A stretch of DNA of 64,000 nt from an uncultured Oscillospiraceae bacterium (GTDB lineage: Bacteria > Bacillota > Clostridia > Oscillospirales > Oscillospiraceae), in NCBI GenBank assembly GCA_947626315.1, contig CANQRQ010000001.1:62001-126000 (forward strand), written 5' to 3'. Below, piece by piece: positions 1 to 64,000 of the stretch. The translations under genes were made by a program, and so were the position numbers. Under the pieces are notes generated by a model. The model was not told the DNA's origin. It did not search any database and worked only from the letters and a program-made list of their open reading frames with translations. Each line of letters starts with the position of its first letter. The stretch's first letter is position 1.

Positions 1-957
1 ACCCCTGCATGACAATGCTGGGGACGGGCTGCTCCGGGTGTTCGATCTGTTCTACCAGCTTTTGCGCCGCCTGATAGCCCTTTTCAAAGCTGGGCTGGCG
101 CACGGTCGTGAGCCGGGGCGAGACGTACTTCGCCACCTCCGAATCGTCAAAGCTAATGACGGAAAGCCCCTCCGGGATGCGGATCCCCATCTCCCGGGCC
201 GCCTGGTAGACGGCAAACGCCACCGTATCGTTGAAGGCCAGAATGGCGGAAACTCTGTTCGGCTGATACAGCAGCTGCTTGGCCAGATTCAGGGCCTTCT
301 CCTCCGTGATATTGTCACAGGTCACAAAATATTCCTCCGGCGCGCTCAGCCCCGCTTCTGCCAGGGCGGCCCGGTATCCGTCGGCCCGTTTCTGACAGGA
401 GGAATAGTCCAGCGGCCCGCAGATGTAGCCGATACGCCTGTGCCCGAGGGTAATCAGGTGGCGGACGGCCTCCCGCGCCATGGAAAAATCGTCAATGTCG
501 ATTTTGCAAAAGGGCGCGGATTCCTTCAGGTAGTCGCCGATCAGCACGAAGGGATATTTTGTCCGGAGCAGCTCCGTGATCAGCGTACTGCTCTGCCGGA
601 TCCCCATCAGGATCGCCCCGTCGATCAGCCTGTCCCGGAACAGCTCCAGGCAGCGGTGGCTCTGATTGTTGATTTCCAAAACAAGGCGGAAATCCCGCTC
701 CTTGGCCACGGTACTGATGCCGATCATTGCGTTGAGATAGGTGTCGTTGACAAAGAAATACTCCGGGTCGTGGGAAATGACCAGGCCGATGGATTTGACC
801 TTTTCTCCCCTCTTCGGCGTGCGGGAATATCCTTCGCAGGCCTTTCGGATCTTTTCCATGGCCGCCTCGCTCACATAGCCGGAGCCGTTGAGCGCCCTTG
901 AGACTGTCGCGACCCCTACGCCCGCTTCCCTTGCTACGTCATAAATTGTTTTGCCCA
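1..957 (-). CDS. LacI-family transcriptional regulator (C-terminus truncated by window edge)
   Basis: Reverse-strand reading from ATG at 957: MGKTIYDVAREAGVGVATVSRALNGSGYVSEAAMEKIRKACEGY..., a classic LacI HTH, then a periplasmic-binding-like domain. Not in the ORF track because it has no stop within the window. Confidence 0.93.
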
Positions 958-966
958 TAGTCTGTT

Positions 967-2070
967 TTAATAATAGCGCATAAACGGATTCTGCTCTTCC
1001 GGCGTTTCCAGGTCCTTCGCCCAGCCGCAGCCCAGGCGCTGAGCGATCTGGACCAGGCCGAGCCAGGTTGCCTCCGGCAGTTCAATGCCCTTCTCGCTTC
1101 GGACCTTTTCAAAGGAGTACTCAAACTCTCCCGGCAGCAGGACCTCCCGGACGCCCGGCAGCGGGCGGGCGCTTTTGAAGAAGGCGCCGTGGGCGGCGCA
1201 CTGTGCCTCAAAAGCCTCCCGGCCGAAAAAGCCGTCCGGGTTGATTGCCAGCAGGAAGATCCCGCTTTCCGCCTCCGGCGGCCGGTTGTCCTTGATGCAG
1301 GTCCAATATTCGGTGTTGGCCAGGGCAATAGACAGGAGGTCTGTCATGATGCTGAGGCCGGAGCCCTTGGCGCCGCCGCTTATGCCGCCCAGGGGGAGCA
1401 TCGTACCCTGGGGCTCCCGGTAGAAGTCCATCGGGTCGGTGGTGTCGTTCCCCTCCGCGTCGCGGATCCAGCCCAGGGGAACCTGCTTTCCCTCCTGAAG
1501 GTAAGTCCGGACTTTTCCTTCGGCCACGACCGTTGTGGAGAAGTCCAGGAAGACCGGTTTGGCGCCCTTCCTCGGCGCGGCAAACGCGATGGGATTCGTA
1601 CCCAGCCGGGCCTCCGCCGCGCCCCAGGGGGCCAAGGGGCCGCTGTGATAGGCCGCCACGGCACACAGGCCGATCAGGCCCTGCTTTGCCAGGCCCTCTA
1701 CCCAGGCCCCGATTCTTCCGGCATGGTAAGCATGGAGGCTGACCGCGCAGGCCGTCATGGAGCGTTTTGCCTTTTCCGCCACCACCTCTACCATTTTTCT
1801 GCCTACAACTTGGCCGAAGTTGTGGTTCCCGTCGATGACGGCCGTCGTGTCCGTTTCTCTGACCACCTCGACAGGCGTATTGGGGACGATATTTCCGTTT
1901 TCTATTTCTTCCAGATATTGCGGGATCCTTATCACGCCGTGGGAATCGACTCCGTACAGGTTGGCTGTCACCAACTCGTCCATTACGATTTCGGCTTCCT
2001 GTCTGCATACGCCGGCCTTGAGGAAAATATCCGTGCCGTATTCAAACAGCTTTTCTTTTTTTATAAGCAT
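967..2070 (-). CDS. Ldh-family (malate/L-lactate/2,3-diketogulonate-type) NAD(P)-dependent oxidoreductase
   Basis: 367 aa; motifs VDSHGVIRIPQYLEEI, GAAEARLGTNPIAFAAP, GGAKGSGLSIMTDLLS typical of the Ldh_2/YiaK family. Confidence 0.9.
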   Translation of the reverse strand: MLIKKEKLFEYGTDIFLKAGVCRQEAEIVMDELVTANLYGVDSHGVIRIPQYLEEIENGNIVPNTPVEVVRETDTTAVIDGNHNFGQVVGRKMVEVVAEKAKRSMTACAVSLHAYHAGRIGAWVEGLAKQGLIGLCAVAAYHSGPLAPWGAAEARLGTNPIAFAAPRKGAKPVFLDFSTTVVAEGKVRTYLQEGKQVPLGWIRDAEGNDTTDPMDFYREPQGTMLPLGGISGGAKGSGLSIMTDLLSIALANTEYWTCIKDNRPPEAESGIFLLAINPDGFFGREAFEAQCAAHGAFFKSARPLPGVREVLLPGEFEYSFEKVRSEKGIELPEATWLGLVQIAQRLGCGWAKDLETPEEQNPFMRYY

Positions 2071-2146
2071 TTTTTCTCCTTATCCACCGGGGTGCCGGCA
2101 GAAAAAACGAGGTGCCCGCCCGGCTTTCTCTGCGGGCACCTCTTTC

Positions 2147-3430
2147 TTATCCGAGTAAATTGGGCAAAAACGTAACGGAAGCCGGGATATACGTGATAAT
2201 CAGCAGGGCAATGATTGCCGCCGCCACAAAAGGCAGAATCTGTTTATACAGAACGCTCAGCTCAATTTTTCCCACATTGGATACGATAAAGAGCATCATC
2301 CCCACCGGCGGGGTCAGCGTACCCACCATCAGATTGAAGCAGACCACCACGCCGAAATGGATCACATCAATGCCGTATTGGAGCGCCACCGGGTACAGGA
2401 TCGGCACCATGACCAGCAGAGCCGGAGAGGCATCCAGAAACATACCGACAAGCAGCAGCAGGACGTTCATCAGCAGCAGGAAGGCCCACTTGGAGTGCAC
2501 CAGGGTCATACAGGTCTCTGTAAAGATCCGGGCCAGCTGCAGGGTGGTGATCGCCCAGCCCATGGCAGAGGCGATGGCAATGATGAGCATAACGTTGGCG
2601 GCAGATTTTGCTGAACGGATGCAGCAGCGGATAAACTGCCGGATCGTCAGCTTTCTGCGGGCAAAGGCCACTACAATGGCATAGGTGGCGGCCAGGGCGC
2701 TGGACTCCACCGCCGTGCAGATCCCGAACACAATGCTCCCCATGATCAGCACCGGAAGGATCAGCGCCGGCAGTGTCTGAATAAGGGACCTCCCCAGCCG
2801 TTTCAGGGAAAACCTCTCCGAGCTTTTGGGGATATTGTTCCTGACCGCGTAGGAATAGCACAGGATCATATAGATAACGCCCAGTATGACCCCGGGGACG
2901 GCGCCGCCCAGAAACATCTTGGCAATAGAGACAGAACCCACGCAGCCCACAAACACGATCATAATGGTGGAGGGCGGGATGATAGGGCCGATGATTGCCG
3001 AGGCCGCCGTCACCGCGCAGGAAAAGTCCTTTGGGTAGCCGCCCTTTCTCATCAGGTCGATCTCGATGGGGCCCAGGCCGGAGGCGTCCGCCGCGGCGGA
3101 GCCGGACAGGCCGGCAAACAGCATGCTGGCCAGAACGTTGACATGGGCCAGGCCGCCCCGGATATGCCCGACGAGACAGTCGCAGAAGTTGACAATATCC
3201 TTTGTGATTTCCCCGTTGGACATGATCTCCGCCGTCAGGATGAACAGGAGAACACAGACATAGCTGTACATATCAATTCCGTTAAACAGCTTCTGGGGAA
3301 TGACGGAGTAATCTCCTCCCAGGGCCGCGAAGCTGACAATTGTCCACGCGCCCATGCCGATCGCTACCGGTATGCCTGTAAACAGGATGACCAGGAACAA
3401 CAGCAGCAGCAAAACCAATGTCAGGCTCAT
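2147..3430 (-). CDS. TRAP transporter large permease (DctM)
   Basis: 427 aa, multi-TM; LFAGLSGSAAADASGLGPIEIDLMRKGGYPKDFSCAVTAASAIIGPIIPPSTIMI motif. Confidence 0.95.
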   Translation of the reverse strand: MSLTLVLLLLLFLVILFTGIPVAIGMGAWTIVSFAALGGDYSVIPQKLFNGIDMYSYVCVLLFILTAEIMSNGEITKDIVNFCDCLVGHIRGGLAHVNVLASMLFAGLSGSAAADASGLGPIEIDLMRKGGYPKDFSCAVTAASAIIGPIIPPSTIMIVFVGCVGSVSIAKMFLGGAVPGVILGVIYMILCYSYAVRNNIPKSSERFSLKRLGRSLIQTLPALILPVLIMGSIVFGICTAVESSALAATYAIVVAFARRKLTIRQFIRCCIRSAKSAANVMLIIAIASAMGWAITTLQLARIFTETCMTLVHSKWAFLLLMNVLLLLVGMFLDASPALLVMVPILYPVALQYGIDVIHFGVVVCFNLMVGTLTPPVGMMLFIVSNVGKIELSVLYKQILPFVAAAIIALLIITYIPASVTFLPNLLG

Positions 3431-4005
3431 TGTCCGCCCTCCTCTTCAGGCTCTTCCTGCCAGAACAGCTTTCTTCCCTTTCCCGCCTGAAAAGGCTCCA
3501 GTTCTCCGCTGAGAACGCCAATCAGTTCAATCACGCTCTCAAGAGCCATAAGGACCGCTCCGACCACCGGGGCCAGATACACGATGTTCCCCGGCCATTT
3601 CAGCATCGAGGTCTTAAAGGCCCGCATGACGTGGGAATAGACGATGCCATACCGGATGACCACGAAATAGAACACAAAGGTCATGGCGCAGGTGAGCAGG
3701 TAGAGCAGCATACGGGCTTTTTTTCCAAGCCGCGTATAGAGGATGTCCACCCGCGCCATGGAGCCTTCGCGCAGGCACATGGCAATCGCCAGATAGGCAT
3801 TCCAGATCATCAGATATCTGGACAGCTCGTCAGTAAAATGAATGGAGATATCGGATATCTTGCAGAGTACATAACGGTTCAGAACCTGCAGCAGGACCAC
3901 CAGGATACTGGCGACCACCATGCCGGCCACAAGAATTCCGATCGCCTTAAGCAAGCAGTCCGAGACTTTATTCAGCTTCTGATAGAATTTCCGCAAGGTC
4001 TGCAT
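3427..4005 (-). CDS. TRAP transporter small permease (DctQ)
   Basis: 192 aa, about 4 TM; DELSRYLMIWNAYLAIAMCLREGSMARVDIL; overlaps dctM by 4 nt. Confidence 0.92.
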   Translation of the reverse strand: MQTLRKFYQKLNKVSDCLLKAIGILVAGMVVASILVVLLQVLNRYVLCKISDISIHFTDELSRYLMIWNAYLAIAMCLREGSMARVDILYTRLGKKARMLLYLLTCAMTFVFYFVVIRYGIVYSHVMRAFKTSMLKWPGNIVYLAPVVGAVLMALESVIELIGVLSGELEPFQAGKGRKLFWQEEPEEEGGQ

Positions 4006-4024
4006 GATCCTCCTCCGCAGGGGT

Positions 4025-5140
4025 TCAGCCTCTGAGGGCCTCCACGCTCGTCAGGAATTCGTCTACGATCTCGTCGCCCAGCGCCCCGCGCAGATACTCC
4101 TCGCAGGCAGGGCCGTAAGCGTTGTGCCAGTCGGCCAGTTCTTCCTCCGTGGGATAGTAGATGCTCATGCCCGCGTCAAGGAAGGTCTGCGCGCCGGACT
4201 CGGTAATGGCGTCCACAACCTCCCGGGCAAGGCCGGTGCAGTATTCGTTCGCATCCAGAATGATCTGCTGGTAGTCCGCCGGCAGGCTGTTGAAGAAGCT
4301 GGAGCTCATATAGTAGATGTTGACGCTGGGGCTGTGGCCGTCCATGACCATGTACTTGTGCACTTCATAGGTGCCGTCCTGGAGGATGTTGGTGATCGTG
4401 TTCTCATGACCGTCGATCACGCCGTTCTGCATGGCCGTATAGACCTCGGAGCCCGCCATCACAACAGGGCTGGCGCTCAGGGACTCCACCATGACGGTAT
4501 AGATATCGCTGCCAAGAACACGGAAGATCATGCCGGCCGCGTCATCCTTGGTCTTGAGTTCCTTTTTGACGGAGGTAAAATTCCGCAGACCCTTGGAGGC
4601 GCCGCCCAGGACCTTGATGCCGGAGGAAGCCTCCTGCGCGTCGAACATCTCGCGGGCAAAGTCGCTGTCAATGATGGCGTTTACCTCATCGGAGTTGTTA
4701 AAAGCGCCCGGCATAAGGAAAACCTGCGCCTTCGGCTCGAAGTTGCTGAGCAGGGACAGGTCGTAGATGCCCATCTCCACGGTGCCGGCCGCGATGGCCG
4801 TGATAACCTCATTTTCCGTCCCCAGAGAGGAGGAGGGATAGAGCTCCACGGTTATGCCGCCGTCCGTGGCATCCTCCACATACTCCTTGAACGTCTCCGC
4901 GTACATGATTTCCGCTGACTCGGTTCTGTCCAGTCCGCCGGGAGCATAACCGATCTTGATGGTGTAGGCCGCCGCGCCTTCATCCGCCGGGGCCTCGGCC
5001 GGGGCTTCGGTGGCGGGCGCCGCCTCTTCCGCGGGGGCTTCAGCGGCGGGCGCGGAGCTGCTGCCGCCGCAGCCGGCCAGTGCGCCGGCCAGCATCAGCA
5101 CCATTAACGCGAGAGCCAGAAGTCTTTTGCTGTTTTTCAT
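4025..5140 (-). CDS. TRAP transporter substrate-binding lipoprotein (DctP)
   Basis: Lipobox LAGALAGCGG, Ala/Pro/Glu-rich linker, then a DctP-fold domain (ETFKEYVEDATDGGITVELYPSSSLGTENEVI). Confidence 0.95.
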   Translation of the reverse strand: MKNSKRLLALALMVLMLAGALAGCGGSSSAPAAEAPAEEAAPATEAPAEAPADEGAAAYTIKIGYAPGGLDRTESAEIMYAETFKEYVEDATDGGITVELYPSSSLGTENEVITAIAAGTVEMGIYDLSLLSNFEPKAQVFLMPGAFNNSDEVNAIIDSDFAREMFDAQEASSGIKVLGGASKGLRNFTSVKKELKTKDDAAGMIFRVLGSDIYTVMVESLSASPVVMAGSEVYTAMQNGVIDGHENTITNILQDGTYEVHKYMVMDGHSPSVNIYYMSSSFFNSLPADYQQIILDANEYCTGLAREVVDAITESGAQTFLDAGMSIYYPTEEELADWHNAYGPACEEYLRGALGDEIVDEFLTSVEALRG

Positions 5141-5217
5141 TTTGCTTTCTCCTTTCGGTTGAAAAATTGATAAATTATCTTATCAGGCTGGCGCCTGATG
5201 AAGCCAATGACGGCGCT

Positions 5218-6003
5218 TTACCGGAGCTTTTCGATCACGTTCCCGGCGATCTGCCCCAGGGCGTTTTGCATATGGAACATATCGCTGCCCATGATCAGCA
5301 TATTTACCCCCTTGTCGATCAGGGCCCGGGCATTTTCCAGGGTGGGCGGCAGAGCGGGGGCCATGATTCCGATGCCGCGGGGCGCGGCCTTACGCACGAT
5401 CTGTTGAAGGACCTGGTCCGTGCTCTGCCCCTCCATATCATAAAACGTGGGTGAGTTGGTGGACATGGAATAGTCCGCCGGGCCAAAGTTGATTGCGTCC
5501 AGCCCCTCCACGGAGAGGATCTCGTCCAGGTTGTCCGTAAACTCAAAATCCTCTGCCATGGGAATGATCATTTCCGTCTCCAGACTGTGTTGGATATAGG
5601 CCAGATTGTCCACGCCCACGCCATATCTGGCAGAGCGGACCGTCATATCAAAGCCCCGGCGTCCCTTGGGCGGCAGCTTCCCGGCGCGTACACAGAGCTC
5701 CGCATCCTCCTTGGTCCGCACATGGGGGATGATCACGCCCTCCGCTCCCATCTCAAGGGCCTTGCGGATCTCTATCATATCCGGCCGTGTGACCCGGACA
5801 AGCGGGCTGACTCCAGCGAAACGGGCCGCCAGGACCGCCTCCCGCAGGGCGGTCACCTCCCAGGGGCAGTGTTCAGCGTCGATAAAGGCAAAATCGAACC
5901 CGTAGTATCCCAGACACTCCACCAGAGGCGGAAAATTGCTGTAAAGCGTCATTCCAAAAACGGGGCCTTTGGCCATTTTCTCCTTCAATGTGTTGCGCAG
6001 CAT
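5218..6003 (-). CDS. HpcH/HpaI aldolase/citrate lyase family protein
   Basis: 261 aa; DFAFIDAEHCPWEVTALREAVLAARFAGVSPLVRVTRPD, GAEGVIIPHVRTKEDAE. Confidence 0.9.
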   Translation of the reverse strand: MLRNTLKEKMAKGPVFGMTLYSNFPPLVECLGYYGFDFAFIDAEHCPWEVTALREAVLAARFAGVSPLVRVTRPDMIEIRKALEMGAEGVIIPHVRTKEDAELCVRAGKLPPKGRRGFDMTVRSARYGVGVDNLAYIQHSLETEMIIPMAEDFEFTDNLDEILSVEGLDAINFGPADYSMSTNSPTFYDMEGQSTDQVLQQIVRKAAPRGIGIMAPALPPTLENARALIDKGVNMLIMGSDMFHMQNALGQIAGNVIEKLR

Positions 6004-6052
6004 AGGGAGCCCTCCCCCTTTTATATCAGATTAGTTCCTTATTTCTGGCTTT

Positions 6053-6081
6053 AGAATAAAATATTAGCGCTTTTTTGTCAA
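6053..6081 (-). promoter_or_regulatory. Putative sigma-A promoter with LacI-type operator in the spacer
   Basis: Minus strand TTGACA-(17 nt AAAAAGCGCTAATATTT)-TATTCT; the AGCGCT core lies within the spacer, upstream of the aldolase-TRAP-Ldh-LacI operon. Confidence 0.6.
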
Positions 6082-6309
6082 TAAAGTTCCATTTGTTCCT
6101 TATTTCAGCATAAGATTACGGCAAATTGCCCAAAAATCCGACCTCCATTTTTTATCCATTCCACAGCTTGTTCCACATTGTTTCATGTTCGTTCCCTTTT
6201 TCTCCACCTGTTTTCACAAATCGGCTCTTTTTCTTCCCGCGTGGACGGCGCGGAGCTGAGCCTTTTTAGTATGCGCCATATGTCCGGCCGTATGAACAGG
6301 CGCAGAAAA

Positions 6310-6346
6310 ACCGCCGGCATATCTTTCAAACAGATACACCGACGGT
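6310..6346 (-). terminator. Predicted intrinsic terminator downstream of AEC permease
   Basis: Minus strand ACCGTCGGTGTATCT..AGATATGCCGGCGGT followed by TTTTC. Confidence 0.6.
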
Positions 6347-6363
6347 TTCAAACAGCCTTTTGT

Positions 6364-7302
6364 TCAGAAGGCGCTCAGGCTCTTCAGCAGGAAGCTCCAG
6401 AGAAAGATGGTAAAGGGGCAGAGGGCGCTGGTGAGCACCACTGCGTCCCCGGCCAGCTCCGCGTCCCCGCCCATCTGCTGGGCCATGGTGAAGGAGGCAA
6501 TGGCCGCGGGCGCCGCGAACACAGAGATCAGCCCCGCGATCTCCACGCCCCGCAGCCCCAGCAGATAGGCCGCGGCCAGGAACAGGCCCGGCATCACCAG
6601 CAGGCGGCCCACTGTGATCAGCGTCAGCTCCTGGCGCTGCCGGCCCAGGCTGTCAAAGCGGAAAAAGGCCCCCAGCAGGAAGATCATCAGGGGGCTGGCC
6701 ATATTGGCCAGGCTCTCCACCGGGGACGCCAGCGGCTCCGGGAGCCGCCAGCCGAAGACGGCGAACAGCAGCCCCGCCGCGCAGCCGAGGATCAGCGGGT
6801 TTTTCAGGATATCCCGGAAAATCCGGCCCGGGTCCGGCTTTTTCCCGTTGAACACCGACAGGATCAGCACCGCTGCCACGTTGTTGAGGGGCACCACCGC
6901 CGCCAGCAGCACCGCCACGGCGGAAACATCCGCCCCCTGCATCAGGGAGGCGGCCAGGGGCATGCCGATAATGGCCACGTTGGAGCGGCACAGCCCCTGG
7001 ATCACCACCCCCTGCTTGCGCTTGTCCCGGACCAGGGGCAGGGTGACGGCGATGCTGAGCGCGATCATCAGCAGGATCGCCGCCAGGGCAAAGAGGATCA
7101 GCCTGGGCCGCAGGGCGGAGGAGAGCTCCGCCCGGTAGATGTCGTTAAACAGCGTCACCGGCAGAAAGGCCGTGAAGGCCAGCTTGTTGATTTTGAAAAT
7201 GTCGCTCTCGTTCAGCAGGCCGCCGCGCCGGGCCATATAGCCCGCCGCCAGAATGACAAAAATGGGAAAGACCGCGTTGAAGCAGATCAGGAAATTCTCC
7301 AC
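6364..7302 (-). CDS. AEC (auxin efflux carrier) family permease
   Basis: Multi-TM; FLICFNAVFPIFVILAAGYMARRGGLLNESDIFKINKLAF N-terminus. Most likely start is GTG at 7302 (VENFLICF) rather than the track's upstream ATG. Confidence 0.85.
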   Translation of the reverse strand: MENFLICFNAVFPIFVILAAGYMARRGGLLNESDIFKINKLAFTAFLPVTLFNDIYRAELSSALRPRLILFALAAILLMIALSIAVTLPLVRDKRKQGVVIQGLCRSNVAIIGMPLAASLMQGADVSAVAVLLAAVVPLNNVAAVLILSVFNGKKPDPGRIFRDILKNPLILGCAAGLLFAVFGWRLPEPLASPVESLANMASPLMIFLLGAFFRFDSLGRQRQELTLITVGRLLVMPGLFLAAAYLLGLRGVEIAGLISVFAAPAAIASFTMAQQMGGDAELAGDAVVLTSALCPFTIFLWSFLLKSLSAF

Positions 7303-7502
7303 AGAAAGCCACCCGATTCCCGATAATTCTATATCCGTTATAGCAAAAAGCCGGGGACTTGTAAAGCACGGATTTTTCCGGCCGTCCTGCCTGCTTCGCT
7401 CTTGCAAGGCCGCGCCGCTTCCCTTATAATAAACCAAAAGGCTGTCCGCTTTCCAGGACCTCCCGGATTCCGGAAAACGGCCGCCGTCAAGGAGGAGTTT
7501 CC

Positions 7503-8699
7503 ATGCAGTACGATTTTACCACCGTCCTGGACCGGAGCGGCCGGGACTGTCTCGCCGCCAACACCATCCCTTTCCCCGGCGCGCAGGTACAGGAGGGCTT
7601 TGATCCCATCCCCATGTGGATCGCGGACATGAGTTATCCCACCGCCCCGCCGGTGCTGGAGGCTATGGAGAAGCGCCTGGCCTTTCCCAACCTGGGCTAC
7701 TTTCCGCTGACGGAGGAATATTATCAGAGCATCCTCTCCTGGCAGCGGCGGCGAAACGGCGTGGAGGGCCTGGAGGCGGAGCACATCGGCTATGAAAACG
7801 GGGTGCTGGGGGGCGTCAGCTCCGCGGTGCAGGCCTTCAGCAGCCAGGGAGAAAAGCTCCTGCTCCATTCCCCCACCTATGTGGGCTTCACCCACACGCT
7901 GGAGGCCCTGGGCCGCCCCGTTGTCCACAGCCCCCTGGTGCGGGACGAACAGGGCGTCTGGCGCATGGACTATGAGGACATGGACCGGAAGCTGAAGGAG
8001 CACCAGATCCATCTGGCCATCTTCTGTTCTCCGCACAATCCCTGCGGCCGCGTCTGGGAGCGCTGGGAGATCGAGAAGGCCCTGGAGGTCTACGCCGCCA
8101 ACGACTGCATCGTGCTCTCAGACGAGATCTGGTCGGACATCATCATGCCCGGGTACCGGCATATCCCCACCCAGTCCGTCTCCCAGGACGCCCGGAACCG
8201 GGTAGTGGCCTTCTATTCCCCCAGCAAGACCTTCAGCCTGGCCGGGCTGATCGGCTCCTACCACATTATTTATAACCCCGGTCTGCGCCACCGGGTGAGC
8301 CACCAGGGGCGGCTCAGCGGCTACAACAGCTGCAACGTCCTCTCCATGCACGGGCTGATCGGCGCCTACAGCCCGGAGGGGGAGGCCTGGGCGGAGCAGA
8401 TGTGCCGGGCGGTGGATGAAAACCTGGCCTGCGCCTGCGCGTTTTTCCGGGAGCAGGTCCCCGGCGTCCGGGTCATGCGCCCCCAGGGGACCTACATGCT
8501 GTTTCTGGACTGCGGCCCCTGGTGCCGGGAGCACGGCGTGAGTATCCGGGAGCTCCAACTGAGGGGCGTGGGCGTAGGCGTCATCTGGCAGAACGGGGAG
8601 GACTTCATCTGGCCCGACACCATCCGCATGAATCTGGCCCTGCCCAAATCCCGGCTGGAGGAGGCCCTGTCCCGGCTGAAAAAATATGTGTTTATCTAA
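7503..8699 (+). CDS. PLP-dependent aminotransferase, MalY/PatB (cystathionine beta-lyase) type
   Basis: 398 aa; MWIADMSYPTAPPVLEAMEKRL, FCSPHNPCGRVWERWEIEKALEV, SPSKTFSLAGL (PLP Lys). Confidence 0.93.
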   Translation: MQYDFTTVLDRSGRDCLAANTIPFPGAQVQEGFDPIPMWIADMSYPTAPPVLEAMEKRLAFPNLGYFPLTEEYYQSILSWQRRRNGVEGLEAEHIGYENGVLGGVSSAVQAFSSQGEKLLLHSPTYVGFTHTLEALGRPVVHSPLVRDEQGVWRMDYEDMDRKLKEHQIHLAIFCSPHNPCGRVWERWEIEKALEVYAANDCIVLSDEIWSDIIMPGYRHIPTQSVSQDARNRVVAFYSPSKTFSLAGLIGSYHIIYNPGLRHRVSHQGRLSGYNSCNVLSMHGLIGAYSPEGEAWAEQMCRAVDENLACACAFFREQVPGVRVMRPQGTYMLFLDCGPWCREHGVSIRELQLRGVGVGVIWQNGEDFIWPDTIRMNLALPKSRLEEALSRLKKYVFI

Positions 8700-8710
8700 A
8701 ACCATAGATA

Positions 8711-8743
8711 GAAATCCCCGGCGCGTTTCGCGCCGGGGATTTC
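8711..8743. terminator. Bidirectional terminator between convergent genes
   Basis: Perfect palindrome GAAATCCCCGGCGCG-TTT-CGCGCCGGGGATTTC. Confidence 0.75.
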
Positions 8744-8763
8744 AAGTCAATCAGAGTCAATTA

Positions 8764-9393
8764 TTAGATCAGGATGCACTTCTTGGGGCAGGCCTCGGCG
8801 CAGGTGCCGCAGCCCACGCACTTGTCCTCGTCCAGGGTCCAGGTCTTGGCCGCCCGGTCCACCTCCAGCGCCCCGGCGGGGCACTTTTTGGCGCAGAGGG
8901 TGCAGTAGACGCACTTGGACGGGTCGTTGACCGGCTTGCCGTCATCCCGGGGCTTCACCGGCGCGGCGCCGGCCGCGGGTGCCGCCGCGGGGGCGGCGGG
9001 CTTGGGCGGGGCGGGCTTCTTCACCGGCGGCTTTTTGATGAAGCTGCCGCTGACCAGAAGATCCTCTTCCTTGGTGGCCACCATATGGTAGTCCCCGGTG
9101 AACTCGATGGCGTGGCGGCTGCAGAAGTCCGCGCAAGTGGCGCAGAAGGTGCAGGAGCCCAGGTTAAAGGTCATGGTGATCTTCTCGCCCTCTTCCACCT
9201 TCTCCGAGCTGCGGGTGATGGCGTTGCCGGAGCAGACCCGCTCGCACATGCCGCAGTTGATGCACAGCTCCGGATGGTAAACGATCCTTCCCCGGTAGTG
9301 GGGCGCCGCCTCGCTGGGGACGGCGGGGTACATGGCGCAGCTGGTCTTGCTGAAGAGCTGCTTTACCGCCTCTTTGACAAACGGAAAGTCCAT
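8764..9393 (-). CDS. [NiFe] hydrogenase 4Fe-4S subunit (MbhN/EchF-like) fused via a Pro/Ala linker to a second 2[4Fe-4S] ferredoxin domain
   Basis: Four CxxCxxCxxxC motifs: CINCGMCERVC, CTFCATCADFC, CVYCTLCAKKC, CVGCGTCAEAC; linker PPVKKPAPPKPAAPAAAPAAGAAPVKP. Confidence 0.9.
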   Translation of the reverse strand: MDFPFVKEAVKQLFSKTSCAMYPAVPSEAAPHYRGRIVYHPELCINCGMCERVCSGNAITRSSEKVEEGEKITMTFNLGSCTFCATCADFCSRHAIEFTGDYHMVATKEEDLLVSGSFIKKPPVKKPAPPKPAAPAAAPAAGAAPVKPRDDGKPVNDPSKCVYCTLCAKKCPAGALEVDRAAKTWTLDEDKCVGCGTCAEACPKKCILI

Positions 9394-9833
9394 TACTTCG
9401 CCTCCCTCTTCTCTTTCAGGATTTTGGTGGCCAGGGCCAGGCCGTCGATCACCGCCTGGGGCTTGGGGGCGCAGCCGGCCACGTCCACGTCCACATGGAC
9501 GTACTTGCTCAGGGGGCCGGCCACAGAGTAGCTGCCCTTGAACACGTTGCCGGACTGGGGGCAGGAGCCCATGGTGACGATGCAGCGGGGCTCGGGCACC
9601 TGGGAGATGGCCCGAAGGACCCGGGGCAGAGACTGGGTCGTGACCGGGCCGGTGACCACCACGATGTCCGCGTGGCGGGGGCTGCCCGCCAGCTTGAAGC
9701 CCAGACGCTCCGCGTCGTAGCGGGGAGTCAGCACGGAGACCAGCTCGATATCGCAGCCGTTGCAGGAGCCGGCGTTGATGTGGAAGAGCCAGGGGGATTT
9801 GCCCATGCTCTCCGCAATGAGTTTTTTAAACAT
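9393..9833 (-). CDS. [NiFe] hydrogenase small subunit (NuoB/MbhJ/EchC-like)
   Basis: GSCNGCDIELVSVLTPRYDAERLGFKLAGSPRHADIVVVTGPVT, MGSCPQSG, VAGCAPKPQ proximal-cluster cysteines. Confidence 0.93.
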   Translation of the reverse strand: MFKKLIAESMGKSPWLFHINAGSCNGCDIELVSVLTPRYDAERLGFKLAGSPRHADIVVVTGPVTTQSLPRVLRAISQVPEPRCIVTMGSCPQSGNVFKGSYSVAGPLSKYVHVDVDVAGCAPKPQAVIDGLALATKILKEKREAK

Positions 9834-9845
9834 AGTCGCCCCTCC

Positions 9846-10883
9846 TTACAGACCGTACCAGGCCAGAACCAGGCTGATCAGGGCCAGGCCGGATGCCACG
9901 GTCCAGTAGAACTTGAAAATCTGCTCGATCTTGAGCCGCGCGGTGACGGCGTGGACGAAGGAAATGCAGACCACCGTGAGCACCACGCACAGCAGGAACA
10001 GCACGATCGCCTCCAGCAGCACCGACACGCCGCCGGCGGCCGCGCCGCTCAGGCCCGCCAGAGCCACCAGGCTCTCGATGCCGCCGCCGATGCCGCCCAG
10101 GAACAGGGCCACAAACAGGCTGGTCATGGTGAGCATTTTGATGGCGTGGCTCAGTTTAAAGATGCCCAGGGGAGGGCCGCTGTATTCCGCCAGGAGGCCC
10201 TCGCAGATCTCCGTCTCCGCCTCGGCGGCGTCAAAGGGGTGGCTGCCGGTCTCGCCGGGGATCACCATCAGCATGGCGACGGCGGCGGGGATCATGCTGG
10301 CCTTGAGGATCAGGCTGCCGTGGGCCGCCTGATAGGCCATGATGGAGGAGAAGGAGAAGGTCAGGCCCTCGCCGGTGGCGCTGCCTACCGCCTTGCCAAC
10401 CGACAGCAGCACCAGCACCAGGGGCAGCTCGCAGGCGATGATGGTGACCATCTCGCGGGAGAGGCCCACCCCCGCGTAGGGGGAGCCGGAGGCCGCGCCG
10501 CCCAGGATGTTGGCCAGGGCGGGGATCAGCAGCAGGTAGAGGATGACGATGATATCCGCCATGCCGGAGAAAGCGGTGAAGTTAAAGACCGGGATGAACA
10601 GCTGCAGCACCACCAGGGAGGCCAGGCCAACCAGCGGCGCCATGAGGAACACCGTCTTGGAGGAGGCCGCCGCGGGGATGATGGTCTCTTTGCCGCAGAG
10701 CTTGAAGAAATCGTAGAAGGGCTGAAGGATGGGAGGACCTACGCGCTTCTGCATCTTGGCCACCAGCTTGCGGTCAATGCCGCACAGGAGCAGGCCCGCC
10801 AGGAAGCAGAACAGGAAGCCGGGGAAAATCAGAATATAGCCCAGATACTGCAGGGCGCTCATAACAATACTCACGTCTCCCAC
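9846..10883 (-). CDS. Hydrogenase membrane anchor subunit (NuoH/MbhM/EchB-like)
   Basis: GIDRKLVAKMQKRVGPPILQPFYDFFKLCGKE; PFDAAEAETEICEGLLAEYSGPPLGIFKL. Confidence 0.95.
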   Translation of the reverse strand: MGDVSIVMSALQYLGYILIFPGFLFCFLAGLLLCGIDRKLVAKMQKRVGPPILQPFYDFFKLCGKETIIPAAASSKTVFLMAPLVGLASLVVLQLFIPVFNFTAFSGMADIIVILYLLLIPALANILGGAASGSPYAGVGLSREMVTIIACELPLVLVLLSVGKAVGSATGEGLTFSFSSIMAYQAAHGSLILKASMIPAAVAMLMVIPGETGSHPFDAAEAETEICEGLLAEYSGPPLGIFKLSHAIKMLTMTSLFVALFLGGIGGGIESLVALAGLSGAAAGGVSVLLEAIVLFLLCVVLTVVCISFVHAVTARLKIEQIFKFYWTVASGLALISLVLAWYGL

Positions 10884-10887
10884 CTCC

Positions 10888-12810
10888 TTAAAATACGATC
10901 AGCATGTAGAGCGTGACCAGGGCCAGGGCGACGACAGCCCAGAGGGCATAGTCGTTCACGATGCCGCTGTGCAGCTCATGCATGAAGTTGAAGTACCCAC
11001 GCCAGTTGTGCTTGAAGCCCCAGAACAGGTCCTCGCCGCCCACCTGGGAGTACACGCTCTCTTCGCCGCCGAAGAACAGGTCGTATTTGCTGTCCGCCGG
11101 GGCGGCGCTCTCGCTGACGCTGTCATACTTGCCGGCGATGGCCACGATGGTGACGGCCAGCAGGGCGATGATCAGGAGCAGCAGCCAGCTGACCGGCTGC
11201 CACAGGCCAACCTCCACATAGGTGACGGCCTGGGCCGCGGGGGCGGCGGCGCCCATCACGCTCTCCGCGTAGCCGGAGCCCAGCATGGCGTTGATGTAGT
11301 TGGCCACGTTGAACACGGCGTTTGCTGCGGGCTGGGTCAGATAGGTGGTGACCACATTGGGGAACAGGCCCGTCAGCACGCAGAGGATGGCGAAGAGGCT
11401 CATGGCCAGACGCATGCCCCAGGGGACCTCGGTGACGTTTTCATACTCCTTGGGGAGGCGGCCGAAGAACACCGACTGGCTGACCTTCACGAAGGAGGCC
11501 AGGGTCAGCACGCTGGTGACCAGGGCGATGATGGTGACGAACACGAAGCCGATGTTGCCGGACTCCACCGCCTTATAGTAGATGGACTGATACACCATCC
11601 ACTTGGAGGCAAAGCCGTTAAAGGGCGGGATGCCGCTGATGGAGAAGGCACCCACCAGAAACAGCGCCGTGGTCCAGGGCATTTTCTTGGACAGGCCGCC
11701 CAGCTTGCCCAGGTCGGTGGTGCCGGTCTGCTGCAGGACAGCGCCGGCGGCAAGGAACAGCAGGCCCTTGAACAGGGTGTGGTTCATGGCGTGATACAGG
11801 CCGGAGGAGACGCCCATGGCGGTGCACAGGCCGACGGCCGTCAGCACGTAGCCGATCTGGGAGATACTGTGGAAGGCCAGCAGACGCTTGAAGTCATGCT
11901 GCGCCAGGGCCATGGTCACGCAGACGAACATGCTCACCGAGCCCATGAACACCAGGATGAACTGCATGGTGCCCAGATTCATGGTCTGGAACAGGAAGTA
12001 GCTCAGCCGGATGATGCCGTAGATACCGGACTTGGTGAGGACGCCGGAGATCAGCACCGAGATGGACGCGGGAGCCGCGCCGTGGGCGTCCGCCGCCAGG
12101 GGATGGAAGGGCACGATGAAGGCCTTCGTGGAAAAGCCTATGTACAGCAGGGCAAAGGCCACCACGGTGGCGGTGTTCATATGCCCGGGGATAAAGGCGG
12201 ACAGCTGGGCAAAGTTCAGGGTGTGGGCCTGGGCGTAGAGCATGATGGTGCCCGTCAGGATGCAGGTGGAGCCCATGCAGCCCACTACCAGGTACTTGAA
12301 TGCCGCTTCCAGCGCGCCCTTGGCGGTGTTGCGGAAGGCCGTCAGCGCCACGGCGGCAAAGGTCAGGATCTCCACCATGATGAACATGTTGAACAGGTCC
12401 CCGGAGAGGACCAGACCCATGACGCCGCCGGCGAGCATCAGGAACAGGGTGTAATACTGGCCCACGTTGTCGTCAAAGCGCATGTACTGGATGGAGTACA
12501 CACAGGAGACGAACACGGCCGTGGCGATCAGCAGGCCGAAAAACAGGCTCAGGGCGTCTACCTCCAGGGCAATGCCGATGGCGTAGCCGCCGGCAGGGGC
12601 CCGGGCGCCCATCCAGTAGGCGATGATCTCGCCGTTGAGCATCACGGGCTTGACCAGGGCGATCAGGAAGCCCAGGGAGGCGGTCACCGCCAGCAGGGCG
12701 ATGGCGTGCCGCAGGGGCTTGACGTTGCCGAAGAGGACGATCAGGAACGCCCCCAGGAAGAGCACCATGATGGAGAAGATCGGGAAGTGCTGATACAGGG
12801 AAGTCATCAT
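10888..12810 (-). CDS. Proton-conducting antiporter-like subunit (MrpD/MbhH/NuoN-M type) with long C-terminal extension
   Basis: 640 aa; GDLFNMFIMVEILTFAAVALTAF, AFIVPFHPLAADAHGAAPASISVLISGVLTKSGIYG; extra C-terminal soluble segment plus TM after about residue 540. Confidence 0.93.
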   Translation of the reverse strand: MMTSLYQHFPIFSIMVLFLGAFLIVLFGNVKPLRHAIALLAVTASLGFLIALVKPVMLNGEIIAYWMGARAPAGGYAIGIALEVDALSLFFGLLIATAVFVSCVYSIQYMRFDDNVGQYYTLFLMLAGGVMGLVLSGDLFNMFIMVEILTFAAVALTAFRNTAKGALEAAFKYLVVGCMGSTCILTGTIMLYAQAHTLNFAQLSAFIPGHMNTATVVAFALLYIGFSTKAFIVPFHPLAADAHGAAPASISVLISGVLTKSGIYGIIRLSYFLFQTMNLGTMQFILVFMGSVSMFVCVTMALAQHDFKRLLAFHSISQIGYVLTAVGLCTAMGVSSGLYHAMNHTLFKGLLFLAAGAVLQQTGTTDLGKLGGLSKKMPWTTALFLVGAFSISGIPPFNGFASKWMVYQSIYYKAVESGNIGFVFVTIIALVTSVLTLASFVKVSQSVFFGRLPKEYENVTEVPWGMRLAMSLFAILCVLTGLFPNVVTTYLTQPAANAVFNVANYINAMLGSGYAESVMGAAAPAAQAVTYVEVGLWQPVSWLLLLIIALLAVTIVAIAGKYDSVSESAAPADSKYDLFFGGEESVYSQVGGEDLFWGFKHNWRGYFNFMHELHSGIVNDYALWAVVALALVTLYMLIVF

Positions 12811-13157
12811 CCTCTCAGCCTCCTTATCTCTCTGGTGTCGATGGTGCCGTACTGCTCACGCAGCTTCATCACCAGGGACAGGGACATGGCCGTGACGCAG
12901 GCGCCGATGACGATGCTGGTCAGGGTCAGGGCCTGGGGGATGGGGTCCACGAAGAAGGAGGCGGGGTTCAGCTCGCCCCAGGTAAAGATAGGGGCGGTGC
13001 CGCCGGGATTGAAGCCGATGCTGATGATCAGCAGATTGACGCCGTAATCCGCGATGGACAGGCCGATCACCGTCTTGACCAGGTTGGTCTTGGTGACGAT
13101 GGTGTAGAAGCCCAGAATGATGAGGAAAAACGACGCGATATAGTTAAACAGTATCAT
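12807..13157 (-). CDS. MrpC/MnhC/NuoK-like subunit (MbhG-like)
   Basis: MILFNYIASFFLIILGFYTIVTKTNLVKTVIGLSIADYGVNLLIISIG...DPIPQALTLTSIVIGACVTAMSLSL. Confidence 0.92.
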   Translation of the reverse strand: MILFNYIASFFLIILGFYTIVTKTNLVKTVIGLSIADYGVNLLIISIGFNPGGTAPIFTWGELNPASFFVDPIPQALTLTSIVIGACVTAMSLSLVMKLREQYGTIDTREIRRLRG

Positions 13158-13167
13158 AGTCTTCACC

Positions 13168-13626
13168 TCATTCCGCGCCGGCGTCTTTTCCGGCAAAGAC
13201 GCCGATCATCAACAGGGAAATGGAGCCGATGCCGGTTATGACCTTCACGCCGACCGTCAGGTTCATCCAGAAGATGGTGCCGGAGCTGTAAAGGTCGCCC
13301 ACGTTCCCAAAGGTGTAGAGGACGTTCTGGCAGAACTGGGCGCCCACGGCCACGCCCAGCAGAGCCAGGGCCACATAGACCGTGGAGGCCGCGCCCTCGG
13401 CGTGGTGCAGCAGGTTGAAGCTCAGGGCCTCCGCGGTGGTCTGCTGGCCGTGGCCGAAGTAGAGCAGCACCACGACCGCCGCCATGATGACGCCGCCCTG
13501 GAAGCCGCCGCCGGGGGACAGGTGCCCGTGCAGCACGATGTACAGGCTGTACACCAGGGCCAGGGGCATGATCGCGTCGCAGCCGCAGGGCTGGATCACG
13601 TCTTTGATCACAGGCTTGTTATTCAT
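13168..13626 (-). CDS. MrpB/MnhB-like subunit (MbhF-like)
   Basis: LALVYSLYIVLHGHLSPGGGFQGGVIMAAVVVLLYFG motif. Confidence 0.92.
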   Translation of the reverse strand: MNNKPVIKDVIQPCGCDAIMPLALVYSLYIVLHGHLSPGGGFQGGVIMAAVVVLLYFGHGQQTTAEALSFNLLHHAEGAASTVYVALALLGVAVGAQFCQNVLYTFGNVGDLYSSGTIFWMNLTVGVKVITGIGSISLLMIGVFAGKDAGAE

Positions 13627-13978
13627 CCGTCTTCTCCTCCTTCTTGGCTTTCTTGGTAAAGAGGATCACGGTGGAGCCGGCCACGGCGGTGATCAGGATA
13701 AAGGCCTCGCCCATGGTGTCGTAACCACGGAAGTCGAAGACGATAGAGGTCACGTCGTTGACCGCGTGGGACTTCTCCAGGTTCTGCTGGACGATGGCCG
13801 CCGCCGCGCCGTCGGCGGTGCTGTCGTCATAGGAGGACGGATCCTGCTGCAGCTCGTACACGGAGACGGCAGCCTGGCTGCCGTCATAGGTCCGGGGCAT
13901 GGCCGCCATGGCGACGCCGGCGTAGACGCAGGCCGCCAGAACGGCCAGCAGGGAGAACCAGGTCAGAAATTTCTTCAT
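13619..13978 (-). CDS. MbhE-like hydrogenase subunit
   Basis: 119 aa; VNDVTSIVFDFRGYDTMGEAFILITAVAGSTVILF. Confidence 0.85.
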   Translation of the reverse strand: MKKFLTWFSLLAVLAACVYAGVAMAAMPRTYDGSQAAVSVYELQQDPSSYDDSTADGAAAAIVQQNLEKSHAVNDVTSIVFDFRGYDTMGEAFILITAVAGSTVILFTKKAKKEEKTDE

Positions 13979-14229
13979 TTGCCGTCCCCTCCCTTGATCT
14001 TTTTCAGGGTGACAATGAAGATCAGCGGGCTCAGGGCCGCGCCCACAGCGGCCTCGGAGATGGCCACATCGGGGGCGTGGAGCAGCAGAAACTCCGCCGC
14101 GGCGAACAGGCCCGTCACGCTCAGGGCGATGACCGACGACAGCAGATTCTCAAAATGGGCCGCCAGAATAGCGGACACCACCATGCCCACGACCACCAGG
14201 ACATTCAGGATCACAACCAGTTCACTCAT
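13975..14229 (-). CDS. MbhD-like/DUF4040 subunit
   Basis: MSELVVILNVLVVVGMVVSAILAAHFENLLSSVIALSVTGLFAAAEFLLLHAPDVAISEAAVGAALSPLIFI; start reassigned downstream of the track ATG. Confidence 0.87.
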   Translation of the reverse strand: MSELVVILNVLVVVGMVVSAILAAHFENLLSSVIALSVTGLFAAAEFLLLHAPDVAISEAAVGAALSPLIFIVTLKKIKGGDGK

Positions 14230-14566
14230 CGAAATCCCTCCCGTAATCGTCGATTTCCATCTTTTTCTCCGGGCGGATACCGGCCTGATACGCCCCCTTG
14301 GCAATGGCGTGGGAGCCGACAGGGTTCGTGAAGAAGATCAGCGCGCCGATCAGCGCCACCTTGACGGCGGCGGAGGCGCTGCCCATCACGAAGATGGCGT
14401 AGAGCAGGCCGCCCAGGCACACGCCCAGGACGCCCAGGGTGCTGACGCAGGTGCTGGCCTGCATCCGGCAGAAGGTGTCGGGCATTTTCAGGATGCCCTT
14501 GGTGCCCGCCAGGGCGAAGATCAGCCCTACGGCGATCAGCAGGTCAATGACGATCCTTAGCAGCAT
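14222..14566 (-). CDS. MrpG/MnhG-like subunit (MbhC-like)
   Basis: LAGTKGILKMPDTFCRMQASTCVSTLGVLGVCLGGLLYAI; PVGSHAIAKGAYQAGI. Confidence 0.92.
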   Translation of the reverse strand: MLLRIVIDLLIAVGLIFALAGTKGILKMPDTFCRMQASTCVSTLGVLGVCLGGLLYAIFVMGSASAAVKVALIGALIFFTNPVGSHAIAKGAYQAGIRPEKKMEIDDYGRDFDE

Positions 14567-14828
14567 ACTTGAGCCACCTCCCCTTGTCCATGTACTTGGC
14601 CACCAGCATCGTGTCGATAATGCCCAGCAGCGCGCCGATGATGGCGATATCCAGATAAATGCTTCTGCCGCTGTAGAGAGAGAAGAGGACCATGGCGCAG
14701 CAGATGCAGATATCCGCCGCGTCCCCGGCTACCATCCGGTCCGCGGCCGTGGGGCCCTTGATGAGCCGGATCAGGTTCAGCAGAGCCAGAGCGCCGAACA
14801 GCACGGCAAAAATCATCAGGTCGCTCAT
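14544..14828 (-). CDS. MrpF/MnhF-like subunit (MbhB-like)
   Basis: MSDLMIFAVLFGALALLNLIRLIKGPTAADRMVAGDAADICICCAMVLFSLYSGRSIYLDIAIIGALLGIIDTMLVAKYMDKGR. Confidence 0.9.
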   Translation of the reverse strand: MSDLMIFAVLFGALALLNLIRLIKGPTAADRMVAGDAADICICCAMVLFSLYSGRSIYLDIAIIGALLGIIDTMLVAKYMDKGRWLKYAAKDRH

Positions 14829-15346
14829 TCCCATACCCTCCTTAAGCCTTTCTCCAGCCTGCCCTTGATGGCGTCCCCCGCCTCCTGGCCGCTGGGCTTG
14901 GTCACATCGATCCAGTGTATGTAGTAGTAGGTCTGGCCCTCCTCCTCGGCGATTTCCATGGTGATGGTGCCGGGGGTGAGGGTGATGGCGTTGGCAAGGG
15001 CGGCCTGGCCGTAGTCGGACTTCAGGTCCACAGGCACCTTGACAATGCCGGGGTTTACGTTCTTGCAGCCGCCGAAGCAGCGCTTGGCCACATCCAGATT
15101 GGCCTTGACCATCTCCACCGGGAAAATGCACAGCCAAAACGCCAGGGCGTTGACCAGCTTCACAGGATTGAAGAGCCAGAAGGCCTTTTCATGGATGAAG
15201 AAGCGGGCCGAGAACAGGGCCACCGCAAGGCTTACCACCGCGCCCACCGCCAGCTCCTGGACCTGGACCGACCAGGTCAACAAAAGCCAGAAGGCATAGC
15301 AGACGATGAAGGTGGAAATGACAGCGGGAAGTCTCGTCTTTTGCAA
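14825..15346 (-). CDS. MrpE/MnhE-like subunit (MbhA-like)
   Basis: YAFWLLLTWSVQVQELAVGAVVSLAVALFSARFF...ANAITLTPGTITMEIAEEEGQTYYYIHWIDV. Confidence 0.92.
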   Translation of the reverse strand: MQKTRLPAVISTFIVCYAFWLLLTWSVQVQELAVGAVVSLAVALFSARFFIHEKAFWLFNPVKLVNALAFWLCIFPVEMVKANLDVAKRCFGGCKNVNPGIVKVPVDLKSDYGQAALANAITLTPGTITMEIAEEEGQTYYYIHWIDVTKPSGQEAGDAIKGRLEKGLRRVWE

Positions 15347-15435
15347 AGGGTAACCTCTCCTTTCTTTCCGGACGGGGCGGGCCGCGGCCCGTTTTTGCCT
15401 CCGTCCGCGGTTTTTGCGGATGAAATGATCTGCGT

Positions 15436-15777
15436 CTATTCTACTTTCAGGTTTTCCACATAGAACTCCCGGCCGGCGGTCATTCGGACGGCGGTGGAGC
15501 GGCAGTGGGGACAGCAGGCGTTTTTCCGGTCCGCCTCCCCCTCATAGCCGCAGTCCAGACACCGGAAGCGGGCGGGCACCGTCTCGATGCGCAGCTCCGC
15601 CCCCTCCGCAGCGGAGCCCGCCGCGGCAACGGGGAAGAACTCCCGCAGGCACTCCGGCACCAGGCCGGAGAACTCGCCCATTTTCAAGCGGATCTCCAGC
15701 ACCCGCTGAAAGCCGTTTTTCCGGGCCTCGGAATTGACAATCTCGATGATCCCCTGGGCGATCGCCAGCTCGTGCAT
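15436..15777 (-). CDS. hypA: Hydrogenase nickel metallochaperone HypA
   Basis: MHELAIAQGIIEIVNSEARKNGFQRV; zinc-binding CLDCGYEG...CPHCRS. Confidence 0.96.
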   Translation of the reverse strand: MHELAIAQGIIEIVNSEARKNGFQRVLEIRLKMGEFSGLVPECLREFFPVAAAGSAAEGAELRIETVPARFRCLDCGYEGEADRKNACCPHCRSTAVRMTAGREFYVENLKVE

Positions 15778-15780
15778 GGC

Positions 15781-16863
15781 TCAGCGGTCCAGGCAGCTGA
15801 AGCAGGGGTCGATGCTGGCCACGATGAGCCCGGCGTCGGCCACGGAGTTGTTCCTCAGCATGGCGGGGATGGTGGGGGTGTTCTTATAGCTGGGCACGTG
15901 GATGCTGACCCGGTGGTTCATCAGGGTCCCGTTGCCCACCACCATGTAGCTCAGCTGGCCCCGGGGGGCTTCATGCCGGGCGACGGAGACGCCCTCCTGG
16001 ATCTTGATCAGCTTGTTGCCCAGATTGATGGGGCCCTCCGGCAGATTGTCCAGCGCCTGGCGGATGATCTTGATGCTCTCGGCGCTCTCCAGGGCGCGGA
16101 TCACCACCCGGGCGAACACGTCGCCGCTGTCCACCACGGGGACGGCAAACTCAAAATCGTCATAGGAGCAGTAGGGCGCGTCCCGCCGCACGTCCACGTC
16201 CACGCCGGAGGCTCTGGCGTGGGGGCCGATGGCGCCCATCTGCAGGGCCACGTCCCGGGGCAGGGTGCCCACGCCCTTGGTGCGCATGGCGATGGTCTTG
16301 TCCGTGACCGCGATCTCCGTGATCCGCTTGAGCTTCTCCTCCAGCACGTCGCAGGCGGAGAGGATCTTGACCCGCAGCTCGTCGCTGATGTCCCGGCGGG
16401 AGCCGCCGATGGTGACCATGGCGTAGTTGACCCGGTTGCCGGTCATCTCCTCCAGCAGGTCCATGACCAGCTCCCGTTCATCCCAGATGTGCATGAACAT
16501 GCTGTCATGGCCGATGATGTGGCAGGCGATGCCCAGCCACAGGAAGTGGGAGTGCAGCCGCTCCAGCTCCGCGGTGATCACCCGGATATACTCGCCCCGC
16601 TTGGGGACGGCGATCCCGTTGATGTTCTCCACCGCCATGGCGTAGGTGAGGGCGTGGGAGTGGGAGCAGATGCCGCAGACCCGCTCCACCAGCACCAGGG
16701 TCTGGATCACGTTGCGCTCGGTGGCCAGCTTTTCGATGCCCCGGTGGTTGTAGCCCACAAAAACTTCCGCGTCTTTGATGATCTCGCCCTCGGTATAGAG
16801 CTTGGCGTGGATGGGCTCCTCCAGTGCGGGATGGTAGGGCCCGATGGGCACAATGTAGCTCAT
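15781..16863 (-). CDS. [NiFe] hydrogenase large (catalytic) subunit, group 4 (MbhL/EchE/NuoD-like)
   Basis: L1 motif VERVCGICSHSHALTY; C-terminal DPCFSCLDR-stop; both Ni-binding CxxC pairs present. Confidence 0.96.
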   Translation of the reverse strand: MSYIVPIGPYHPALEEPIHAKLYTEGEIIKDAEVFVGYNHRGIEKLATERNVIQTLVLVERVCGICSHSHALTYAMAVENINGIAVPKRGEYIRVITAELERLHSHFLWLGIACHIIGHDSMFMHIWDERELVMDLLEEMTGNRVNYAMVTIGGSRRDISDELRVKILSACDVLEEKLKRITEIAVTDKTIAMRTKGVGTLPRDVALQMGAIGPHARASGVDVDVRRDAPYCSYDDFEFAVPVVDSGDVFARVVIRALESAESIKIIRQALDNLPEGPINLGNKLIKIQEGVSVARHEAPRGQLSYMVVGNGTLMNHRVSIHVPSYKNTPTIPAMLRNNSVADAGLIVASIDPCFSCLDR

Positions 16864-17267
16864 TGCTTCGCCTCCTTTTTGTTCTTCTCTACCAGTTCGG
16901 ACAGGGGCATGACCATGATATGCCCCTTGCCCTGGGTCTCCAGCATGTCCTCCGGCAGGAACAGGCGCTGGGACATATCCAGCCCCTCAAATTCCACGCC
17001 GAAGAGCTCGTTGATCTCCCGTTCCGGCCAGGAGGCGGCGGTGTCGTAAAGGCTGCTGATGGAGGGGACCTTGGTCTCTCCAACCACGTGGTAGGACTCG
17101 ATCGCCGGGTCCACCGCGTACTCATAGGAGATGTCCATTCGGTTTTCCTTGTCGATATACGCGTGGATCATCACAAGGAAGCGGCCCTCCTTCTTCATCC
17201 TCTCTGCAACGGGTACGATCTGGTCCTTGGTGATGTCGATTCTCTTGTACTCCTGCATGCATTTCAC
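16860..17267 (-). CDS. NuoC/MbhK-like hydrogenase subunit (NADH dehydrogenase 30-kDa family)
   Basis: SSLYDTAASWPEREINELFGVEFEGLDMSQRLFLPEDM. Confidence 0.93.
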   Translation of the reverse strand: MKCMQEYKRIDITKDQIVPVAERMKKEGRFLVMIHAYIDKENRMDISYEYAVDPAIESYHVVGETKVPSISSLYDTAASWPEREINELFGVEFEGLDMSQRLFLPEDMLETQGKGHIMVMPLSELVEKNKKEAKQ

Positions 17268-17312
17268 CTCTCGATGATGTTAAAATGGGCTCTTGTGGGT
17301 TCTTACGATTTA

Positions 17313-18311
17313 TCAGCAAATTCTCGGGAGCTGGGCCCCCGCGAGTTTCTGCAGGATTCTCCGGCCCCCCAGGCGGGTCTTCATGACCAGCCGGCCGGGG
17401 ACCTGCCCGGTGACGGTGCCGATCCGGGCGGCGGCGCGCCCCTCGGGGAAGGAGCGCAGAAGCGCCAGGGCCGCGTCCTCGCTCTCCGGCGGGACCACCG
17501 CCAGGAGCTTGCCTTCGTTGGCGCAGTACAGCGGGTCCAGGCCCAGCAGCTCACAGGCCGCCTGCACCGGGCCGCTCACCGGGATCCGCTCCTCTTCGAT
17601 CTCAATGCCCAGGGCCGTGCCCTCCACAAACTCGTTGAGGGTGGTGGCCACGCCGCCCCGGGTGGGGTCCCGCAGGACCCGGACCTGCAGCCCGGTGCCT
17701 AAGAGCGCCTGAGCCAGCTTGTTCAGCGGCGCGCAGTCCGAGCGGAGCTCGCCCTGCATCAGGCCGCTTCTGGCCAGCATCACGGCGGCGCCGTGGTCCC
17801 CCGCCGTACCGGAGAGGAGCACCCGGTCCCCCTCCCGGATGGCCCGGGGGCTCAGCCCCGGGTACCGGAGTTGGCCGATGCCGGCGGTGTTGATATAGAG
17901 CTTATCCCCCCGGCCCCGTTCCACCACCTTGGTGTCGCCGGTGACGATCTGCACCTCCGCCGCTTCACAGGTGGCGCGCATGGAGGCGATCACCCGCTCC
18001 AGCTGGGCGGCGGGCAGGCCCTCTTCTATAATAAAGGAGCAGCTCAGCCAGGCCGGAACGCCGCCGCACATGGCCACGTCGTTCACCGTGCCGCAGACGG
18101 CCAGCTTGCCGATATCCCCGCCGGGGAAGAACAGGGGGTCCACCACAAAGCTGTCCGTGGAGAAGACCAGCGGCTCCCCGCCGGGGAGGATGGCCCCGTC
18201 CCCCAGCGGCCGGAGGGCCGGGTTGTCCAGGGCGGGCAGGATCATGCCCTCGATCAGGCGGGAAGTCTTTTTCCCCCCGCTGCCGTAATCCAGTGTAATA
18301 ATCTCATCCAT
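17313..18311 (-). CDS. hypE: Hydrogenase maturation factor HypE
   Basis: ITLDYGSGGKKTSRLI; DPTRGGVATTLNEF; C-terminal PRIC. Confidence 0.97.
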   Translation of the reverse strand: MDEIITLDYGSGGKKTSRLIEGMILPALDNPALRPLGDGAILPGGEPLVFSTDSFVVDPLFFPGGDIGKLAVCGTVNDVAMCGGVPAWLSCSFIIEEGLPAAQLERVIASMRATCEAAEVQIVTGDTKVVERGRGDKLYINTAGIGQLRYPGLSPRAIREGDRVLLSGTAGDHGAAVMLARSGLMQGELRSDCAPLNKLAQALLGTGLQVRVLRDPTRGGVATTLNEFVEGTALGIEIEEERIPVSGPVQAACELLGLDPLYCANEGKLLAVVPPESEDAALALLRSFPEGRAAARIGTVTGQVPGRLVMKTRLGGRRILQKLAGAQLPRIC

Positions 18312-18343
18312 AAGGGATCTTGCTTCTCTCCCGGCCCGGCCGC

Positions 18344-19411
18344 TCAGGGCAGGGCCGCGTATTTATAGGCCGCGGCGCAGGCCCCCTCCGAGGAGACCAT
18401 GCAGGGGCCCATAGGGTCCTCCGGGGTGCAGGCCTTGCCGAAGAGGCCGCAGTCCCGGGGGCTCAGCCGCCCAGTGATCACCTGGCCGCAGCGGCAGGCG
18501 CTGGGGGGCTCCTCCGGCTTGACGGAGACGGCAAAGCGCCGCTGGGCATCAAATGCCTTCCACTCCTCCCGGAGGCCGAGGCCGCTGGCCTCGATCTCCC
18601 CCAGGCCCCGCCAGGTGTCGCTTCGGGGCTCCAGGCAGCGGTCCATCACCGCCCGGGCCAGGCGGTTCCCCTCCCGGGAGACCGCCCTGGGATAGGCGTT
18701 CTCCAGCCGGGGCCGGCCTTCCGCCAGCTGCTTCAGCAGCCAATAGACGGCCAGTAGGATCTCCTCCGGCTCAAAGCCGCCCACCACCGCCGGCAGGCCG
18801 TAGTCCTCCGGCAGGAAGCGGAAGCCCTCCGCGCCGATGATGGTGGCCACGTGGCCGGGGCAGAGGAAGCCCTGCACATTGAAGTCCTCCATGGCGATCA
18901 GCGCCCGGAGGGCGGGTTCGACGGTTTTCAGCAGGGAGAAGACCGTGAAATTCCGGACCTTCTCCTCCGCCGCAGTCAGCACGGCGGCGGCGGTGCCCGG
19001 CGCGGTAGTCTCAAACCCGGCGCCCAGAAAGACGATCTGCCGGTCCGGGCTGTTTTTGGCCAGCTCCACCGCGTCGATGGGGGAATAGACCACCTCCACC
19101 CGGGCGCCCAGCGCCCGGCGGCGCTGGAGGCTGTCCCCCGGGGTGCTCCCGGGGACGCGCACCATGTCCCCATAGGTGGCGATCGTCACCTCCCGCTCCA
19201 TGGACAGGTCCAGGATGGCGTCGATCACCTGGGGCGGCGTCACGCAGACGGGGCAGCCGGGCCCGCTCAAAAGCTGCACGTTCTCCGGCAACAGGGATTT
19301 GAGCCCGGAGCGGGCGATGGCCATGGTGTGGGTCCCGCAGACCTCCATCAAGTTGACCCGGCCCACGGGCAGGGCCTCGATGGCCCGGAGCAGCTTCTCA
19401 GCGGAGGGCAT
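18344..19411 (-). CDS. hypD: Hydrogenase maturation factor HypD
   Basis: LMEVCGTHTMAIARSGL; LLSGPGCPVCVTP; GFETTAPGTAA. Confidence 0.97.
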   Translation of the reverse strand: MPSAEKLLRAIEALPVGRVNLMEVCGTHTMAIARSGLKSLLPENVQLLSGPGCPVCVTPPQVIDAILDLSMEREVTIATYGDMVRVPGSTPGDSLQRRRALGARVEVVYSPIDAVELAKNSPDRQIVFLGAGFETTAPGTAAAVLTAAEEKVRNFTVFSLLKTVEPALRALIAMEDFNVQGFLCPGHVATIIGAEGFRFLPEDYGLPAVVGGFEPEEILLAVYWLLKQLAEGRPRLENAYPRAVSREGNRLARAVMDRCLEPRSDTWRGLGEIEASGLGLREEWKAFDAQRRFAVSVKPEEPPSACRCGQVITGRLSPRDCGLFGKACTPEDPMGPCMVSSEGACAAAYKYAALP

Positions 19412-19619
19412 CGTCCATCTCCTCCCAGGCCTCCAGATCCGCCAGCGCCTGGCCCTCCGGCAGGCGCTCGATGGCGAAGCCCGCGTGGACCATCACATAG
19501 TCGCCCACCTTGGGCTCCTTGATGAAATCCACCCGCAGCTCCCGGGTCACGCCCAGGGCCTCGCCCACGGCCTTTTTGCCGTCAACCTCTATTAATCTCA
19601 GGGGTACCGCAAGGCACAT
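19398..19619 (-). CDS. hypC: Hydrogenase maturation chaperone HypC
   Basis: MCLAVPLRLIEVDGKKAVGEALGVTRELRVDFIKEPKVGDYVMVHAGFAIERL. Confidence 0.97.
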   Translation of the reverse strand: MCLAVPLRLIEVDGKKAVGEALGVTRELRVDFIKEPKVGDYVMVHAGFAIERLPEGQALADLEAWEEMDDALR

Positions 19620-21870
19620 GCGTTTCTTCTCCCTTCGCCCGGGCCTGGGCCACCATCAGCTGGCCCAAGGAAATGCCCTCGTCATTGGCGGAGACCCGGC
19701 GGTGATGCCAGGGCCGCAGGCCCCGGGCCCGGAGCGCGCCGGGCAGGCGCTCCATCAGATACATATTCTGAAAGCTGCCGCCGGAGAGGACCACATCCTG
19801 GATTCCCGTGGCCCGGGAGGCGGCCAGGCAGCAGGCAGCTGCCATCTCGATCAGCGTGTTCATAAATTTCGCGGCGCAGAGCCCTGCCGGAACGCCCCTG
19901 GCCCGGTCCGCCGTCAGGGCGCGGACCATGGGCCGCCAGTCAAAGCGCAGGGGTTCGCCGTCCAGCGTGAAGGGGTACGCCTCCCCGCTCTCTCCGGCGG
20001 CGGCCTCCAGGAGGATCGCCCCCTGGCCCTCATAGCTGCAGCGCCGCTTGATGCCCAGCAGGGCCGAGACCCCGTCGAAGAGCCGGCCCATGCCGGTGGA
20101 CACCGGGCAGTTGAGCCCGGAGCGGAGGACCGCCTCATACAGCGCCCCGTTTTCCACCGCCCCGGTATCGCAGCCCGCGTCCTGCAGCAGGAACCAGGCG
20201 GTCCGCTCCGGCTCCCATACGGCCTTGTCCCCGCCGATCAGGCGGAGCGGCCGGAGGCTGGCAAAGCGCTCAAAGCGCTCATAGTCTCCCACCAGGCACT
20301 CCCCGCCCCAGGCGGTCCCGTCGGGGCCCAGGCCGGTGCCGTCCCAGATCAGGCCGATCACCGGGCCTTGCAGCCCGTTGTCCGCCATGCAGGCGGCCAT
20401 GTGGGCGTGATGGTGCTGCACCTGGATCACCGGCAGCCCCTCCTCCTCGCCACGCCGCAGGGCGTAGGCGGTGGACAGGTAGTCCGGGTGCAGGTCGCAG
20501 GCCAGCAGCTCCGGCCGGATATCGAAAAGGCGCTCAAAGTGCCTGATCTGCTGTTCGTAGTGCTCCAAGGTCTCCAGATTTTTCAGGTCGCCGATGTGCT
20601 GGCTGGGGAAAACATGCTCCCCTCTGGACAGGCAGAAGCTGGCCTTCTGCTCGGCGCCGCAGGCCAGGATGCCGCCCCGGCAGCCGGGGACCTGCACCGG
20701 ATAGGGCACATAGCCCCGGGAGCGCCGGGCGAAATAGGCCTCCCCGTCCAGCTCCCAGCACAGGGAATCGTCACAGCGGGTCTGAATGTCCCGGTCGTGG
20801 AGCAGGAAACCGTCGGCAATGCCCCGCAGCCGCTCCACTGCCTCTTTGTTCTGGGTCAGGATCGGCAGGTCGGAGAGGTTAGCGCTGGTCATCACCAGCT
20901 GGGGGAGATCCTCCCCCATCAGAAGCACGTGCAGGGGAGTATAGGGCAGCATCACGCCGATGCGGCCGTTTTCGCTGAAGGCCTCCCAGCCCGGCCGGCG
21001 CTTTTTCAGCAGCACGATCGGCCGCTGCCGGGAAGTCAGAAGCTTCTCCTCCGCCGGGCTCACCAGGCACAGCTCCCTGGCCGCCGCCGCATCCCGGCAC
21101 ATCAGGGCGAAGGGCTTCTCATCCCGCTGCTTGCGCTGCCGCAGCAGCCGCGCCGTCTCCCCGCTCTCGCAGGAGCAGGCCAGGTGGATGCCCCCCAGGC
21201 CCTTGACGGCCAGAATGCCGCCGCTCTTCAGCAGCGCCCGGGCCCGCTCGATGGCGTCCCCCGGCTGCTCCCGGCCCTGCCCGTCCAGGTAGAACACCCG
21301 GGGGCCGCAGTCCGGGCAGCAGTCCGGCTGGGCATGGTAGCGCCGGTTTTCAATGTCGTGATATTCCCGGCTGCAGTCCGGGCACATGGGGAAGGCCTCC
21401 ATAGAGGTCTTCGCCCGGTCATAGGGGACGTCTTTGATGATGGTGAACCGGGGGCCGCAGTTGGTGCAGTTGATGAAGGGGTAGCGGTACCGCCGGTCCG
21501 CCGGGTCCCGCAGCTCCCGCAGGCAGTCCTCACAGACGCAGATATCCGGGGAGATCAGCGTGTCCCGCAGTGGGTCCGTCCTGCTGCGGCGGATCTCAAA
21601 GCCCTGATAGCCCGCCAGACCGTCCAGCCGGCGGGTCTCCACGCTCTCGATCACGGCCAGGGCCGGGGCGCGCCGGGGCAGCTCCTCCAGGAAGCGTTCC
21701 AGCGCTGCCTCCGGCCCCTCCAGCTCCAGCTCCACGCCGGAGGAGGTGTTTTTGATATATCCGTTCAGGCCTCTTTCCGCCACCAGCCGGTGGATGAACG
21801 GCCGGAACCCTACGCCCTGCACAATGCCGCGTATTTCGATCCGCACTCTTTCCACGGCGAGCTGCTCCAT
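19582..21870 (-). CDS. hypF: Carbamoyltransferase HypF (start at 21870 or 21894)
   Basis: Acylphosphatase domain RIEIRGIVQGVGFRPFIHRLVAERGLNGYIKN; zinc fingers CEDCLRELRDPADRRYRYPFINCTNCGPRFTI; VQHHHAHMAACMADN. Confidence 0.97.
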   Translation of the reverse strand: MEQLAVERVRIEIRGIVQGVGFRPFIHRLVAERGLNGYIKNTSSGVELELEGPEAALERFLEELPRRAPALAVIESVETRRLDGLAGYQGFEIRRSRTDPLRDTLISPDICVCEDCLRELRDPADRRYRYPFINCTNCGPRFTIIKDVPYDRAKTSMEAFPMCPDCSREYHDIENRRYHAQPDCCPDCGPRVFYLDGQGREQPGDAIERARALLKSGGILAVKGLGGIHLACSCESGETARLLRQRKQRDEKPFALMCRDAAAARELCLVSPAEEKLLTSRQRPIVLLKKRRPGWEAFSENGRIGVMLPYTPLHVLLMGEDLPQLVMTSANLSDLPILTQNKEAVERLRGIADGFLLHDRDIQTRCDDSLCWELDGEAYFARRSRGYVPYPVQVPGCRGGILACGAEQKASFCLSRGEHVFPSQHIGDLKNLETLEHYEQQIRHFERLFDIRPELLACDLHPDYLSTAYALRRGEEEGLPVIQVQHHHAHMAACMADNGLQGPVIGLIWDGTGLGPDGTAWGGECLVGDYERFERFASLRPLRLIGGDKAVWEPERTAWFLLQDAGCDTGAVENGALYEAVLRSGLNCPVSTGMGRLFDGVSALLGIKRRCSYEGQGAILLEAAAGESGEAYPFTLDGEPLRFDWRPMVRALTADRARGVPAGLCAAKFMNTLIEMAAACCLAASRATGIQDVVLSGGSFQNMYLMERLPGALRARGLRPWHHRRVSANDEGISLGQLMVAQARAKGEETHVPCGTPEINRG

Positions 21871-22061
21871 AGTAGATAAATTATCACACTTCATTATACC
21901 CGGAGCCCGGACAAGTTGCAAGAGATATTTTCCCCCATCCGTCCTTTTTCGAGCCGGATCCCCACCCCTTTGCCCTGGAAGTTTTTTCCTGCCCCCTTAT
22001 GAGAAAAGCCCCGGCGGACGGAAGCGTTCGCCGGGGCGGGAATGCGGTTTGCAGGGTTTTA

Positions 22062-23612
22062 TCAGGTCTTCTGTTTGCCCTTCGTGGCCAGGACAAGCGC
22101 CATGAAGACGATCAGAATACCGAAGGAGATGATGTAGGAGATGGCGCCGATGCCGAAGTAATCCTGCATCTGGCCGGCCAGCACGAAGGCCATGACGATG
22201 GGCACCACGAACTTGATGCAGATCGTATAGAAGGTCTCGAAGCCCTTGCTGACTTTGGTGCTGACTTCCACCTCGTCCAGGGTCAGACGGGGATTCAGCT
22301 CCCAGCCGACCATCACGCCCAGCAGCATAGCGCCGAGAGGCATGGCCATGCCCTCAGACCAGCAGTCCATGAAGTCCAGCCAATCCTGCAGGAAGGTGGG
22401 GGCGGAGGACATGCCCAGCAGGTTCATGGGGGCGATGCCGTTGCTGCCCAGGCCGTCCACAGCCACCAGCGTGGCCTCCACCAGGATCGCCAGGGCGACC
22501 CAGAGCACGATCTTTTTCCGGGGTTCCTTCTGGCCCTTGGCCGTGGCCTTGTCGATGAAGTGGGAGGCGACGACCTCCATCAGGGAGATGGCGGAGGAGA
22601 TGGCCGCAATGAGCACCAGCAGGTAGAAGATAATGCCGAACAGGGGGCCGATGGCGCCCATGTTGGAGAACACGTCCTGCAGGGTGACGAAGAGCAGTTT
22701 CGGTCCGCCCAGGGCCATGTCCGCCGGGGCGATGCCGGCCGCCATGCTGTTGGCCACGGCGGCGGGGATGACGGCGAAGCCGGCCATCAGGGCCACGATG
22801 GTATCCGCAACGACGATGACGGCGGAGTTCTTGATCAGATTCTCCTGCTTGCTCAGGTAGGAGCCGTAGGTGACCATAACGCCCATGGCCAGGGACAGGG
22901 AGAAGAACATCTGCCCGCCGGCGGTACCCAGAACGGTGACGATGTTAGGCGCTTCCGAGATAAAGCCGGCCTTCACAGCGTAGCCGGGGACGAACATGAA
23001 CTTCAGGCCTTCCACAGAGCCGGGCAGGGTCAGGCCCCGGATGATGACCACCACCAGCATGACGGCCAGGGCGGGCATGCCGATCTTGTTGAACTTCTCC
23101 ACGCCGCCTTCCACGCCGCCGCGGACGATCAGCATGCAGATGACGATGAACAGCAGGGTGAAGACGAAGCAGCCGAAGGGGTTGACCAGCATAGCGCCGA
23201 AGGTGTCGCCGCCGGTGATCTTGCTGCCGAAGATGCCGCTCAGGCCGAAGCTCAGCTCCGCCATGTTCAGGGACATGTACTGGAGCGAGTAGCCGCCCAG
23301 CACAGAGTAAAAGCTCATGATGACGAAGGGGGCGAAGATTCCCAGCCAGCCCAGGAACTTGAACTTCTTGGAGACCTCGCTGTACGCGCTGATGATGCTC
23401 TTGCCGGTTTTGCGGCCGATGGCCAGCTCGCTGACCATGATGATCATGCCCACAAAAACGGCCAGCAAAAGGTAGATGATCAGGAAGGTAAAGCCTCCGC
23501 TTTTACCCATCTTGAAGGGGAAGCCCCAGATGTTGCCCAGGCCCACCGCAGAGCCGATAGCAGCCATCAGAAAGCCTAGATTGCTTCCCCAGGAACTGCG
23601 ATTGTTTTCCAT
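22062..23612 (-). CDS. Neurotransmitter:sodium symporter (SNF/NSS) family transporter
   Basis: WGSNLGFLMAAIGSAVGLGNIWGFPFKMGKSGGFTFLIIYLLL. Confidence 0.95.
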   Translation of the reverse strand: MENNRSSWGSNLGFLMAAIGSAVGLGNIWGFPFKMGKSGGFTFLIIYLLLAVFVGMIIMVSELAIGRKTGKSIISAYSEVSKKFKFLGWLGIFAPFVIMSFYSVLGGYSLQYMSLNMAELSFGLSGIFGSKITGGDTFGAMLVNPFGCFVFTLLFIVICMLIVRGGVEGGVEKFNKIGMPALAVMLVVVIIRGLTLPGSVEGLKFMFVPGYAVKAGFISEAPNIVTVLGTAGGQMFFSLSLAMGVMVTYGSYLSKQENLIKNSAVIVVADTIVALMAGFAVIPAAVANSMAAGIAPADMALGGPKLLFVTLQDVFSNMGAIGPLFGIIFYLLVLIAAISSAISLMEVVASHFIDKATAKGQKEPRKKIVLWVALAILVEATLVAVDGLGSNGIAPMNLLGMSSAPTFLQDWLDFMDCWSEGMAMPLGAMLLGVMVGWELNPRLTLDEVEVSTKVSKGFETFYTICIKFVVPIVMAFVLAGQMQDYFGIGAISYIISFGILIVFMALVLATKGKQKT

Positions 23613-23870
23613 GTGTACTCCTTTCCTTCTTTCAAATATGTCCTGCTTCTTTTCTTTCCCGGCGGCGGAGCCCCCTCTGAACCGGGCCCCTGTCCGCCGG
23701 CACTCCCTTTTTCCGAAAGGGGCCGGATTTTTTGCCGGGGCTCCCCCAGCTTAGCGGTGTTTCTTGTACAATTATAACATTTTCCTTGCATTTTTCCTAA
23801 CGAGATATTATTATATATGTAATGAATTTTTCTCATGGATGACATAAAGGGGTGAAATAATTAACAAGTT

Positions 23871-24773
23871 ATGGACACCAAAAAAGTCAGGGCGCTGCTG
23901 ACCGCCGTGGACCTGGGCAGTCTCACCGCCGCCGCTGTGGAGCTGGGCTATACGCAGTCCGGGCTCACCCATATGATGAACTCTCTGGAGGACGAGCTGG
24001 GCCTCAATCTTTTGGTGCGCAGCAAGAACGGGGTACATCTGTCTCCCGCCGGGCAGGAGCTGCTGTCCCGGATGCGGGCCCTGGTGGAGGCCGCCTCCGA
24101 CCTGGAGACCCGGGCGGAGCAGCTGCAGCAGAAGAGCTCCACCACCCTCCGCCTGGGGGCCTATTCCAGCGTGGCCCGGCAGTGGCTGCCCTCCGTGCTG
24201 GCGGAATTCCGGCGGGTCTGCCCGGAGACGGAGGTCTCCATCTCCGTGGGCGGCATCCCGGATATCTACGAGGGGATGCGGGGGGACCGGCTGGACTGCG
24301 CCATCGTCAGCTATCACGAGGAGCAGTGCCGGGGCTTCGGCTGGGTCCCTCTGCGCAACGACGCGCTGGTGGCCGTGCTGCCGCTGGGCACGCATCTGCA
24401 GGAGGGGCGCTTCCCGGTGGCCGGCTTTTCCGGGCAGGAGTTCCTCATGCCCTCGGACGGCTTTGAGCTGGACATTAACCCTGTGTTCAACACCGCCCGC
24501 TGGAAGGACGATCCCCAGGTCCTTTACACGAACCTGGACGACGCGGCCATTGTCTCCATGGTGGCCCACGGCCTGGGCACCAGCATCCTCTCGGACCTGG
24601 TGATGCAGGGCATCCATGACGAGGCGCTGGCGGCCCCGCTGAATCCGCCTGCCTGGCGGCGGCTGGGCATCATCACCAGCGAACGGGGGCAGAACGACCG
24701 GAACATCCGCCGCTTTGTCCGCTGCGCCCAGGCGGTGATTGGCCGGATGTACCGGGAGCGGCAAAGCATTTGA
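23871..24773 (+). CDS. LysR-family transcriptional regulator
   Basis: MDTKKVRALLTAVDLGSLTAAAVELGYTQSGLTHMMNSLEDELGLNLLVRSKNGVHLSPAGQELL HTH. Confidence 0.93.
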   Translation: MDTKKVRALLTAVDLGSLTAAAVELGYTQSGLTHMMNSLEDELGLNLLVRSKNGVHLSPAGQELLSRMRALVEAASDLETRAEQLQQKSSTTLRLGAYSSVARQWLPSVLAEFRRVCPETEVSISVGGIPDIYEGMRGDRLDCAIVSYHEEQCRGFGWVPLRNDALVAVLPLGTHLQEGRFPVAGFSGQEFLMPSDGFELDINPVFNTARWKDDPQVLYTNLDDAAIVSMVAHGLGTSILSDLVMQGIHDEALAAPLNPPAWRRLGIITSERGQNDRNIRRFVRCAQAVIGRMYRERQSI

Positions 24774-24814
24774 CAGCTTTGCGCGCCTGTGGTATAAATA
24801 GTTGTCCCCGATAC

Positions 24815-24907
24815 GGAGGGTTACCGAAGCGGTCACAACGGGGCGGTCTTGAAAACCGTTAGGGCTGGAATACGCCCACAGGGGTTCGAATCCCTTACCC
24901 TCCGCCA
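24815..24907 (+). tRNA. tRNA-Ser (anticodon TGA), CCA encoded
   Basis: GGAGGGTTACCGAAGCGGTCACAACGGGGCGGTCTTGAAAACCGTTAGGG..variable arm..GGGGTTCGAATCCCTTACCCTCCGCCA. Confidence 0.95.
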
Positions 24908-24942
24908 TGCAAAACCCCAATGCTTCGCATTGGGGTTTTGCA
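24908..24942. terminator. Terminator/hairpin after tRNA-Ser
   Basis: TGCAAAACCCCAATGC-TTC-GCATTGGGGTTTTGCA perfect stem. Confidence 0.6.
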
Positions 24943-24944
24943 AC

Positions 24945-25018
24945 GAAATCCGTCCTGCGGACGGGTGAAATCCCGCTGACGCGGGATGAAATCGCTTCGC
25001 GGTGAAATCCTGCTTCGC
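24945..25018. repeat. Array of short palindromes separated by (T)GAAATC
   Basis: GAAATC at 24945, TGAAATC at 24966, 24987, 25003; between them CCGTCC-TGC-GGACGG, CCCGC-TGAC-GCGGG, CGC-TTC-GCG, CCTGC-TTC-GCAGG. Confidence 0.85.
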
Positions 25019-25025
25019 AGGATGC

Positions 25026-25232
25026 AGGTGACAGAAGGCTAACCAAAGCCGCTTCCCTTGTGCTCTGGGGGCAGGAACTCCCTGTGAAGTGCGAAGCAGT
25101 TTCTGGCGAGCAGATTTTTTCTCAGGCTAGGAAAAGCCCGCAGGAAATACTTTGTGTATTTTCAAGGGCTTTGACACAGCATGAGGGAAAATCTGCCGTC
25201 AGAAACCGGCTTGGATTAGCCTTTTGTCACCT
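25026..25232. other. Long imperfect inverted repeat / candidate structured RNA (~207 nt)
   Basis: 25026-25050 AGGTGACAGAAGGCTAACCAAAGCC pairs with 25208-25232 (reverse complement AGGTGACAAAAGGCTAATCCAAGCC, 22/25); 25099-25118 pairs with 25188-25206; AAAGCCC/GGGCTTT and GAAATAC/GTATTTT near the centre. Confidence 0.8.
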
Positions 25233-25240
25233 AAAGGACG

Positions 25241-25335
25241 GATTTCATTTCATCGGCGCTTCAGCGCCGATTTCACCAAGGGCGCAAGCCCTTGATTTCA
25301 CCGTGCCAGGGGCACGATTTCACTTTCGCAGGTGA
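25241..25335. repeat. Mirrored array of short palindromes separated by GATTTCA
   Basis: GATTTCA at 25241, 25269, 25294, 25316; hairpins CGGCGC-TTCA-GCGCCG, AAGGGC-GCAA-GCCCTT, CGTGCC-AGG-GGCACG. Opposite orientation to the 24945 array. Confidence 0.85.
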
Positions 25336-25344
25336 GGAATTAAA

Positions 25345-25692
25345 ATGGCTGGGAATCATTTATCTGAGCTTTCCATGGACTTGGCGGTAAAAACGCTGAA
25401 GATTTGCGAGAATATAAAAGGGCATTATTCTCTCGTCAACCAGCTGGAACGCTCTTCAACCAGTATCGGCGCCAATATCCGTGAAGCAAACTACGCCCAT
25501 AGCCGGTCGGATTTCATCGCAAAGCTCCAAATCGCGCTGAAGGAGTGCTATGAGACGGAATATTGGCTTGAACTTATGCTGCGGGCAGAAATTGGAGAGA
25601 GGGAGACCGCCAATCAATTGAAGCACGATTGCGGTTCTGTCCGGCGAATACTTGTAGCATCTGTTAATACAGCAAAGGCGAAAAACTTGTAG
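25345..25692 (+). CDS. Four-helix-bundle protein (23S rRNA intervening-sequence / S23 family)
   Basis: 115 aa; LSMDLAVKTLKICENIKGHYSLVNQLERSSTSIGANIREANYAHSRSDFIAKLQIALKECYETEYWLELM is the family signature. Confidence 0.9.
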   Translation: MAGNHLSELSMDLAVKTLKICENIKGHYSLVNQLERSSTSIGANIREANYAHSRSDFIAKLQIALKECYETEYWLELMLRAEIGERETANQLKHDCGSVRRILVASVNTAKAKNL

Positions 25693-25697
25693 AATTT

Positions 25698-25757
25698 CCG
25701 CCTCTCCGCCATCAAAAAAGCAGCCTAACGGCTGCTTTTTTGATGGCGGAGAGGCGG
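25698..25757. terminator. Perfect 28-bp inverted repeat (strong bidirectional hairpin)
   Basis: CCGCCTCTCCGCCATCAAAAAAGCAGCC-TAAC-GGCTGCTTTTTTGATGGCGGAGAGGCGG. Confidence 0.85.
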
Positions 25758-25767
25758 CGCTTTGCGC
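25714..25767. repeat. Direct repeat copy A flanking sigma/anti-sigma cassette
   Basis: AAAAAAGCAGCCTAACGGCTGCTTTTTTGATGGCGGAGAGGCGGCGCTTTGCGCC; about 50/54 identical to 28164-28217. Confidence 0.85.
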
Positions 25768-25855
25768 CGCAAGTATCCGCTGCGCTCAAAACCTATAACT
25801 TTTGTTTATCTGCATGAAGTTTCTGTAAGCATAGGACTGCGTTGAGATACTGCCC

Positions 25856-27544
25856 TTATGGCAGACGACTCAGGTTCATGCTGTCAGCTGTTTCTTCTAA
25901 GAATCGTGGTACATGGCTATAGGCCACGACTAGAATATAGGCCGACTCCGTCTCATAAAGGATATAGGATAGGCCAGGCTGCCCATAAGAGTCGACACTC
26001 TCGTCCACGGCAATGGTCACGGAGCCGCCCCAAGTCGTGTCATAGACCCAAGAAAGCAGATCGCCGGAGGGAATTTCCATACCGAGTGATGTGAAGAAGC
26101 AACCCTTTTTAAGATAATAGATGCTGCCGTCATCAAAACATCCGTTGTTGTATATGGTTCGGAAAGAATCCCATTGATTCGCAATTTCGCTGCCCAACCA
26201 TTCCTGTATCCGCTGTCGGTTCACCGGCTCCCCTTGACCTGCGGACTCGCTTTTAAAGGCACCCCAGGGATACACAGCCTCCGGACCGTAGAATACCCCG
26301 GCAACGTTATATAAGCCATCTGTTGCTGGAAGCAGATTATACTGTTGCCAGATTTCCTCTGCCAGACTGTCCAACGACTCGTCCCCGGAGGGCCAGCCCC
26401 CATAATAGGAACTGTGGCGGAAACCAGTACCTTTCCAGCGTTCCTCACGTCCCATAGTTTCGCTCAAATAGTCTGCATAACGCTGGGTAAATGTGGTGGC
26501 TGCCAAAACTTCGGGAGTTGCTAAAAAGTCTCCTAGGGAAAGAGCATGATGAGATGAGACGGTAGGTTCCTTGTTAAAGAAACTCTGCACATGATCCCCG
26601 CCGGCGCAGAGGGCCTGATAGTCAAAGCTATTCACTAGGGTTTCCACTGTCTCATGTCCTGCCGGCGAAGGAAAGTCCAGCTGCAGGATGACGGTCCAGT
26701 CCTCGGTCTCATAAAAGGCAAATGCTCTGGTCTCAATGCTTTGACCCGGGGTGGAGCGCAGAGCCAGAGAGAGCCGCTCCCCACCAGAACTCGTGTACTC
26801 CCACTGACGGAAGGCCGCTGAGTCTGGAATATACAGACTATCAACCGGCATGGTGTCTGGACGGTTTCGCTCCAAACGGAAAAGGCACCAGCCGTCTTCG
26901 CCAGCGGGCAGATCTATCGTCCCCTCGCAAATAAAGGAGCCATCCTCAAAGATTTCGTGGGGCGACAGCAGGCCGGATGCTTCCGCCAGGAAGAAGTTCC
27001 CTGTCCCAGCCGCCTGATACAAACTCTCCGGTCCTTGCAGCCCCCAGCTGGCGCTGTGGAGCCGAACCCCGTATTGGTCCCGAATCTCAAAAAGCTTGCC
27101 GGCCATCTCCGGTGTGTAAGCGCCGTATAAGATGTAGGCAGCCTCCAGAGCCTCATCCCCCTGAAACCAGACAGGATCCGATTCATAGTCTTCTTTTGTG
27201 TATTCCAGCCAGTAATCCGCCCATGCGGCGGCTGCCATGGCCGCAGGACTGTCTCCGCCCCGATCATGTGAGAGATAACCGCCGGCCTCTAAAACGGGTG
27301 TTTCTGCCTGAACGTCTGTAACAGGTGCAGCCAACTGGGGATTGCGACTGGGAGTCAGGCGCTTTTCCAAACTCAGATAGACGGCTGCGCAAGCAGACAG
27401 CAACAGGACAGCTAGCAGGGCAGCCAATAGCGCCCGAACCATCAGGCGGCGGTTTGTCCTGCGCCGGGGTGTCGCTTCCCAAGCTAAGAGTATATCTTGG
27501 TCATCTAGATATGAGATAGCCTCAAATAAAATCATGGGATCCAT
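25856..27544 (-). CDS. Membrane-anchored hypothetical protein, putative anti-sigma factor paired with the adjacent sigma factor
   Basis: 562 aa, short cytosolic N-terminus, one TM (ALLAALLAVLLLSACAAVYLSLEKR), large extracytoplasmic domain; overlaps the sigma factor gene by 13 nt. Confidence 0.6.
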   Translation of the reverse strand: MDPMILFEAISYLDDQDILLAWEATPRRRTNRRLMVRALLAALLAVLLLSACAAVYLSLEKRLTPSRNPQLAAPVTDVQAETPVLEAGGYLSHDRGGDSPAAMAAAAWADYWLEYTKEDYESDPVWFQGDEALEAAYILYGAYTPEMAGKLFEIRDQYGVRLHSASWGLQGPESLYQAAGTGNFFLAEASGLLSPHEIFEDGSFICEGTIDLPAGEDGWCLFRLERNRPDTMPVDSLYIPDSAAFRQWEYTSSGGERLSLALRSTPGQSIETRAFAFYETEDWTVILQLDFPSPAGHETVETLVNSFDYQALCAGGDHVQSFFNKEPTVSSHHALSLGDFLATPEVLAATTFTQRYADYLSETMGREERWKGTGFRHSSYYGGWPSGDESLDSLAEEIWQQYNLLPATDGLYNVAGVFYGPEAVYPWGAFKSESAGQGEPVNRQRIQEWLGSEIANQWDSFRTIYNNGCFDDGSIYYLKKGCFFTSLGMEIPSGDLLSWVYDTTWGGSVTIAVDESVDSYGQPGLSYILYETESAYILVVAYSHVPRFLEETADSMNLSRLP

Positions 27545-28095
27545 AATTCTTCCTCCTCCAAAAAGGCCTTCAGCTTTTTCCTCAACCGGTGTAAGCAGGT
27601 CTTTACTTTACCGGGGCTGCAGGTGCAAACGATTGCTGTCTCCTCAATGGAGCGGACGTAAAAGTAACGGTTTGTGAAAATACGCCGCTCTTCCTCGCTC
27701 AAGCCCTCCATAAAGCGACGCAGAGTCAGTCCCAGTTCTTTAGCCTCCAACTGCCGCTCCGGTCCGCCGGCAGCGGGGATACACTCGCTTAACTCCTCCA
27801 GGCAAAGAGCGGGTCGTCCACCGCCTCGCTTTAGTCGTGTTTGCCGCTCCAAACGCTTCAGGGCAAGGTTACGAGTGATGCGTCCCAAAAAGGGTGCCAG
27901 CCGTTCTGGCCGTTTGTCCGGCATTGCATTCCAGGCGGCCATATAGCTGTCGTTTAAGCACTCCTCTGCATCCTGAACGTCTTGCAAAATGTTTTGAGCG
28001 ATGGTCAAGCAGTAGGAACCATATTTTTTCTCTGTCTCCTGAATGGCTTGCTGATCCCGATTCCAGTATAGTTCCACGATTCTCGCGTCCTCCAT
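27532..28095 (-). CDS. ECF-type RNA polymerase sigma-70 family factor
   Basis: KYGSYCLTIAQNILQDVQDAEECLNDSYMAAWNAMPDKRPERLAPFLGRITRNLALKRL; region 4 TAIVCTCSPGKVKTCLHRLRKKLKAFLEEE. Confidence 0.93.
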   Translation of the reverse strand: MEDARIVELYWNRDQQAIQETEKKYGSYCLTIAQNILQDVQDAEECLNDSYMAAWNAMPDKRPERLAPFLGRITRNLALKRLERQTRLKRGGGRPALCLEELSECIPAAGGPERQLEAKELGLTLRRFMEGLSEEERRIFTNRYFYVRSIEETAIVCTCSPGKVKTCLHRLRKKLKAFLEEEELWIP

Positions 28096-28163
28096 CCTTT
28101 CACCTCCTACAAGTGTTCTTATCTATATAGACCGTGTTTAGGGTCAAAAGGTTACAGACAAAT

Positions 28164-28217
28164 AAAAAAGCAGCCGAAAGGCTGCTTTTTTGGTGGCGGA
28201 GAGGCGGCGCTTTGCGC
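28164..28217. repeat. Direct repeat copy B flanking sigma/anti-sigma cassette
   Basis: AAAAAAGCAGCCGAAAGGCTGCTTTTTTGGTGGCGGAGAGGCGGCGCTTTGCGCG. Confidence 0.85.
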
Positions 28218-28225
28218 GCAGGGAC

Positions 28226-28468
28226 CTACTCCCGGCCGGAGCGGTAGAGCCGGGCCTTTTTGCGGCAGCGCCAGCTGAGCTTCTGGCCGCAGCGGTCGCA
28301 GAAGGCCATATACTCCCGGTCCAGGGGGCATCTGCACCGGGGGCAGTAGTAGTACACGCTGTTTTGCAGGAGCAACCCCTCCGTGACGGGCATGGAGACC
28401 CGGTAGCTGGCCAGATCCAGCAGCTTCCGCCGGGAAGCGCCGGCCAGCTTCTTGTCAGCCCGGTTCAA
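28226..28468 (-). CDS. Small zinc-ribbon hypothetical protein
   Basis: 80 aa; YYYCPRCRCPLDREYMAFCDRCGQKLSW; overlaps upstream XRE gene by 4 nt. Confidence 0.6.
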   Translation of the reverse strand: MNRADKKLAGASRRKLLDLASYRVSMPVTEGLLLQNSVYYYCPRCRCPLDREYMAFCDRCGQKLSWRCRKKARLYRSGRE

Positions 28469-28827
28469 GGCTTTTCCCCTCCCGTCCGGCGTTCCTGATC
28501 GTACAGCCTGTCCGAGAGCTCTTTCAGATCGTCCATCATCTGCCGGGAGTGCTCGGCCAGAGGGAGCAGGGACGGATGCAGAGAGCGGAGGAAGCCGTCC
28601 AGATCCTGGGCGGGGACCGCCTGTGTTCCGTCCACCAGCCGGATGGAACAGCCCATCTTCTCTGAGACCAGCTCCGCCGTGTCCAGCCGCATCTCCACGC
28701 TCCCCTTTATGTAGCCCTGGAGGGACGACCGGGCGATCCCCAGCTCTTTGGAAAATTCCGTCACGTTCAGGTCCCTCTGCTTCATAACGGCGCTGAGTTT
28801 GGCTGCTATGTCTTTCTTAATTTCCAT
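28465..28827 (-). CDS. XRE-type helix-turn-helix protein
   Basis: IAAKLSAVMKQRDLNVTEFSKELGIARSSLQGYIKGSVEMRLDTAELVSEKMG. Confidence 0.8.
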   Translation of the reverse strand: MEIKKDIAAKLSAVMKQRDLNVTEFSKELGIARSSLQGYIKGSVEMRLDTAELVSEKMGCSIRLVDGTQAVPAQDLDGFLRSLHPSLLPLAEHSRQMMDDLKELSDRLYDQERRTGGEKP

Positions 28828-29050
28828 AAAAATACAGCCTCCTTTCGCCCCTCAGATTAAAAGGGTGAAGGGAGGGTGTAAATGAAATTATCCCGGCATT
28901 TCAGCCGTTTTTCCGGCACGAAACGACAGGCCCGCTTTCGCCGGTCCGCCGCGGGGCTTTCCCTCTGTTCAGGCGGAAGTTAATCCCTTCTAACCGCGGC
29001 ATATTATAAGGCGGGGGGCCTTGCAAGCAAGGTTCCCCGCCGTGCTCATG

Positions 29051-30358
29051 TCAGATCAGCATGCCCCGCTTCTTGGCCTCGAAGCGCAGCTCGTCCCGGA
29101 AGTCCGGGTGGGCGATTTCGATCAGGCGCTTGGCCCGCTCGCCCAGGCTGTGCCCTCTGAGGTGGGCCACGCCGTACTCGGTCACCACATAGTCCACGTC
29201 GTTCTTGCTGGTGGTGCACACCGCACCGGGGGTCAGAATGGGCTTGATCTTGCTGATGGTGCCGCCCTTGGCGGTGGAGGTGAAGGCGATGAAGCTCTTG
29301 CCGCCCTTGGACTGGCAGGCGCCGCGCACATAGTCGATCTGCCCGCCGGAGCCGGACATGTGCTTGGTCCCCACGCTCTCCGCGCAGACCTGGCCCCACA
29401 GGTCCACCTCCAGCGCCGCGTTGATGGAGATCATGTTGTCGTTTTTGCAGATGACCTCCGGGTCGTTCACATAGTCCACCGGCATGAGGGCGATGGCCGG
29501 GTTGTCGTCAATATAATCGTAGATGCGCTTGGAGCCGTAGGCAAAGGTGGTGACGCTCTGGCCCCGGTGGATCTGCTTTTTGCTGTTGTTCACCGCGCCG
29601 CACTCGATCAGCTCCACCATGGAGTCTGTGAACATCTCCGTGTGGATGCCCAGGTCGTGCTTGGCCTTCAGGGCCATGCCGGTGGCGTCGGGGATGGCGC
29701 CGATGCCCAGCTGGATGCAGGCCCCGTCAGGGATGCGCTCCGCGATCAGGTTGCCGATGGTGACGCTTGTCTCGTCCAGCTTCGGGGGGGCGAGCACCGG
29801 CAGCTCCTGGTCATGCTCGATCAGGGCGTCCACCTGACTCAGGTGGATCTGGGCGCCGCAGACGGCCCTGGGCTGGAAGCGGTTGACTTCCAGATAGACC
29901 CGCTTGGCCTTCTCCAGCATGGCCACCGCGTAGGAGCAGGTGGCGCCCAGGCTGAAGTACCCGTGCTTATCCATCGGCGAGACGGAGAGACACACCGCGT
30001 CATAGCTGTAGTTGGCCCGGATGTGCCGGGGGATATCCCGGTAATAGGCGGGGAGGAAATCCCCGTATCCGCCGTTGACGGCCTTCCGGGCGCCGGTGCC
30101 GGAAAACCAGGAGAAGCCTGTCAGCTTGCCGAAAAGGCCGCTGTCCTCATAGAACTCGAAAGGATAGACGTCCAGCAGGGTCTGCACCCGCACGCCGGAC
30201 AGCCCGCCCTCCGCGGCCCGCCGGGCCAGGGCTGAGAAAATCGCCGGCGCGGCGGAAACAGCCGCGTCCGTCCCCAGGAGCCAGCCGTTCTCCACCCGGG
30301 CGGCAAGCTCGTCGGCCGTGGTACGCTTCTGCGCGTAGAGGGAACTGTAATCTGTCAT
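29051..30358 (-). CDS. Acetyl-CoA hydrolase/transferase family CoA-transferase (4-hydroxybutyrate or butyryl-CoA:acetate type)
   Basis: MTDYSSLYAQKRTTADELAARV...GIGAIPDATGMALKAKHDLGIHTEMFTDSMVELIECG...SGSGGQIDYVRGACQSKGGKSFIAF; start reassigned from track ATG to 30358. Confidence 0.92.
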   Translation of the reverse strand: MTDYSSLYAQKRTTADELAARVENGWLLGTDAAVSAAPAIFSALARRAAEGGLSGVRVQTLLDVYPFEFYEDSGLFGKLTGFSWFSGTGARKAVNGGYGDFLPAYYRDIPRHIRANYSYDAVCLSVSPMDKHGYFSLGATCSYAVAMLEKAKRVYLEVNRFQPRAVCGAQIHLSQVDALIEHDQELPVLAPPKLDETSVTIGNLIAERIPDGACIQLGIGAIPDATGMALKAKHDLGIHTEMFTDSMVELIECGAVNNSKKQIHRGQSVTTFAYGSKRIYDYIDDNPAIALMPVDYVNDPEVICKNDNMISINAALEVDLWGQVCAESVGTKHMSGSGGQIDYVRGACQSKGGKSFIAFTSTAKGGTISKIKPILTPGAVCTTSKNDVDYVVTEYGVAHLRGHSLGERAKRLIEIAHPDFRDELRFEAKKRGMLI

Positions 30359-30547
30359 ATCGCACCTCCGTCTGTTGAATTTGTTTTGTCTGTACTTATA
30401 TAATGCCACAATCCGGCCCTTAAAGCAAGGAAAACCGGCGGAAGGAGGGGCAAAATAAAAGGCTTGACACAACAGGCGCTTTTCTATTAAAATAGTATTT
30501 TAGAAAGATATTCCCTTCGTTTAGAAAGACGGTCCGGAGGCGAAGAT

Positions 30548-31120
30548 ATGGCGGAACGCTGGCTCTACCGCGGGAAAATCGAACACACGGCCAAGTCGGT
30601 GGAGCGGCTGTACACCACCGCGTACAACTGCTACAGCAAGGGCCGGATGCTGACCCGGCTGGGGATCGGCGTCGTGCTGGTGATCGTCTCTCTGACGGTG
30701 TCCATGCCCATGTCGGCCCGGGCGGTCCTGATGCTCGTTGGCGCCTGGCTGATGGCCAGCCGGGACTTTCCCGGCCAGATCCAGGCGGACCGGGCGGTGG
30801 AGGCCCGGCACGGCTCCCTGCCCGGCATGGACTATGAGTTCTATCCGGACCGGGTCCGTCTGTCCGGAGAGGGCAGCATGAACATCCCCTATAAGAAATT
30901 TACCCGCCTGGTGGAGGACGAGGAATATCTGTATCTGTTTCTGGATAAAGATTCTGTCTGTATGCTGCCCCGGTCCTCTGTGGAGCCTCAGCCGGCGGAG
31001 GACTTTATGAAATTTGTCGAGGGGAAGACCGGGCTGAGCTGGCGGCGGGAGAAGTCCCTGCTGTCCCTGAATCTCTGGGACCTGCGGCAGCTTTGGCGGG
31101 ATATCCGGGGGAAGAAATGA
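30548..31120 (+). CDS. YcxB-like hypothetical protein
   Basis: 190 aa with two central TM segments and a C-terminal YcxB-like PYKKFTRLVEDEEYLYLFLDKDSVCMLPRSS. Confidence 0.6.
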   Translation: MAERWLYRGKIEHTAKSVERLYTTAYNCYSKGRMLTRLGIGVVLVIVSLTVSMPMSARAVLMLVGAWLMASRDFPGQIQADRAVEARHGSLPGMDYEFYPDRVRLSGEGSMNIPYKKFTRLVEDEEYLYLFLDKDSVCMLPRSSVEPQPAEDFMKFVEGKTGLSWRREKSLLSLNLWDLRQLWRDIRGKK

Positions 31121-31136
31121 CACGGAGCGCGGAAGC

Positions 31137-31883
31137 ATGGATACGAGGAAAGAACAGGAAAATAAGCTGAGCCTGGGCGAGAAGCTGTCCCAGTGGCGGC
31201 TGGAATATTCGCCGGAGGGCAGCGCCCGGAGCGTCGCCTATCAGACCATCCGCGGCAAGATCATCAGCCTGGACTTCAAGCCCGGGGAGCCCCTGAGCGA
31301 CAAGCTCCTGGCCGAGGAGCTGGGCGTGAGCCGGACCCCGGTGCGGGAGGCCCTGATCATGCTGGCCGCCAGCAACATGGTGCTGCTCAAGCCCCAGCGG
31401 GGCACCTTCGTGGCCCCTATCGACACCGAGCGCATGGCTGTGGAGCAGTTTTCACGCTGCGCGCTGGAAAAGGAGATCATCCGCCGGGCCGCGCCGCTGA
31501 TGACAAAGGAGCTGATTTGGCAGTACGAGCAGAACCTCCGGAGCTACCGCCACTATGTCCACAGCAGCCTCCCGGAGCGGGAGCTGCAGATGCTGGAGCT
31601 GGACAACGCCTTTCACCGGATCGCCTTTACGGCGGCCGGCCAGGAAAACAGCTTTCTGTACATGCTGGGCACCATGCAGCACATCGAGCGGATGCGCTTT
31701 CTCAGCGTGATGGTCGTGAGCCAGGAAAACATCTATCAGGACCACCTGGAGATCGCCCAGGCGCTCAAAGAGGGCGACGCGGAGACCGCCCTGCGGGCCC
31801 TGGAGCGGCATCTGAACCGCTATCTGGACGATCTGCAGATCGCGCGGGAAAAATTCCCCTCTTATTTCCAACTGGGTGAATAG
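31137..31883 (+). CDS. GntR-family (FCD/FadR-like) transcriptional regulator
   Basis: VAYQTIRGKIISLDFKPGEPLSDKLLAEELGVSRTPVREALIMLAASNMV; C-terminal FCD-like helices. Confidence 0.93.
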   Translation: MDTRKEQENKLSLGEKLSQWRLEYSPEGSARSVAYQTIRGKIISLDFKPGEPLSDKLLAEELGVSRTPVREALIMLAASNMVLLKPQRGTFVAPIDTERMAVEQFSRCALEKEIIRRAAPLMTKELIWQYEQNLRSYRHYVHSSLPERELQMLELDNAFHRIAFTAAGQENSFLYMLGTMQHIERMRFLSVMVVSQENIYQDHLEIAQALKEGDAETALRALERHLNRYLDDLQIAREKFPSYFQLGE

Positions 31884-31905
31884 ACATTTAAAATCCGATA
31901 TGACA

Positions 31906-31938
31906 CCCCCGGACGGCGCTTTTGGCGCTGTCCGGGGG
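31906..31938 (+). terminator. Terminator after gntR
   Basis: CCCCCGGACGGCGC-TTTT-GGCGCTGTCCGGGGG followed by TTTATCG. Confidence 0.7.
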
Positions 31939-31948
31939 TTTATCGTTA

Positions 31949-31958
31949 TTGTGCACAA
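31949..31958. promoter_or_regulatory. Candidate GntR operator
   Basis: Perfect palindrome TTGTGCACAA upstream of the TRAP/uronate operon, next to a TTGACA hexamer. Confidence 0.4.
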
Positions 31959-32074
31959 ATTGACAAGGTAAAATAGTGTTAGATTGCACACTTGAAAATC
32001 TCTGACTGATATATTAGAATACCTGCATCAGGGTTTGCCCCTATCCCGCGCGAAAATGAGAAACAGGAGGAAAC

Positions 32075-33067
32075 ATGTTGAAACGCAAGAGAATCATTGC
32101 TCTGGCCCTGTGCCTGGTCATGGCACTGGCTCTGGCCGCCTGCGGCGGCTCCGGCACGTCTGACGGTACCTTCCACCTGCGTCTGTCCCACGGCCTGGCA
32201 GAAGATCATGCGGTCCACATCGCCATGACCGCCTGGGCGGAAGAGGTTGAAAAGAGGTCCAACGGAAGCATCACCATCCAGATTTTCCCCAACGCAACTC
32301 TGGGCAGCGAGGTGGACAACATCACCCAGATCCGGGCCGGCGCTCTGGATATCGCCAAGGTTTCCGCCTCCACCCTGGGCAACTTCCAGCCGGAGTGGAA
32401 CGTGGTCTCCGTCCCCTATGTCTTTAACGACAAGGAACACTTCTATAAAGTGATGGACGGGGAGATCGGCCAGGAGCTCTATGACCTGACCGAGGACGTG
32501 GGCTTCATCGGCCTGACCTGGCTGGAATCCGGCGCCCGCTCCTTCTACACCGCTGACACCCCCATCCGCACCCCGGCCGACCTGAAGGGCCTGAAGATCC
32601 GCACCATGGACTCCCAGATGGCCATTGACATGATGAACGCCTTTGGCGGCTCCGCCATGGTCATGGGCTACAGCGAGATCTACACCGGCATGCAGCAGGG
32701 CGTCATCGACGGTGCGGAGAACAACATCACCGCCATGCGCGACCACAAGGATGTGACCGGCTACTACTGCTTTGACGAGCACACCCGCATCCCCGACATC
32801 CTGGTGATCTCCACGGAGGTCTGGAACGCCATGACGGACGAGCAGCGTCAGATCATGACCGAGACGGCCAAAGAGATGACTGAGACCTACAAGACCTCCT
32901 GGGCCGAATTTGAGGACGAGGTCCGCGCCGGCGCAGACAACGTGGAGTTTGTCGAAGACGTGGACACCGCCGCTTTCCAGGAGGCCTGCCAGAGCATCTA
33001 CGAGAACCTGAAGGCCAGCGACCCCGCGGTATACGCTTTCGTAGAGAAGATCCAGGCCGCCGCCTGA
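32075..33067 (+). CDS. TRAP transporter substrate-binding lipoprotein (DctP)
   Basis: Lipobox ALALAACGGSG; EEVEKRSNGSITIQIFPNATLGSEVDNITQIRAGALDIAKVSAS. Confidence 0.95.
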   Translation: MLKRKRIIALALCLVMALALAACGGSGTSDGTFHLRLSHGLAEDHAVHIAMTAWAEEVEKRSNGSITIQIFPNATLGSEVDNITQIRAGALDIAKVSASTLGNFQPEWNVVSVPYVFNDKEHFYKVMDGEIGQELYDLTEDVGFIGLTWLESGARSFYTADTPIRTPADLKGLKIRTMDSQMAIDMMNAFGGSAMVMGYSEIYTGMQQGVIDGAENNITAMRDHKDVTGYYCFDEHTRIPDILVISTEVWNAMTDEQRQIMTETAKEMTETYKTSWAEFEDEVRAGADNVEFVEDVDTAAFQEACQSIYENLKASDPAVYAFVEKIQAAA

Positions 33068-33147
33068 ACCCAGCCCCAACCATTCCACGAACAGGCGGCT
33101 GCGAAAACCGCAGCCAGCCATACCAAATAAGATAAGGAGTTGATCTT

Positions 33148-33627
33148 TTGAAGGCTATCGAGAAGATCCTGGACGCCGTTATGCGCTTTCTGATGGCGCT
33201 GGCTATGGGCGCTCTGGTGGTCGGCGGCACCTGGCAGATCGTCAGCCGCTGGATCCTGGGCAACCCCTCCACCTTCACCGATGAGTTTCTGCGCTATGTC
33301 CTGATCTGGGCCTCCCTGCTGGGCTCCGCCTATTGCTTCTATCGGGACGAGCATCTGTCCCTGACCCTGATCACGGACCGGGCCAAGGGCGTGTTTTCCG
33401 TGATCCTCAGCGTTTTCATCGAGGCTTGCACCCTGTTCTTTGTCTGCTATGTGTTTGTCTACGGCGGATGGAAGCTGGCGGCTGCCGCCATCAACATTTC
33501 CTCCGTCATTCACATTCCCTTTAGCTTCCTCTATTCGATCCTGCCCTTGGCCGGCATCTTTATCGTGCTGGCCCGCATCCTGAAATACGCGCAGCTGCTG
33601 GCTGCCCGGAAAGGAGGAAAAGCATAA
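33148..33627 (+). CDS. TRAP transporter small permease (DctQ)
   Basis: TFTDEFLRYVLIWASLLGSAYCFYRDEHLSLTLI. Confidence 0.93.
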   Translation: MKAIEKILDAVMRFLMALAMGALVVGGTWQIVSRWILGNPSTFTDEFLRYVLIWASLLGSAYCFYRDEHLSLTLITDRAKGVFSVILSVFIEACTLFFVCYVFVYGGWKLAAAAINISSVIHIPFSFLYSILPLAGIFIVLARILKYAQLLAARKGGKA

Positions 33628-34946
33628 TGGTCGTACAGGCAACCTTAATGCTCTTTGGCTCCTTCTTCGTGATGCTTCTGGCCGGCGTGCCTATCTCCGC
33701 CGGTATCGGCATCGCCTCCGTGATCACCGCTCTCATGAGCGGGATCCCCGCGGATACCTTCGCCCTGGTCGCGGCCCAGCGCTGCTTCTCCGGGCTGGAT
33801 TCCTTCTCCCTGCTGGCCCTGCCCTTCTTCTCTCTGGGCGGCAACATCATGAACAAGGGCGGCATCGCCCGCCGTCTGGTGCGTCTGGCCCGGCTGCTGG
33901 TGGGTAAGATCCCCGGCTATCTGGCCGCCACCAACGTGCTGGCCAACATGTTCTTCGGCGCCGTGTCCGGCTCCTCTGTGGCGGCCGCCTCCGCTATGGG
34001 CTCCATCCTGAGCCCCCTGGAGAAGGACGAGGGCTATGACCCCAACTACTCCGCCGCCGTCAACATCTGCTCCGCTCCTACCGGCATTCTGATCCCGCCC
34101 TCCGGTCCGCTGATCCTCTTCTCCATCACCGCCGGCGGCGTCTCCGTGGCGGCCCTGTTCATGGGCGGCTACCTGACCGGTCTGGCGCTGGGCATCGCGG
34201 TGGCCGTCCTGGCCGTCATTCTGGCCAAAAAGCAGGGCTATAAGGCCGCTGCCGCGAAGGAGAGCGACCCCGCCTGGAAGATCTGGGTGGACGCCATCCC
34301 CTCCCTGCTGGCCGTCATCATCGTCATGGGCGGCATCCTGGGCGGCATCTTCACCGCCACCGAGGCCGGCGTCGTCATGGTCCTGTACTGCCTGGTGCTG
34401 TCCATCATCTACCGGGAGCTGGATCTGAAGACCCTGTACAATCTGCTGGCGGACACCATGAAGAGCTCCGCCACGATCCTCTTCCTGATCGCGGCCTCCT
34501 CCATCATGTCCTTCGTCATGAGCTATTCCGGCATCCCCGCCGCCATCAGCAACGCCCTGATGAGCGTCTCCAACAACCGCTATGTGCTGCTGTTCATCAT
34601 GAACGTGTTCCTGCTGGTCATGGGCATGTTCCTGGATCTGACCCCCGCCGTGCTGATCTTCACGCCGATCTTCCTGCCTATCGCCCGCAGCGTGGGCATG
34701 AGCGACGTACACTTCGGCCTGATGCTGATCATGAACCTGGGCATCGGCTCCGTGACCCCGCCTGTGGGCTCCTGCCTGTTTGTGGGCTGCGGCGTGGCCA
34801 ACGTGAAGATCGAGGGCGTGACCAAGTACATCGTACCCATCTTCGCGGCCATGGTGATCGCCCTGCTGCTGGTGACCTTTATCCCCGCCATCAGCCTGAT
34901 CGTCCCCTATATCTCCGGCCTGGTCCCCGGTTTCGGCTGGAACTGA
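33627..34946 (+). CDS. TRAP transporter large permease (DctM)
   Basis: ANMFFGAVSGSSVAAASAMGSILSPLEKDEGYDPNYSAAVNICSAPTGILIPPSGPLILF. Confidence 0.95.
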   Translation: MVVQATLMLFGSFFVMLLAGVPISAGIGIASVITALMSGIPADTFALVAAQRCFSGLDSFSLLALPFFSLGGNIMNKGGIARRLVRLARLLVGKIPGYLAATNVLANMFFGAVSGSSVAAASAMGSILSPLEKDEGYDPNYSAAVNICSAPTGILIPPSGPLILFSITAGGVSVAALFMGGYLTGLALGIAVAVLAVILAKKQGYKAAAAKESDPAWKIWVDAIPSLLAVIIVMGGILGGIFTATEAGVVMVLYCLVLSIIYRELDLKTLYNLLADTMKSSATILFLIAASSIMSFVMSYSGIPAAISNALMSVSNNRYVLLFIMNVFLLVMGMFLDLTPAVLIFTPIFLPIARSVGMSDVHFGLMLIMNLGIGSVTPPVGSCLFVGCGVANVKIEGVTKYIVPIFAAMVIALLLVTFIPAISLIVPYISGLVPGFGWN

Positions 34947-34974
34947 AAGAACCCTTTGCGGCGGCTCTAAGCCT

Positions 34975-34998
34975 CTGCCTGCGCCGCGGCGCAGGCAG
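34975..34998 (+). other. Intra-operon hairpin between dctM and GH31
   Basis: CTGCCTGCGC-CGCG-GCGCAGGCAG perfect stem. Confidence 0.6.
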
Positions 34999-35060
34999 GG
35001 CGGGGCCGCCCCTTTTATGCCTTTAATCCAACCCGTAAAACAAACTTCTGAGAGGTAAGT

Positions 35061-37553
35061 ATGGATATCTGCTCAAAGATCACCGGCATGGAACCGCTGA
35101 ACGGAGCCTTCCTTCTCCACACCAACTGCGCCGACATCAAGCTTGTCTTCGTCACCGAGGAGATCGTCCGCCTCCGGGTGTCCTTTGACCGGGAGCTGGC
35201 CGAGGAGTCCTACGTGCTCTCCGCCACCGCCTGGGAAGACCGTCTGGACGGCCTCTTCGAGGGGGAGCGCACCCGGCTGACGCCGGCAGCGCCCGCCCTG
35301 GCGGAGACGGAAAAGACCCTGATCTTTTCCACCGCCCAGCTCCGCCTGGAGCTGGACAAAGATCCCCTGTGCGTCCGCCTCTATGACAAAGAGGGCACCG
35401 AGCTCTACAGCAGCCTGGCCGAGAGCCCCTTTACCCTGGATTCCAACCGGCGCGTCACCGCCTACAGCCGCATGGAGGAGGACGACTGCTTCTACGGCTT
35501 CGGCGAGAAGACCGGCAACCTGAACAAAAACAAGGAGTTTCTCCGGGAGCGGGCCACCGACGCCATGGGCTACGACGCCACAAAAATGGACACGCTCTAT
35601 AAGCACATCCCCTTTTACATCCGCCTGAACCGGAAAACCCGCAAGGCCGTGGGCCTGTTCTACCACAACTTCTATGAGTCCGTGTTCAACATGGGCAGGG
35701 AGAAGAGCAACTACTGGCCCCGCTACACTTACTGGCAGGCCGACGGCGGCGACATCGACCTGTTCCTGCTGGGGGGCAATACTCTGGCTCGGATCGTGGA
35801 CAACTACACCCTGCTCACCGGCCGGCCGGCCCTGCTGCCCAAGCGGGCCCTGGGCTATCAGGGCTCCTCCATGTTCTATCCGGAGCTGGAGAAGGACAGC
35901 GACGATGCGGTGCTGGAATTTATCGACACTATCAAGGAGGAGGGCTTCCCCATTGACGGCTTCCACCTGTCCTCCGGCTACACCAGCTGCAACAACAAGC
36001 GCTGCGTCTTTGTGTGGAACAAAGAGCGCTTCAAGGACCCCCGTGCCTACTTCGCCGCCATGAACGAAAAGGGCGCCCAGAACGTGCCCAACGTAAAGCC
36101 GGGCGTTCTGCTGGTCCACCCCTGGTTTGACGAGTTTGTGTCCAAGGATGTGTTTGTCAGGGACTCCAAGGAGGATACCTACGGCGTCGGCAAATGGTGG
36201 GGCGGCGACGGGGCCTTCTGGGACTTCACCAAGCCCTCCGCCCGGCGGATCTGGAAGGACTACCTGATCGAGAACATCATCGACGTAGGCACCGACTCCG
36301 TCTGGAACGACAACTGCGAATACGACAGCCTGCTGGACAAGGACGTGCGTTGCGATTTTGACGGCAAGGGCGGCACCATCGGCCAGCTCAAGCCCATCAT
36401 GTGCACCCTCATGTGCAAAATGAGCAACGACGCGGTGAAGGAGCACAACCCGGACGCCCGGCCCTACTCCGTCTGCCGCAGCGGCAGCGCCGGCATCCAG
36501 AAATACGCCCAGACCTGGTGCGGCGACAACTACACCAGCTGGACCAGCCTCCAGTACAACATCCCCATCATCACCGGCATGGGCCTGTCCGGCCAGCCCA
36601 ACGAGGGCGCGGACATCGGCGGTTTTGCCGGCCCTGCGCCGGAGGAGGAACTCTTCGTCCGCTGGGTGCAGAACGGCGTCTTTCAGCCCCGCTTCTCCAT
36701 CCACTCCGCCAGCAACGACAACACCGTCACCGAGCCCTGGATGTACCGCGGCTCCGCCGGCTTGATCCGGGACGCCATCCTGCTGCGCTACCGGCTGACG
36801 CCCTATCTTTACTCCGCCGAGTACGAGGCCCATCAGACCGGCGCGCCTATTATGCGGGCTCTGGTCTACGAGTTCCAGAACGATGAAAAGGTCTACGACG
36901 AGAGCTTTGAATTCATGTTCGGCCGGGACCTGCTGGTGGCCAACGTGATCGAGAAGGGCGCCAAGACCCGGAAGGTCTATCTGCCCGCCGGCTGCAAATG
37001 GTACGACTGGAACGACAACTTCGCCTGCTACGAGGGCGGCCAGACCGTCGAGATCCCCGTGGACATGAGCAGCATCCCCCTGTTCATCCGGGAGGGGGCC
37101 ATCCTCCCCCTGGCGGACAACCAGCTCATGAGCATGGCCAACGACCATATGACCGCGCTGCACCTGATCCTGGCCCCCGGCGGTGAGCGGCGCTACACCC
37201 TCTATGACGACGACGGCGTGAGCAACGACTACGCCAAGGGCGTCTACCGCAAGACGGAGATCAGCATGTCCGGCGAGAGCGTGGTCAAGGTGGCCTTCAA
37301 GGCCGAGGGCAGCTATACCGACTTTGTAAAGACCGTCACCGTGGAGATGATCCGCAAAGACCGGAGCCCCTTCTGGGTGGCCCTGGGCGGGGAGAAGCTG
37401 GAGCACTTCCTGAACCGGCGCAAGTTCGAGGCGGCGGAGCGGGGCTGGTACTACAGCCAGACCAAAAAGGCGGTGCTGATCAAGTACCCCAACCCCGGGA
37501 AAGACCTGACGCTCACGGTGTCCTTTGAGGACTTTGATCTGATCGGCATGTAA
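35061..37553 (+). CDS. Glycoside hydrolase family 31 protein (alpha-glycosidase)
   Basis: 830 aa; FYGFGEKTGNLNK, ALGYQGSSMFY, catalytic region TDSVWNDNCEYDS, PNEGADIGGFAGPAPEEELFVRWVQNGVFQPRFSIHSAS. Confidence 0.93.
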   Translation: MDICSKITGMEPLNGAFLLHTNCADIKLVFVTEEIVRLRVSFDRELAEESYVLSATAWEDRLDGLFEGERTRLTPAAPALAETEKTLIFSTAQLRLELDKDPLCVRLYDKEGTELYSSLAESPFTLDSNRRVTAYSRMEEDDCFYGFGEKTGNLNKNKEFLRERATDAMGYDATKMDTLYKHIPFYIRLNRKTRKAVGLFYHNFYESVFNMGREKSNYWPRYTYWQADGGDIDLFLLGGNTLARIVDNYTLLTGRPALLPKRALGYQGSSMFYPELEKDSDDAVLEFIDTIKEEGFPIDGFHLSSGYTSCNNKRCVFVWNKERFKDPRAYFAAMNEKGAQNVPNVKPGVLLVHPWFDEFVSKDVFVRDSKEDTYGVGKWWGGDGAFWDFTKPSARRIWKDYLIENIIDVGTDSVWNDNCEYDSLLDKDVRCDFDGKGGTIGQLKPIMCTLMCKMSNDAVKEHNPDARPYSVCRSGSAGIQKYAQTWCGDNYTSWTSLQYNIPIITGMGLSGQPNEGADIGGFAGPAPEEELFVRWVQNGVFQPRFSIHSASNDNTVTEPWMYRGSAGLIRDAILLRYRLTPYLYSAEYEAHQTGAPIMRALVYEFQNDEKVYDESFEFMFGRDLLVANVIEKGAKTRKVYLPAGCKWYDWNDNFACYEGGQTVEIPVDMSSIPLFIREGAILPLADNQLMSMANDHMTALHLILAPGGERRYTLYDDDGVSNDYAKGVYRKTEISMSGESVVKVAFKAEGSYTDFVKTVTVEMIRKDRSPFWVALGGEKLEHFLNRRKFEAAERGWYYSQTKKAVLIKYPNPGKDLTLTVSFEDFDLIGM

Positions 37554-37565
37554 GAGGGAGGCGCT

Positions 37566-40076
37566 ATGCTTTTAAGACGTTTCGAGTCCCTGGAAAAGAC
37601 GGAGAACGGCTGGCTGCTCCACGGCGACTGCGCGGACGCGCTGCTGGTCTTTCTCAGCGACGATGTGATCCGCATCCGCGTCTCCTTTGACCGGCGCTTC
37701 CCGGAGGCGTCCTACGCCCTGGCGACCACCGCCTGGCCCGACCGGCTGGACGGCCTCTTCGCGGAGGAGCGGCGGCGGGTCCCGGCCCTGGACATCCCCT
37801 GCCGGGAGACAGAGAAGAGCCTGAGCTTTGAGACCGGCAGCCTGCGCCTGGTGCTGAAAAAGGCCCCCTTCGCCTTCTCCCTCTTCGATTTGGCGGGGAA
37901 CTGCTTGTACCGGGACCTGCCGGAGCGGGCCTTTGAGAAGGACCAGCTGGGCCGCCTCAGCCACTACTCCTGCATGGACCGGGAGAAGGACCACTTCTAC
38001 GGCTTCGGCGAGAAGACCGGCCACCTGGACAAGAAGCTCCGGCGGCTGCGCATGTCCCCCAAGGACGCCATCGGCCACGATCCGGAGACCGGGGACCCTA
38101 TGTACAAGCATATCCCCTTCTACCTCCGGGTGAACGAGGACAGGCTGCACAGCCTGGGCCTGTTCTACCACAACTCCTATGACTGCGTGTTCGACCTGGG
38201 CCAGGAGATCAGCGGCTACTGGGAGCGCTACTGCTATTACCAGACCGACGGGGGCGACATCGACCTGTTCCTCATCAACGGGCCCAGGCCTGCCCAGGTG
38301 GTGGAGCGCTACACCTGGCTCACCGGCCGGACCATCCTGCCCACCAAGCAGTCCCTGGGCTACTGCGCCTCTACCATGTACTACGCGGAGCTGGAGAAGG
38401 ACTGCGACCAGGAGATCTACAAGGTCATCGACAAGCACCTGAAAGAGCAGATCTGGATCGACAATTTCTGGCTGGCCTCCGGCTACTCCTCCGGCGAGGA
38501 GGACAATCTGCGCTACACCTTCAACTGGAACCATAAGCGCTTCCCGGACCCGGAGGGCTTCTTTGAGAAGATGAACGCCCTGGGCATCAACGTGATCTGC
38601 AACCTGAAGCCCGGCGTTCTGAAGCGGCACCCTTACGCCCGCTACTACGAGGAGCGGGACGCCTTCATCAAGAACCCTGGCGGCCAGGGCGATTACTACG
38701 GCCGCTGGTGGGGCGGCGAGGGCCGCTTTATCGACTTTACCGGCCCGGCGGGCCGGGAGGCCTGGAAGGCCCTGCTGGAGGAGAATATCCTCCGCAAGGG
38801 CGCCAAAACCGTCTGGAACGACAACTGCGAGATGGACGGCGTGGAGGACCGGGACGCCCGGTGCTCCTTTGAGGGCGCCGGGGGCGACATGGCCCGGCTG
38901 AAGATCATCCACTCCAATATGATGGCCTATACCGCCATCCAGGCGCTGCGGGACGTGTACCCCAACGAGCGGCCCTACGTGATCAACCGGGCCGGCTTTG
39001 CGGGCATCCAGCGCTACGCCCAGGTCTGGGGCGGGGACAATCTCACCGGCTGGAAGACCCTCAAGTTCAACATCGCCACCATCCTGGGCATGGGCCTGTC
39101 CGGCTGCGCCAACATGGGCTGCGACATCGGCGGCTTTACCGGCCCCGCCCCGGAGGGAGAGCTGCTGCTGCGCTGGATCCAAAACGGCATTTTCCAGCCC
39201 CGCTTCACCCTCAACTCCGCCAACACGGACAACACTGTGACCCAGCCCTGGATGTACGAGGAGAACCTGCCCCACATCCGCCGGGCCTTCGCCCTGCGCT
39301 ACCGGCTGCTGCCCACCCTGTACTCCCTGCTGTACGAGGCCAGCGTCAGCGGTCTGCCCGCCCTGCGGCCGTTGTTCCTGGAGTTTCCGGAGGACCCGGC
39401 CTGCTACACCGACGAGCATCTGAGCTTTCTGTTCGGGCCCGGCCTGCTGGTGGCCAACGTGGTGGAGCCGGGGGCCAAGACCCGGGAGCTCTACCTGCCC
39501 GCCGGGACCACGTGGTACGACCTGAACGACCACATGCGCGCATACGCCGGCGGCCAGGTGATCTCTGTGCCTGTGGACCTGGGGACCATCCCCCTGTTCC
39601 TGCGGGGCAGCGCCGTTCTGCTCGGCAGCGAGGACGTAAAGCGCATCCGGTTCGACACCCTGCGCACCCTGGACCTGACCGTGGCCGCGGAGAAGGACTG
39701 CTCCTTCCTGTTCTATGACGACGACGGCCACACCGAGGACTACAAACGGGGCGTCAGCGCCCGAACGCTGATCACCGTCCAGGCCGGGGACCGGACAGTG
39801 ATCTCCTTCCACAAGGAGGGGAGCTGGGCCGGCACGGTGGAGCGGCTGACCCTGACCCTGGTCAGCAAAGCCAAGGGCGCCTTCTGGGTGACCGTGGACG
39901 GACGGCAGATCCCCCGCTATCTGGTGCGGGACAACTGGGAGGAGGCCGAAGAGGGCTGGTACTATGAGCTGTCCGACCGGACCATCCGGGTCAAATGCCC
40001 GAAACCGGCCAAGGACGATTTCAGCATCGTGATCTCCACGGAGAAATTCGACCTGATCGGCATGAACGAGGAATAA
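37566..40076 (+). CDS. Glycoside hydrolase family 31 protein (paralog of the preceding gene)
   Basis: 836 aa; FYGFGEKTGHLDK, KTVWNDNCEMDGVEDRDARC, CDIGGFTGPAPEGELLLRWIQNGIFQPRFTLNSA. Confidence 0.93.
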   Translation: MLLRRFESLEKTENGWLLHGDCADALLVFLSDDVIRIRVSFDRRFPEASYALATTAWPDRLDGLFAEERRRVPALDIPCRETEKSLSFETGSLRLVLKKAPFAFSLFDLAGNCLYRDLPERAFEKDQLGRLSHYSCMDREKDHFYGFGEKTGHLDKKLRRLRMSPKDAIGHDPETGDPMYKHIPFYLRVNEDRLHSLGLFYHNSYDCVFDLGQEISGYWERYCYYQTDGGDIDLFLINGPRPAQVVERYTWLTGRTILPTKQSLGYCASTMYYAELEKDCDQEIYKVIDKHLKEQIWIDNFWLASGYSSGEEDNLRYTFNWNHKRFPDPEGFFEKMNALGINVICNLKPGVLKRHPYARYYEERDAFIKNPGGQGDYYGRWWGGEGRFIDFTGPAGREAWKALLEENILRKGAKTVWNDNCEMDGVEDRDARCSFEGAGGDMARLKIIHSNMMAYTAIQALRDVYPNERPYVINRAGFAGIQRYAQVWGGDNLTGWKTLKFNIATILGMGLSGCANMGCDIGGFTGPAPEGELLLRWIQNGIFQPRFTLNSANTDNTVTQPWMYEENLPHIRRAFALRYRLLPTLYSLLYEASVSGLPALRPLFLEFPEDPACYTDEHLSFLFGPGLLVANVVEPGAKTRELYLPAGTTWYDLNDHMRAYAGGQVISVPVDLGTIPLFLRGSAVLLGSEDVKRIRFDTLRTLDLTVAAEKDCSFLFYDDDGHTEDYKRGVSARTLITVQAGDRTVISFHKEGSWAGTVERLTLTLVSKAKGAFWVTVDGRQIPRYLVRDNWEEAEEGWYYELSDRTIRVKCPKPAKDDFSIVISTEKFDLIGMNEE

Positions 40077-40104
40077 ATTTTATTACTTTGAGGGAGGTAC
40101 TGTC

Positions 40105-41193
40105 ATGCCTATGCAAATGGGCTTTCGCTGGTACGGCGAAGGGAACGACGGAATCAGCCTGGAGGATATCCGGCAGATCCCCGGCGTGAGCACCATCGTC
40201 TGGGCGCTGCACAATAAGCTGCCCGGCGAGGTCTGGGAGCCGGAGGAGATCGCCCCGGTGGTGGAGGATATCCGCGCCCACGGCTTCAACGCCGATGTGG
40301 TGGAGTCCGTCAACGTCCACGACGATATTAAGATCGGCCTGCCCAGCCGGGACAGGTACATCGACAACTATATCCAGACCATACGGAACCTGGCCCCCTT
40401 CGGCGTGAAGGTCATCTGCTACAACTTTATGCCCATCTTTGACTGGACCCGCAGCGACCTGTTCCACCCGGTAGGGGACGGCTCCACCGCCCTGTATTAT
40501 CAGAAGGACATGATCCAGGACGACCCCAAGGAGATGGCCGCCTATGTGATGAGCTTCACGGAGAAGTACCACATGACCTTCCCCGGCTGGGAGCCGGAGC
40601 GCATGGCCAAGCTGGACGAGCTCTTTGAGAAGTACAAGGACGTGACCAAGGAGAAGCTCTGGGCCAACTTTAAGTATTTCCTGGAGCGGCTCATGCCCGT
40701 CTGCCGCGAGTGCGATATCAAAATGGCCGTCCACATGGACGATCCCCCCTGGGACATCTTCGGCCTGCCCCGCCTGCTGGTGGACAGTGAGAGCATCGAC
40801 CGTTTTCTGGCCATGGTGGATGACCCCTATAACTGCCTGACCCTCTGCTCCGGCAGCCTGAACGCCAACCCTGAAAACAACGTGGCCGCCATCGTCCGCC
40901 GGCACTGTGACCGGATCGCCTTTGCCCACATCCGCAACGTCAAGCACTTCCCCAACGGCGACTTCTCCGAGGCCTCCCACCGGGACTGCGACGGGGACAC
41001 CGGCATCCTCGACATCCTCCGGGCCTATCACGACTGCGGCTACGAGGGCTATATCCGGCCGGACCACGGCCGGCACCTGTGGGGCGAGGGCCCCGGCAGC
41101 TGCCGCCCAGGCTACGGCCTGTATGACCGGGCCCTGGGCATCATGTATATGCTGGGCGCCTGGGATCTGATGGACAAGGAGGCAAAAGCATGA
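40105..41193 (+). CDS. uxuA: Mannonate dehydratase
   Basis: MGFRWYGEGNDGISLEDIRQIPGVSTIVWALHNKLPGEVWEPEEI; LTLCSGSLNANPENNVAAIVRR; FAHIRNVKHFPNGDFSEASHRDCDGD. Confidence 0.96.
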   Translation: MPMQMGFRWYGEGNDGISLEDIRQIPGVSTIVWALHNKLPGEVWEPEEIAPVVEDIRAHGFNADVVESVNVHDDIKIGLPSRDRYIDNYIQTIRNLAPFGVKVICYNFMPIFDWTRSDLFHPVGDGSTALYYQKDMIQDDPKEMAAYVMSFTEKYHMTFPGWEPERMAKLDELFEKYKDVTKEKLWANFKYFLERLMPVCRECDIKMAVHMDDPPWDIFGLPRLLVDSESIDRFLAMVDDPYNCLTLCSGSLNANPENNVAAIVRRHCDRIAFAHIRNVKHFPNGDFSEASHRDCDGDTGILDILRAYHDCGYEGYIRPDHGRHLWGEGPGSCRPGYGLYDRALGIMYMLGAWDLMDKEAKA

Positions 41194-42815
41194 GCAAAAA
41201 ACTGGATCTGAGCACGGCCGGTCTGAAGGACCGGGCCGCCTGGGAAGCGGCGGGCTACGCCCTGCCCCGGTATGACCGGGAGGCCATGGTGGCCGCCACG
41301 CTGGAAGAGCCTGCCTGGCTGCATTTCGGCGCGGGCAACATCTTCAAGGCCTTTCAGGCCCACGCCGCCCAGAAGCTTTTGAACGAGGGCCTGACGCACA
41401 CCGGCATCCTGGCCGCCGAGCGCAGCAAGCGGGGGGACGACAGCCACGACAACTACACTGTCCTGGTGACTCTGAAGGCCAGCGGGCAGGTGGAAAAAAC
41501 CGTCATCGGCAGCATCGCCCACACCTATGCCCTCTACGGCCAGGAGGCCGAACTGGAGGAGGTCTTCAAAAAGCCCTCCCTGCAGATGGTGAGCTTTACC
41601 ATCACCGAGAAGGGCTACAGCCTGGTGGACGGCAAGGGAGAGCGCCTGCCGGACGTGACCGCCGATCTGGATGCCGGCCCGGCCGCCGCCGTCAGCTATA
41701 TGGGCAAGCTCACCGCCCTGCTCCTTGCCCGCTACCGGGCCGGGGCGCTCCCCCTCGCCATGGTCAGCATGGACAACTGCTCCCACAACGGGGACAAGCT
41801 GAAGGCCGCCGTCACCGCCTTTGCCCAGGCCTGGTCGGAGAAGGGCCTGGCGCCGGAGGGCTTTGCCGCCTATGTGAACGATCCGAAGCAGGTCAGCTTC
41901 CCCTGGACCATGATCGACAAGATCACCCCCAGCCCGGACGCCAGCGTGGGCGGCCTGCTGGAGGCCGACGGCCTGGAGGGCTTCGCCCCCGTGGTCACCC
42001 CCCGGGGCACCCATGTGGCCCCCTTTGTCAACGCCGAGGAGTGCGAGTACCTGGTCATCGAGGACAGCTTCCCCAACGGCCGCCCGCCGCTGGAAAAGGC
42101 CGGGATCCTCTTCACTCCGCGGGAGACGGTGGACAAGGTGGAACGGATGAAGGTCTGCACCTGCCTCAACCCCCTGCACACCAGTCTGGCCGTCTACGGC
42201 TGCCTGCTGGGCTATCAGCGGATCTATGAGGAGATGAAGGACCCGGAGCTGCGCGCGCTGGTGCAGGGCGTCGGCTACGGGGAGGGCTTGCCCGTGGTCA
42301 CGGATCCGGGCGTCCTGAACCCCAAAGAGTTTATCGACGCCGTGGTGCAGATGCGCCTGCCCAACCCCTTCATGCCCGACATGCCCCAGCGGATTGCCAC
42401 CGACACCTCCCAAAAGCTGCCCATCCGCTTCGGGGAGACCATCAAGGCCTACATCGCCTCTCCCGAGCTGGACGTGCACGATCTCAAGCTGATCCCCCTG
42501 GTCTTTGCCGGCTGGCTGCGCTACCTGATGGCGGTGGATGACAAAGGCAAGCCCTTCACCCTGAGCCCGGACCCCCTGCTGGACACGGTCTGCCCGGTGG
42601 TCCGGGACTTCCGGCTGGGGCAGGTCCCCCCGGCGGAGGCGATCCGGGAAAAGCTGGCGGGGCTTCTGTCCCGGGCGGATATCTTCGGCGTGGACCTGGT
42701 GGAGGCCGGTTTGTCCGACCTGGTCTGCGCTTACTTTGCCCAGCTGATCGCCGGCCCCGGCTCAGTGCGGGCCACCCTGAAAAAAATTCTGACTGACGGA
42801 GGGAAAACAGCGTGA
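41190..42815 (+). CDS. uxuB: Fructuronate reductase / mannitol dehydrogenase family
   Basis: WLHFGAGNIFKAFQAHAAQKLL; ALPLAMVSMDNCSHNGDKLKAAV; Mannitol_dh C-terminal domain. Confidence 0.92.
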   Translation: MSKKLDLSTAGLKDRAAWEAAGYALPRYDREAMVAATLEEPAWLHFGAGNIFKAFQAHAAQKLLNEGLTHTGILAAERSKRGDDSHDNYTVLVTLKASGQVEKTVIGSIAHTYALYGQEAELEEVFKKPSLQMVSFTITEKGYSLVDGKGERLPDVTADLDAGPAAAVSYMGKLTALLLARYRAGALPLAMVSMDNCSHNGDKLKAAVTAFAQAWSEKGLAPEGFAAYVNDPKQVSFPWTMIDKITPSPDASVGGLLEADGLEGFAPVVTPRGTHVAPFVNAEECEYLVIEDSFPNGRPPLEKAGILFTPRETVDKVERMKVCTCLNPLHTSLAVYGCLLGYQRIYEEMKDPELRALVQGVGYGEGLPVVTDPGVLNPKEFIDAVVQMRLPNPFMPDMPQRIATDTSQKLPIRFGETIKAYIASPELDVHDLKLIPLVFAGWLRYLMAVDDKGKPFTLSPDPLLDTVCPVVRDFRLGQVPPAEAIREKLAGLLSRADIFGVDLVEAGLSDLVCAYFAQLIAGPGSVRATLKKILTDGGKTA

Positions 42816-44203
42816 AAGCCTTTATGGACAAGGATTTTCTCCTCTCCACGGAGACGGCAAAGCACCTCTTCCACGACTACGCGGAGCAGCTGCCCATCAT
42901 CGACTACCACTGCCACCTGTCCCCCCGGGAGATCTATGAGGACCGGCAGTTTGAGAACATCACCCAGGTCTGGCTGGGCGGCGACCACTACAAGTGGCGC
43001 CTGATGCGCTCCAACGGGGTGGAGGAGCGGTATATCACCGGCGACGCCTCCGACCGGGAGAAGTTCCAGAAGTGGGCGGAGACCCTCGGCCTGGCCATTG
43101 GCAACCCCCTCTACCACTGGAGCCACCTGGAGCTGCGCAACTACTTCGGCTATCAGGGCATCCTCAACGGCGACACCGCCGGGGAGGTCTGGCAGCTGTG
43201 CAACGAGAAGCTGAAGACCATGAGCGCCCGCCAGCTGATCGCCGGCTCCCGGGTGGAGGCCCTCTGCACCACCGACGACCCGGCGGACAGCCTGGAGTGG
43301 CACAAAAAGATCGCGGAGGACGGCTTCGCGGTAAAGGTGCTGCCCACCTTCCGGCCGGATCAGGCCCTGGGCATCGAGAAGCCCGGCTATCTGGACTATC
43401 TCCAGTCCCTGGCCGAGGCCGCCGGAGACGAGATCCACTGCTTTAACTGCCTGGTAAAAGTTCTGAAAAAGCGCATGGACGCCTTTGACGCCCTGGGCTG
43501 CCGCATCTCCGACCACGGCCTGGAGGCGGTGACCTACGCCCCGGCGGAAAAGAGCGAAATCATGGACATCTTCAAGCGCCGCAAAGCGGGCCAGATCCCT
43601 ACCGCCGAGGAGGCCAGGAAATTCCGCACGGCGCTGCTGCTGGCCCTGGGCCGGGAGTACGCCAGACGAGGCTGGGCCATGCAGATCCACTTCGGCGTGA
43701 TCCGCAACAACGCCCAGCGGGTGTTCAAGGCCCTGGGGCCGGATGCCGGCGTGGATTCCATCGGCGACGCGGCGTCCATCAAGGAGCTGGCCGCCTTCCT
43801 CAACGCCCTGGATGAGACCGGCGAGCTGCCCAAGACCATCCTCTACTCTCTCAACCCCAACGACAACGCCGCCATCGAGACCGTCATGGGCTGCTTCCAG
43901 ACCGGCGAGGCCGTGGGCAAGCTCCAGCACGGCAGCGGCTGGTGGTTCAATGACCACAAGCAGGGCATGATCGAGCAGATGACCAGTCTGGCCAACGAAG
44001 GCATGCTGGCGGGCTTCATCGGCATGCTCACCGACTCCCGCAGCTTCCTGTCCTACGCCCGGCATGAGTATTTCCGCCGCATCCTCTGCGACCTGGTGGG
44101 CTCCTGGGTGGAAAACGGGGAGTACCCCAACGACGAGAAGGCCCTTAAACAGATCATCGAAGGCGTCTGCTGCGAGAACGCCCGGCGCTATCTGGGCCTT
44201 TAA
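42812..44203 (+). CDS. uxaC: Glucuronate/uronate isomerase
   Basis: MKAFMDKDFLLSTETAKHLFHDYAEQLPIIDYHCHLSPREIYEDRQFENITQVWLGGDHYKWRLMRSNGV. Confidence 0.97.
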   Translation: MKAFMDKDFLLSTETAKHLFHDYAEQLPIIDYHCHLSPREIYEDRQFENITQVWLGGDHYKWRLMRSNGVEERYITGDASDREKFQKWAETLGLAIGNPLYHWSHLELRNYFGYQGILNGDTAGEVWQLCNEKLKTMSARQLIAGSRVEALCTTDDPADSLEWHKKIAEDGFAVKVLPTFRPDQALGIEKPGYLDYLQSLAEAAGDEIHCFNCLVKVLKKRMDAFDALGCRISDHGLEAVTYAPAEKSEIMDIFKRRKAGQIPTAEEARKFRTALLLALGREYARRGWAMQIHFGVIRNNAQRVFKALGPDAGVDSIGDAASIKELAAFLNALDETGELPKTILYSLNPNDNAAIETVMGCFQTGEAVGKLQHGSGWWFNDHKQGMIEQMTSLANEGMLAGFIGMLTDSRSFLSYARHEYFRRILCDLVGSWVENGEYPNDEKALKQIIEGVCCENARRYLGL

Positions 44204-44220
44204 GACGGTCTCCCGTAATA

Positions 44221-44263
44221 GGAAAAGCTTCTCTATCCGTGCAGCGGGTGGAGAAGCTTTTCT
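44221..44263 (+). terminator. Terminator after uxaC
   Basis: GGAAAAGCTTCTC...GAGAAGCTTTTCT inverted repeat. Confidence 0.7.
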
Positions 44264-44282
44264 GCTAAAGTTGTATATTCTG

Positions 44283-44311
44283 TTGACATACGTAAAAATA
44301 CGTACTATAAT
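44283..44311 (+). promoter_or_regulatory. Consensus sigma-A promoter for hicAB with palindromic spacer
   Basis: TTGACA-17 nt-TATAAT; the spacer contains TACGTA-AAAA-TACGTA. Confidence 0.85.
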
Positions 44312-44339
44312 ATAGGTAAGAGATAAAGAAGGTGGTCTA

Positions 44340-44525
44340 ATTAAATATTCAGAGCTGGAAAAGATATTAAAGCAAGCGGGCTGTACAGTGAGGAGAGAAG
44401 GAAAATCGCATACACTATGGTATAGTCCAAAGACCGGAAAGGTGTTCACGGTAGGGCGGCACAAGACGCAGGATGTGCCGAGCGGAACGCTAAAGTCTAT
44501 TAAAGTGAGCGCGGGACTTGAATAA
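44340..44525 (+). CDS. hicA: HicA-family toxin with apparent ATT start
   Basis: (M)KYSELEKILKQAGCTVRREGKSHTLWYSPKTGKVFTVGRHKTQDVPSGTLKSIKVSAGLE-stop; the only plausible initiator after SD AAGGTGG is ATT at 44340; missed by the ORF track. Confidence 0.82.
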   Translation: MKYSELEKILKQAGCTVRREGKSHTLWYSPKTGKVFTVGRHKTQDVPSGTLKSIKVSAGLE

Positions 44526-44562
44526 AGCCCCAAACTCTCCCGCAAACGGAGGAAGGAAAAAA

Positions 44563-44952
44563 GTGAAGAAATATTTGTACCCCGCAGTCTTTGAGAAGGA
44601 AGAAAGCGGCTACAGCGTTATCTTCCCGGACCTGGGCATCGCCACTTCCGGAGAGACGCTGGAAGAGGCCATGGACATGGCAAAGGATGCTCTGTGTTTA
44701 ACGCTCTATGATCTGGAAGAAAGCAAGCATCCCATTCCAGCCGCATCCGACATGAGAGCGCTGTCATGCCCGGACAATGCTTTTTTGAGCCTCGTGGCCT
44801 GCGACACGATGGAGTACCGGCGTTTTTACAGCAGCAAGGCTGTGAAGAAAACGCTGAGTATTCCGGCATGGCTGAACACGATGGCAGAGAGAGAAGACAT
44901 CAATTTCTCGGCGGTGCTGCAAAAAGCGCTGAAGGCTGAGCTGCATATCTGA
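44563..44952 (+). CDS. hicB: HicB-family antitoxin (GTG start)
   Basis: MKKYLYPAVFEKEESGYSVIFPDLGIATSGETLEEAMDMAKDALCLTLYDLEE; C-terminal DNA-binding-like TLSIPAWLNTMAEREDINFSAVLQKALKAEL. Confidence 0.92.
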   Translation: MKKYLYPAVFEKEESGYSVIFPDLGIATSGETLEEAMDMAKDALCLTLYDLEESKHPIPAASDMRALSCPDNAFLSLVACDTMEYRRFYSSKAVKKTLSIPAWLNTMAEREDINFSAVLQKALKAELHI

Positions 44953-45318
44953 GCCCCGCGGCGCGAAACGCTGCTATTTTTTGATAAGCGAAAGCTTAGG
45001 TGAAATCCCGCGTGGGGCGGGTTTGGGAGGGGATGGGCTTCCCCTCCAAAAAATTGAGCGAAGCGGATATTTGCGGCGCTTTGCGCCGCCACCAGGATTC
45101 GCCCGCCTGCGGGCGGGCCGGGTCGGCGTCAAAGGACCTCCGAAGACGATAGGACCGCGTAGGCGCGGTCCTATGCGTCGGTCGTAGGCCCTTTTCCTTT
45201 CCCCATGAAACCCGCTGGCGCTGGGTTTTCATAGGGCCCCCTTACACCGCTTCCTTCGAATCCCCGCTTTCGCACATATGAAAAATCCCCGCACCCGCAT
45301 AGCGGGTACGGGAATTTT

Positions 45319-45394
45319 TGGTGCTCCAGCGGGGATTCGAACCCCGGACACCCTGCTTAAAAGGCAGGTGCTCTGCCTACTGAGCTACTGGGGC
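45319..45394 (-). tRNA. tRNA-Lys (TTT)
   Basis: GCCCCAGTAGCTCAGTAGGCAGAGCACCTGCCTTTTAAGCAGGGTGTCCGGGGTTCGAATCCCCGCTGGAGCACCA. Confidence 0.95.
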
Positions 45395-45451
45395 ATAGGG
45401 GAGGGGGATCTATCTTTCACGTCCTCCGCCGGCGGCGGAAGGCGGGTTTTT

Positions 45452-45525
45452 TGGCTGGGATGGCGGGACTCGAACCCACTATATCGGAGTCAAAGTCCGG
45501 TGTGTTACCATTACACTACATCCCA
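45452..45525 (-). tRNA. tRNA-Gln (TTG)
   Basis: TGGGATGTAGTGTAATGGTAACACACCGGACTTTGACTCCGATATAGTGGGTTCGAGTCCCGCCATCCCAGCCA. Confidence 0.94.
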
Positions 45526-45587
45526 ATATATCCGGCGCTCTGATGGGCTGAGGCCGCCCCGCCGGGAGCGGCCTCAAGCTTTTTCAA

Positions 45588-45664
45588 TGGGGTGGGTGAA
45601 GGGGCTCGAACCCTCGACACCCGGAACCACAATCCGGTGCTCTGCCAACTGAGCTACGCCCACC
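45588..45664 (-). tRNA. tRNA-His (GTG)
   Basis: GGTGGGCGTAGCTCAGTTGGCAGAGCACCGGATTGTGGTTCCGGGTGTCGAGGGTTCGAGCCCCTTCACCCACCCCA. Confidence 0.93.
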
Positions 45665-45675
45665 ATATCTTCTTT

Positions 45676-45752
45676 TGGCACGCCAAGAGGGATTCGAACC
45701 CCCGACCTACTGCTTAGAAGGCAGTTGCTCTATCCTGCTGAGCTATTGGCGC
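45676..45752 (-). tRNA. tRNA-Arg (TCT)
   Basis: GCGCCAATAGCTCAGCAGGATAGAGCAACTGCCTTCTAAGCAGTAGGTCGGGGGTTCGAATCCCTCTTGGCGTGCCA. Confidence 0.95.
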
Positions 45753-45772
45753 ATATTCAGGGCCCAACAGCA

Positions 45773-45846
45773 TGGAGCGGGTGATGGGAATCGAACCCAC
45801 GTATCCAGCTTGGAAGGCTGGTGTTCTGCCATTGAACTACACCCGC
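45773..45846 (-). tRNA. tRNA-Gly (TCC)
   Basis: GCGGGTGTAGTTCAATGGCAGAACACCAGCCTTCCAAGCTGGATACGTGGGTTCGATTCCCATCACCCGCTCCA. Confidence 0.95.
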
Positions 45847-46064
45847 ACGACCATTCCCTTATCAGCCTTGTGATCATAACATATTTTGGGCGGTTGTGTC
45901 AACAGAATTTTTCCCGGACCGGTGGAAAAAATTCCAAATGCCCGGCAAAAAAGCCATCACCGGTAATTTCCCTCTATTTCTTGGTATTTCCCTACGGGAT
46001 CTGACAAATTTCACGGCCACCGCCGGGTATACTGGAGGCAGCTACCGATTCAGGGGGTGAAAAC

Positions 46065-46712
46065 GTGAAAAAGGTCCTGTCGCTGCTGACAGCCTTCGCC
46101 CTGGCGCTGTCCCTGTCCACCTGTACATACACGGAGGAGCCTCCCCCGCCGGACTATCTGCGCATGATGGCCGAGGCCGCCGCGGCCGGCGATCCGGAGG
46201 AGGGCCTCGCCATCGAGACGGCGGAGGCCGCCGCGCTGGAGGAGGCGGGCCTGCCGGAGCGCCCAATCTCCTTTGACCAGCTCTATCTCCTGTCTCAGTT
46301 CATTTTTCTCCGGGCGGGGACTCCCCGGCTCAGCCAGGAGCTGCGGCTGTGTACCGGTGAGCTGATTTTGAACCGGATGGCCTCCCCGGAATTCCCCAGC
46401 ACCATGCGGGGCGTCCTGCTCCAGATGGGCGGGGACGCCGCCCTGCTGGCCCGCCCCGGCTACGCGGAGACGGTCCCCTCCCAGGACTGCGTGTCGGCGG
46501 CTATGCGGCTGCTGCTGGGGGACCGGATGATGGAGCCCTCCGTGGTGTATCAGGTCTATGAGCGCAAGGGGGATATCTTTGCCACCTTTGCGGACAAGCT
46601 TCTGGGCTTCACCTATTTCTGCCGCAGCGAGCACCCGGAGCTGTACGAAAGCGGCGCCGCGTCTCCCCTCTCCCAAACTGGCGGCGACGGCCCGGACGCC
46701 GTTGCCGGGTAA
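46065..46712 (+). CDS. Secreted hypothetical protein, possibly a degenerate SleB-like cell-wall-hydrolase domain
   Basis: Signal peptide MKKVLSLLTAFALALSLSTCTYTEE; LCTGELILNRMASPEFPSTMRGVLLQMGG resembles the SleB/Hydrolase_2 core. Confidence 0.5.
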   Translation: MKKVLSLLTAFALALSLSTCTYTEEPPPPDYLRMMAEAAAAGDPEEGLAIETAEAAALEEAGLPERPISFDQLYLLSQFIFLRAGTPRLSQELRLCTGELILNRMASPEFPSTMRGVLLQMGGDAALLARPGYAETVPSQDCVSAAMRLLLGDRMMEPSVVYQVYERKGDIFATFADKLLGFTYFCRSEHPELYESGAASPLSQTGGDGPDAVAG

Positions 46713-46719
46713 AGACATA

Positions 46720-46751
46720 CCGCCGGACCCGGTTTTTTCCGGGTCCGGCGG
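46720..46751. terminator. Terminator between convergent genes
   Basis: CCGCCGGACCCGG-TTTTTT-CCGGGTCCGGCGG then CGTTTTTT. Confidence 0.75.
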
Positions 46752-46758
46752 CGTTTTT

Positions 46759-47325
46759 TCAGTTCTTTTTCCGGTAGATCCCCCGCTCCGTGATCACCGC
46801 GTCCACGGTCCGGTCGTGGGCCTCCGCGGTGACCCGGGGCAGGCGCTGGACCTCAAAGGCCGGGACAAGCAGCGGGATCTCCCGGCAGCGGGGCAGATAG
46901 CGGTCATAGTAGCCCGCCCCGTGGCCCAGACGCCGCAGGCCGGCGTCAAAGGCCACACAGGGAACCAGTACCAGATCCAGCTCCTCCGGCCGCGCCGGAC
47001 GGGCCAGGGCCGGGTCCGGCTCCCGGAGGCCGAAGGCCCCCCGCCGCAGCTGTTCCGGTCCCGTGGGGATCCAGGCCTCCATCCGGCCCGCCGGGCCGGA
47101 CACCGGGAAGGCCAGAAGCTTCCCTTGGGCTCTGAGGGCCCGGTGCAGCGGGGCCAAATCCGCCTCGTCCCAGGCGGCCAGATAGGAGAGGATCAGCCCC
47201 GCCTCTCCCAGCTCCGGCATGGTCAGCAGGCGGCGGCAAATGGCCTCCGACGCCGCCTGCCGGGCGGCCGGGCTCAGGCCGCGCCGGGCGGCCAGGGCCA
47301 GGGCCCGCTCCTCCGCCTTGCCCAT
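46759..47325 (-). CDS. 5-formyltetrahydrofolate cyclo-ligase
   Basis: MGKAEERALALAARRGLSPAARQAASEAIC...; LDLVLVPCVAFDAGLRRLGHGAGYYDRYL. Confidence 0.93.
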   Translation of the reverse strand: MGKAEERALALAARRGLSPAARQAASEAICRRLLTMPELGEAGLILSYLAAWDEADLAPLHRALRAQGKLLAFPVSGPAGRMEAWIPTGPEQLRRGAFGLREPDPALARPARPEELDLVLVPCVAFDAGLRRLGHGAGYYDRYLPRCREIPLLVPAFEVQRLPRVTAEAHDRTVDAVITERGIYRKKN

Positions 47326-47855
47326 TACTGGCCCCGGCGCTCCGCCACGGACGCGGCCCGCAGCAGCGCGGGCATCACGGCGGTATAGGCCGCCGCCTTG
47401 CCCAGGCAGATCAGCAGCCGGGGGAAGAAGCTGCCGAAGATGTAGACAAAGGAGTAGTAGCCGTAAACCTTGCTGTCGATATACAGCACCAGGGTGTTTA
47501 CCGCGAAAACCAAGAGGTTGGCGGCGAAGACAATGAAGGCCTGCTGCCGCCGGCTCAGATGGAAGCCCCGGTTCCGGGCATAGAAGCCCACCAGCAGCCC
47601 GCAGAGCACATAGGGCAGGATCCACAGGGGGGTGGTGACCGTCACCCCATAGCGCAGCAGCTGATACAGCAGCGTGCCCAGCCCGCCCACGGCCATGCCG
47701 TCCACCGGGCCGAAGAGCAGCGCCCCTACCAGGACCGGCAGGCATTCAAAGGTGATCTTCAGGTTCCCCATGTCCAGGGATACCGCCCCCAGCACGGCGC
47801 ACATGGCCGCCAGCAGGGCGTTGACGGAAAGTCTTTTGGTGTTGACTGTCTGCAT
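47325..47855 (-). CDS. folT: ECF transporter S component, folate-specific (FolT-like)
   Basis: MQTVNTKRLSVNALLAAMCAVLGAVSLDMGNLKITFECLPVLVGALLFGPVDGMAVGGLGTLLYQLLRYG; downstream of THF riboswitch. Confidence 0.88.
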   Translation of the reverse strand: MQTVNTKRLSVNALLAAMCAVLGAVSLDMGNLKITFECLPVLVGALLFGPVDGMAVGGLGTLLYQLLRYGVTVTTPLWILPYVLCGLLVGFYARNRGFHLSRRQQAFIVFAANLLVFAVNTLVLYIDSKVYGYYSFVYIFGSFFPRLLICLGKAAAYTAVMPALLRAASVAERRGQ

Positions 47856-47863
47856 AAAAATAG

Positions 47864-47896
47864 GCTCCTTTCGTGCCTGTTTGCCACGAAAGGAGC
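47864..47896 (-). promoter_or_regulatory. Riboswitch expression-platform hairpin sequestering the folT Shine-Dalgarno
   Basis: Minus strand GCTCCTTTCGTG-GCAAACAGG-CACGAAAGGAGC then CCTATTTTT-ATG; the SD (GAAAGGAG) is the 3' arm. Confidence 0.75.
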
Positions 47897-47915
47897 TCTT
47901 TTCTGTTCCTTGGGT

Positions 47916-48009
47916 GGCAGCGGAAGCGGAAACCGCACCGCACATCGCTGTTTCGTCCGTGGACAACTTCCCATCCCACGGCACTTAACGCGCGGCTTCC
48001 TACTCTGTC
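47916..48009 (-). ncRNA. Tetrahydrofolate (THF-I) riboswitch aptamer
   Basis: Minus strand CAGAGTAGGAAGCCGCGCGTTAAGTGCCGTGGGATGGGAAGTTGTCCACGGACGAAACAGCGATGTGCGGTGCGGTTTCCGCTTCCGCTGCC; P2 GGAAGCCGC/GCGGTTTCC, P3 CCGTGG/CCACGG, conserved GCGTTAAGTG. Confidence 0.88.
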
Positions 48010-48052
48010 TGATAACAACCCTACTATATTAAACGCCCTGAAAGAGCGTATC

Positions 48053-48898
48053 TTATACCAATTCTGCAGCCTCCACCACATGGGAGGCCAGCACCGTGGT
48101 GGTCACGGCACCTACCCCGCCGGGCACCGGCGTGATCGCCCGGACCAGGGGCTCCACCCGGTCAAAGCACACGTCCCCGGTGAGCTTTCCGTCCGGGCCC
48201 TGGTTGGTCCCCACGTCGATCACCGTCTGCCCCGGATGGACAAAGCGCTCGTCCACGGTCCCCGCGTGGCCCGCAGCGGCGATCAGGATATCCTGCTCCC
48301 GGCAGAGTCGGGCCAGGTCCCGGGTCTTCGTGTGGCACATGGTGACGGTGGCGTTCCTGGCCTGGAGCAGCAGGGACAGGGGTTTCCCCACCACCAGGCT
48401 CCGGCCGATCACGGCCACCCGTGCGCCGGTCAGCTCCACGCCGTAGTAGTCCAGAATTTCCAGCACGGCCTGGGGGGTGCAGGGGATGAAGCCCGCGCCC
48501 CGGCCGGTATATACCCGGCACATGGAGCCCTGGGTGATGCTGTCCACATCCTTCTCCGGGGCCAGGCGGGCGCAGACTGTCGCCTCGTCGATCTGCGGAG
48601 GCAGAGGCCGCAGGATCAGGCAGCCGTGGATGCTCCGGTCGGCGTTGATCCGGTCGATCTCCGCCAGCAGCGCCGCCTGCTCTGCATCCCTGGGCAGGGC
48701 CACCTGCTCCAGCTCTATGCCCAGCCCGCCGCAGCGCTTGACGGCGCCCCGCTCGTAGGCCAGGTCCCCCGGCTCCTCGCCCAGGCGCAGGATCGCCAGG
48801 CGGGGGATCACGCCTTTTTCTCTGAGCGCCTGGACCCGGGCGCTCAGCTTTTCGCACAGTGCGGCGGCTACCGCCGCGCCTTTTAACTGTTCAGCCAT
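48053..48898 (-). CDS. folD: Bifunctional methylene-THF dehydrogenase/methenyl-THF cyclohydrolase
   Basis: GCLILRPLPPQIDE; KDVDSITQGSMCRVYTG; GARVAVIGRSLVVGKPLSLLLQARNATVTMCHTKT. Confidence 0.97.
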   Translation of the reverse strand: MAEQLKGAAVAAALCEKLSARVQALREKGVIPRLAILRLGEEPGDLAYERGAVKRCGGLGIELEQVALPRDAEQAALLAEIDRINADRSIHGCLILRPLPPQIDEATVCARLAPEKDVDSITQGSMCRVYTGRGAGFIPCTPQAVLEILDYYGVELTGARVAVIGRSLVVGKPLSLLLQARNATVTMCHTKTRDLARLCREQDILIAAAGHAGTVDERFVHPGQTVIDVGTNQGPDGKLTGDVCFDRVEPLVRAITPVPGGVGAVTTTVLASHVVEAAELV

Positions 48899-49529
48899 TG
48901 TTCTCCTCCCTCAGATACGCCATCGCCCGGTCCGTCACCCGCTGCAGGCGGGGCAGCCAGCCCCGGAGCAGCGCCTCCGTCTCCTCCGCCAGGGCCGCCG
49001 CTTGGGCGTCCCCCGGGAGCGTCCGGGTGTTCACAAGCACGTTCATCGCCGCGGCCTCCATGGCCGCCCGGCAGGCGGCAGAGCCGCAGCCCACATCGGA
49101 CAGCAGCGCCGGGCTGCCCTCCTCCAGCATCCGCTCCAGCAGAGCAGCGGCGGCGGCGCAGCAGCGCAGCATCTCCAGCGGGGCCTCGCAGGCCTGCAGC
49201 GTGGCGGCGCGCAGGCGTTCGGCGGTGTTCGCTCCGTCCCTGGGCAGGGCATAGGCCGCCGCCAGGGGCAAAAAGCCCTCCGCGTCCCGGTCGATCAGCG
49301 CCAGCAGGGCCCGGCTCTCCTCCTGGGCGGAGGCGGCCAGCGCCTCCAGCTCCTCCCGCCGTCCGACGTACTTCTTCCGTCCCGCGGTGAGCAGCGCGGC
49401 CATGGAGCACAGGGCGGCGGAGAGCGCCCCCATCAGCGCGGCTGCACCGCCCCCGCCGGGGGTCGCCGCCCGGGAGGCCAGAAGCGCGGTGAACTCCGCG
49501 CAGCTTTTATCCCTCAAAAGCGCCTCCAT
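48891..49529 (-). CDS. Formiminotetrahydrofolate cyclodeaminase/cyclohydrolase family (FchA-like)
   Basis: MEALLRDKSCAEFTALLASRAATPGGGGAAALMGALSAALCSMAALLTAGRKKYVG; start reassigned. Confidence 0.9.
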   Translation of the reverse strand: MEALLRDKSCAEFTALLASRAATPGGGGAAALMGALSAALCSMAALLTAGRKKYVGRREELEALAASAQEESRALLALIDRDAEGFLPLAAAYALPRDGANTAERLRAATLQACEAPLEMLRCCAAAAALLERMLEEGSPALLSDVGCGSAACRAAMEAAAMNVLVNTRTLPGDAQAAALAEETEALLRGWLPRLQRVTDRAMAYLREENNG

Positions 49530-49738
49530 GCCCGCTCCACCCCCTTTTCCTTCATTGTTTTTGATTATAGGGGCCTCTTTCTCCCTTGTCAAGCGAAAAA
49601 ACCGCCGTTTTTCCTTCCTTCCTCCAGGACAATTTTTCCCGTCAAGCTATTTTGCTTGACAGCCCTGCGATCTTCCCGGTATACTGAATTTAGCCCCGCC
49701 TGTTCGGGGGAAAATTTTACAGAAAGGAAATTCTCTCT

Positions 49739-50497
49739 ATGGGAAATCGTCTGGAAGGTAAAATCGCCCTGGTGACTGCGTGCACCAGAGGCATCGGACG
49801 TGCCATTGCGGACATGTTTGTAGACGAGGGCGCCAAAGTCTACTACGCCTGTCGCAATATGGAGACCGGCGCCGCCGCCGTGGAAGCGGCCAGAGCCAGA
49901 GGGGGCCAGGCGGAGCTGGTGTACTTCGAGGCCTATGAGCCGGAGACCCACAGGAGCATGATCAACGAGTGCCTGGCCAAAGAGGGGCGGCTGGACGTGC
50001 TGGTGAACAACTTCGGCACCTCCAACCCGCAGAAGGACCTGGATATTATGCGCTGCACCTATGAAGAATTTGAGCGGACGGTCAACACAGACCTGTCCAC
50101 GGTGTTCAACGCCTGCCAGGAGGCGCTGAACAAGGCCATGCTGCCCCAGCAGTCCGGCAGCATTATCAACATCGGCTCGGTGGCCGCCATCTGCCCGGAC
50201 AAGACCCAGCTGGGCTACGGCGTGGCCAAGCAGGGGATCAACCACCTGACCAAGCAGATGGCCCGGCAGGTGGCCTATGCCAACGTCCGGGTCAACGTGC
50301 TCAACCCCGGCATCATCGCCACCGACGCGGTGGCCCGCCATCTGACCCCGGAAACCCAGGTTTACTACACCGCCAACTGCATGATCAAGCGGGTGGGAGA
50401 ACCCAACGAGGTGGCCTATATGGCCCTGTATCTGGCCTCCGACGAGTCCAAATACGTCACCGCCCAGGTGCTGAACGTCTCCGGCGGCTGGATGTAA
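49739..50497 (+). CDS. Short-chain dehydrogenase/reductase, possibly bile-acid HSDH-like
   Basis: LEGKIALVTACTRGIGRAIADMF; VNNFGTSNP; YGVAK active site; ELVYFEAYEPETHRSMINE block resembles clostridial 7-alpha-HSDH as I recall it. Confidence 0.88.
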   Translation: MGNRLEGKIALVTACTRGIGRAIADMFVDEGAKVYYACRNMETGAAAVEAARARGGQAELVYFEAYEPETHRSMINECLAKEGRLDVLVNNFGTSNPQKDLDIMRCTYEEFERTVNTDLSTVFNACQEALNKAMLPQQSGSIINIGSVAAICPDKTQLGYGVAKQGINHLTKQMARQVAYANVRVNVLNPGIIATDAVARHLTPETQVYYTANCMIKRVGEPNEVAYMALYLASDESKYVTAQVLNVSGGWM

Positions 50498-50520
50498 AAA
50501 TCGCGCTTACAGTCTCAATC

Positions 50521-50546
50521 GCCCCGGCTGCTTTTGCAGCCGGGGC
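50521..50546 (+). terminator. Hairpin downstream of SDR
   Basis: GCCCCGGCTGC-TTTT-GCAGCCGGGGC. Confidence 0.6.
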
Positions 50547-50552
50547 GGTTCA

Positions 50553-50801
50553 GCATGCAGACAAAATCCTTTGGACTTTGTCTGCATGCTTCGGCGCCAC
50601 TTTTTTTAGAAGGACAACGTCCTTCTAAAAAAACTCGCTGCGCTCGGCAAATGCGCCGTATCAATACGGCTTTTTGCTGGTGCGATCCAAACGCGATGGG
50701 GTCTTACCCCCTCGCGCACCCCCGCTGCTCACGCCCTTTCCTCCCGCCGCTTGAAGTTTTTTGATAGTCTGCCGCTCCGTCCGCGAAAGCGGACGGAGCG
50801 G
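50553..50801. repeat. Cluster of perfect palindromes in a noncoding interval
   Basis: 50553-50589 GCATGCAGACAAA..TTTGTCTGCATGC; 50601-50633 TTTTTTTAGAAGGAC-AAC-GTCCTTCTAAAAAAA; 50772-50801 CCGCTCCGTCCGC-GAAA-GCGGACGGAGCGG. Confidence 0.7.
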
Positions 50802-50970
50802 TTCAATTTTTTGATATTTTCCGGATTTTTCGTCATTTTATCCGATTTTTTTCGTCCTTTTTCGACAAAAATTCTTTGTCAAAATCCCGATCAGGTGTTT
50901 CCATTCTCCGTTTTCTATGGTACAATGCATGCGCACAACTTTGCAACAAGACTGGAAAGGGGTTTGCGCA

Positions 50971-52641
50971 ATGAAAACAGATATCGAGATTGCTCAGAGC
51001 TGCGTGATGCAGCCCATCGGCCGGATCGCCGAGGCGGCCGGAATCGGGGAGAAGTACCTGGAGTGCTACGGAAAAACCAAGGCCAAGGTGGACCTGGCCT
51101 TTCTGCAGGAGAGCCGGCGGCCCCAGGGCAAGCTGATTCTGGTCACGGCCATCACCCCCACCCCCGCCGGGGAGGGAAAGACCACCACGACCATCGGCCT
51201 GGCCGACGGCCTGCGGCGGATCGGCAAGCAGTCCGTTGTGGCCATGCGGGAGCCCTCTCTGGGTCCTGTCTTCGGCGTGAAGGGCGGCGCCTGCGGCGGC
51301 GGCTATGCCCAGGTGGTGCCCATGGAGGACATCAACCTGCACTTTACCGGCGATATCCACGCCATCGGCGCCGCCAACAACCTGCTGGCCGCGCTGCTGG
51401 ACAACCATATCCAGCAGGGCAACGCTCTGGGCATCGACCCCAAGCGCGTCACCTGGCGCCGCTGCCTGGACATGAACGACCGGCAGCTGCGGAACATCGT
51501 GGACGGCCTGGGCGGCCGGGCCAACGGCGTGCCCCGGGAGGACGGCTTTGACATCACGGTGGCCAGCGAGATCATGGCGGTGCTCTGCCTGGCGGACAGC
51601 ATCAGCGACCTGAAGGCGCGGCTGAGCCGCATTGTGGTGGGCTACAGCTATGAGGGCAAGCCCGTCACCTGCGGGCAGCTGAAGGCCGCCGGGGCCATGG
51701 CCGCCCTGCTGAAGGACGCGGTGAAGCCCAACCTGGTGCAGACTCTGGAGGGCACGCCCGCCTTTGTCCACGGGGGGCCCTTCGCCAATATCGCCCACGG
51801 CTGCAACTCTGTGCTGGCCACCAAGATGGCTCTGCGCTGCGCGGACTACGCCGTCACCGAGGCCGGCTTCGGCGCGGACCTGGGGGCGGAGAAATTCCTG
51901 GACATCAAATGCCGGGCGGCGGGGCTGGAGCCCTCCGCGGTGGTGGTGGTGGCCACGGTGCGGGCCCTGAAAATGCACGGCGGCCTGGACAAAAAGCAGT
52001 TGGACACCGAGGATCTGGCGGCGCTGGAGCGGGGCGTGCCCAATCTGCTGCGCCATGTGGACAACATCAAGAACGTCTACGGTCTGCCCTGCGTGGTGGC
52101 GGTCAACCGCTTCCCCACGGACACCCAGGCGGAGCTGGACTTCATCATCGCCAAATGCCGGGAGCTGGGGGTCAACACCGTTCTGTCCGAGGTCTGGGCC
52201 AAGGGCGGCGAGGGCGGCATGGCCCTGGCGGAAGAGGTGGTCCGCCTCTGCCGGGAGGAGAAGGGCGACTTCCGCTTCAGCTACCCCCTGGACGCCTCGC
52301 TGGAGGAGAAGCTCCGGGCCGTTGTCACCCGGGTCTACCGGGGGGCGGGCCTGGCACTGACCCCCGGCGCCCAGAAGCAGCTGAAGGAGTTGACGGACCT
52401 GGGCTTCGGCGGCCTGCCGGTCTGCATCGCCAAGACCCAGTACAGCTTTTCCGACGATCCGGCCCTGCTGGGGGCCCCCGAGGGCTTCACCGTCACGGTC
52501 CGGAATCTGAAGGTCTCCGCCGGGGCGGGCTTTGTGGTGGCCCTCACCGGCGAGATCATGACCATGCCCGGCCTGCCCAAATCCCCCGCCGCGGAGCGGA
52601 TCGATTTGGATGAAAATGGGGTCATCAGCGGCCTGTTCTGA
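50971..52641 (+). CDS. fhs: Formate--tetrahydrofolate ligase
   Basis: [39 protein letters not shown]...; [47 protein letters not shown]. Confidence 0.98.
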
Positions 52642-52653
52642 GGGGGCGGAGCC

Positions 52654-53268
52654 ATGAAACTGATCATCGCGTCCAACAACGAGCACAAGCTCCGGGAAAT
52701 CAAGGCCATCCTCAACGGCTTCTTTGACGAGATCCTCTCCCTGGGGGAGGCCGGCATTACGCATGAGACGGTGGAGGACGGCTCCACCTTCCTGGAAAAC
52801 GCCCTGAAAAAGGCCCGGGAGATTGCCCAGCTCTCCGGCTGCTGCGCCCTGGCGGATGACAGCGGCCTCTGCGTGGACGCCCTGGGCGGGGCGCCGGGGA
52901 TCTACTCCGCCCGCTTTTCCGGCGTCCACGGGGACGACAAGGCCAACAACCGCCTGCTGCTGGAGAAGATGCAGGGGGTGGAGGACCGGCGGGCCCACTT
53001 CGCCTGCGCCATCGCCCTGGTCCGGCCGGACGGCAGCTGTGTCACCGCTGAGGGGGCTTTCCACGGGCTGATCACCCGGGAGGAGCGGGGCAGCAACGGC
53101 TTCGGATACGATCCGCTGCTCTATCTGCCGGAATACGGCTGCACCTCCGCCGAGCTTCCCCCGGAGGAGAAAAACCGCATCAGCCACCGGGCGAAAGCCC
53201 TTCACGCCTTAGTGGAAAAGCTCCGTGAAGAAGGCAGTGAAGGAGCAGCCTATGCGCGACAGATTTAA
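52654..53268 (+). CDS. XTP/dITP diphosphatase (RdgB/HAM1 family)
   Basis: MKLIIASNNEHKLREIKAIL; ALADDSGLCVDALGGAPGIYSARFSG; GSNGFGYDPLLYLPEYG. Confidence 0.96.
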   Translation: MKLIIASNNEHKLREIKAILNGFFDEILSLGEAGITHETVEDGSTFLENALKKAREIAQLSGCCALADDSGLCVDALGGAPGIYSARFSGVHGDDKANNRLLLEKMQGVEDRRAHFACAIALVRPDGSCVTAEGAFHGLITREERGSNGFGYDPLLYLPEYGCTSAELPPEEKNRISHRAKALHALVEKLREEGSEGAAYARQI

Positions 53269-54553
53269 ATGGTTTTTCCCCCTTGTCCGGCTCTGGGGCC
53301 TCTATCTCCGGGCCCTGGGCAAGTGGCTGCTGGTGGCAGCGGTCACCGGCGTTTTCAGCGGGCTGCTGGGCTCCGCCTTCCACATCTGCGTGGACGGGGC
53401 CACCCGCCTCCGGGCGGCCCAGCCCTGGCTGCTGTTTGCCCTGCCGGCGGCCGGCCTGCTGATCGTGGGGATCTACCGGCTCACCAGGACCGAGGGCCTG
53501 AGCACCAACAGCATCCTGGAGGAGGTGCAGAGCGGCCGGGGCCTGTCTCTGAACCTGATCCCCGCCATCTTCTTCTCCACGGTGCTGACCCATCTCTGCG
53601 GCGGCTCCGCGGGCCGGGAGGGCGCGGCGCTCCAGCTGGGGGGCACCGTGGGCTTTGAGACCGGTAAGCTCCTGCGTCTGGACGACCGGGACCTGCGCAC
53701 CGCCACCATGGCGGGCATGGCAGCCTTTTTCTCGGCCCTGTTCGGCACGCCCCTGACCGCCACGGTCTTTGCCATGTCGGTGATCAGCGTGGGGCTTCTG
53801 TACCACGCCGCGCTGCTGCCCTGCCTTACCGCCTCTCTGACGGCCTACGGGGTCTCCCGGCTGCTGGGCGTGGCGCCCACCCGCTTCACGGTGGCCGCGC
53901 CGGCGCTGAGCCTGGGGATGCTGCTGCGGGTGGCGGGCCTGGCGGCGCTGTGCGCCTTTGTCTCCGTTTTGTTCTGCGGCACTATCCACTTTTTTGAGGC
54001 CTGGATGAAAAAGGTCCTGAAAAAGCCCGCGCTCCGGGCCTTTGCCGGGGGGCTTGCCCTGGTGGGGCTGACGCTGCTGTGCGGGACAACGGATTACAAC
54101 GGCGCGGGCATGGACCTGATCGCCGCCGCCGTGGAGCAGGGGCAGGCCGCCCCCTGGGCCTTTCTGCTGAAGCTGCTGTTCACCGCCGTCACCCTGGGCG
54201 CCGGCTTCAAGGGCGGCGAGGTGGTGCCCTCCTTCTTCGTGGGGGCCGCCTTCGCCTGCGCCGCGGGGCCCCTGCTGGGCATTCCGGCGGGCTTTGCCGC
54301 GGCGGTGGGGCTGGTGTCTGTCTTCTGCGGGGCGGTGAACTGCCCCCTCTCCTCCATCCTCCTGTCGGTGGAGCTGTTCGGCTCCGACGGGCTGCTGTAT
54401 TTCGCCCTGGCCTGCGCGCTGAGCTTCGTCCTCTCCGGCTATGACGGGCTCTACTCCAGCCAGCGGATCATGTACGACAAGCTGAAGGCCCGGTACATCA
54501 ACGTCCACGCCAACGCCTACCACGAGGGGGAGCAGGTGGAGACGGGAAACTGA
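53252..54553 (+). CDS. ClC-family chloride channel/antiporter
   Basis: TRTEGLSTNSILEEVQ; LCGGSAGREGAALQLGG; ALFGTPLTATVFAMSV; SD AAGGAG before ATG 53252. Confidence 0.93.
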   Translation: MRDRFKWFFPLVRLWGLYLRALGKWLLVAAVTGVFSGLLGSAFHICVDGATRLRAAQPWLLFALPAAGLLIVGIYRLTRTEGLSTNSILEEVQSGRGLSLNLIPAIFFSTVLTHLCGGSAGREGAALQLGGTVGFETGKLLRLDDRDLRTATMAGMAAFFSALFGTPLTATVFAMSVISVGLLYHAALLPCLTASLTAYGVSRLLGVAPTRFTVAAPALSLGMLLRVAGLAALCAFVSVLFCGTIHFFEAWMKKVLKKPALRAFAGGLALVGLTLLCGTTDYNGAGMDLIAAAVEQGQAAPWAFLLKLLFTAVTLGAGFKGGEVVPSFFVGAAFACAAGPLLGIPAGFAAAVGLVSVFCGAVNCPLSSILLSVELFGSDGLLYFALACALSFVLSGYDGLYSSQRIMYDKLKARYINVHANAYHEGEQVETGN

Positions 54554-54577
54554 GAAAAAAGCGTTCATAAAGAACAA

Positions 54578-55038
54578 GGGACTGTAGCAAAACGAGAAGT
54601 TGAGCTACAGTCCCTTGTTGTGTTAAAGGAAGGAAAAATCTTTTCCGATATAAACGAAAGTTTATCGCAGGAAAGATACCTTTCTCAGCCTGTCTCCTTC
54701 GGTCACCAGCGAAAACAGGGTTTTGTCTCTTGGTGTATTGTAGCCTTCTCTTGCCTCGTCGCAAGAGAAGGCTACCGAAGAGAAAGACGCCCGGGGACGT
54801 TTCCCCGGGCCCCCTCCGGGAGCAGGGTACAACAGACCCGTTCTTAGGCCGCCCGTAGTCGTTTTTGCAGGTTTACCCCGGTGCAGACACTGGAGGGGAT
54901 CGCTCCTGCGATCGCACGCACATACCAACAAGGCTCGCTGGGCATTTACTTTCTGCGATAAACTTTCGTTTATCTTCCAGAATATCCTTTCTTGGCAAAT
55001 AAAGATGCTGTAGCAAAAAAGTGTTTTGCTACAGCCCC
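54578..55038. mobile_element. MITE-like non-autonomous element / nested inverted-repeat element (~460 bp)
   Basis: Outer IR GGGACTGTAGCAAAAC (54578) vs GGGGCTGTAGCAAAAC (reverse complement of 55023-55038), 15/16; inner IR 54650-54676 ATAAACGAAAGTTTATCGCAGGAAAG vs reverse complement of 54949-54973 ATAAACGAAAGTTTATCGCAGAAAG; no credible ORF inside. Confidence 0.55.
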
Positions 55039-55056
55039 TTTATATTTATAAGCCAG

Positions 55057-56598
55057 TCAATAGAGGAGCGGGTCGTTCCAGGAAAAGGCGTAGCTTTCCA
55101 GGGCGTAGTTGCCGAACTGCCGCCGCAAAAGCGCATAGCGGGGGACAAAATCGCCGTTCTCGTCAAAGCGCCAGCCGCCCATGGTGGGGTCATAGGTGGT
55201 GGTGTTGATCTCGCAGTCCGGGGCCAGCTTCTGCATGTGGGCAATCTGGCTTTCGGGTACCGGGTCCAGGCAGCCGATCCACAGCCGCTCCAGCTGGGGA
55301 AGGTTGTAGAGAGGGGAGATATCGTCCAGATCGTAGAGATAGCAGATGTTCAGGTGCTTCAGCTCCTTGAGCCCTGCCAGGGGCGTCAGGTCCGACAGAC
55401 TCGTGGTCTGAAGCTCCAGATACTCCAGGTGCGGGCAGTTTGCCAGGGGGGAGGCGTCGCTCCAGTCGTTCATGGCCAGCACTGCCACCCGCAGCTCCGG
55501 CATGGAGGAGACAAAGGAGATGTCTGAAATGACCACGTTGTGCCCCAGATCCAGATAGCGCACATCCGTGCAGCAGCTGAGGGCCTCCGCATCGTCATCG
55601 TCCACGTTGCCGCCCTGGCCGGGCATAGAGGCCAGCAGCCGCTTCGTATCCGTGCGGACGCTGTAGTGATCGGCGATCCAGACCCGCCAGACCACCTTTA
55701 CCCGGGGCAGCGCGTCCCGCAGGGCCAGCATGTCCCGGTTGGAAATGCCGCAGGAGTCCATCTCCAGGCGGCGGAGCTTGGGCATGCACTGGGCGGCCTG
55801 CCGCACTGCCTCGCCCCGGTCGTCCATGGGGATATGGTTCAGATCCATGGTCCTGTCTGTGAGGGAGAAGGCCTTGCCGAAGAGGGTAAAGGCGTACTGA
55901 AATTCCGTCTCCGGCCGGGCGGCCTCCATGGCGGTGATGTCCTCCCAGACAAAATGCCCCAGGTTTTCATCGCTGCCCAGATCGACAGAGCGGAGCTTGC
56001 GCATGACCGGCAGGTAGCGGAGCAGCTCCGGGGCGTCCGCGTGTCCCCGGCCGCTCAGGTCCAGGGTCTCCGTATCCAGGGAGAGCTCCCGGCCAAAGAG
56101 CCGGAAGCGGTAATCAAAGCGGAGGCGGGGATAGGCGCTGAGAAAGGCCAGCACCTGCTCAGGTGTCAGCCCACCGGCGGCGTCCCCCAGATCCACGCTC
56201 TCCAGCGCCGGCAGGCAGGCCAGCAGGGGCAGCGCGTCCTCCGCCAGCGCCGGGTCCAGGCCGGAGAGGTCCAGCTGCGTGACAGAATTGTCCACGACGG
56301 AGCCGTCCGGCAGAGTCACGGTGTAGCGGAGCTCCTTCTCCGGATGGGTCTGGGCCCAGGAGGACAGGGCGCTGTAGCCGGAGCTGCCGCTGAGGTCCAG
56401 CTGCCGCAGAAGCGGAAAACGGTCCAGCAGAGGCAGATCCTCCGACTCCAGGACCGCCGTCAGGCTGACGGCGTCCGTCCGTACCCAGCCGATGGAGAGC
56501 CGGATCATATCCTCGCAGGAGGCGGACAGCATACCGCTCAGCAGGACCGCCAGAGCGAAGCCCAGTACAGGCCGCCAGGAAAAACGGGAATGAGCCAT
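55057..56598 (-). CDS. Leucine-rich-repeat-containing secreted/membrane protein (paralog 1)
   Basis: N-terminal TM; LEYLELQTTSLSDLTPLAGLKELKHLNICYLYDLDDISPLYNLPQLERLWIG. Confidence 0.85.
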   Translation of the reverse strand: MAHSRFSWRPVLGFALAVLLSGMLSASCEDMIRLSIGWVRTDAVSLTAVLESEDLPLLDRFPLLRQLDLSGSSGYSALSSWAQTHPEKELRYTVTLPDGSVVDNSVTQLDLSGLDPALAEDALPLLACLPALESVDLGDAAGGLTPEQVLAFLSAYPRLRFDYRFRLFGRELSLDTETLDLSGRGHADAPELLRYLPVMRKLRSVDLGSDENLGHFVWEDITAMEAARPETEFQYAFTLFGKAFSLTDRTMDLNHIPMDDRGEAVRQAAQCMPKLRRLEMDSCGISNRDMLALRDALPRVKVVWRVWIADHYSVRTDTKRLLASMPGQGGNVDDDDAEALSCCTDVRYLDLGHNVVISDISFVSSMPELRVAVLAMNDWSDASPLANCPHLEYLELQTTSLSDLTPLAGLKELKHLNICYLYDLDDISPLYNLPQLERLWIGCLDPVPESQIAHMQKLAPDCEINTTTYDPTMGGWRFDENGDFVPRYALLRRQFGNYALESYAFSWNDPLLY

Positions 56599-56664
56599 AG
56601 CTAGCCTCCTTTCATACAGGCGCCGCGCCTGTGTTTGCTCTCATTTGGCGCGGCGGAAACGCTC

Positions 56665-58242
56665 TCAGGCAGCCGGAGGCTCTGCGGGCAGAGGAGGCTT
56701 CGTGCCGCAGAGGGGATCGTTCCAGTAGTAGGAATAGGCGCCCATCTGCGCCGCGTAATTGAACTGCTCGGTCAGCAGCTTATAGCGGGGATCCAGCTGG
56801 GCATAGCCGAACTCGTCATGCCCCAGATATCGCCAGCCGCCCTCCGTGGGGTCGATGGTGGTGGTGTTGATCACACAGTTGGGGGCGATTTTCTGCATCT
56901 CCTCCACCTGCTCGGGGGGGACCGGCGTATACATGCCGATCCAGAGCCGCTCCAGCTGGGGCAGCTCATAGAGGGGGCTCAGATCGTGGAGGGAGAAGCT
57001 GTAGCAGATGTTCAGATGGCGCAGATTCTTGAGAGTGGAGAGGGGACTCAGATCGCTGAACGCGGCGGTCTGAATCTCCAGATATTCCAGCTTCGGGCAG
57101 CTTGCCAGGGGGCTGACGTCCTTCCAGCGGGCCATAGCCAGGATGGCCACCTCCAGGTCCGGCATGTACCGGACAAAGTCAATGGAATTCATGTATGTAT
57201 TGTGCCCCAGGTCCAGATATTTGACCTTGGTGCAGTATTTGAGACACTCGGTGTTCTTCCCGGTGAGCTCTCCGCCCAGGCCGGGGTTGGAGGCCAGGAT
57301 CCGCTCCACATTGGTGCGCACGCTGTAGTTGTCTCCGAACCAGATGCGCCAGATGACCTCCGTATCGGGCAGCGCGTCCCGGATGGCGGCCATGCTCTCG
57401 TCAGAGACGCCGCAGGAATCCATGTCCAGGGTCTCCAGATGGGGCATGCAGGAGGCGATCTGTTTGACCAGGACTCCCTCGTCGTCAATGGGGATGAGCC
57501 GCAGATCCATGCTGGTGTCGGCCAGGGTAAAGCTCTTGCCGTAGAGGGTGAAGCTGTAGGCCAGCTCCGCCTCCGGGCAGGCCTCATGGATGGCGCTGAT
57601 ATCGGCCCAGTCCAGATGCTTTTCCGCCTCGTCGCTCCCCAACTCCACCCTCCTCAGGCCGGTCAGCATGGGCAGGCAGGGCAGCAGAGGCTCCACATCG
57701 CTGTGGCTGAGGCCGGAGAGGTCCAGGGAAGCGGTCTGCTGATCCAGCGTCTGCCCCCTAAAGGAAAAGCTGAAGCGGAAATCCAGCTCGGGATAGGCGG
57801 CCAGACAGCTCTGCGCCGCCTCCGGGCTGAGGAGACTGCCCAGGTCCACCGTTTCCAGCGCCGGCAGCCAGGCCAGCAGAGGCAGGGCCTCCTCCAGGGC
57901 GGCTGCGTCCATGCCGGACAGGTCCAGCTGGGTGGCCGTGTTTTCGGCGAGGGAGCCGTCCGGCAGGGGCACGGTGTAGCGCAGGGCCACCTGCGGGTGG
58001 GCCTCCGCCCAGGCCAGGATCTCCTCATAGCAGCTGCTGCCGCTGAAGTCCGCGGACTGGAGGGCGGTAAAGCCGTCCAGCAGGGGCAGATCCTCCGGGC
58101 TTACGACTGCGGTGAGCTGTACCGTGTCGGCTGGGTAATCGCCGGAAGAGAGACTGACTTTCTTCGCCCCGCAGCCCCAGAGGGGCAGGACGCAGAGAAG
58201 CAGCAGAAGAACGATCAAGGATTTTTTGCGGAAAGAGCGCAT
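56665..58242 (-). CDS. Leucine-rich-repeat lipoprotein (paralog 2)
   Basis: Lipobox LLCVLPLWGCG; LEYLEIQTAAFSDLSPLSTLKNLRHLNICYSFSLHDLSPLYELPQLERLWIG. Confidence 0.85.
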   Translation of the reverse strand: MRSFRKKSLIVLLLLLCVLPLWGCGAKKVSLSSGDYPADTVQLTAVVSPEDLPLLDGFTALQSADFSGSSCYEEILAWAEAHPQVALRYTVPLPDGSLAENTATQLDLSGMDAAALEEALPLLAWLPALETVDLGSLLSPEAAQSCLAAYPELDFRFSFSFRGQTLDQQTASLDLSGLSHSDVEPLLPCLPMLTGLRRVELGSDEAEKHLDWADISAIHEACPEAELAYSFTLYGKSFTLADTSMDLRLIPIDDEGVLVKQIASCMPHLETLDMDSCGVSDESMAAIRDALPDTEVIWRIWFGDNYSVRTNVERILASNPGLGGELTGKNTECLKYCTKVKYLDLGHNTYMNSIDFVRYMPDLEVAILAMARWKDVSPLASCPKLEYLEIQTAAFSDLSPLSTLKNLRHLNICYSFSLHDLSPLYELPQLERLWIGMYTPVPPEQVEEMQKIAPNCVINTTTIDPTEGGWRYLGHDEFGYAQLDPRYKLLTEQFNYAAQMGAYSYYWNDPLCGTKPPLPAEPPAA

Positions 58243-58283
58243 AAAACTGCCTCCAAACGAAAAGTTCTGAAACAAGCCGGGGA

Positions 58284-59939
58284 TCAATGGGGCTCGTACA
58301 GGGGGTCCAGCCAGGTGAAGGAGTAATCCTCCGTGTCATAGCCGAACTGCTCCCGCAAGAGCTCGTAGCGGGGATGGAGAACTTCCTGAAGCCAGCCGGT
58401 CTCCGCGTAGTGCAGCAGGCTCAGCTCCGTATAGCCGGCGATGCGCCAGTGCCCGGCGGTGGGGTCATACACCTCGGTGTTGATTTCGCAGTTGGGCGCC
58501 GCGGCCTGCATCTCCGCCACCTGCTCGGCGGGTACCGGGGTAATGCAGCCGATCCAGAGCCGCTCCATCTCCGTCAGCCCGTAGAGGGGCGAGATATCCG
58601 TGACGTTTTCGCAGTTGCAGATGTTCAGATGCCGCAGCTCCGTCAGCCCGGAGAGAGGCGACAGGTCGGAGATGGTGGTGCTGTTCAGCTCCAGATACTC
58701 CAGGTGCGGGCAGTTGGCCAGAGGGGACAGGTCCCCGATGGGGTTCATGGCGATGACCAGAACCTCCAGGTTGGGCATGTAATTGACAAAGGAGAGATCG
58801 GTAATGACCTCGTTGTGGCCCAGATCCAGATATTTCACATCCGTGCAGTATTTGAGCACCGCGGTGTCCTCGTCATAGACGATGCCGCCCTTGGAGGGCT
58901 TGGAGGCCAGGATCTTGATCACATCGGTGCGGACGCTGTAATGGTCCCCGAACCAGATGCGCCAGACCACCTTGATATTGGGGAAATCGTCCCGGATGGC
59001 GGCCATGTCCTCGTTGGAGACGCCGCAGAAGTCCATATCCAGATAGACGCAGTTTTGCATATAGGGCAGGATGCTGCGCACGGCGGCCCCGCCGTCGTCC
59101 ATGGTGATGTGGTTGAAATCCAGGCTCTCGTCCAGGGTGTTGAGGCTCCTGCCGAAGAGACTGAAGCTGTAGGAGAAATCGGTGTTCGGGCAGGCGGCCT
59201 GCAAGGTGCCGATATCCTCCCAGCTGAGGCTGTTGACGCCCTCGCCCCCCAGATTCACCGTCCGCAGCTTGCTCATGCAGCTCAGGTAATCCGCGGCGGC
59301 CGCAGTCTCCTCATGGCTCATGGCGGACAGATCCAGCTCCTCGGCCGCCAGACTGACGGTCTGCCCGGCCAGGGAGAAGGAAAAGCTCAGATCCGCCTCC
59401 GGCGCGGCCTCCCGGAGCAGGACCAGGTCTGCCCCCGTCAGAGAGGCACCGGCCTCCCCGCTGCCCAGATCGATGCTCTTGAGCTCCGGCAGATACGCCA
59501 GCAGCCCGGCAGCCTCCGCCGCCTGGGCGCTGTCCAGCCCCGGGAGCTCCAGCGCCTCCTGGTCCCACTGGGCGATGACGCCGCCGGGGAATTCCACCGT
59601 GTAGCGGCAGTCGACAGAGGGGTGCGCCTCGATCCAGGGGATAAACTCCTCATAGCAGGTGCTTCCGCTGAAATCCACCGACTGAAGGGCGGTGAAGCCG
59701 TTCAGCAGCTCCGCCTCCCCCGGCTGGAGCACCAGGGTCAGGTCCGTCGTGTCCGCGGGAAAGCTTCCTGCGGCGAAGGTGATCTCCGGCGTCCCCAGAA
59801 GGGGCAGGCCGGTCACGCCGCCACCGCCGTCCGCGCTGACGGAGGGCCAGGAATAGCAGCAGAGAATAAACACCCCCGCGTACAGCAGACTCACCAGGGC
59901 CTTTATGATATTCAAGAGGATTCTTCCGAATTTCTTCAT
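58284..59939 (-). CDS. Leucine-rich-repeat-containing protein (paralog 3)
   Basis: LEYLELNSTTISDLSPLSGLTELRHLNICNCENVTDISPLYGLTEMERLWIG. Confidence 0.85.
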   Translation of the reverse strand: MKKFGRILLNIIKALVSLLYAGVFILCCYSWPSVSADGGGGVTGLPLLGTPEITFAAGSFPADTTDLTLVLQPGEAELLNGFTALQSVDFSGSTCYEEFIPWIEAHPSVDCRYTVEFPGGVIAQWDQEALELPGLDSAQAAEAAGLLAYLPELKSIDLGSGEAGASLTGADLVLLREAAPEADLSFSFSLAGQTVSLAAEELDLSAMSHEETAAAADYLSCMSKLRTVNLGGEGVNSLSWEDIGTLQAACPNTDFSYSFSLFGRSLNTLDESLDFNHITMDDGGAAVRSILPYMQNCVYLDMDFCGVSNEDMAAIRDDFPNIKVVWRIWFGDHYSVRTDVIKILASKPSKGGIVYDEDTAVLKYCTDVKYLDLGHNEVITDLSFVNYMPNLEVLVIAMNPIGDLSPLANCPHLEYLELNSTTISDLSPLSGLTELRHLNICNCENVTDISPLYGLTEMERLWIGCITPVPAEQVAEMQAAAPNCEINTEVYDPTAGHWRIAGYTELSLLHYAETGWLQEVLHPRYELLREQFGYDTEDYSFTWLDPLYEPH

Positions 59940-60044
59940 CTTGCGCCTCCCGAAGACTGCACTTGTTTTATAGTATAGCATCGGCGCCTGGGTTTTGCAA
60001 GAATTTGGCGGATGAAATTGCAGGGAAACGAAATTTGTTTCCGG

Positions 60045-60073
60045 TTGACAGGGCAGGCAGAATACGGTATAAT
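60045..60073 (+). promoter_or_regulatory. Perfect-consensus sigma-A promoter of cysE
   Basis: TTGACA-17 nt (GGGCAGGCAGAATACGG)-TATAAT. Confidence 0.85.
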
Positions 60074-60079
60074 CATCTT

Positions 60080-60104
60080 ATCCTATTTTTTTAATAGGAA
60101 TTTA
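60080..60104 (+). promoter_or_regulatory. Candidate CymR/Rrf2-type operator
   Basis: CCTATT-TTTTT-AATAGG inverted repeat within ATCCTATTTTTTTAATAGGAATTTAT, just downstream of the -10, before cysE. Confidence 0.5.
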
Positions 60105-60195
60105 TTGCGCTTTCTGAGAGGTTACCGCATGCAGTCTCTGCGCCGATGTCTCCCCTGCCGCATAAAATGAAAAAGAAAATGCGAGAGGGAGACTT

Positions 60196-60858
60196 ATGTT
60201 CAACGATTTGCGAGATACCATCAACGCCTATAAAGCCAGGGACCCGGCTGCCCGCAGCTCTCTGGAGGTCCTTCTGCTGTACCCTGGGGTGAAGGCCGTC
60301 CGGAGCTACCGGAAGGCCCACTGGCTCCACGAGCACGGCTGCAAATTTCTGGCCCGGATGATTTCCCAGCGCAGCCGCCGGGTTACGGGGATCGAGATCC
60401 ACCCCGGCGCCAAAATCGGCAAGCGGCTGGTCATTGACCACGGCATGGGCATCGTCATCGGCGAGACCTCCGAGGTCGGGGACGACTGCCTGATCTATCA
60501 CGGGGTCACCCTGGGCGGCACCGGCAAGGACGTGGGCAAGCGGCACCCCACCATTGGGGACAACGTGCTCATCGGCACCGGCGCCAAGGTCCTGGGGCCC
60601 ATCACCATCGGCAGCAACAGCCGCGTCGCCGCCAACTCCGTGGTGCTGACAGACATTCCGGAGGACAGCACCGCCGTGGGCGTCCCGGCCAAGGTGGTCA
60701 AGATCGCCGGCAAGCGGACGAACTACGTGCGCGAGGTGGACCAGGTGAACGTGACCGATCCGGTCTGGACGGAGCTGGCCGCTCTGCGTAAGGAGCTGAA
60801 GGACCTGAAGGCCGCGCAGCCGCCGGAGAGCGGCGCAGCGGGGCCGGACGCGCCGTAA
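60196..60858 (+). CDS. cysE: Serine O-acetyltransferase
   Basis: [80 protein letters not shown]. Confidence 0.97.
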
Positions 60859-60865
60859 CGGGGCT

Positions 60866-61816
60866 ATGGACGGCGTGCAGACCGGGCGCTTTGCCCCCAG
60901 TCCCTCGGGCTATCTGCATATGGGCAATCTTCTCTCCATGCTGCTGGCATGGCTGGACAGCCGCGCCCTGAACGGGCGGATGCTCTTTCGCCTGGAGGAC
61001 CTGGACCCTGCCCGCTCTAAGCCGGCGTATGCCGCCGCCCTGGCGGAGGATTTCCGCTGGCTGGGGCTGGACTGGGAGGCGGGCTGGCCCGACCCGGCCT
61101 ATGCCCAGAGCAGCCGGACCCGCTATTACGAGGCGGCCTTTGCCGCCCTGCAGGAGAAAGGCCTGGTCTACCCCTGCTGGTGCAGCCGGGCCCAGCGCCT
61201 GGCGGCGGCCTCCGCGCCCCATCCGGGGGAAGCGGAGGCTGACCCGGGCTGTCCCTGCGCCTGGCTCTCCCGGCGGCAGCGGGCCGCCTTGGAGGCCGGG
61301 GGACGCAGCCCCGCCTGGAAGATCCGGGTCCCGGACCGGACGGTGGCGGTGGAGGACGCCCATTACGGCGTCTTCAGCCAGAACCTGGCCCGGGAGACGG
61401 GGGATTTCATCATCCGCCGGGCGGACGGGGTCTTTGCCTACCAGCTGGCGGTGAGCGTGGACGACCTGCTCATGGGCGTCACCCGGGTGGTGCGGGGCAG
61501 GGACCTGCTCAGCTCCGCCCCCAGGCAGCGCTGGCTGATCGAGACGCTGGGCGGGCAGGCCCCGGTCTACGCCCACGGCCCGCTGCTCACCGAAGGCGCG
61601 GACAAGCTCTCCAAGCGGCAGGGCGCTCTGAGCACCCAGGTCCTGCGGCAGACGGTCCGCCCCGAGGCGCTGACCGGACGGCTGGCCTGGCTCTGCGGCC
61701 TGACGGAGACGGACGAGCCCTTGAGCCCCCGGGAGCTGATCCCCCTCTTTTCCTGGGACAGGGTGAAGCGGGAGGATATTCCTTTAGAGTTCGGCAAATT
61801 CTCCGAATTCCCCTGA
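60866..61816 (+). CDS. gluQRS: Glutamyl-Q tRNA(Asp) synthetase
   Basis: GRFAPSPSGYLHMGNLLSMLLAWLDSRALNGRMLFRLEDLDP; GADKLSKRQGA; short GluRS-like protein lacking anticodon-binding domain. Confidence 0.92.
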   Translation: MDGVQTGRFAPSPSGYLHMGNLLSMLLAWLDSRALNGRMLFRLEDLDPARSKPAYAAALAEDFRWLGLDWEAGWPDPAYAQSSRTRYYEAAFAALQEKGLVYPCWCSRAQRLAAASAPHPGEAEADPGCPCAWLSRRQRAALEAGGRSPAWKIRVPDRTVAVEDAHYGVFSQNLARETGDFIIRRADGVFAYQLAVSVDDLLMGVTRVVRGRDLLSSAPRQRWLIETLGGQAPVYAHGPLLTEGADKLSKRQGALSTQVLRQTVRPEALTGRLAWLCGLTETDEPLSPRELIPLFSWDRVKREDIPLEFGKFSEFP

Positions 61817-61883
61817 TTTCCCCGGCGGGAAGGCCTCATTTTTGGCATTCCTGCCAGACTTTTGCCCGGCGCGGGAAAAATTC

Positions 61884-61912
61884 TTGACAGGGGCGGGGGA
61901 ATGTGGTACGCT
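61884..61912 (+). promoter_or_regulatory. Promoter for the lysine-riboswitch transcript
   Basis: TTGACA-17 nt-TACGCT. Confidence 0.65.
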
Positions 61913-61953
61913 CATGATGCGCTGAATTAAAGCGCTAAATTTCATACAGGTTT

Positions 61954-62122
61954 GGCAATAGAGGCGCGGAGCTTAAGAGTACCTGCCCGGAGGGCGCGGA
62001 GCCCGGGGAACGGCGGGGAAAGGAAGTTTCGCCGAAACCTTCAGCCTTTCCGCGGGCTGATGCAGTTGGGGTGCAGTTGAACAGGCTGCACACTCTCACC
62101 GGATTCGGTGGAGGAGCTATTG
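61954..62122 (+). ncRNA. Lysine riboswitch
   Basis: CAATAGAGGCGCGGAGCTTAAGAGTACC...GGGGAAAGG...TTTCGCCGAAACC...GGCTG...GGAGGAGCTATTG; P1 CAATAG/CTATTG; L-box core motifs AGAGG(C)GCG, AAGAGTA, CGCCGAA. Confidence 0.9.
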
Positions 62123-62141
62123 TTTCACGAACGAAACTTGT

Positions 62142-62174
62142 GGAGCAGTGGTTACCGGCCGCTGCTCCTTTTTT
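62142..62174 (+). terminator. Riboswitch-controlled intrinsic terminator
   Basis: GGAGCAG-tggttaccggccg-CTGCTCC-TTTTTT. Confidence 0.85.
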
Positions 62175-62234
62175 CGTTTCTGGCAAGGCCGACCGACGTT
62201 TTCCTTGTTGTCGATCCGGAAAAGGAGAAACACC

Positions 62235-63737
62235 ATGATCGACTTTCTGAACTGGCTTGACGGGGTCCTGTGGGGCTTGCCCCTGATCGTTTTGATGATC
62301 GCCACGGGGCTGTATTTCACCATCCGTTCCGGCTTCTTCCAGTTCCGCTACTTCGGCTGGACCATGAAGCGCACGGCGGGGCAGATCTTTGCCGGCAAGA
62401 CCGCCCGGGACGACGCCGCCGAAAAGGGCATGCTCAGCCCCTTTGAGGCCATCGCCACCGCCATCGGCGGCACGGTGGGCTTCGGCAACATTGCCGGCGT
62501 GGCCACGGCCGTGGCCGCCGGCGGGCCGGGCGCCATCTTCTGGATGTGGGCCACCGCCTGCCTGGGCCTGATCCTCAAGCAGGTGGAGGTTACCCTGGGC
62601 TGCCACTACCGGCGCACGGAGGCCAACGGGGACTCCTACGGCGGCCCCACCTATTACATGGAGTACGGCCTTGGCAAAGAGCGGCATTGGGGCAAGCTCT
62701 GGCTGATCCCCGCCATCATCTTCGGCCTGGGCATCTTCTCCACCTTCTTCATCACCTCCTCCACCCTGACCGCCGCCCAGGTGGTCTCCGGGGCCTTCCG
62801 GCTGCCTGACCTGCACATCGGCGGCCTGACCGTGGAGGGCGTCATCCTGGCGGGTCTGTTGCTGTGCGTGCTGACCTATATGGTCACCAGCGGCGGCACC
62901 CGGAAGATCGCCGCGCTGTTTTCCAAGCTGGTGCCCTTCATGAGCGCCCTGTACATCCTCATGGGCCTGGCCATGATCGTGGCCAACCTGACCCGCGTCC
63001 CCGGCGCCTTCGCCTCCATCTTCCACGACGCCTTCACCGGCACCGCCGCCATGGGCGGCTTCGCCGGCGCCACGGTGGCCCAGATCGTCCAGACCGGTAT
63101 GGCCCGGGCCGTGTACTCCAACGAGGCCGGCTGGGGCACCTCCCCCATGGTCCACTCCTCCGCCAAGACCCGGCACCCGGTGGAGCAGGGGCTCTGGGGC
63201 TCCTTCGAGGTTTTCTTTGACACCTTCATCGTCTGCTCCATCACCGGCCTGTCCGTGATCCTCAGCGGCAACTGGACCAACGGCACCAACGGCGGCGATC
63301 TGGCCCTCAGCGCCTTCGCCTCCAGCTTCGGCGTGGTGGGCAGCGTGCTGCTGGCCGTCATTATGGTGATCTTCACCGTCACCACCTCCGGCGGCTGGTT
63401 CACCTATTACCTGTCCCTGCTGGAGCACCTGTGCGCCAACAACGACCTGCTCAAGAAGATCGTCATGAAGTTCTTCTACGCCCTCCGGGCCCTGCCCGGC
63501 CTGCTCTGGACCATCTACCTGGTCAAGACCAACAACCAGGGCTTCATCTGGACGGTGGTGGACATCACCTCCGCCATCCCCACCTTTGTGAACGTGGCGG
63601 TGATCCTGATCCTGTCCGGCGAATACTTCAAGCTTTTGAAGGATTACAAGGCCCGCTACCTGCACAAGGGCACCCTGAACGAGAACGTCAGCCTCTTCTA
63701 TGAGGACCAGGCGGCCGTCGCTTCCTCCGCAAAGTAA
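62235..63737 (+). CDS. Alanine/glycine:cation symporter (AGCS) family transporter
   Basis: GLYFTIRSGFFQFRYFGWTMKRTAGQIF; GFGNIAGVATAVAAGGPGAIFWMW; ARAVYSNEAGWGTSPMVHSSAKTRHPVEQGLWG; SD AAAGGAG. Confidence 0.95.
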   Translation: MIDFLNWLDGVLWGLPLIVLMIATGLYFTIRSGFFQFRYFGWTMKRTAGQIFAGKTARDDAAEKGMLSPFEAIATAIGGTVGFGNIAGVATAVAAGGPGAIFWMWATACLGLILKQVEVTLGCHYRRTEANGDSYGGPTYYMEYGLGKERHWGKLWLIPAIIFGLGIFSTFFITSSTLTAAQVVSGAFRLPDLHIGGLTVEGVILAGLLLCVLTYMVTSGGTRKIAALFSKLVPFMSALYILMGLAMIVANLTRVPGAFASIFHDAFTGTAAMGGFAGATVAQIVQTGMARAVYSNEAGWGTSPMVHSSAKTRHPVEQGLWGSFEVFFDTFIVCSITGLSVILSGNWTNGTNGGDLALSAFASSFGVVGSVLLAVIMVIFTVTTSGGWFTYYLSLLEHLCANNDLLKKIVMKFFYALRALPGLLWTIYLVKTNNQGFIWTVVDITSAIPTFVNVAVILILSGEYFKLLKDYKARYLHKGTLNENVSLFYEDQAAVASSAK

Positions 63738-63798
63738 AATAAAACCTCCGGCAGCCGCAAAAAGCGGCTGCCGGTCAGCATCATTAAAGGAGAAGGAT

Positions 63799-64000
63799 AT
63801 GAAAACTCTGTATTATAACGGCGCGGTCTATACCGGCGCCCTGCCCCTGGTCCAGGCCTTTGTGGTGGAGGACGGGCTCTTTACCTTCGCCGGGTCCGAC
63901 GCCGAGGCCGCGGCCTTTGCCGGACCGGAGGCGGAGCGGGTGGACCTGGCAGGCCGCTTTGTCTGTTACGGCTTTACCGACAGCCATATGCACCTGCTCT
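63799..64000 (+). CDS. YtcJ-like amidohydrolase (N-terminal fragment, truncated by window end)
   Basis: MKTLYYNGAVYTGALPLVQAFVVEDGLFTFAGSDAEAAAFAGPEAERVDLAGRFVCYGFTDSHMHLL. Confidence 0.8.
   Translation, partial: MKTLYYNGAVYTGALPLVQAFVVEDGLFTFAGSDAEAAAFAGPEAERVDLAGRFVCYGFTDSHMHLL

What the first reader, a model, noticed from the sequence alone, without database searches (positions are those of the whole stretch)
24908..25757. Structured element: mirrored hairpin arrays around a ~207-nt long inverted repeat, leading into a four-helix-bundle (IVS/S23-like) gene, directly after tRNA-Ser
Seen directly: just 3' of tRNA-Ser is an array of different short palindromes separated by (T)GAAATC (24945, 24966, 24987, 25003). 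Next comes a long imperfect hairpin whose outer arms match 22/25 (25026-25050 vs 25208-25232), with further paired blocks (25099-25118/25188-25206, AAAGCCC/GGGCTTT, GAAATAC/GTATTTT). Then a second palindrome array uses the reverse-complement spacer GATTTCA (25241, 25269, 25294, 25316), so the two arrays face each other. The last spacer is about 20 nt from a four-helix-bundle ORF, and a perfect 28-bp inverted repeat closes the unit. Family knowledge: related bundle proteins are encoded in 23S rRNA intervening sequences of spirochaetes and Coxiella, and accompany DGRs as Avd. Here there is neither rRNA nor RT. Inference: a stand-alone ncRNA-protein unit, possibly a mobile or selfish element whose bundle protein binds the hairpin RNA.
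Basis: partly seen in the sequence, partly recalled or inferred. Interest (0 to 1): 0.82.

Follow-up and report, generated by a model that had tools for sequence, protein, structure and literature searches.

The report
Mobile hairpin-array element with four-helix-bundle gene
The hairpins next to this tRNA gene belong to a widespread family of small mobile DNA elements in gut and rumen Clostridia that settle at the 3' ends of tRNA and other conserved genes and carry a matching four-helix-bundle protein gene, giving two orphan families (the 'Gut-1 RNA' motif and the S23/IVP-type protein) a shared explanation.

Summary
The described features are real. The left array is Rfam's orphan Gut-1 'RNA' (RF01706), the right array is Gut-1 inverted, and the ORF is TIGR02436/PF05635. 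The unit recurs. Gut-1 sits within ~600 nt of such a gene at 9 places in 101 same-genus genomes (0.07 expected). In 80 named relatives, 67/76 genes follow mirrored arrays and 38/68 follow a same-strand tRNA/tmRNA, with none antisense. Forty other PF05635 genes show neither. The spacer motif changes with the protein subfamily (8 changes on the protein tree), but host genus (45) and tRNA (25) do not follow the tree. Orthologous tRNA-Ser, tRNA-Ala, tRNA-Met and tmRNA 3' ends lack the element in sister species. Protein-less copies are dispersed in this genome and others. So it is a mobile element.

Three corrections. The ~200-nt 'core' is a separate dispersed repeat (93-98% copies elsewhere in the genome) nested in this copy. 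The array hairpins lack an RNA signature (G.U 5, A.C 11 in ~2,150 pairs; terminators 25:1) and carry polar c(GNA)g/c(GNNA)g loops, which suggests DNA hairpins. Insertion prefers gene 3' ends. Proposed: the bundle protein recognises its own DNA hairpin array; the mobilising enzyme is unknown.

The parts
24815..24907 (+). tRNA-Ser(TGA): host gene whose 3' end is the insertion target
   Evidence: ARAGORN. The orthologous tRNA-Ser in sister genome G018, next to an 81%-identical LysR gene, is followed directly by an unrelated sequence without the element.
24908..24942 (+). Element-borne terminator-like hairpin (TGCAAAACCCCAATGC-TTC-GCATTGGGGTTTTGCA), left end of the element
   Evidence: 16-bp perfect inverted repeat. 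Similar hairpins abut the tRNA-Met copy (L004), L005 and L006 of the same genome. Empty tRNA-Met site: CGCTACCA|TGCGAAACCCC here versus CGCTACCA|AAAGCAACGCC in G071.
24941..25022 (+). Left hairpin array, spacers (G/A)TGAAATC = Gut-1 motif, forward
   Evidence: RF01706, 60.4 bits over 24941-25013.
25033..25231 (+). Nested long imperfect palindrome, a separate dispersed repeat, not part of the recurrent element
   Evidence: 93-98% identical partial copies (about 71-155 nt) at four other places in the same genome and at several in G018/G071, more distant ones in 49/101 genus genomes. Absent at the same point of own-genome copy L001, GCAGGTGAC|TAAAGGACGG.
25236..25323 (-). Right hairpin array, spacers GATTTCAC: Gut-1 motif in inverted orientation. 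Its first part GGACGGATTTC is complementary to the 5' arm of the first left hairpin.
   Evidence: RF01706 on the minus strand, 37.9 bits over 25265-25347, below gathering; inverted repeat I3, 89% complementary.
25345..25692 (+). Four-helix-bundle (S23/IVP family) gene, 115 aa
   Evidence: PF05635 E 2.3e-24, TIGR02436 E 1.3e-27. AlphaFold2 four-helix bundle, pLDDT 94.4. PDB 2RLD TM 0.87-0.90; DGR Avd 4DWL/8UB7 TM about 0.8 at 12-14% identity.
25698..25757 (.). Perfect 28-bp palindrome containing CTCCGCCAT, like the tRNA-Ser 3' end; probably a terminator after the element, possibly the displaced site
   Evidence: Inverted repeat I1 and direct repeat D1 with 24900-24914. Such a repeat of the tRNA end is not general in other copies.

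Best explanation
This is one copy of a family of small mobile DNA elements. A full element consists of its own terminator-like hairpin, an array of short DNA hairpins with a fixed spacer, the same kind of array in inverted orientation, and a gene for an S23/IVP-type four-helix-bundle protein. It settles at the 3' ends of tRNA, tmRNA, RNase P RNA and some protein genes (notably rlmD/rumA), where its own terminator keeps the host gene working (shown: position, recurrence, empty sites; inferred: harmlessness). Short copies without the gene (the published Gut-1 motif) are non-autonomous derivatives (inferred). The bundle protein, probably a pentamer like its solved relatives, is proposed to recognise the spacer-hairpin units of its own element as single-stranded or extruded DNA hairpins. 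An enzyme supplied in trans would do the strand transfer (both inferred). In the window copy, an unrelated palindromic repeat has inserted in the middle.
For: Recurrence: the eight closest genes in other genera all have terminator plus (mirrored) arrays plus ORF, seven of them after a tRNA or a tRNA 3' end; L040 is cut by a contig end. Counts: 51/112 clade-T genes lie <700 nt after a same-strand tRNA/tmRNA, 0 antisense, and 72/130 have mirrored arrays, versus 0/40 for both in other PF05635 members. Independent named set: 38/68 and 67/76; distal control 12/136. Gut-1 lies beside the gene at 9 places versus 0.07 expected. Co-evolution: spacer type 8 changes, tRNA 25, genus 45. Other targets: RNase P RNA (L085), tmRNA (L133), rlmD 3' end in six loci. 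Empty sites at tRNA-Ser, -Ala, -Met and tmRNA. Copies dispersed within genomes. DNA rather than RNA hairpins: G.T 5 versus A.C 11 in 2,153 WC pairs, terminators 25:1, p = 1e-5; loops of the c(GNA)g, c(GNNA)g or c(AAA)g type on the ATTTCAC strand 245 versus 21.
Against: No transposition event was observed. No universal target-site duplication was found. The right end of the full element is defined only roughly, just after the stop codon. Many protein-less copies in other genomes have no tRNA beside them. Protein-array binding and the enzyme are unknown. A Y1 (HUH) transposase gene is commoner in Gut-1 genomes (18/23 versus 38/78, p = 0.016), but the own genome's only match contains a stop codon and G071 has Gut-1 without one. 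Array units from related copies are not independent, so the p-values are optimistic.
Confidence: 0.62

Rival explanations
1. RNA element: the arrays are transcribed from the tRNA promoter side, left spacers pair with right spacers to give a ladder of four-way junctions, and the bundle protein binds this RNA, as Avd does in diversity-generating retroelements. Mobility would then go through RNA and a reverse transcriptase supplied in trans.
For: Left and right spacers are complementary in every subfamily although their sequence changes. The fold matches Avd in DGR ribonucleoprotein structures. Genuine 23S rRNA IVS carry family members. Gut-1 was published as an RNA motif (PMC2864571). The gene lies on the same strand as the tRNA in 89/89 cases.
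Against: G.U pairs are nearly absent and no commoner than A.C in the array hairpins, while terminators in the same loci show the RNA pattern. Hairpin loops have opposite polarity in the two arrays. About half of the GNNA tetraloops are GNYA, not the RNA-stable GNRA. No reverse transcriptase was linked to the unit (not searched genome-wide).
Confidence: 0.22
2. Passenger scars of integrative elements: tRNA, tmRNA and rlmD 3' ends are classic attachment sites, and the unit is a satellite or attachment-site remnant mobilised by tyrosine recombinases of larger elements.
For: Targets match known attB sites (family knowledge). L044 lies at a displaced tRNA 3' end next to a tyrosine-integrase-like C-terminus. 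Clear tRNA-end direct repeats exist in L062 and L093. Two phage-labelled scaffolds carry the unit.
Against: Most copies lack a tRNA-end direct repeat beyond the gene (28 of 35 tested) and no integrase lies within the unit. The spacer-protein co-evolution shows that the unit has its own specificity.
Confidence: 0.2
3. Ordinary regulatory or structural palindromes (REP-like supercoiling or terminator reinforcement) beside an unrelated small protein gene, brought together by chance.
For: Palindromic repeats are common in bacteria; the Gut-1 arrays occur mostly without the gene.
Against: Co-location is about a hundred-fold above chance, the association extends over many spacer subfamilies, and other members of the protein family lack it.
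Confidence: 0.03

Closest known systems
Gut-1 RNA motif, RF01706 (Weinberg et al. 2010, PMC2864571)
   Same: The left array is a member by Rfam's own score; the right array is the same motif inverted.
   Different: The published candidate is a stand-alone ncRNA of human gut with no function. Here it is one arm of a mirrored, dispersed element, often with a cognate protein gene, and its hairpins lack an RNA signature.
REP/BIME/REPIN elements with RAYT (Y1) transposases (PMC3116915, PMC2817692)
   Same: Tagged short palindromes in inverted pairs, dispersed in many copies, with a cognate protein gene beside one copy.
   Different: Longer multi-hairpin arrays, own terminator, preference for gene 3' ends; the cognate protein is a four-helix bundle, not a Y1 transposase.
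23S rRNA intervening sequences (IVS) with S23/IVP ORFs
   Same: Same protein superfamily (PF05635), insertion in stable-RNA loci, long inverted structures.
   Different: Located after, not inside, the RNA gene; the 23S-embedded proteins in these genomes form a different subfamily without arrays.
Avd of diversity-generating retroelements (PDB 4DWL, 8UB7)
   Same: Four-helix bundle, TM about 0.8.
   Different: 12-14% identity; no reverse transcriptase or template/variable repeat pair was identified in the unit (not searched specifically).
Short tandem repeats of cyanobacteria and Beggiatoaceae (STRR, TAACTGA; PMC4679880)
   Same: Nostoc, Treponema, Bernardetia and Monoglobus relatives of the gene lie between inverted arrays of such tandem words.
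   Different: There the gene lies inside the inverted arrays and no hairpins or tRNA are present. MacGregor (2015) proposed an unidentified repeat-binding protein as the mobile factor.

Membership tests
Gut-1 RNA (RF01706) | Score above Rfam gathering threshold | tested here: met
   Left array 60.4 vs 50 bits; right array 37.9, below it.
Gut-1 RNA (RF01706) | Functions as a structured RNA (G.U-tolerant, one-strand structure) | tested here: not met
   G.T 5 versus A.C 11 in 400 array hairpins, terminators 25:1; mirrored loop polarity. Transcription itself not testable.
S23/IVP four-helix-bundle protein (TIGR02436, PF05635) | Family profile above curated cut-off and four-helix fold | tested here: met
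   96.2 vs 24 bits and 86.1 vs 33.8 bits; model pLDDT 94.4, 2RLD TM 0.87-0.90.
23S rRNA IVS | Inserted within the 23S rRNA gene | tested here: not met
   Next to tRNA-Ser; no rRNA in the window. True IVS found elsewhere in the class as positive control.
Diversity-generating retroelement | Reverse transcriptase and TR/VR repeats in the unit | tested here: inconclusive
   No such ORF seen among the listed ORFs near the unit; no RT-specific or TR/VR search was run.
REP/BIME-RAYT (REPIN) | Palindromic repeats in inverted pairs, dispersed in the genome | tested here: met
   Mirrored arrays, multiple copies.
REP/BIME-RAYT (REPIN) | Cognate RAYT/Y1 transposase and GTAG/CGTC-type tag | tested here: not met
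   Cognate gene is a four-helix bundle; spacers are GTGAAATC and others. The own genome's single Y1_Tnp match contains a stop codon.
Integrative element at tRNA 3' end | Direct repeat of the tRNA 3' end on the far side | tested here: not met
   7 of 35 loci score above shuffles, only two clearly.
Classical MITE | Terminal inverted repeats with target-site duplication and a related autonomous transposase | tested here: inconclusive
   Inverted arrays are present; no target-site duplication or transposase identified.

The most novel reading that the evidence does not exclude
A new kind of mobile element spread over several phyla, in which an S23/IVP four-helix-bundle oligomer is the only encoded protein. 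It would recognise its element's own tandem or hairpin DNA words, by subfamily-specific spacers, and thereby mobilise or copy them. That would explain Gut-1, the S23/IVP stand-alone genes and part of the short tandem repeat (STRR-type) arrays of bacteria at once.
Probability: 0.35. Interest if true: 0.92.

Novelty: new variant of a known kind. Interest (0 to 1): 0.8.

Why it matters
It ties two orphans together: an Rfam motif known only from gut metagenomes and one of the commonest small protein families of unknown function (stand-alone TIGR02436). It turns the old questions of what S23/IVP proteins do and what spreads short repeat arrays in bacteria into a direct binding and mobility test. 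It also suggests that an Rfam 'RNA' may be DNA, which bears on how covariation in perfect palindromes should be read. Each subfamily has its own spacer word, a ready-made specificity code for the protein.

Tried and rejected
Universal target-site duplication of the tRNA 3' end: tested and rejected. The long core hairpin as the cognate RNA: rejected after it proved to be a dispersed repeat. Chance association of Gut-1 and the gene: rejected. RNA reading of the hairpins: tested by G.U/A.C asymmetry; an early count was too small, the enlarged sets gave no RNA signature. A complement of tRNA CCA plus terminator 5' arm between the arms of the TTCACT-type elements is locus-specific (12/16 cognate versus 7.6% non-cognate); guide versus duplication could not be decided. 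Y1 transposase as the trans enzyme: weak association only. PHROGs and PADLOC: no match. Literature searches found no link of this protein family to hairpin arrays or tandem repeats; the library lacks most subscription journals.

Full report
Observation. The window holds tRNA-Ser(TGA) at 24815-24907, a 16-bp perfect hairpin at 24908-24942, palindromes separated by (G/A)TGAAATC, a long imperfect palindrome (25027-25231), palindromes separated by GATTTCAC, an ORF at 25345-25692 and a 28-bp perfect inverted repeat. Rfam names the left array Gut-1 (60.4 bits, gathering 50) and finds the same motif on the minus strand in the right array (37.9 bits). Weinberg et al. (PMC2864571) list Gut-1 as a non-coding RNA candidate from human gut, without function. 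The ORF is PF05635/TIGR02436.

Copies in the same genome. Nine Gut-1 matches fall at six places. Five lack the gene: after tRNA-Ala (L003), after tRNA-Met (L004), beyond the tmRNA 3' end amid partial copies of that end (L006), L001 and L005. The protein gene is single-copy. In the same genus 23/101 sampled genomes have Gut-1, one with 24 matches at 16 places. Twenty copies from other genomes show the same layout: terminator-like hairpin, forward array, short linker with a complement of the first hairpin arm, inverted array.

Recurrence with the protein. Homologues from other genera (63-73% identity) are preceded by the same layout at Gly, Leu, Arg and Glu tRNA genes, or at a displaced tRNA 3' end (L044). 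More distant homologues (43-60%) also follow tRNAs, but with other spacer words: GTGATG/CATCAC, ATGAAG/CTTCAT, TTCACT/AGTGAA, TTATAT/ATATAA, TCGATA/TATCGA, GCTAAA/TTTAGC. Across 112 genes of this clade with enough upstream sequence, 51 lie within 700 nt of a same-strand tRNA or tmRNA (14 kinds in all) and none of an antisense one; 72/130 have mirrored arrays. Among 40 other PF05635 genes from the same searches there is not one of either. A separate GTDB scan gave 80 loci with organism names, mostly gut and rumen Clostridia and two Akkermansia MAGs: 38/68 and 67/76. Control stretches pass the mirrored-word test in 2/70 and 12/136 cases, and a few of the latter are real arrays. Gut-1 lies within about 600 nt of a TIGR02436 gene at nine places in the genus sample, against 0.07 expected.

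Targets. Besides tRNAs: tmRNA (L133, L315), RNase P RNA (L085, read from sequence), the 3' end of an rlmD/rumA-like methyltransferase gene in six loci (L049, L064, L074, L218, L234, L250) and displaced tRNA 3' ends. Many protein-less copies have no tRNA nearby; some abut what looks like a stop codon. The common denominator appears to be gene 3' ends (inference).

Mobility. On the protein tree of 71 members the spacer type needs 8 changes, tRNA identity 25 and host genus 45. Many forks are weakly supported because the protein is short. Empty sites: in G018 the orthologous tRNA-Ser, beside an 81%-identical LysR gene, lacks the element. The tRNA-Met gene is identical over 78 nt in G071, where CGCTACCA is followed by a plain terminator instead of TGCGAAACCCC plus Gut-1. 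The tRNA-Ala/dnaX site of G018 lacks Gut-1, and the tmRNA 3' end holds a TTCACT-type element in G071 and none in G018. Neither Gut-1 nor a TIGR02436 gene was found in G018, a 95% complete genome. A direct repeat of the tRNA end on the far side is not general: 7 of 35 above shuffles, two clear.

The core. Its inner ~140 nt recur at 93-98% in four other places of the genome (one only partially) and in G018/G071, and at 72-79% in much of the genus. Its other copies carry tRNA-T-arm-like inverted ends. It is absent at the same point of own-genome copy L001. So it is a nested insertion, or was lost from L001.

RNA or DNA. If the hairpins act as RNA, G.U should be tolerated over A.C. In 400 distinct array hairpins there are 2,153 Watson-Crick pairs, 5 G.T and 11 A.C; in 91 tRNA-adjacent terminators of the same loci 1,458, 25 and 1 (Fisher p = 1e-5). 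Loops are polar. On the ATTTCAC strand, that is the top strand in the right array and the bottom strand in the left, 245 are c(GNA)g, c(GNNA)g or c(AAA)g, against 21 on the other strand. From memory, c(GNA)g and c(GNNA)g are the extremely stable DNA hairpin loops of Yoshizawa 1997 and Nakano 2002. About half of the GNNA loops are GNYA, not the RNA-type GNRA. Mirrored polarity is expected of a DNA element with two equivalent arms and is awkward for one RNA. Transcription was not testable here.

Protein. AlphaFold2 gives a confident four-helix bundle. The nearest solved structures are 2RLD and 2GSC, each with five chains in the entry, and then DGR Avd. Invariant residues include Q33, R36, S40, G42, A43, N44, E47, Y50, D56, F57, K66, E67, E70, Y73, W74, S106, T109 and K111. 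Median pI of the clade is 8.4. No catalytic motif of a known transposase was recognised by the profile libraries used.

Wider scope. On plasmids of Nostoc, Treponema, Bernardetia and Monoglobus, homologues lie between inverted arrays of short tandem words (Nostoc: AATTCGT repeats before and ACGAATT repeats after the gene). Clostridial loci L132, L135, L136 and L138 have the same architecture. MacGregor (2015, PMC4679880) proposed an unidentified repeat-binding protein as the mobile factor for similar heptamers. This is suggestive and was not tested systematically.

Verdict. A real, recurrent, mobile unit: shown by recurrence, dispersal and empty sites, not by an observed event. The link of array and protein: shown by co-occurrence and co-evolution. 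DNA hairpins rather than RNA: supported by two sequence signatures, not proven. Protein recognition of the array and a trans-acting enzyme: inferred.

Noticed in passing
window 25033-25231; L373-L387: A dispersed ~140-nt palindromic repeat of this genus, often with tRNA-T-arm-like inverted ends (GATCGAACCC...GGGTTCGATC); 93-98% copies in the genome, not in Rfam.
   Followed up: partly
L048, L054-L058, L062, L072, L076, L079, L236, L248, L392: TTCACT-type elements carry, between their two arms, a 12-18 nt exact complement of the tRNA CCA plus the 5' arm of the adjacent terminator, different at each locus (L056 only with a G.U): guide-like or a duplication relic.
   Followed up: partly
L341, L342, L343, L344: Four-helix-bundle genes of Treponema, Nostoc, Monoglobus and Bernardetia lie between inverted arrays of short tandem repeats; in Monoglobus between hsdS and hsdR.
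   Followed up: partly
L049, L064, L074, L218, L234, L250: Several spacer subtypes sit directly after the 3' end of an rlmD/rumA-like 23S rRNA methyltransferase gene; the last residues of the protein differ between loci.
   Followed up: no
L313, L318: Two Akkermansia MAG contigs carry the gene with one-directional GATATCGT hairpin arrays: lateral transfer or binning error.
   Followed up: no
L001 1100-1200, L006 1600-1900, L068, L393: Chains of partial tRNA or tmRNA 3' ends in both orientations with palindromes between them, beyond the intact gene.
   Followed up: no
window 61951-62127 and 47916-48009: Lysine riboswitch (+) and THF riboswitch (-), ordinary.
   Followed up: no
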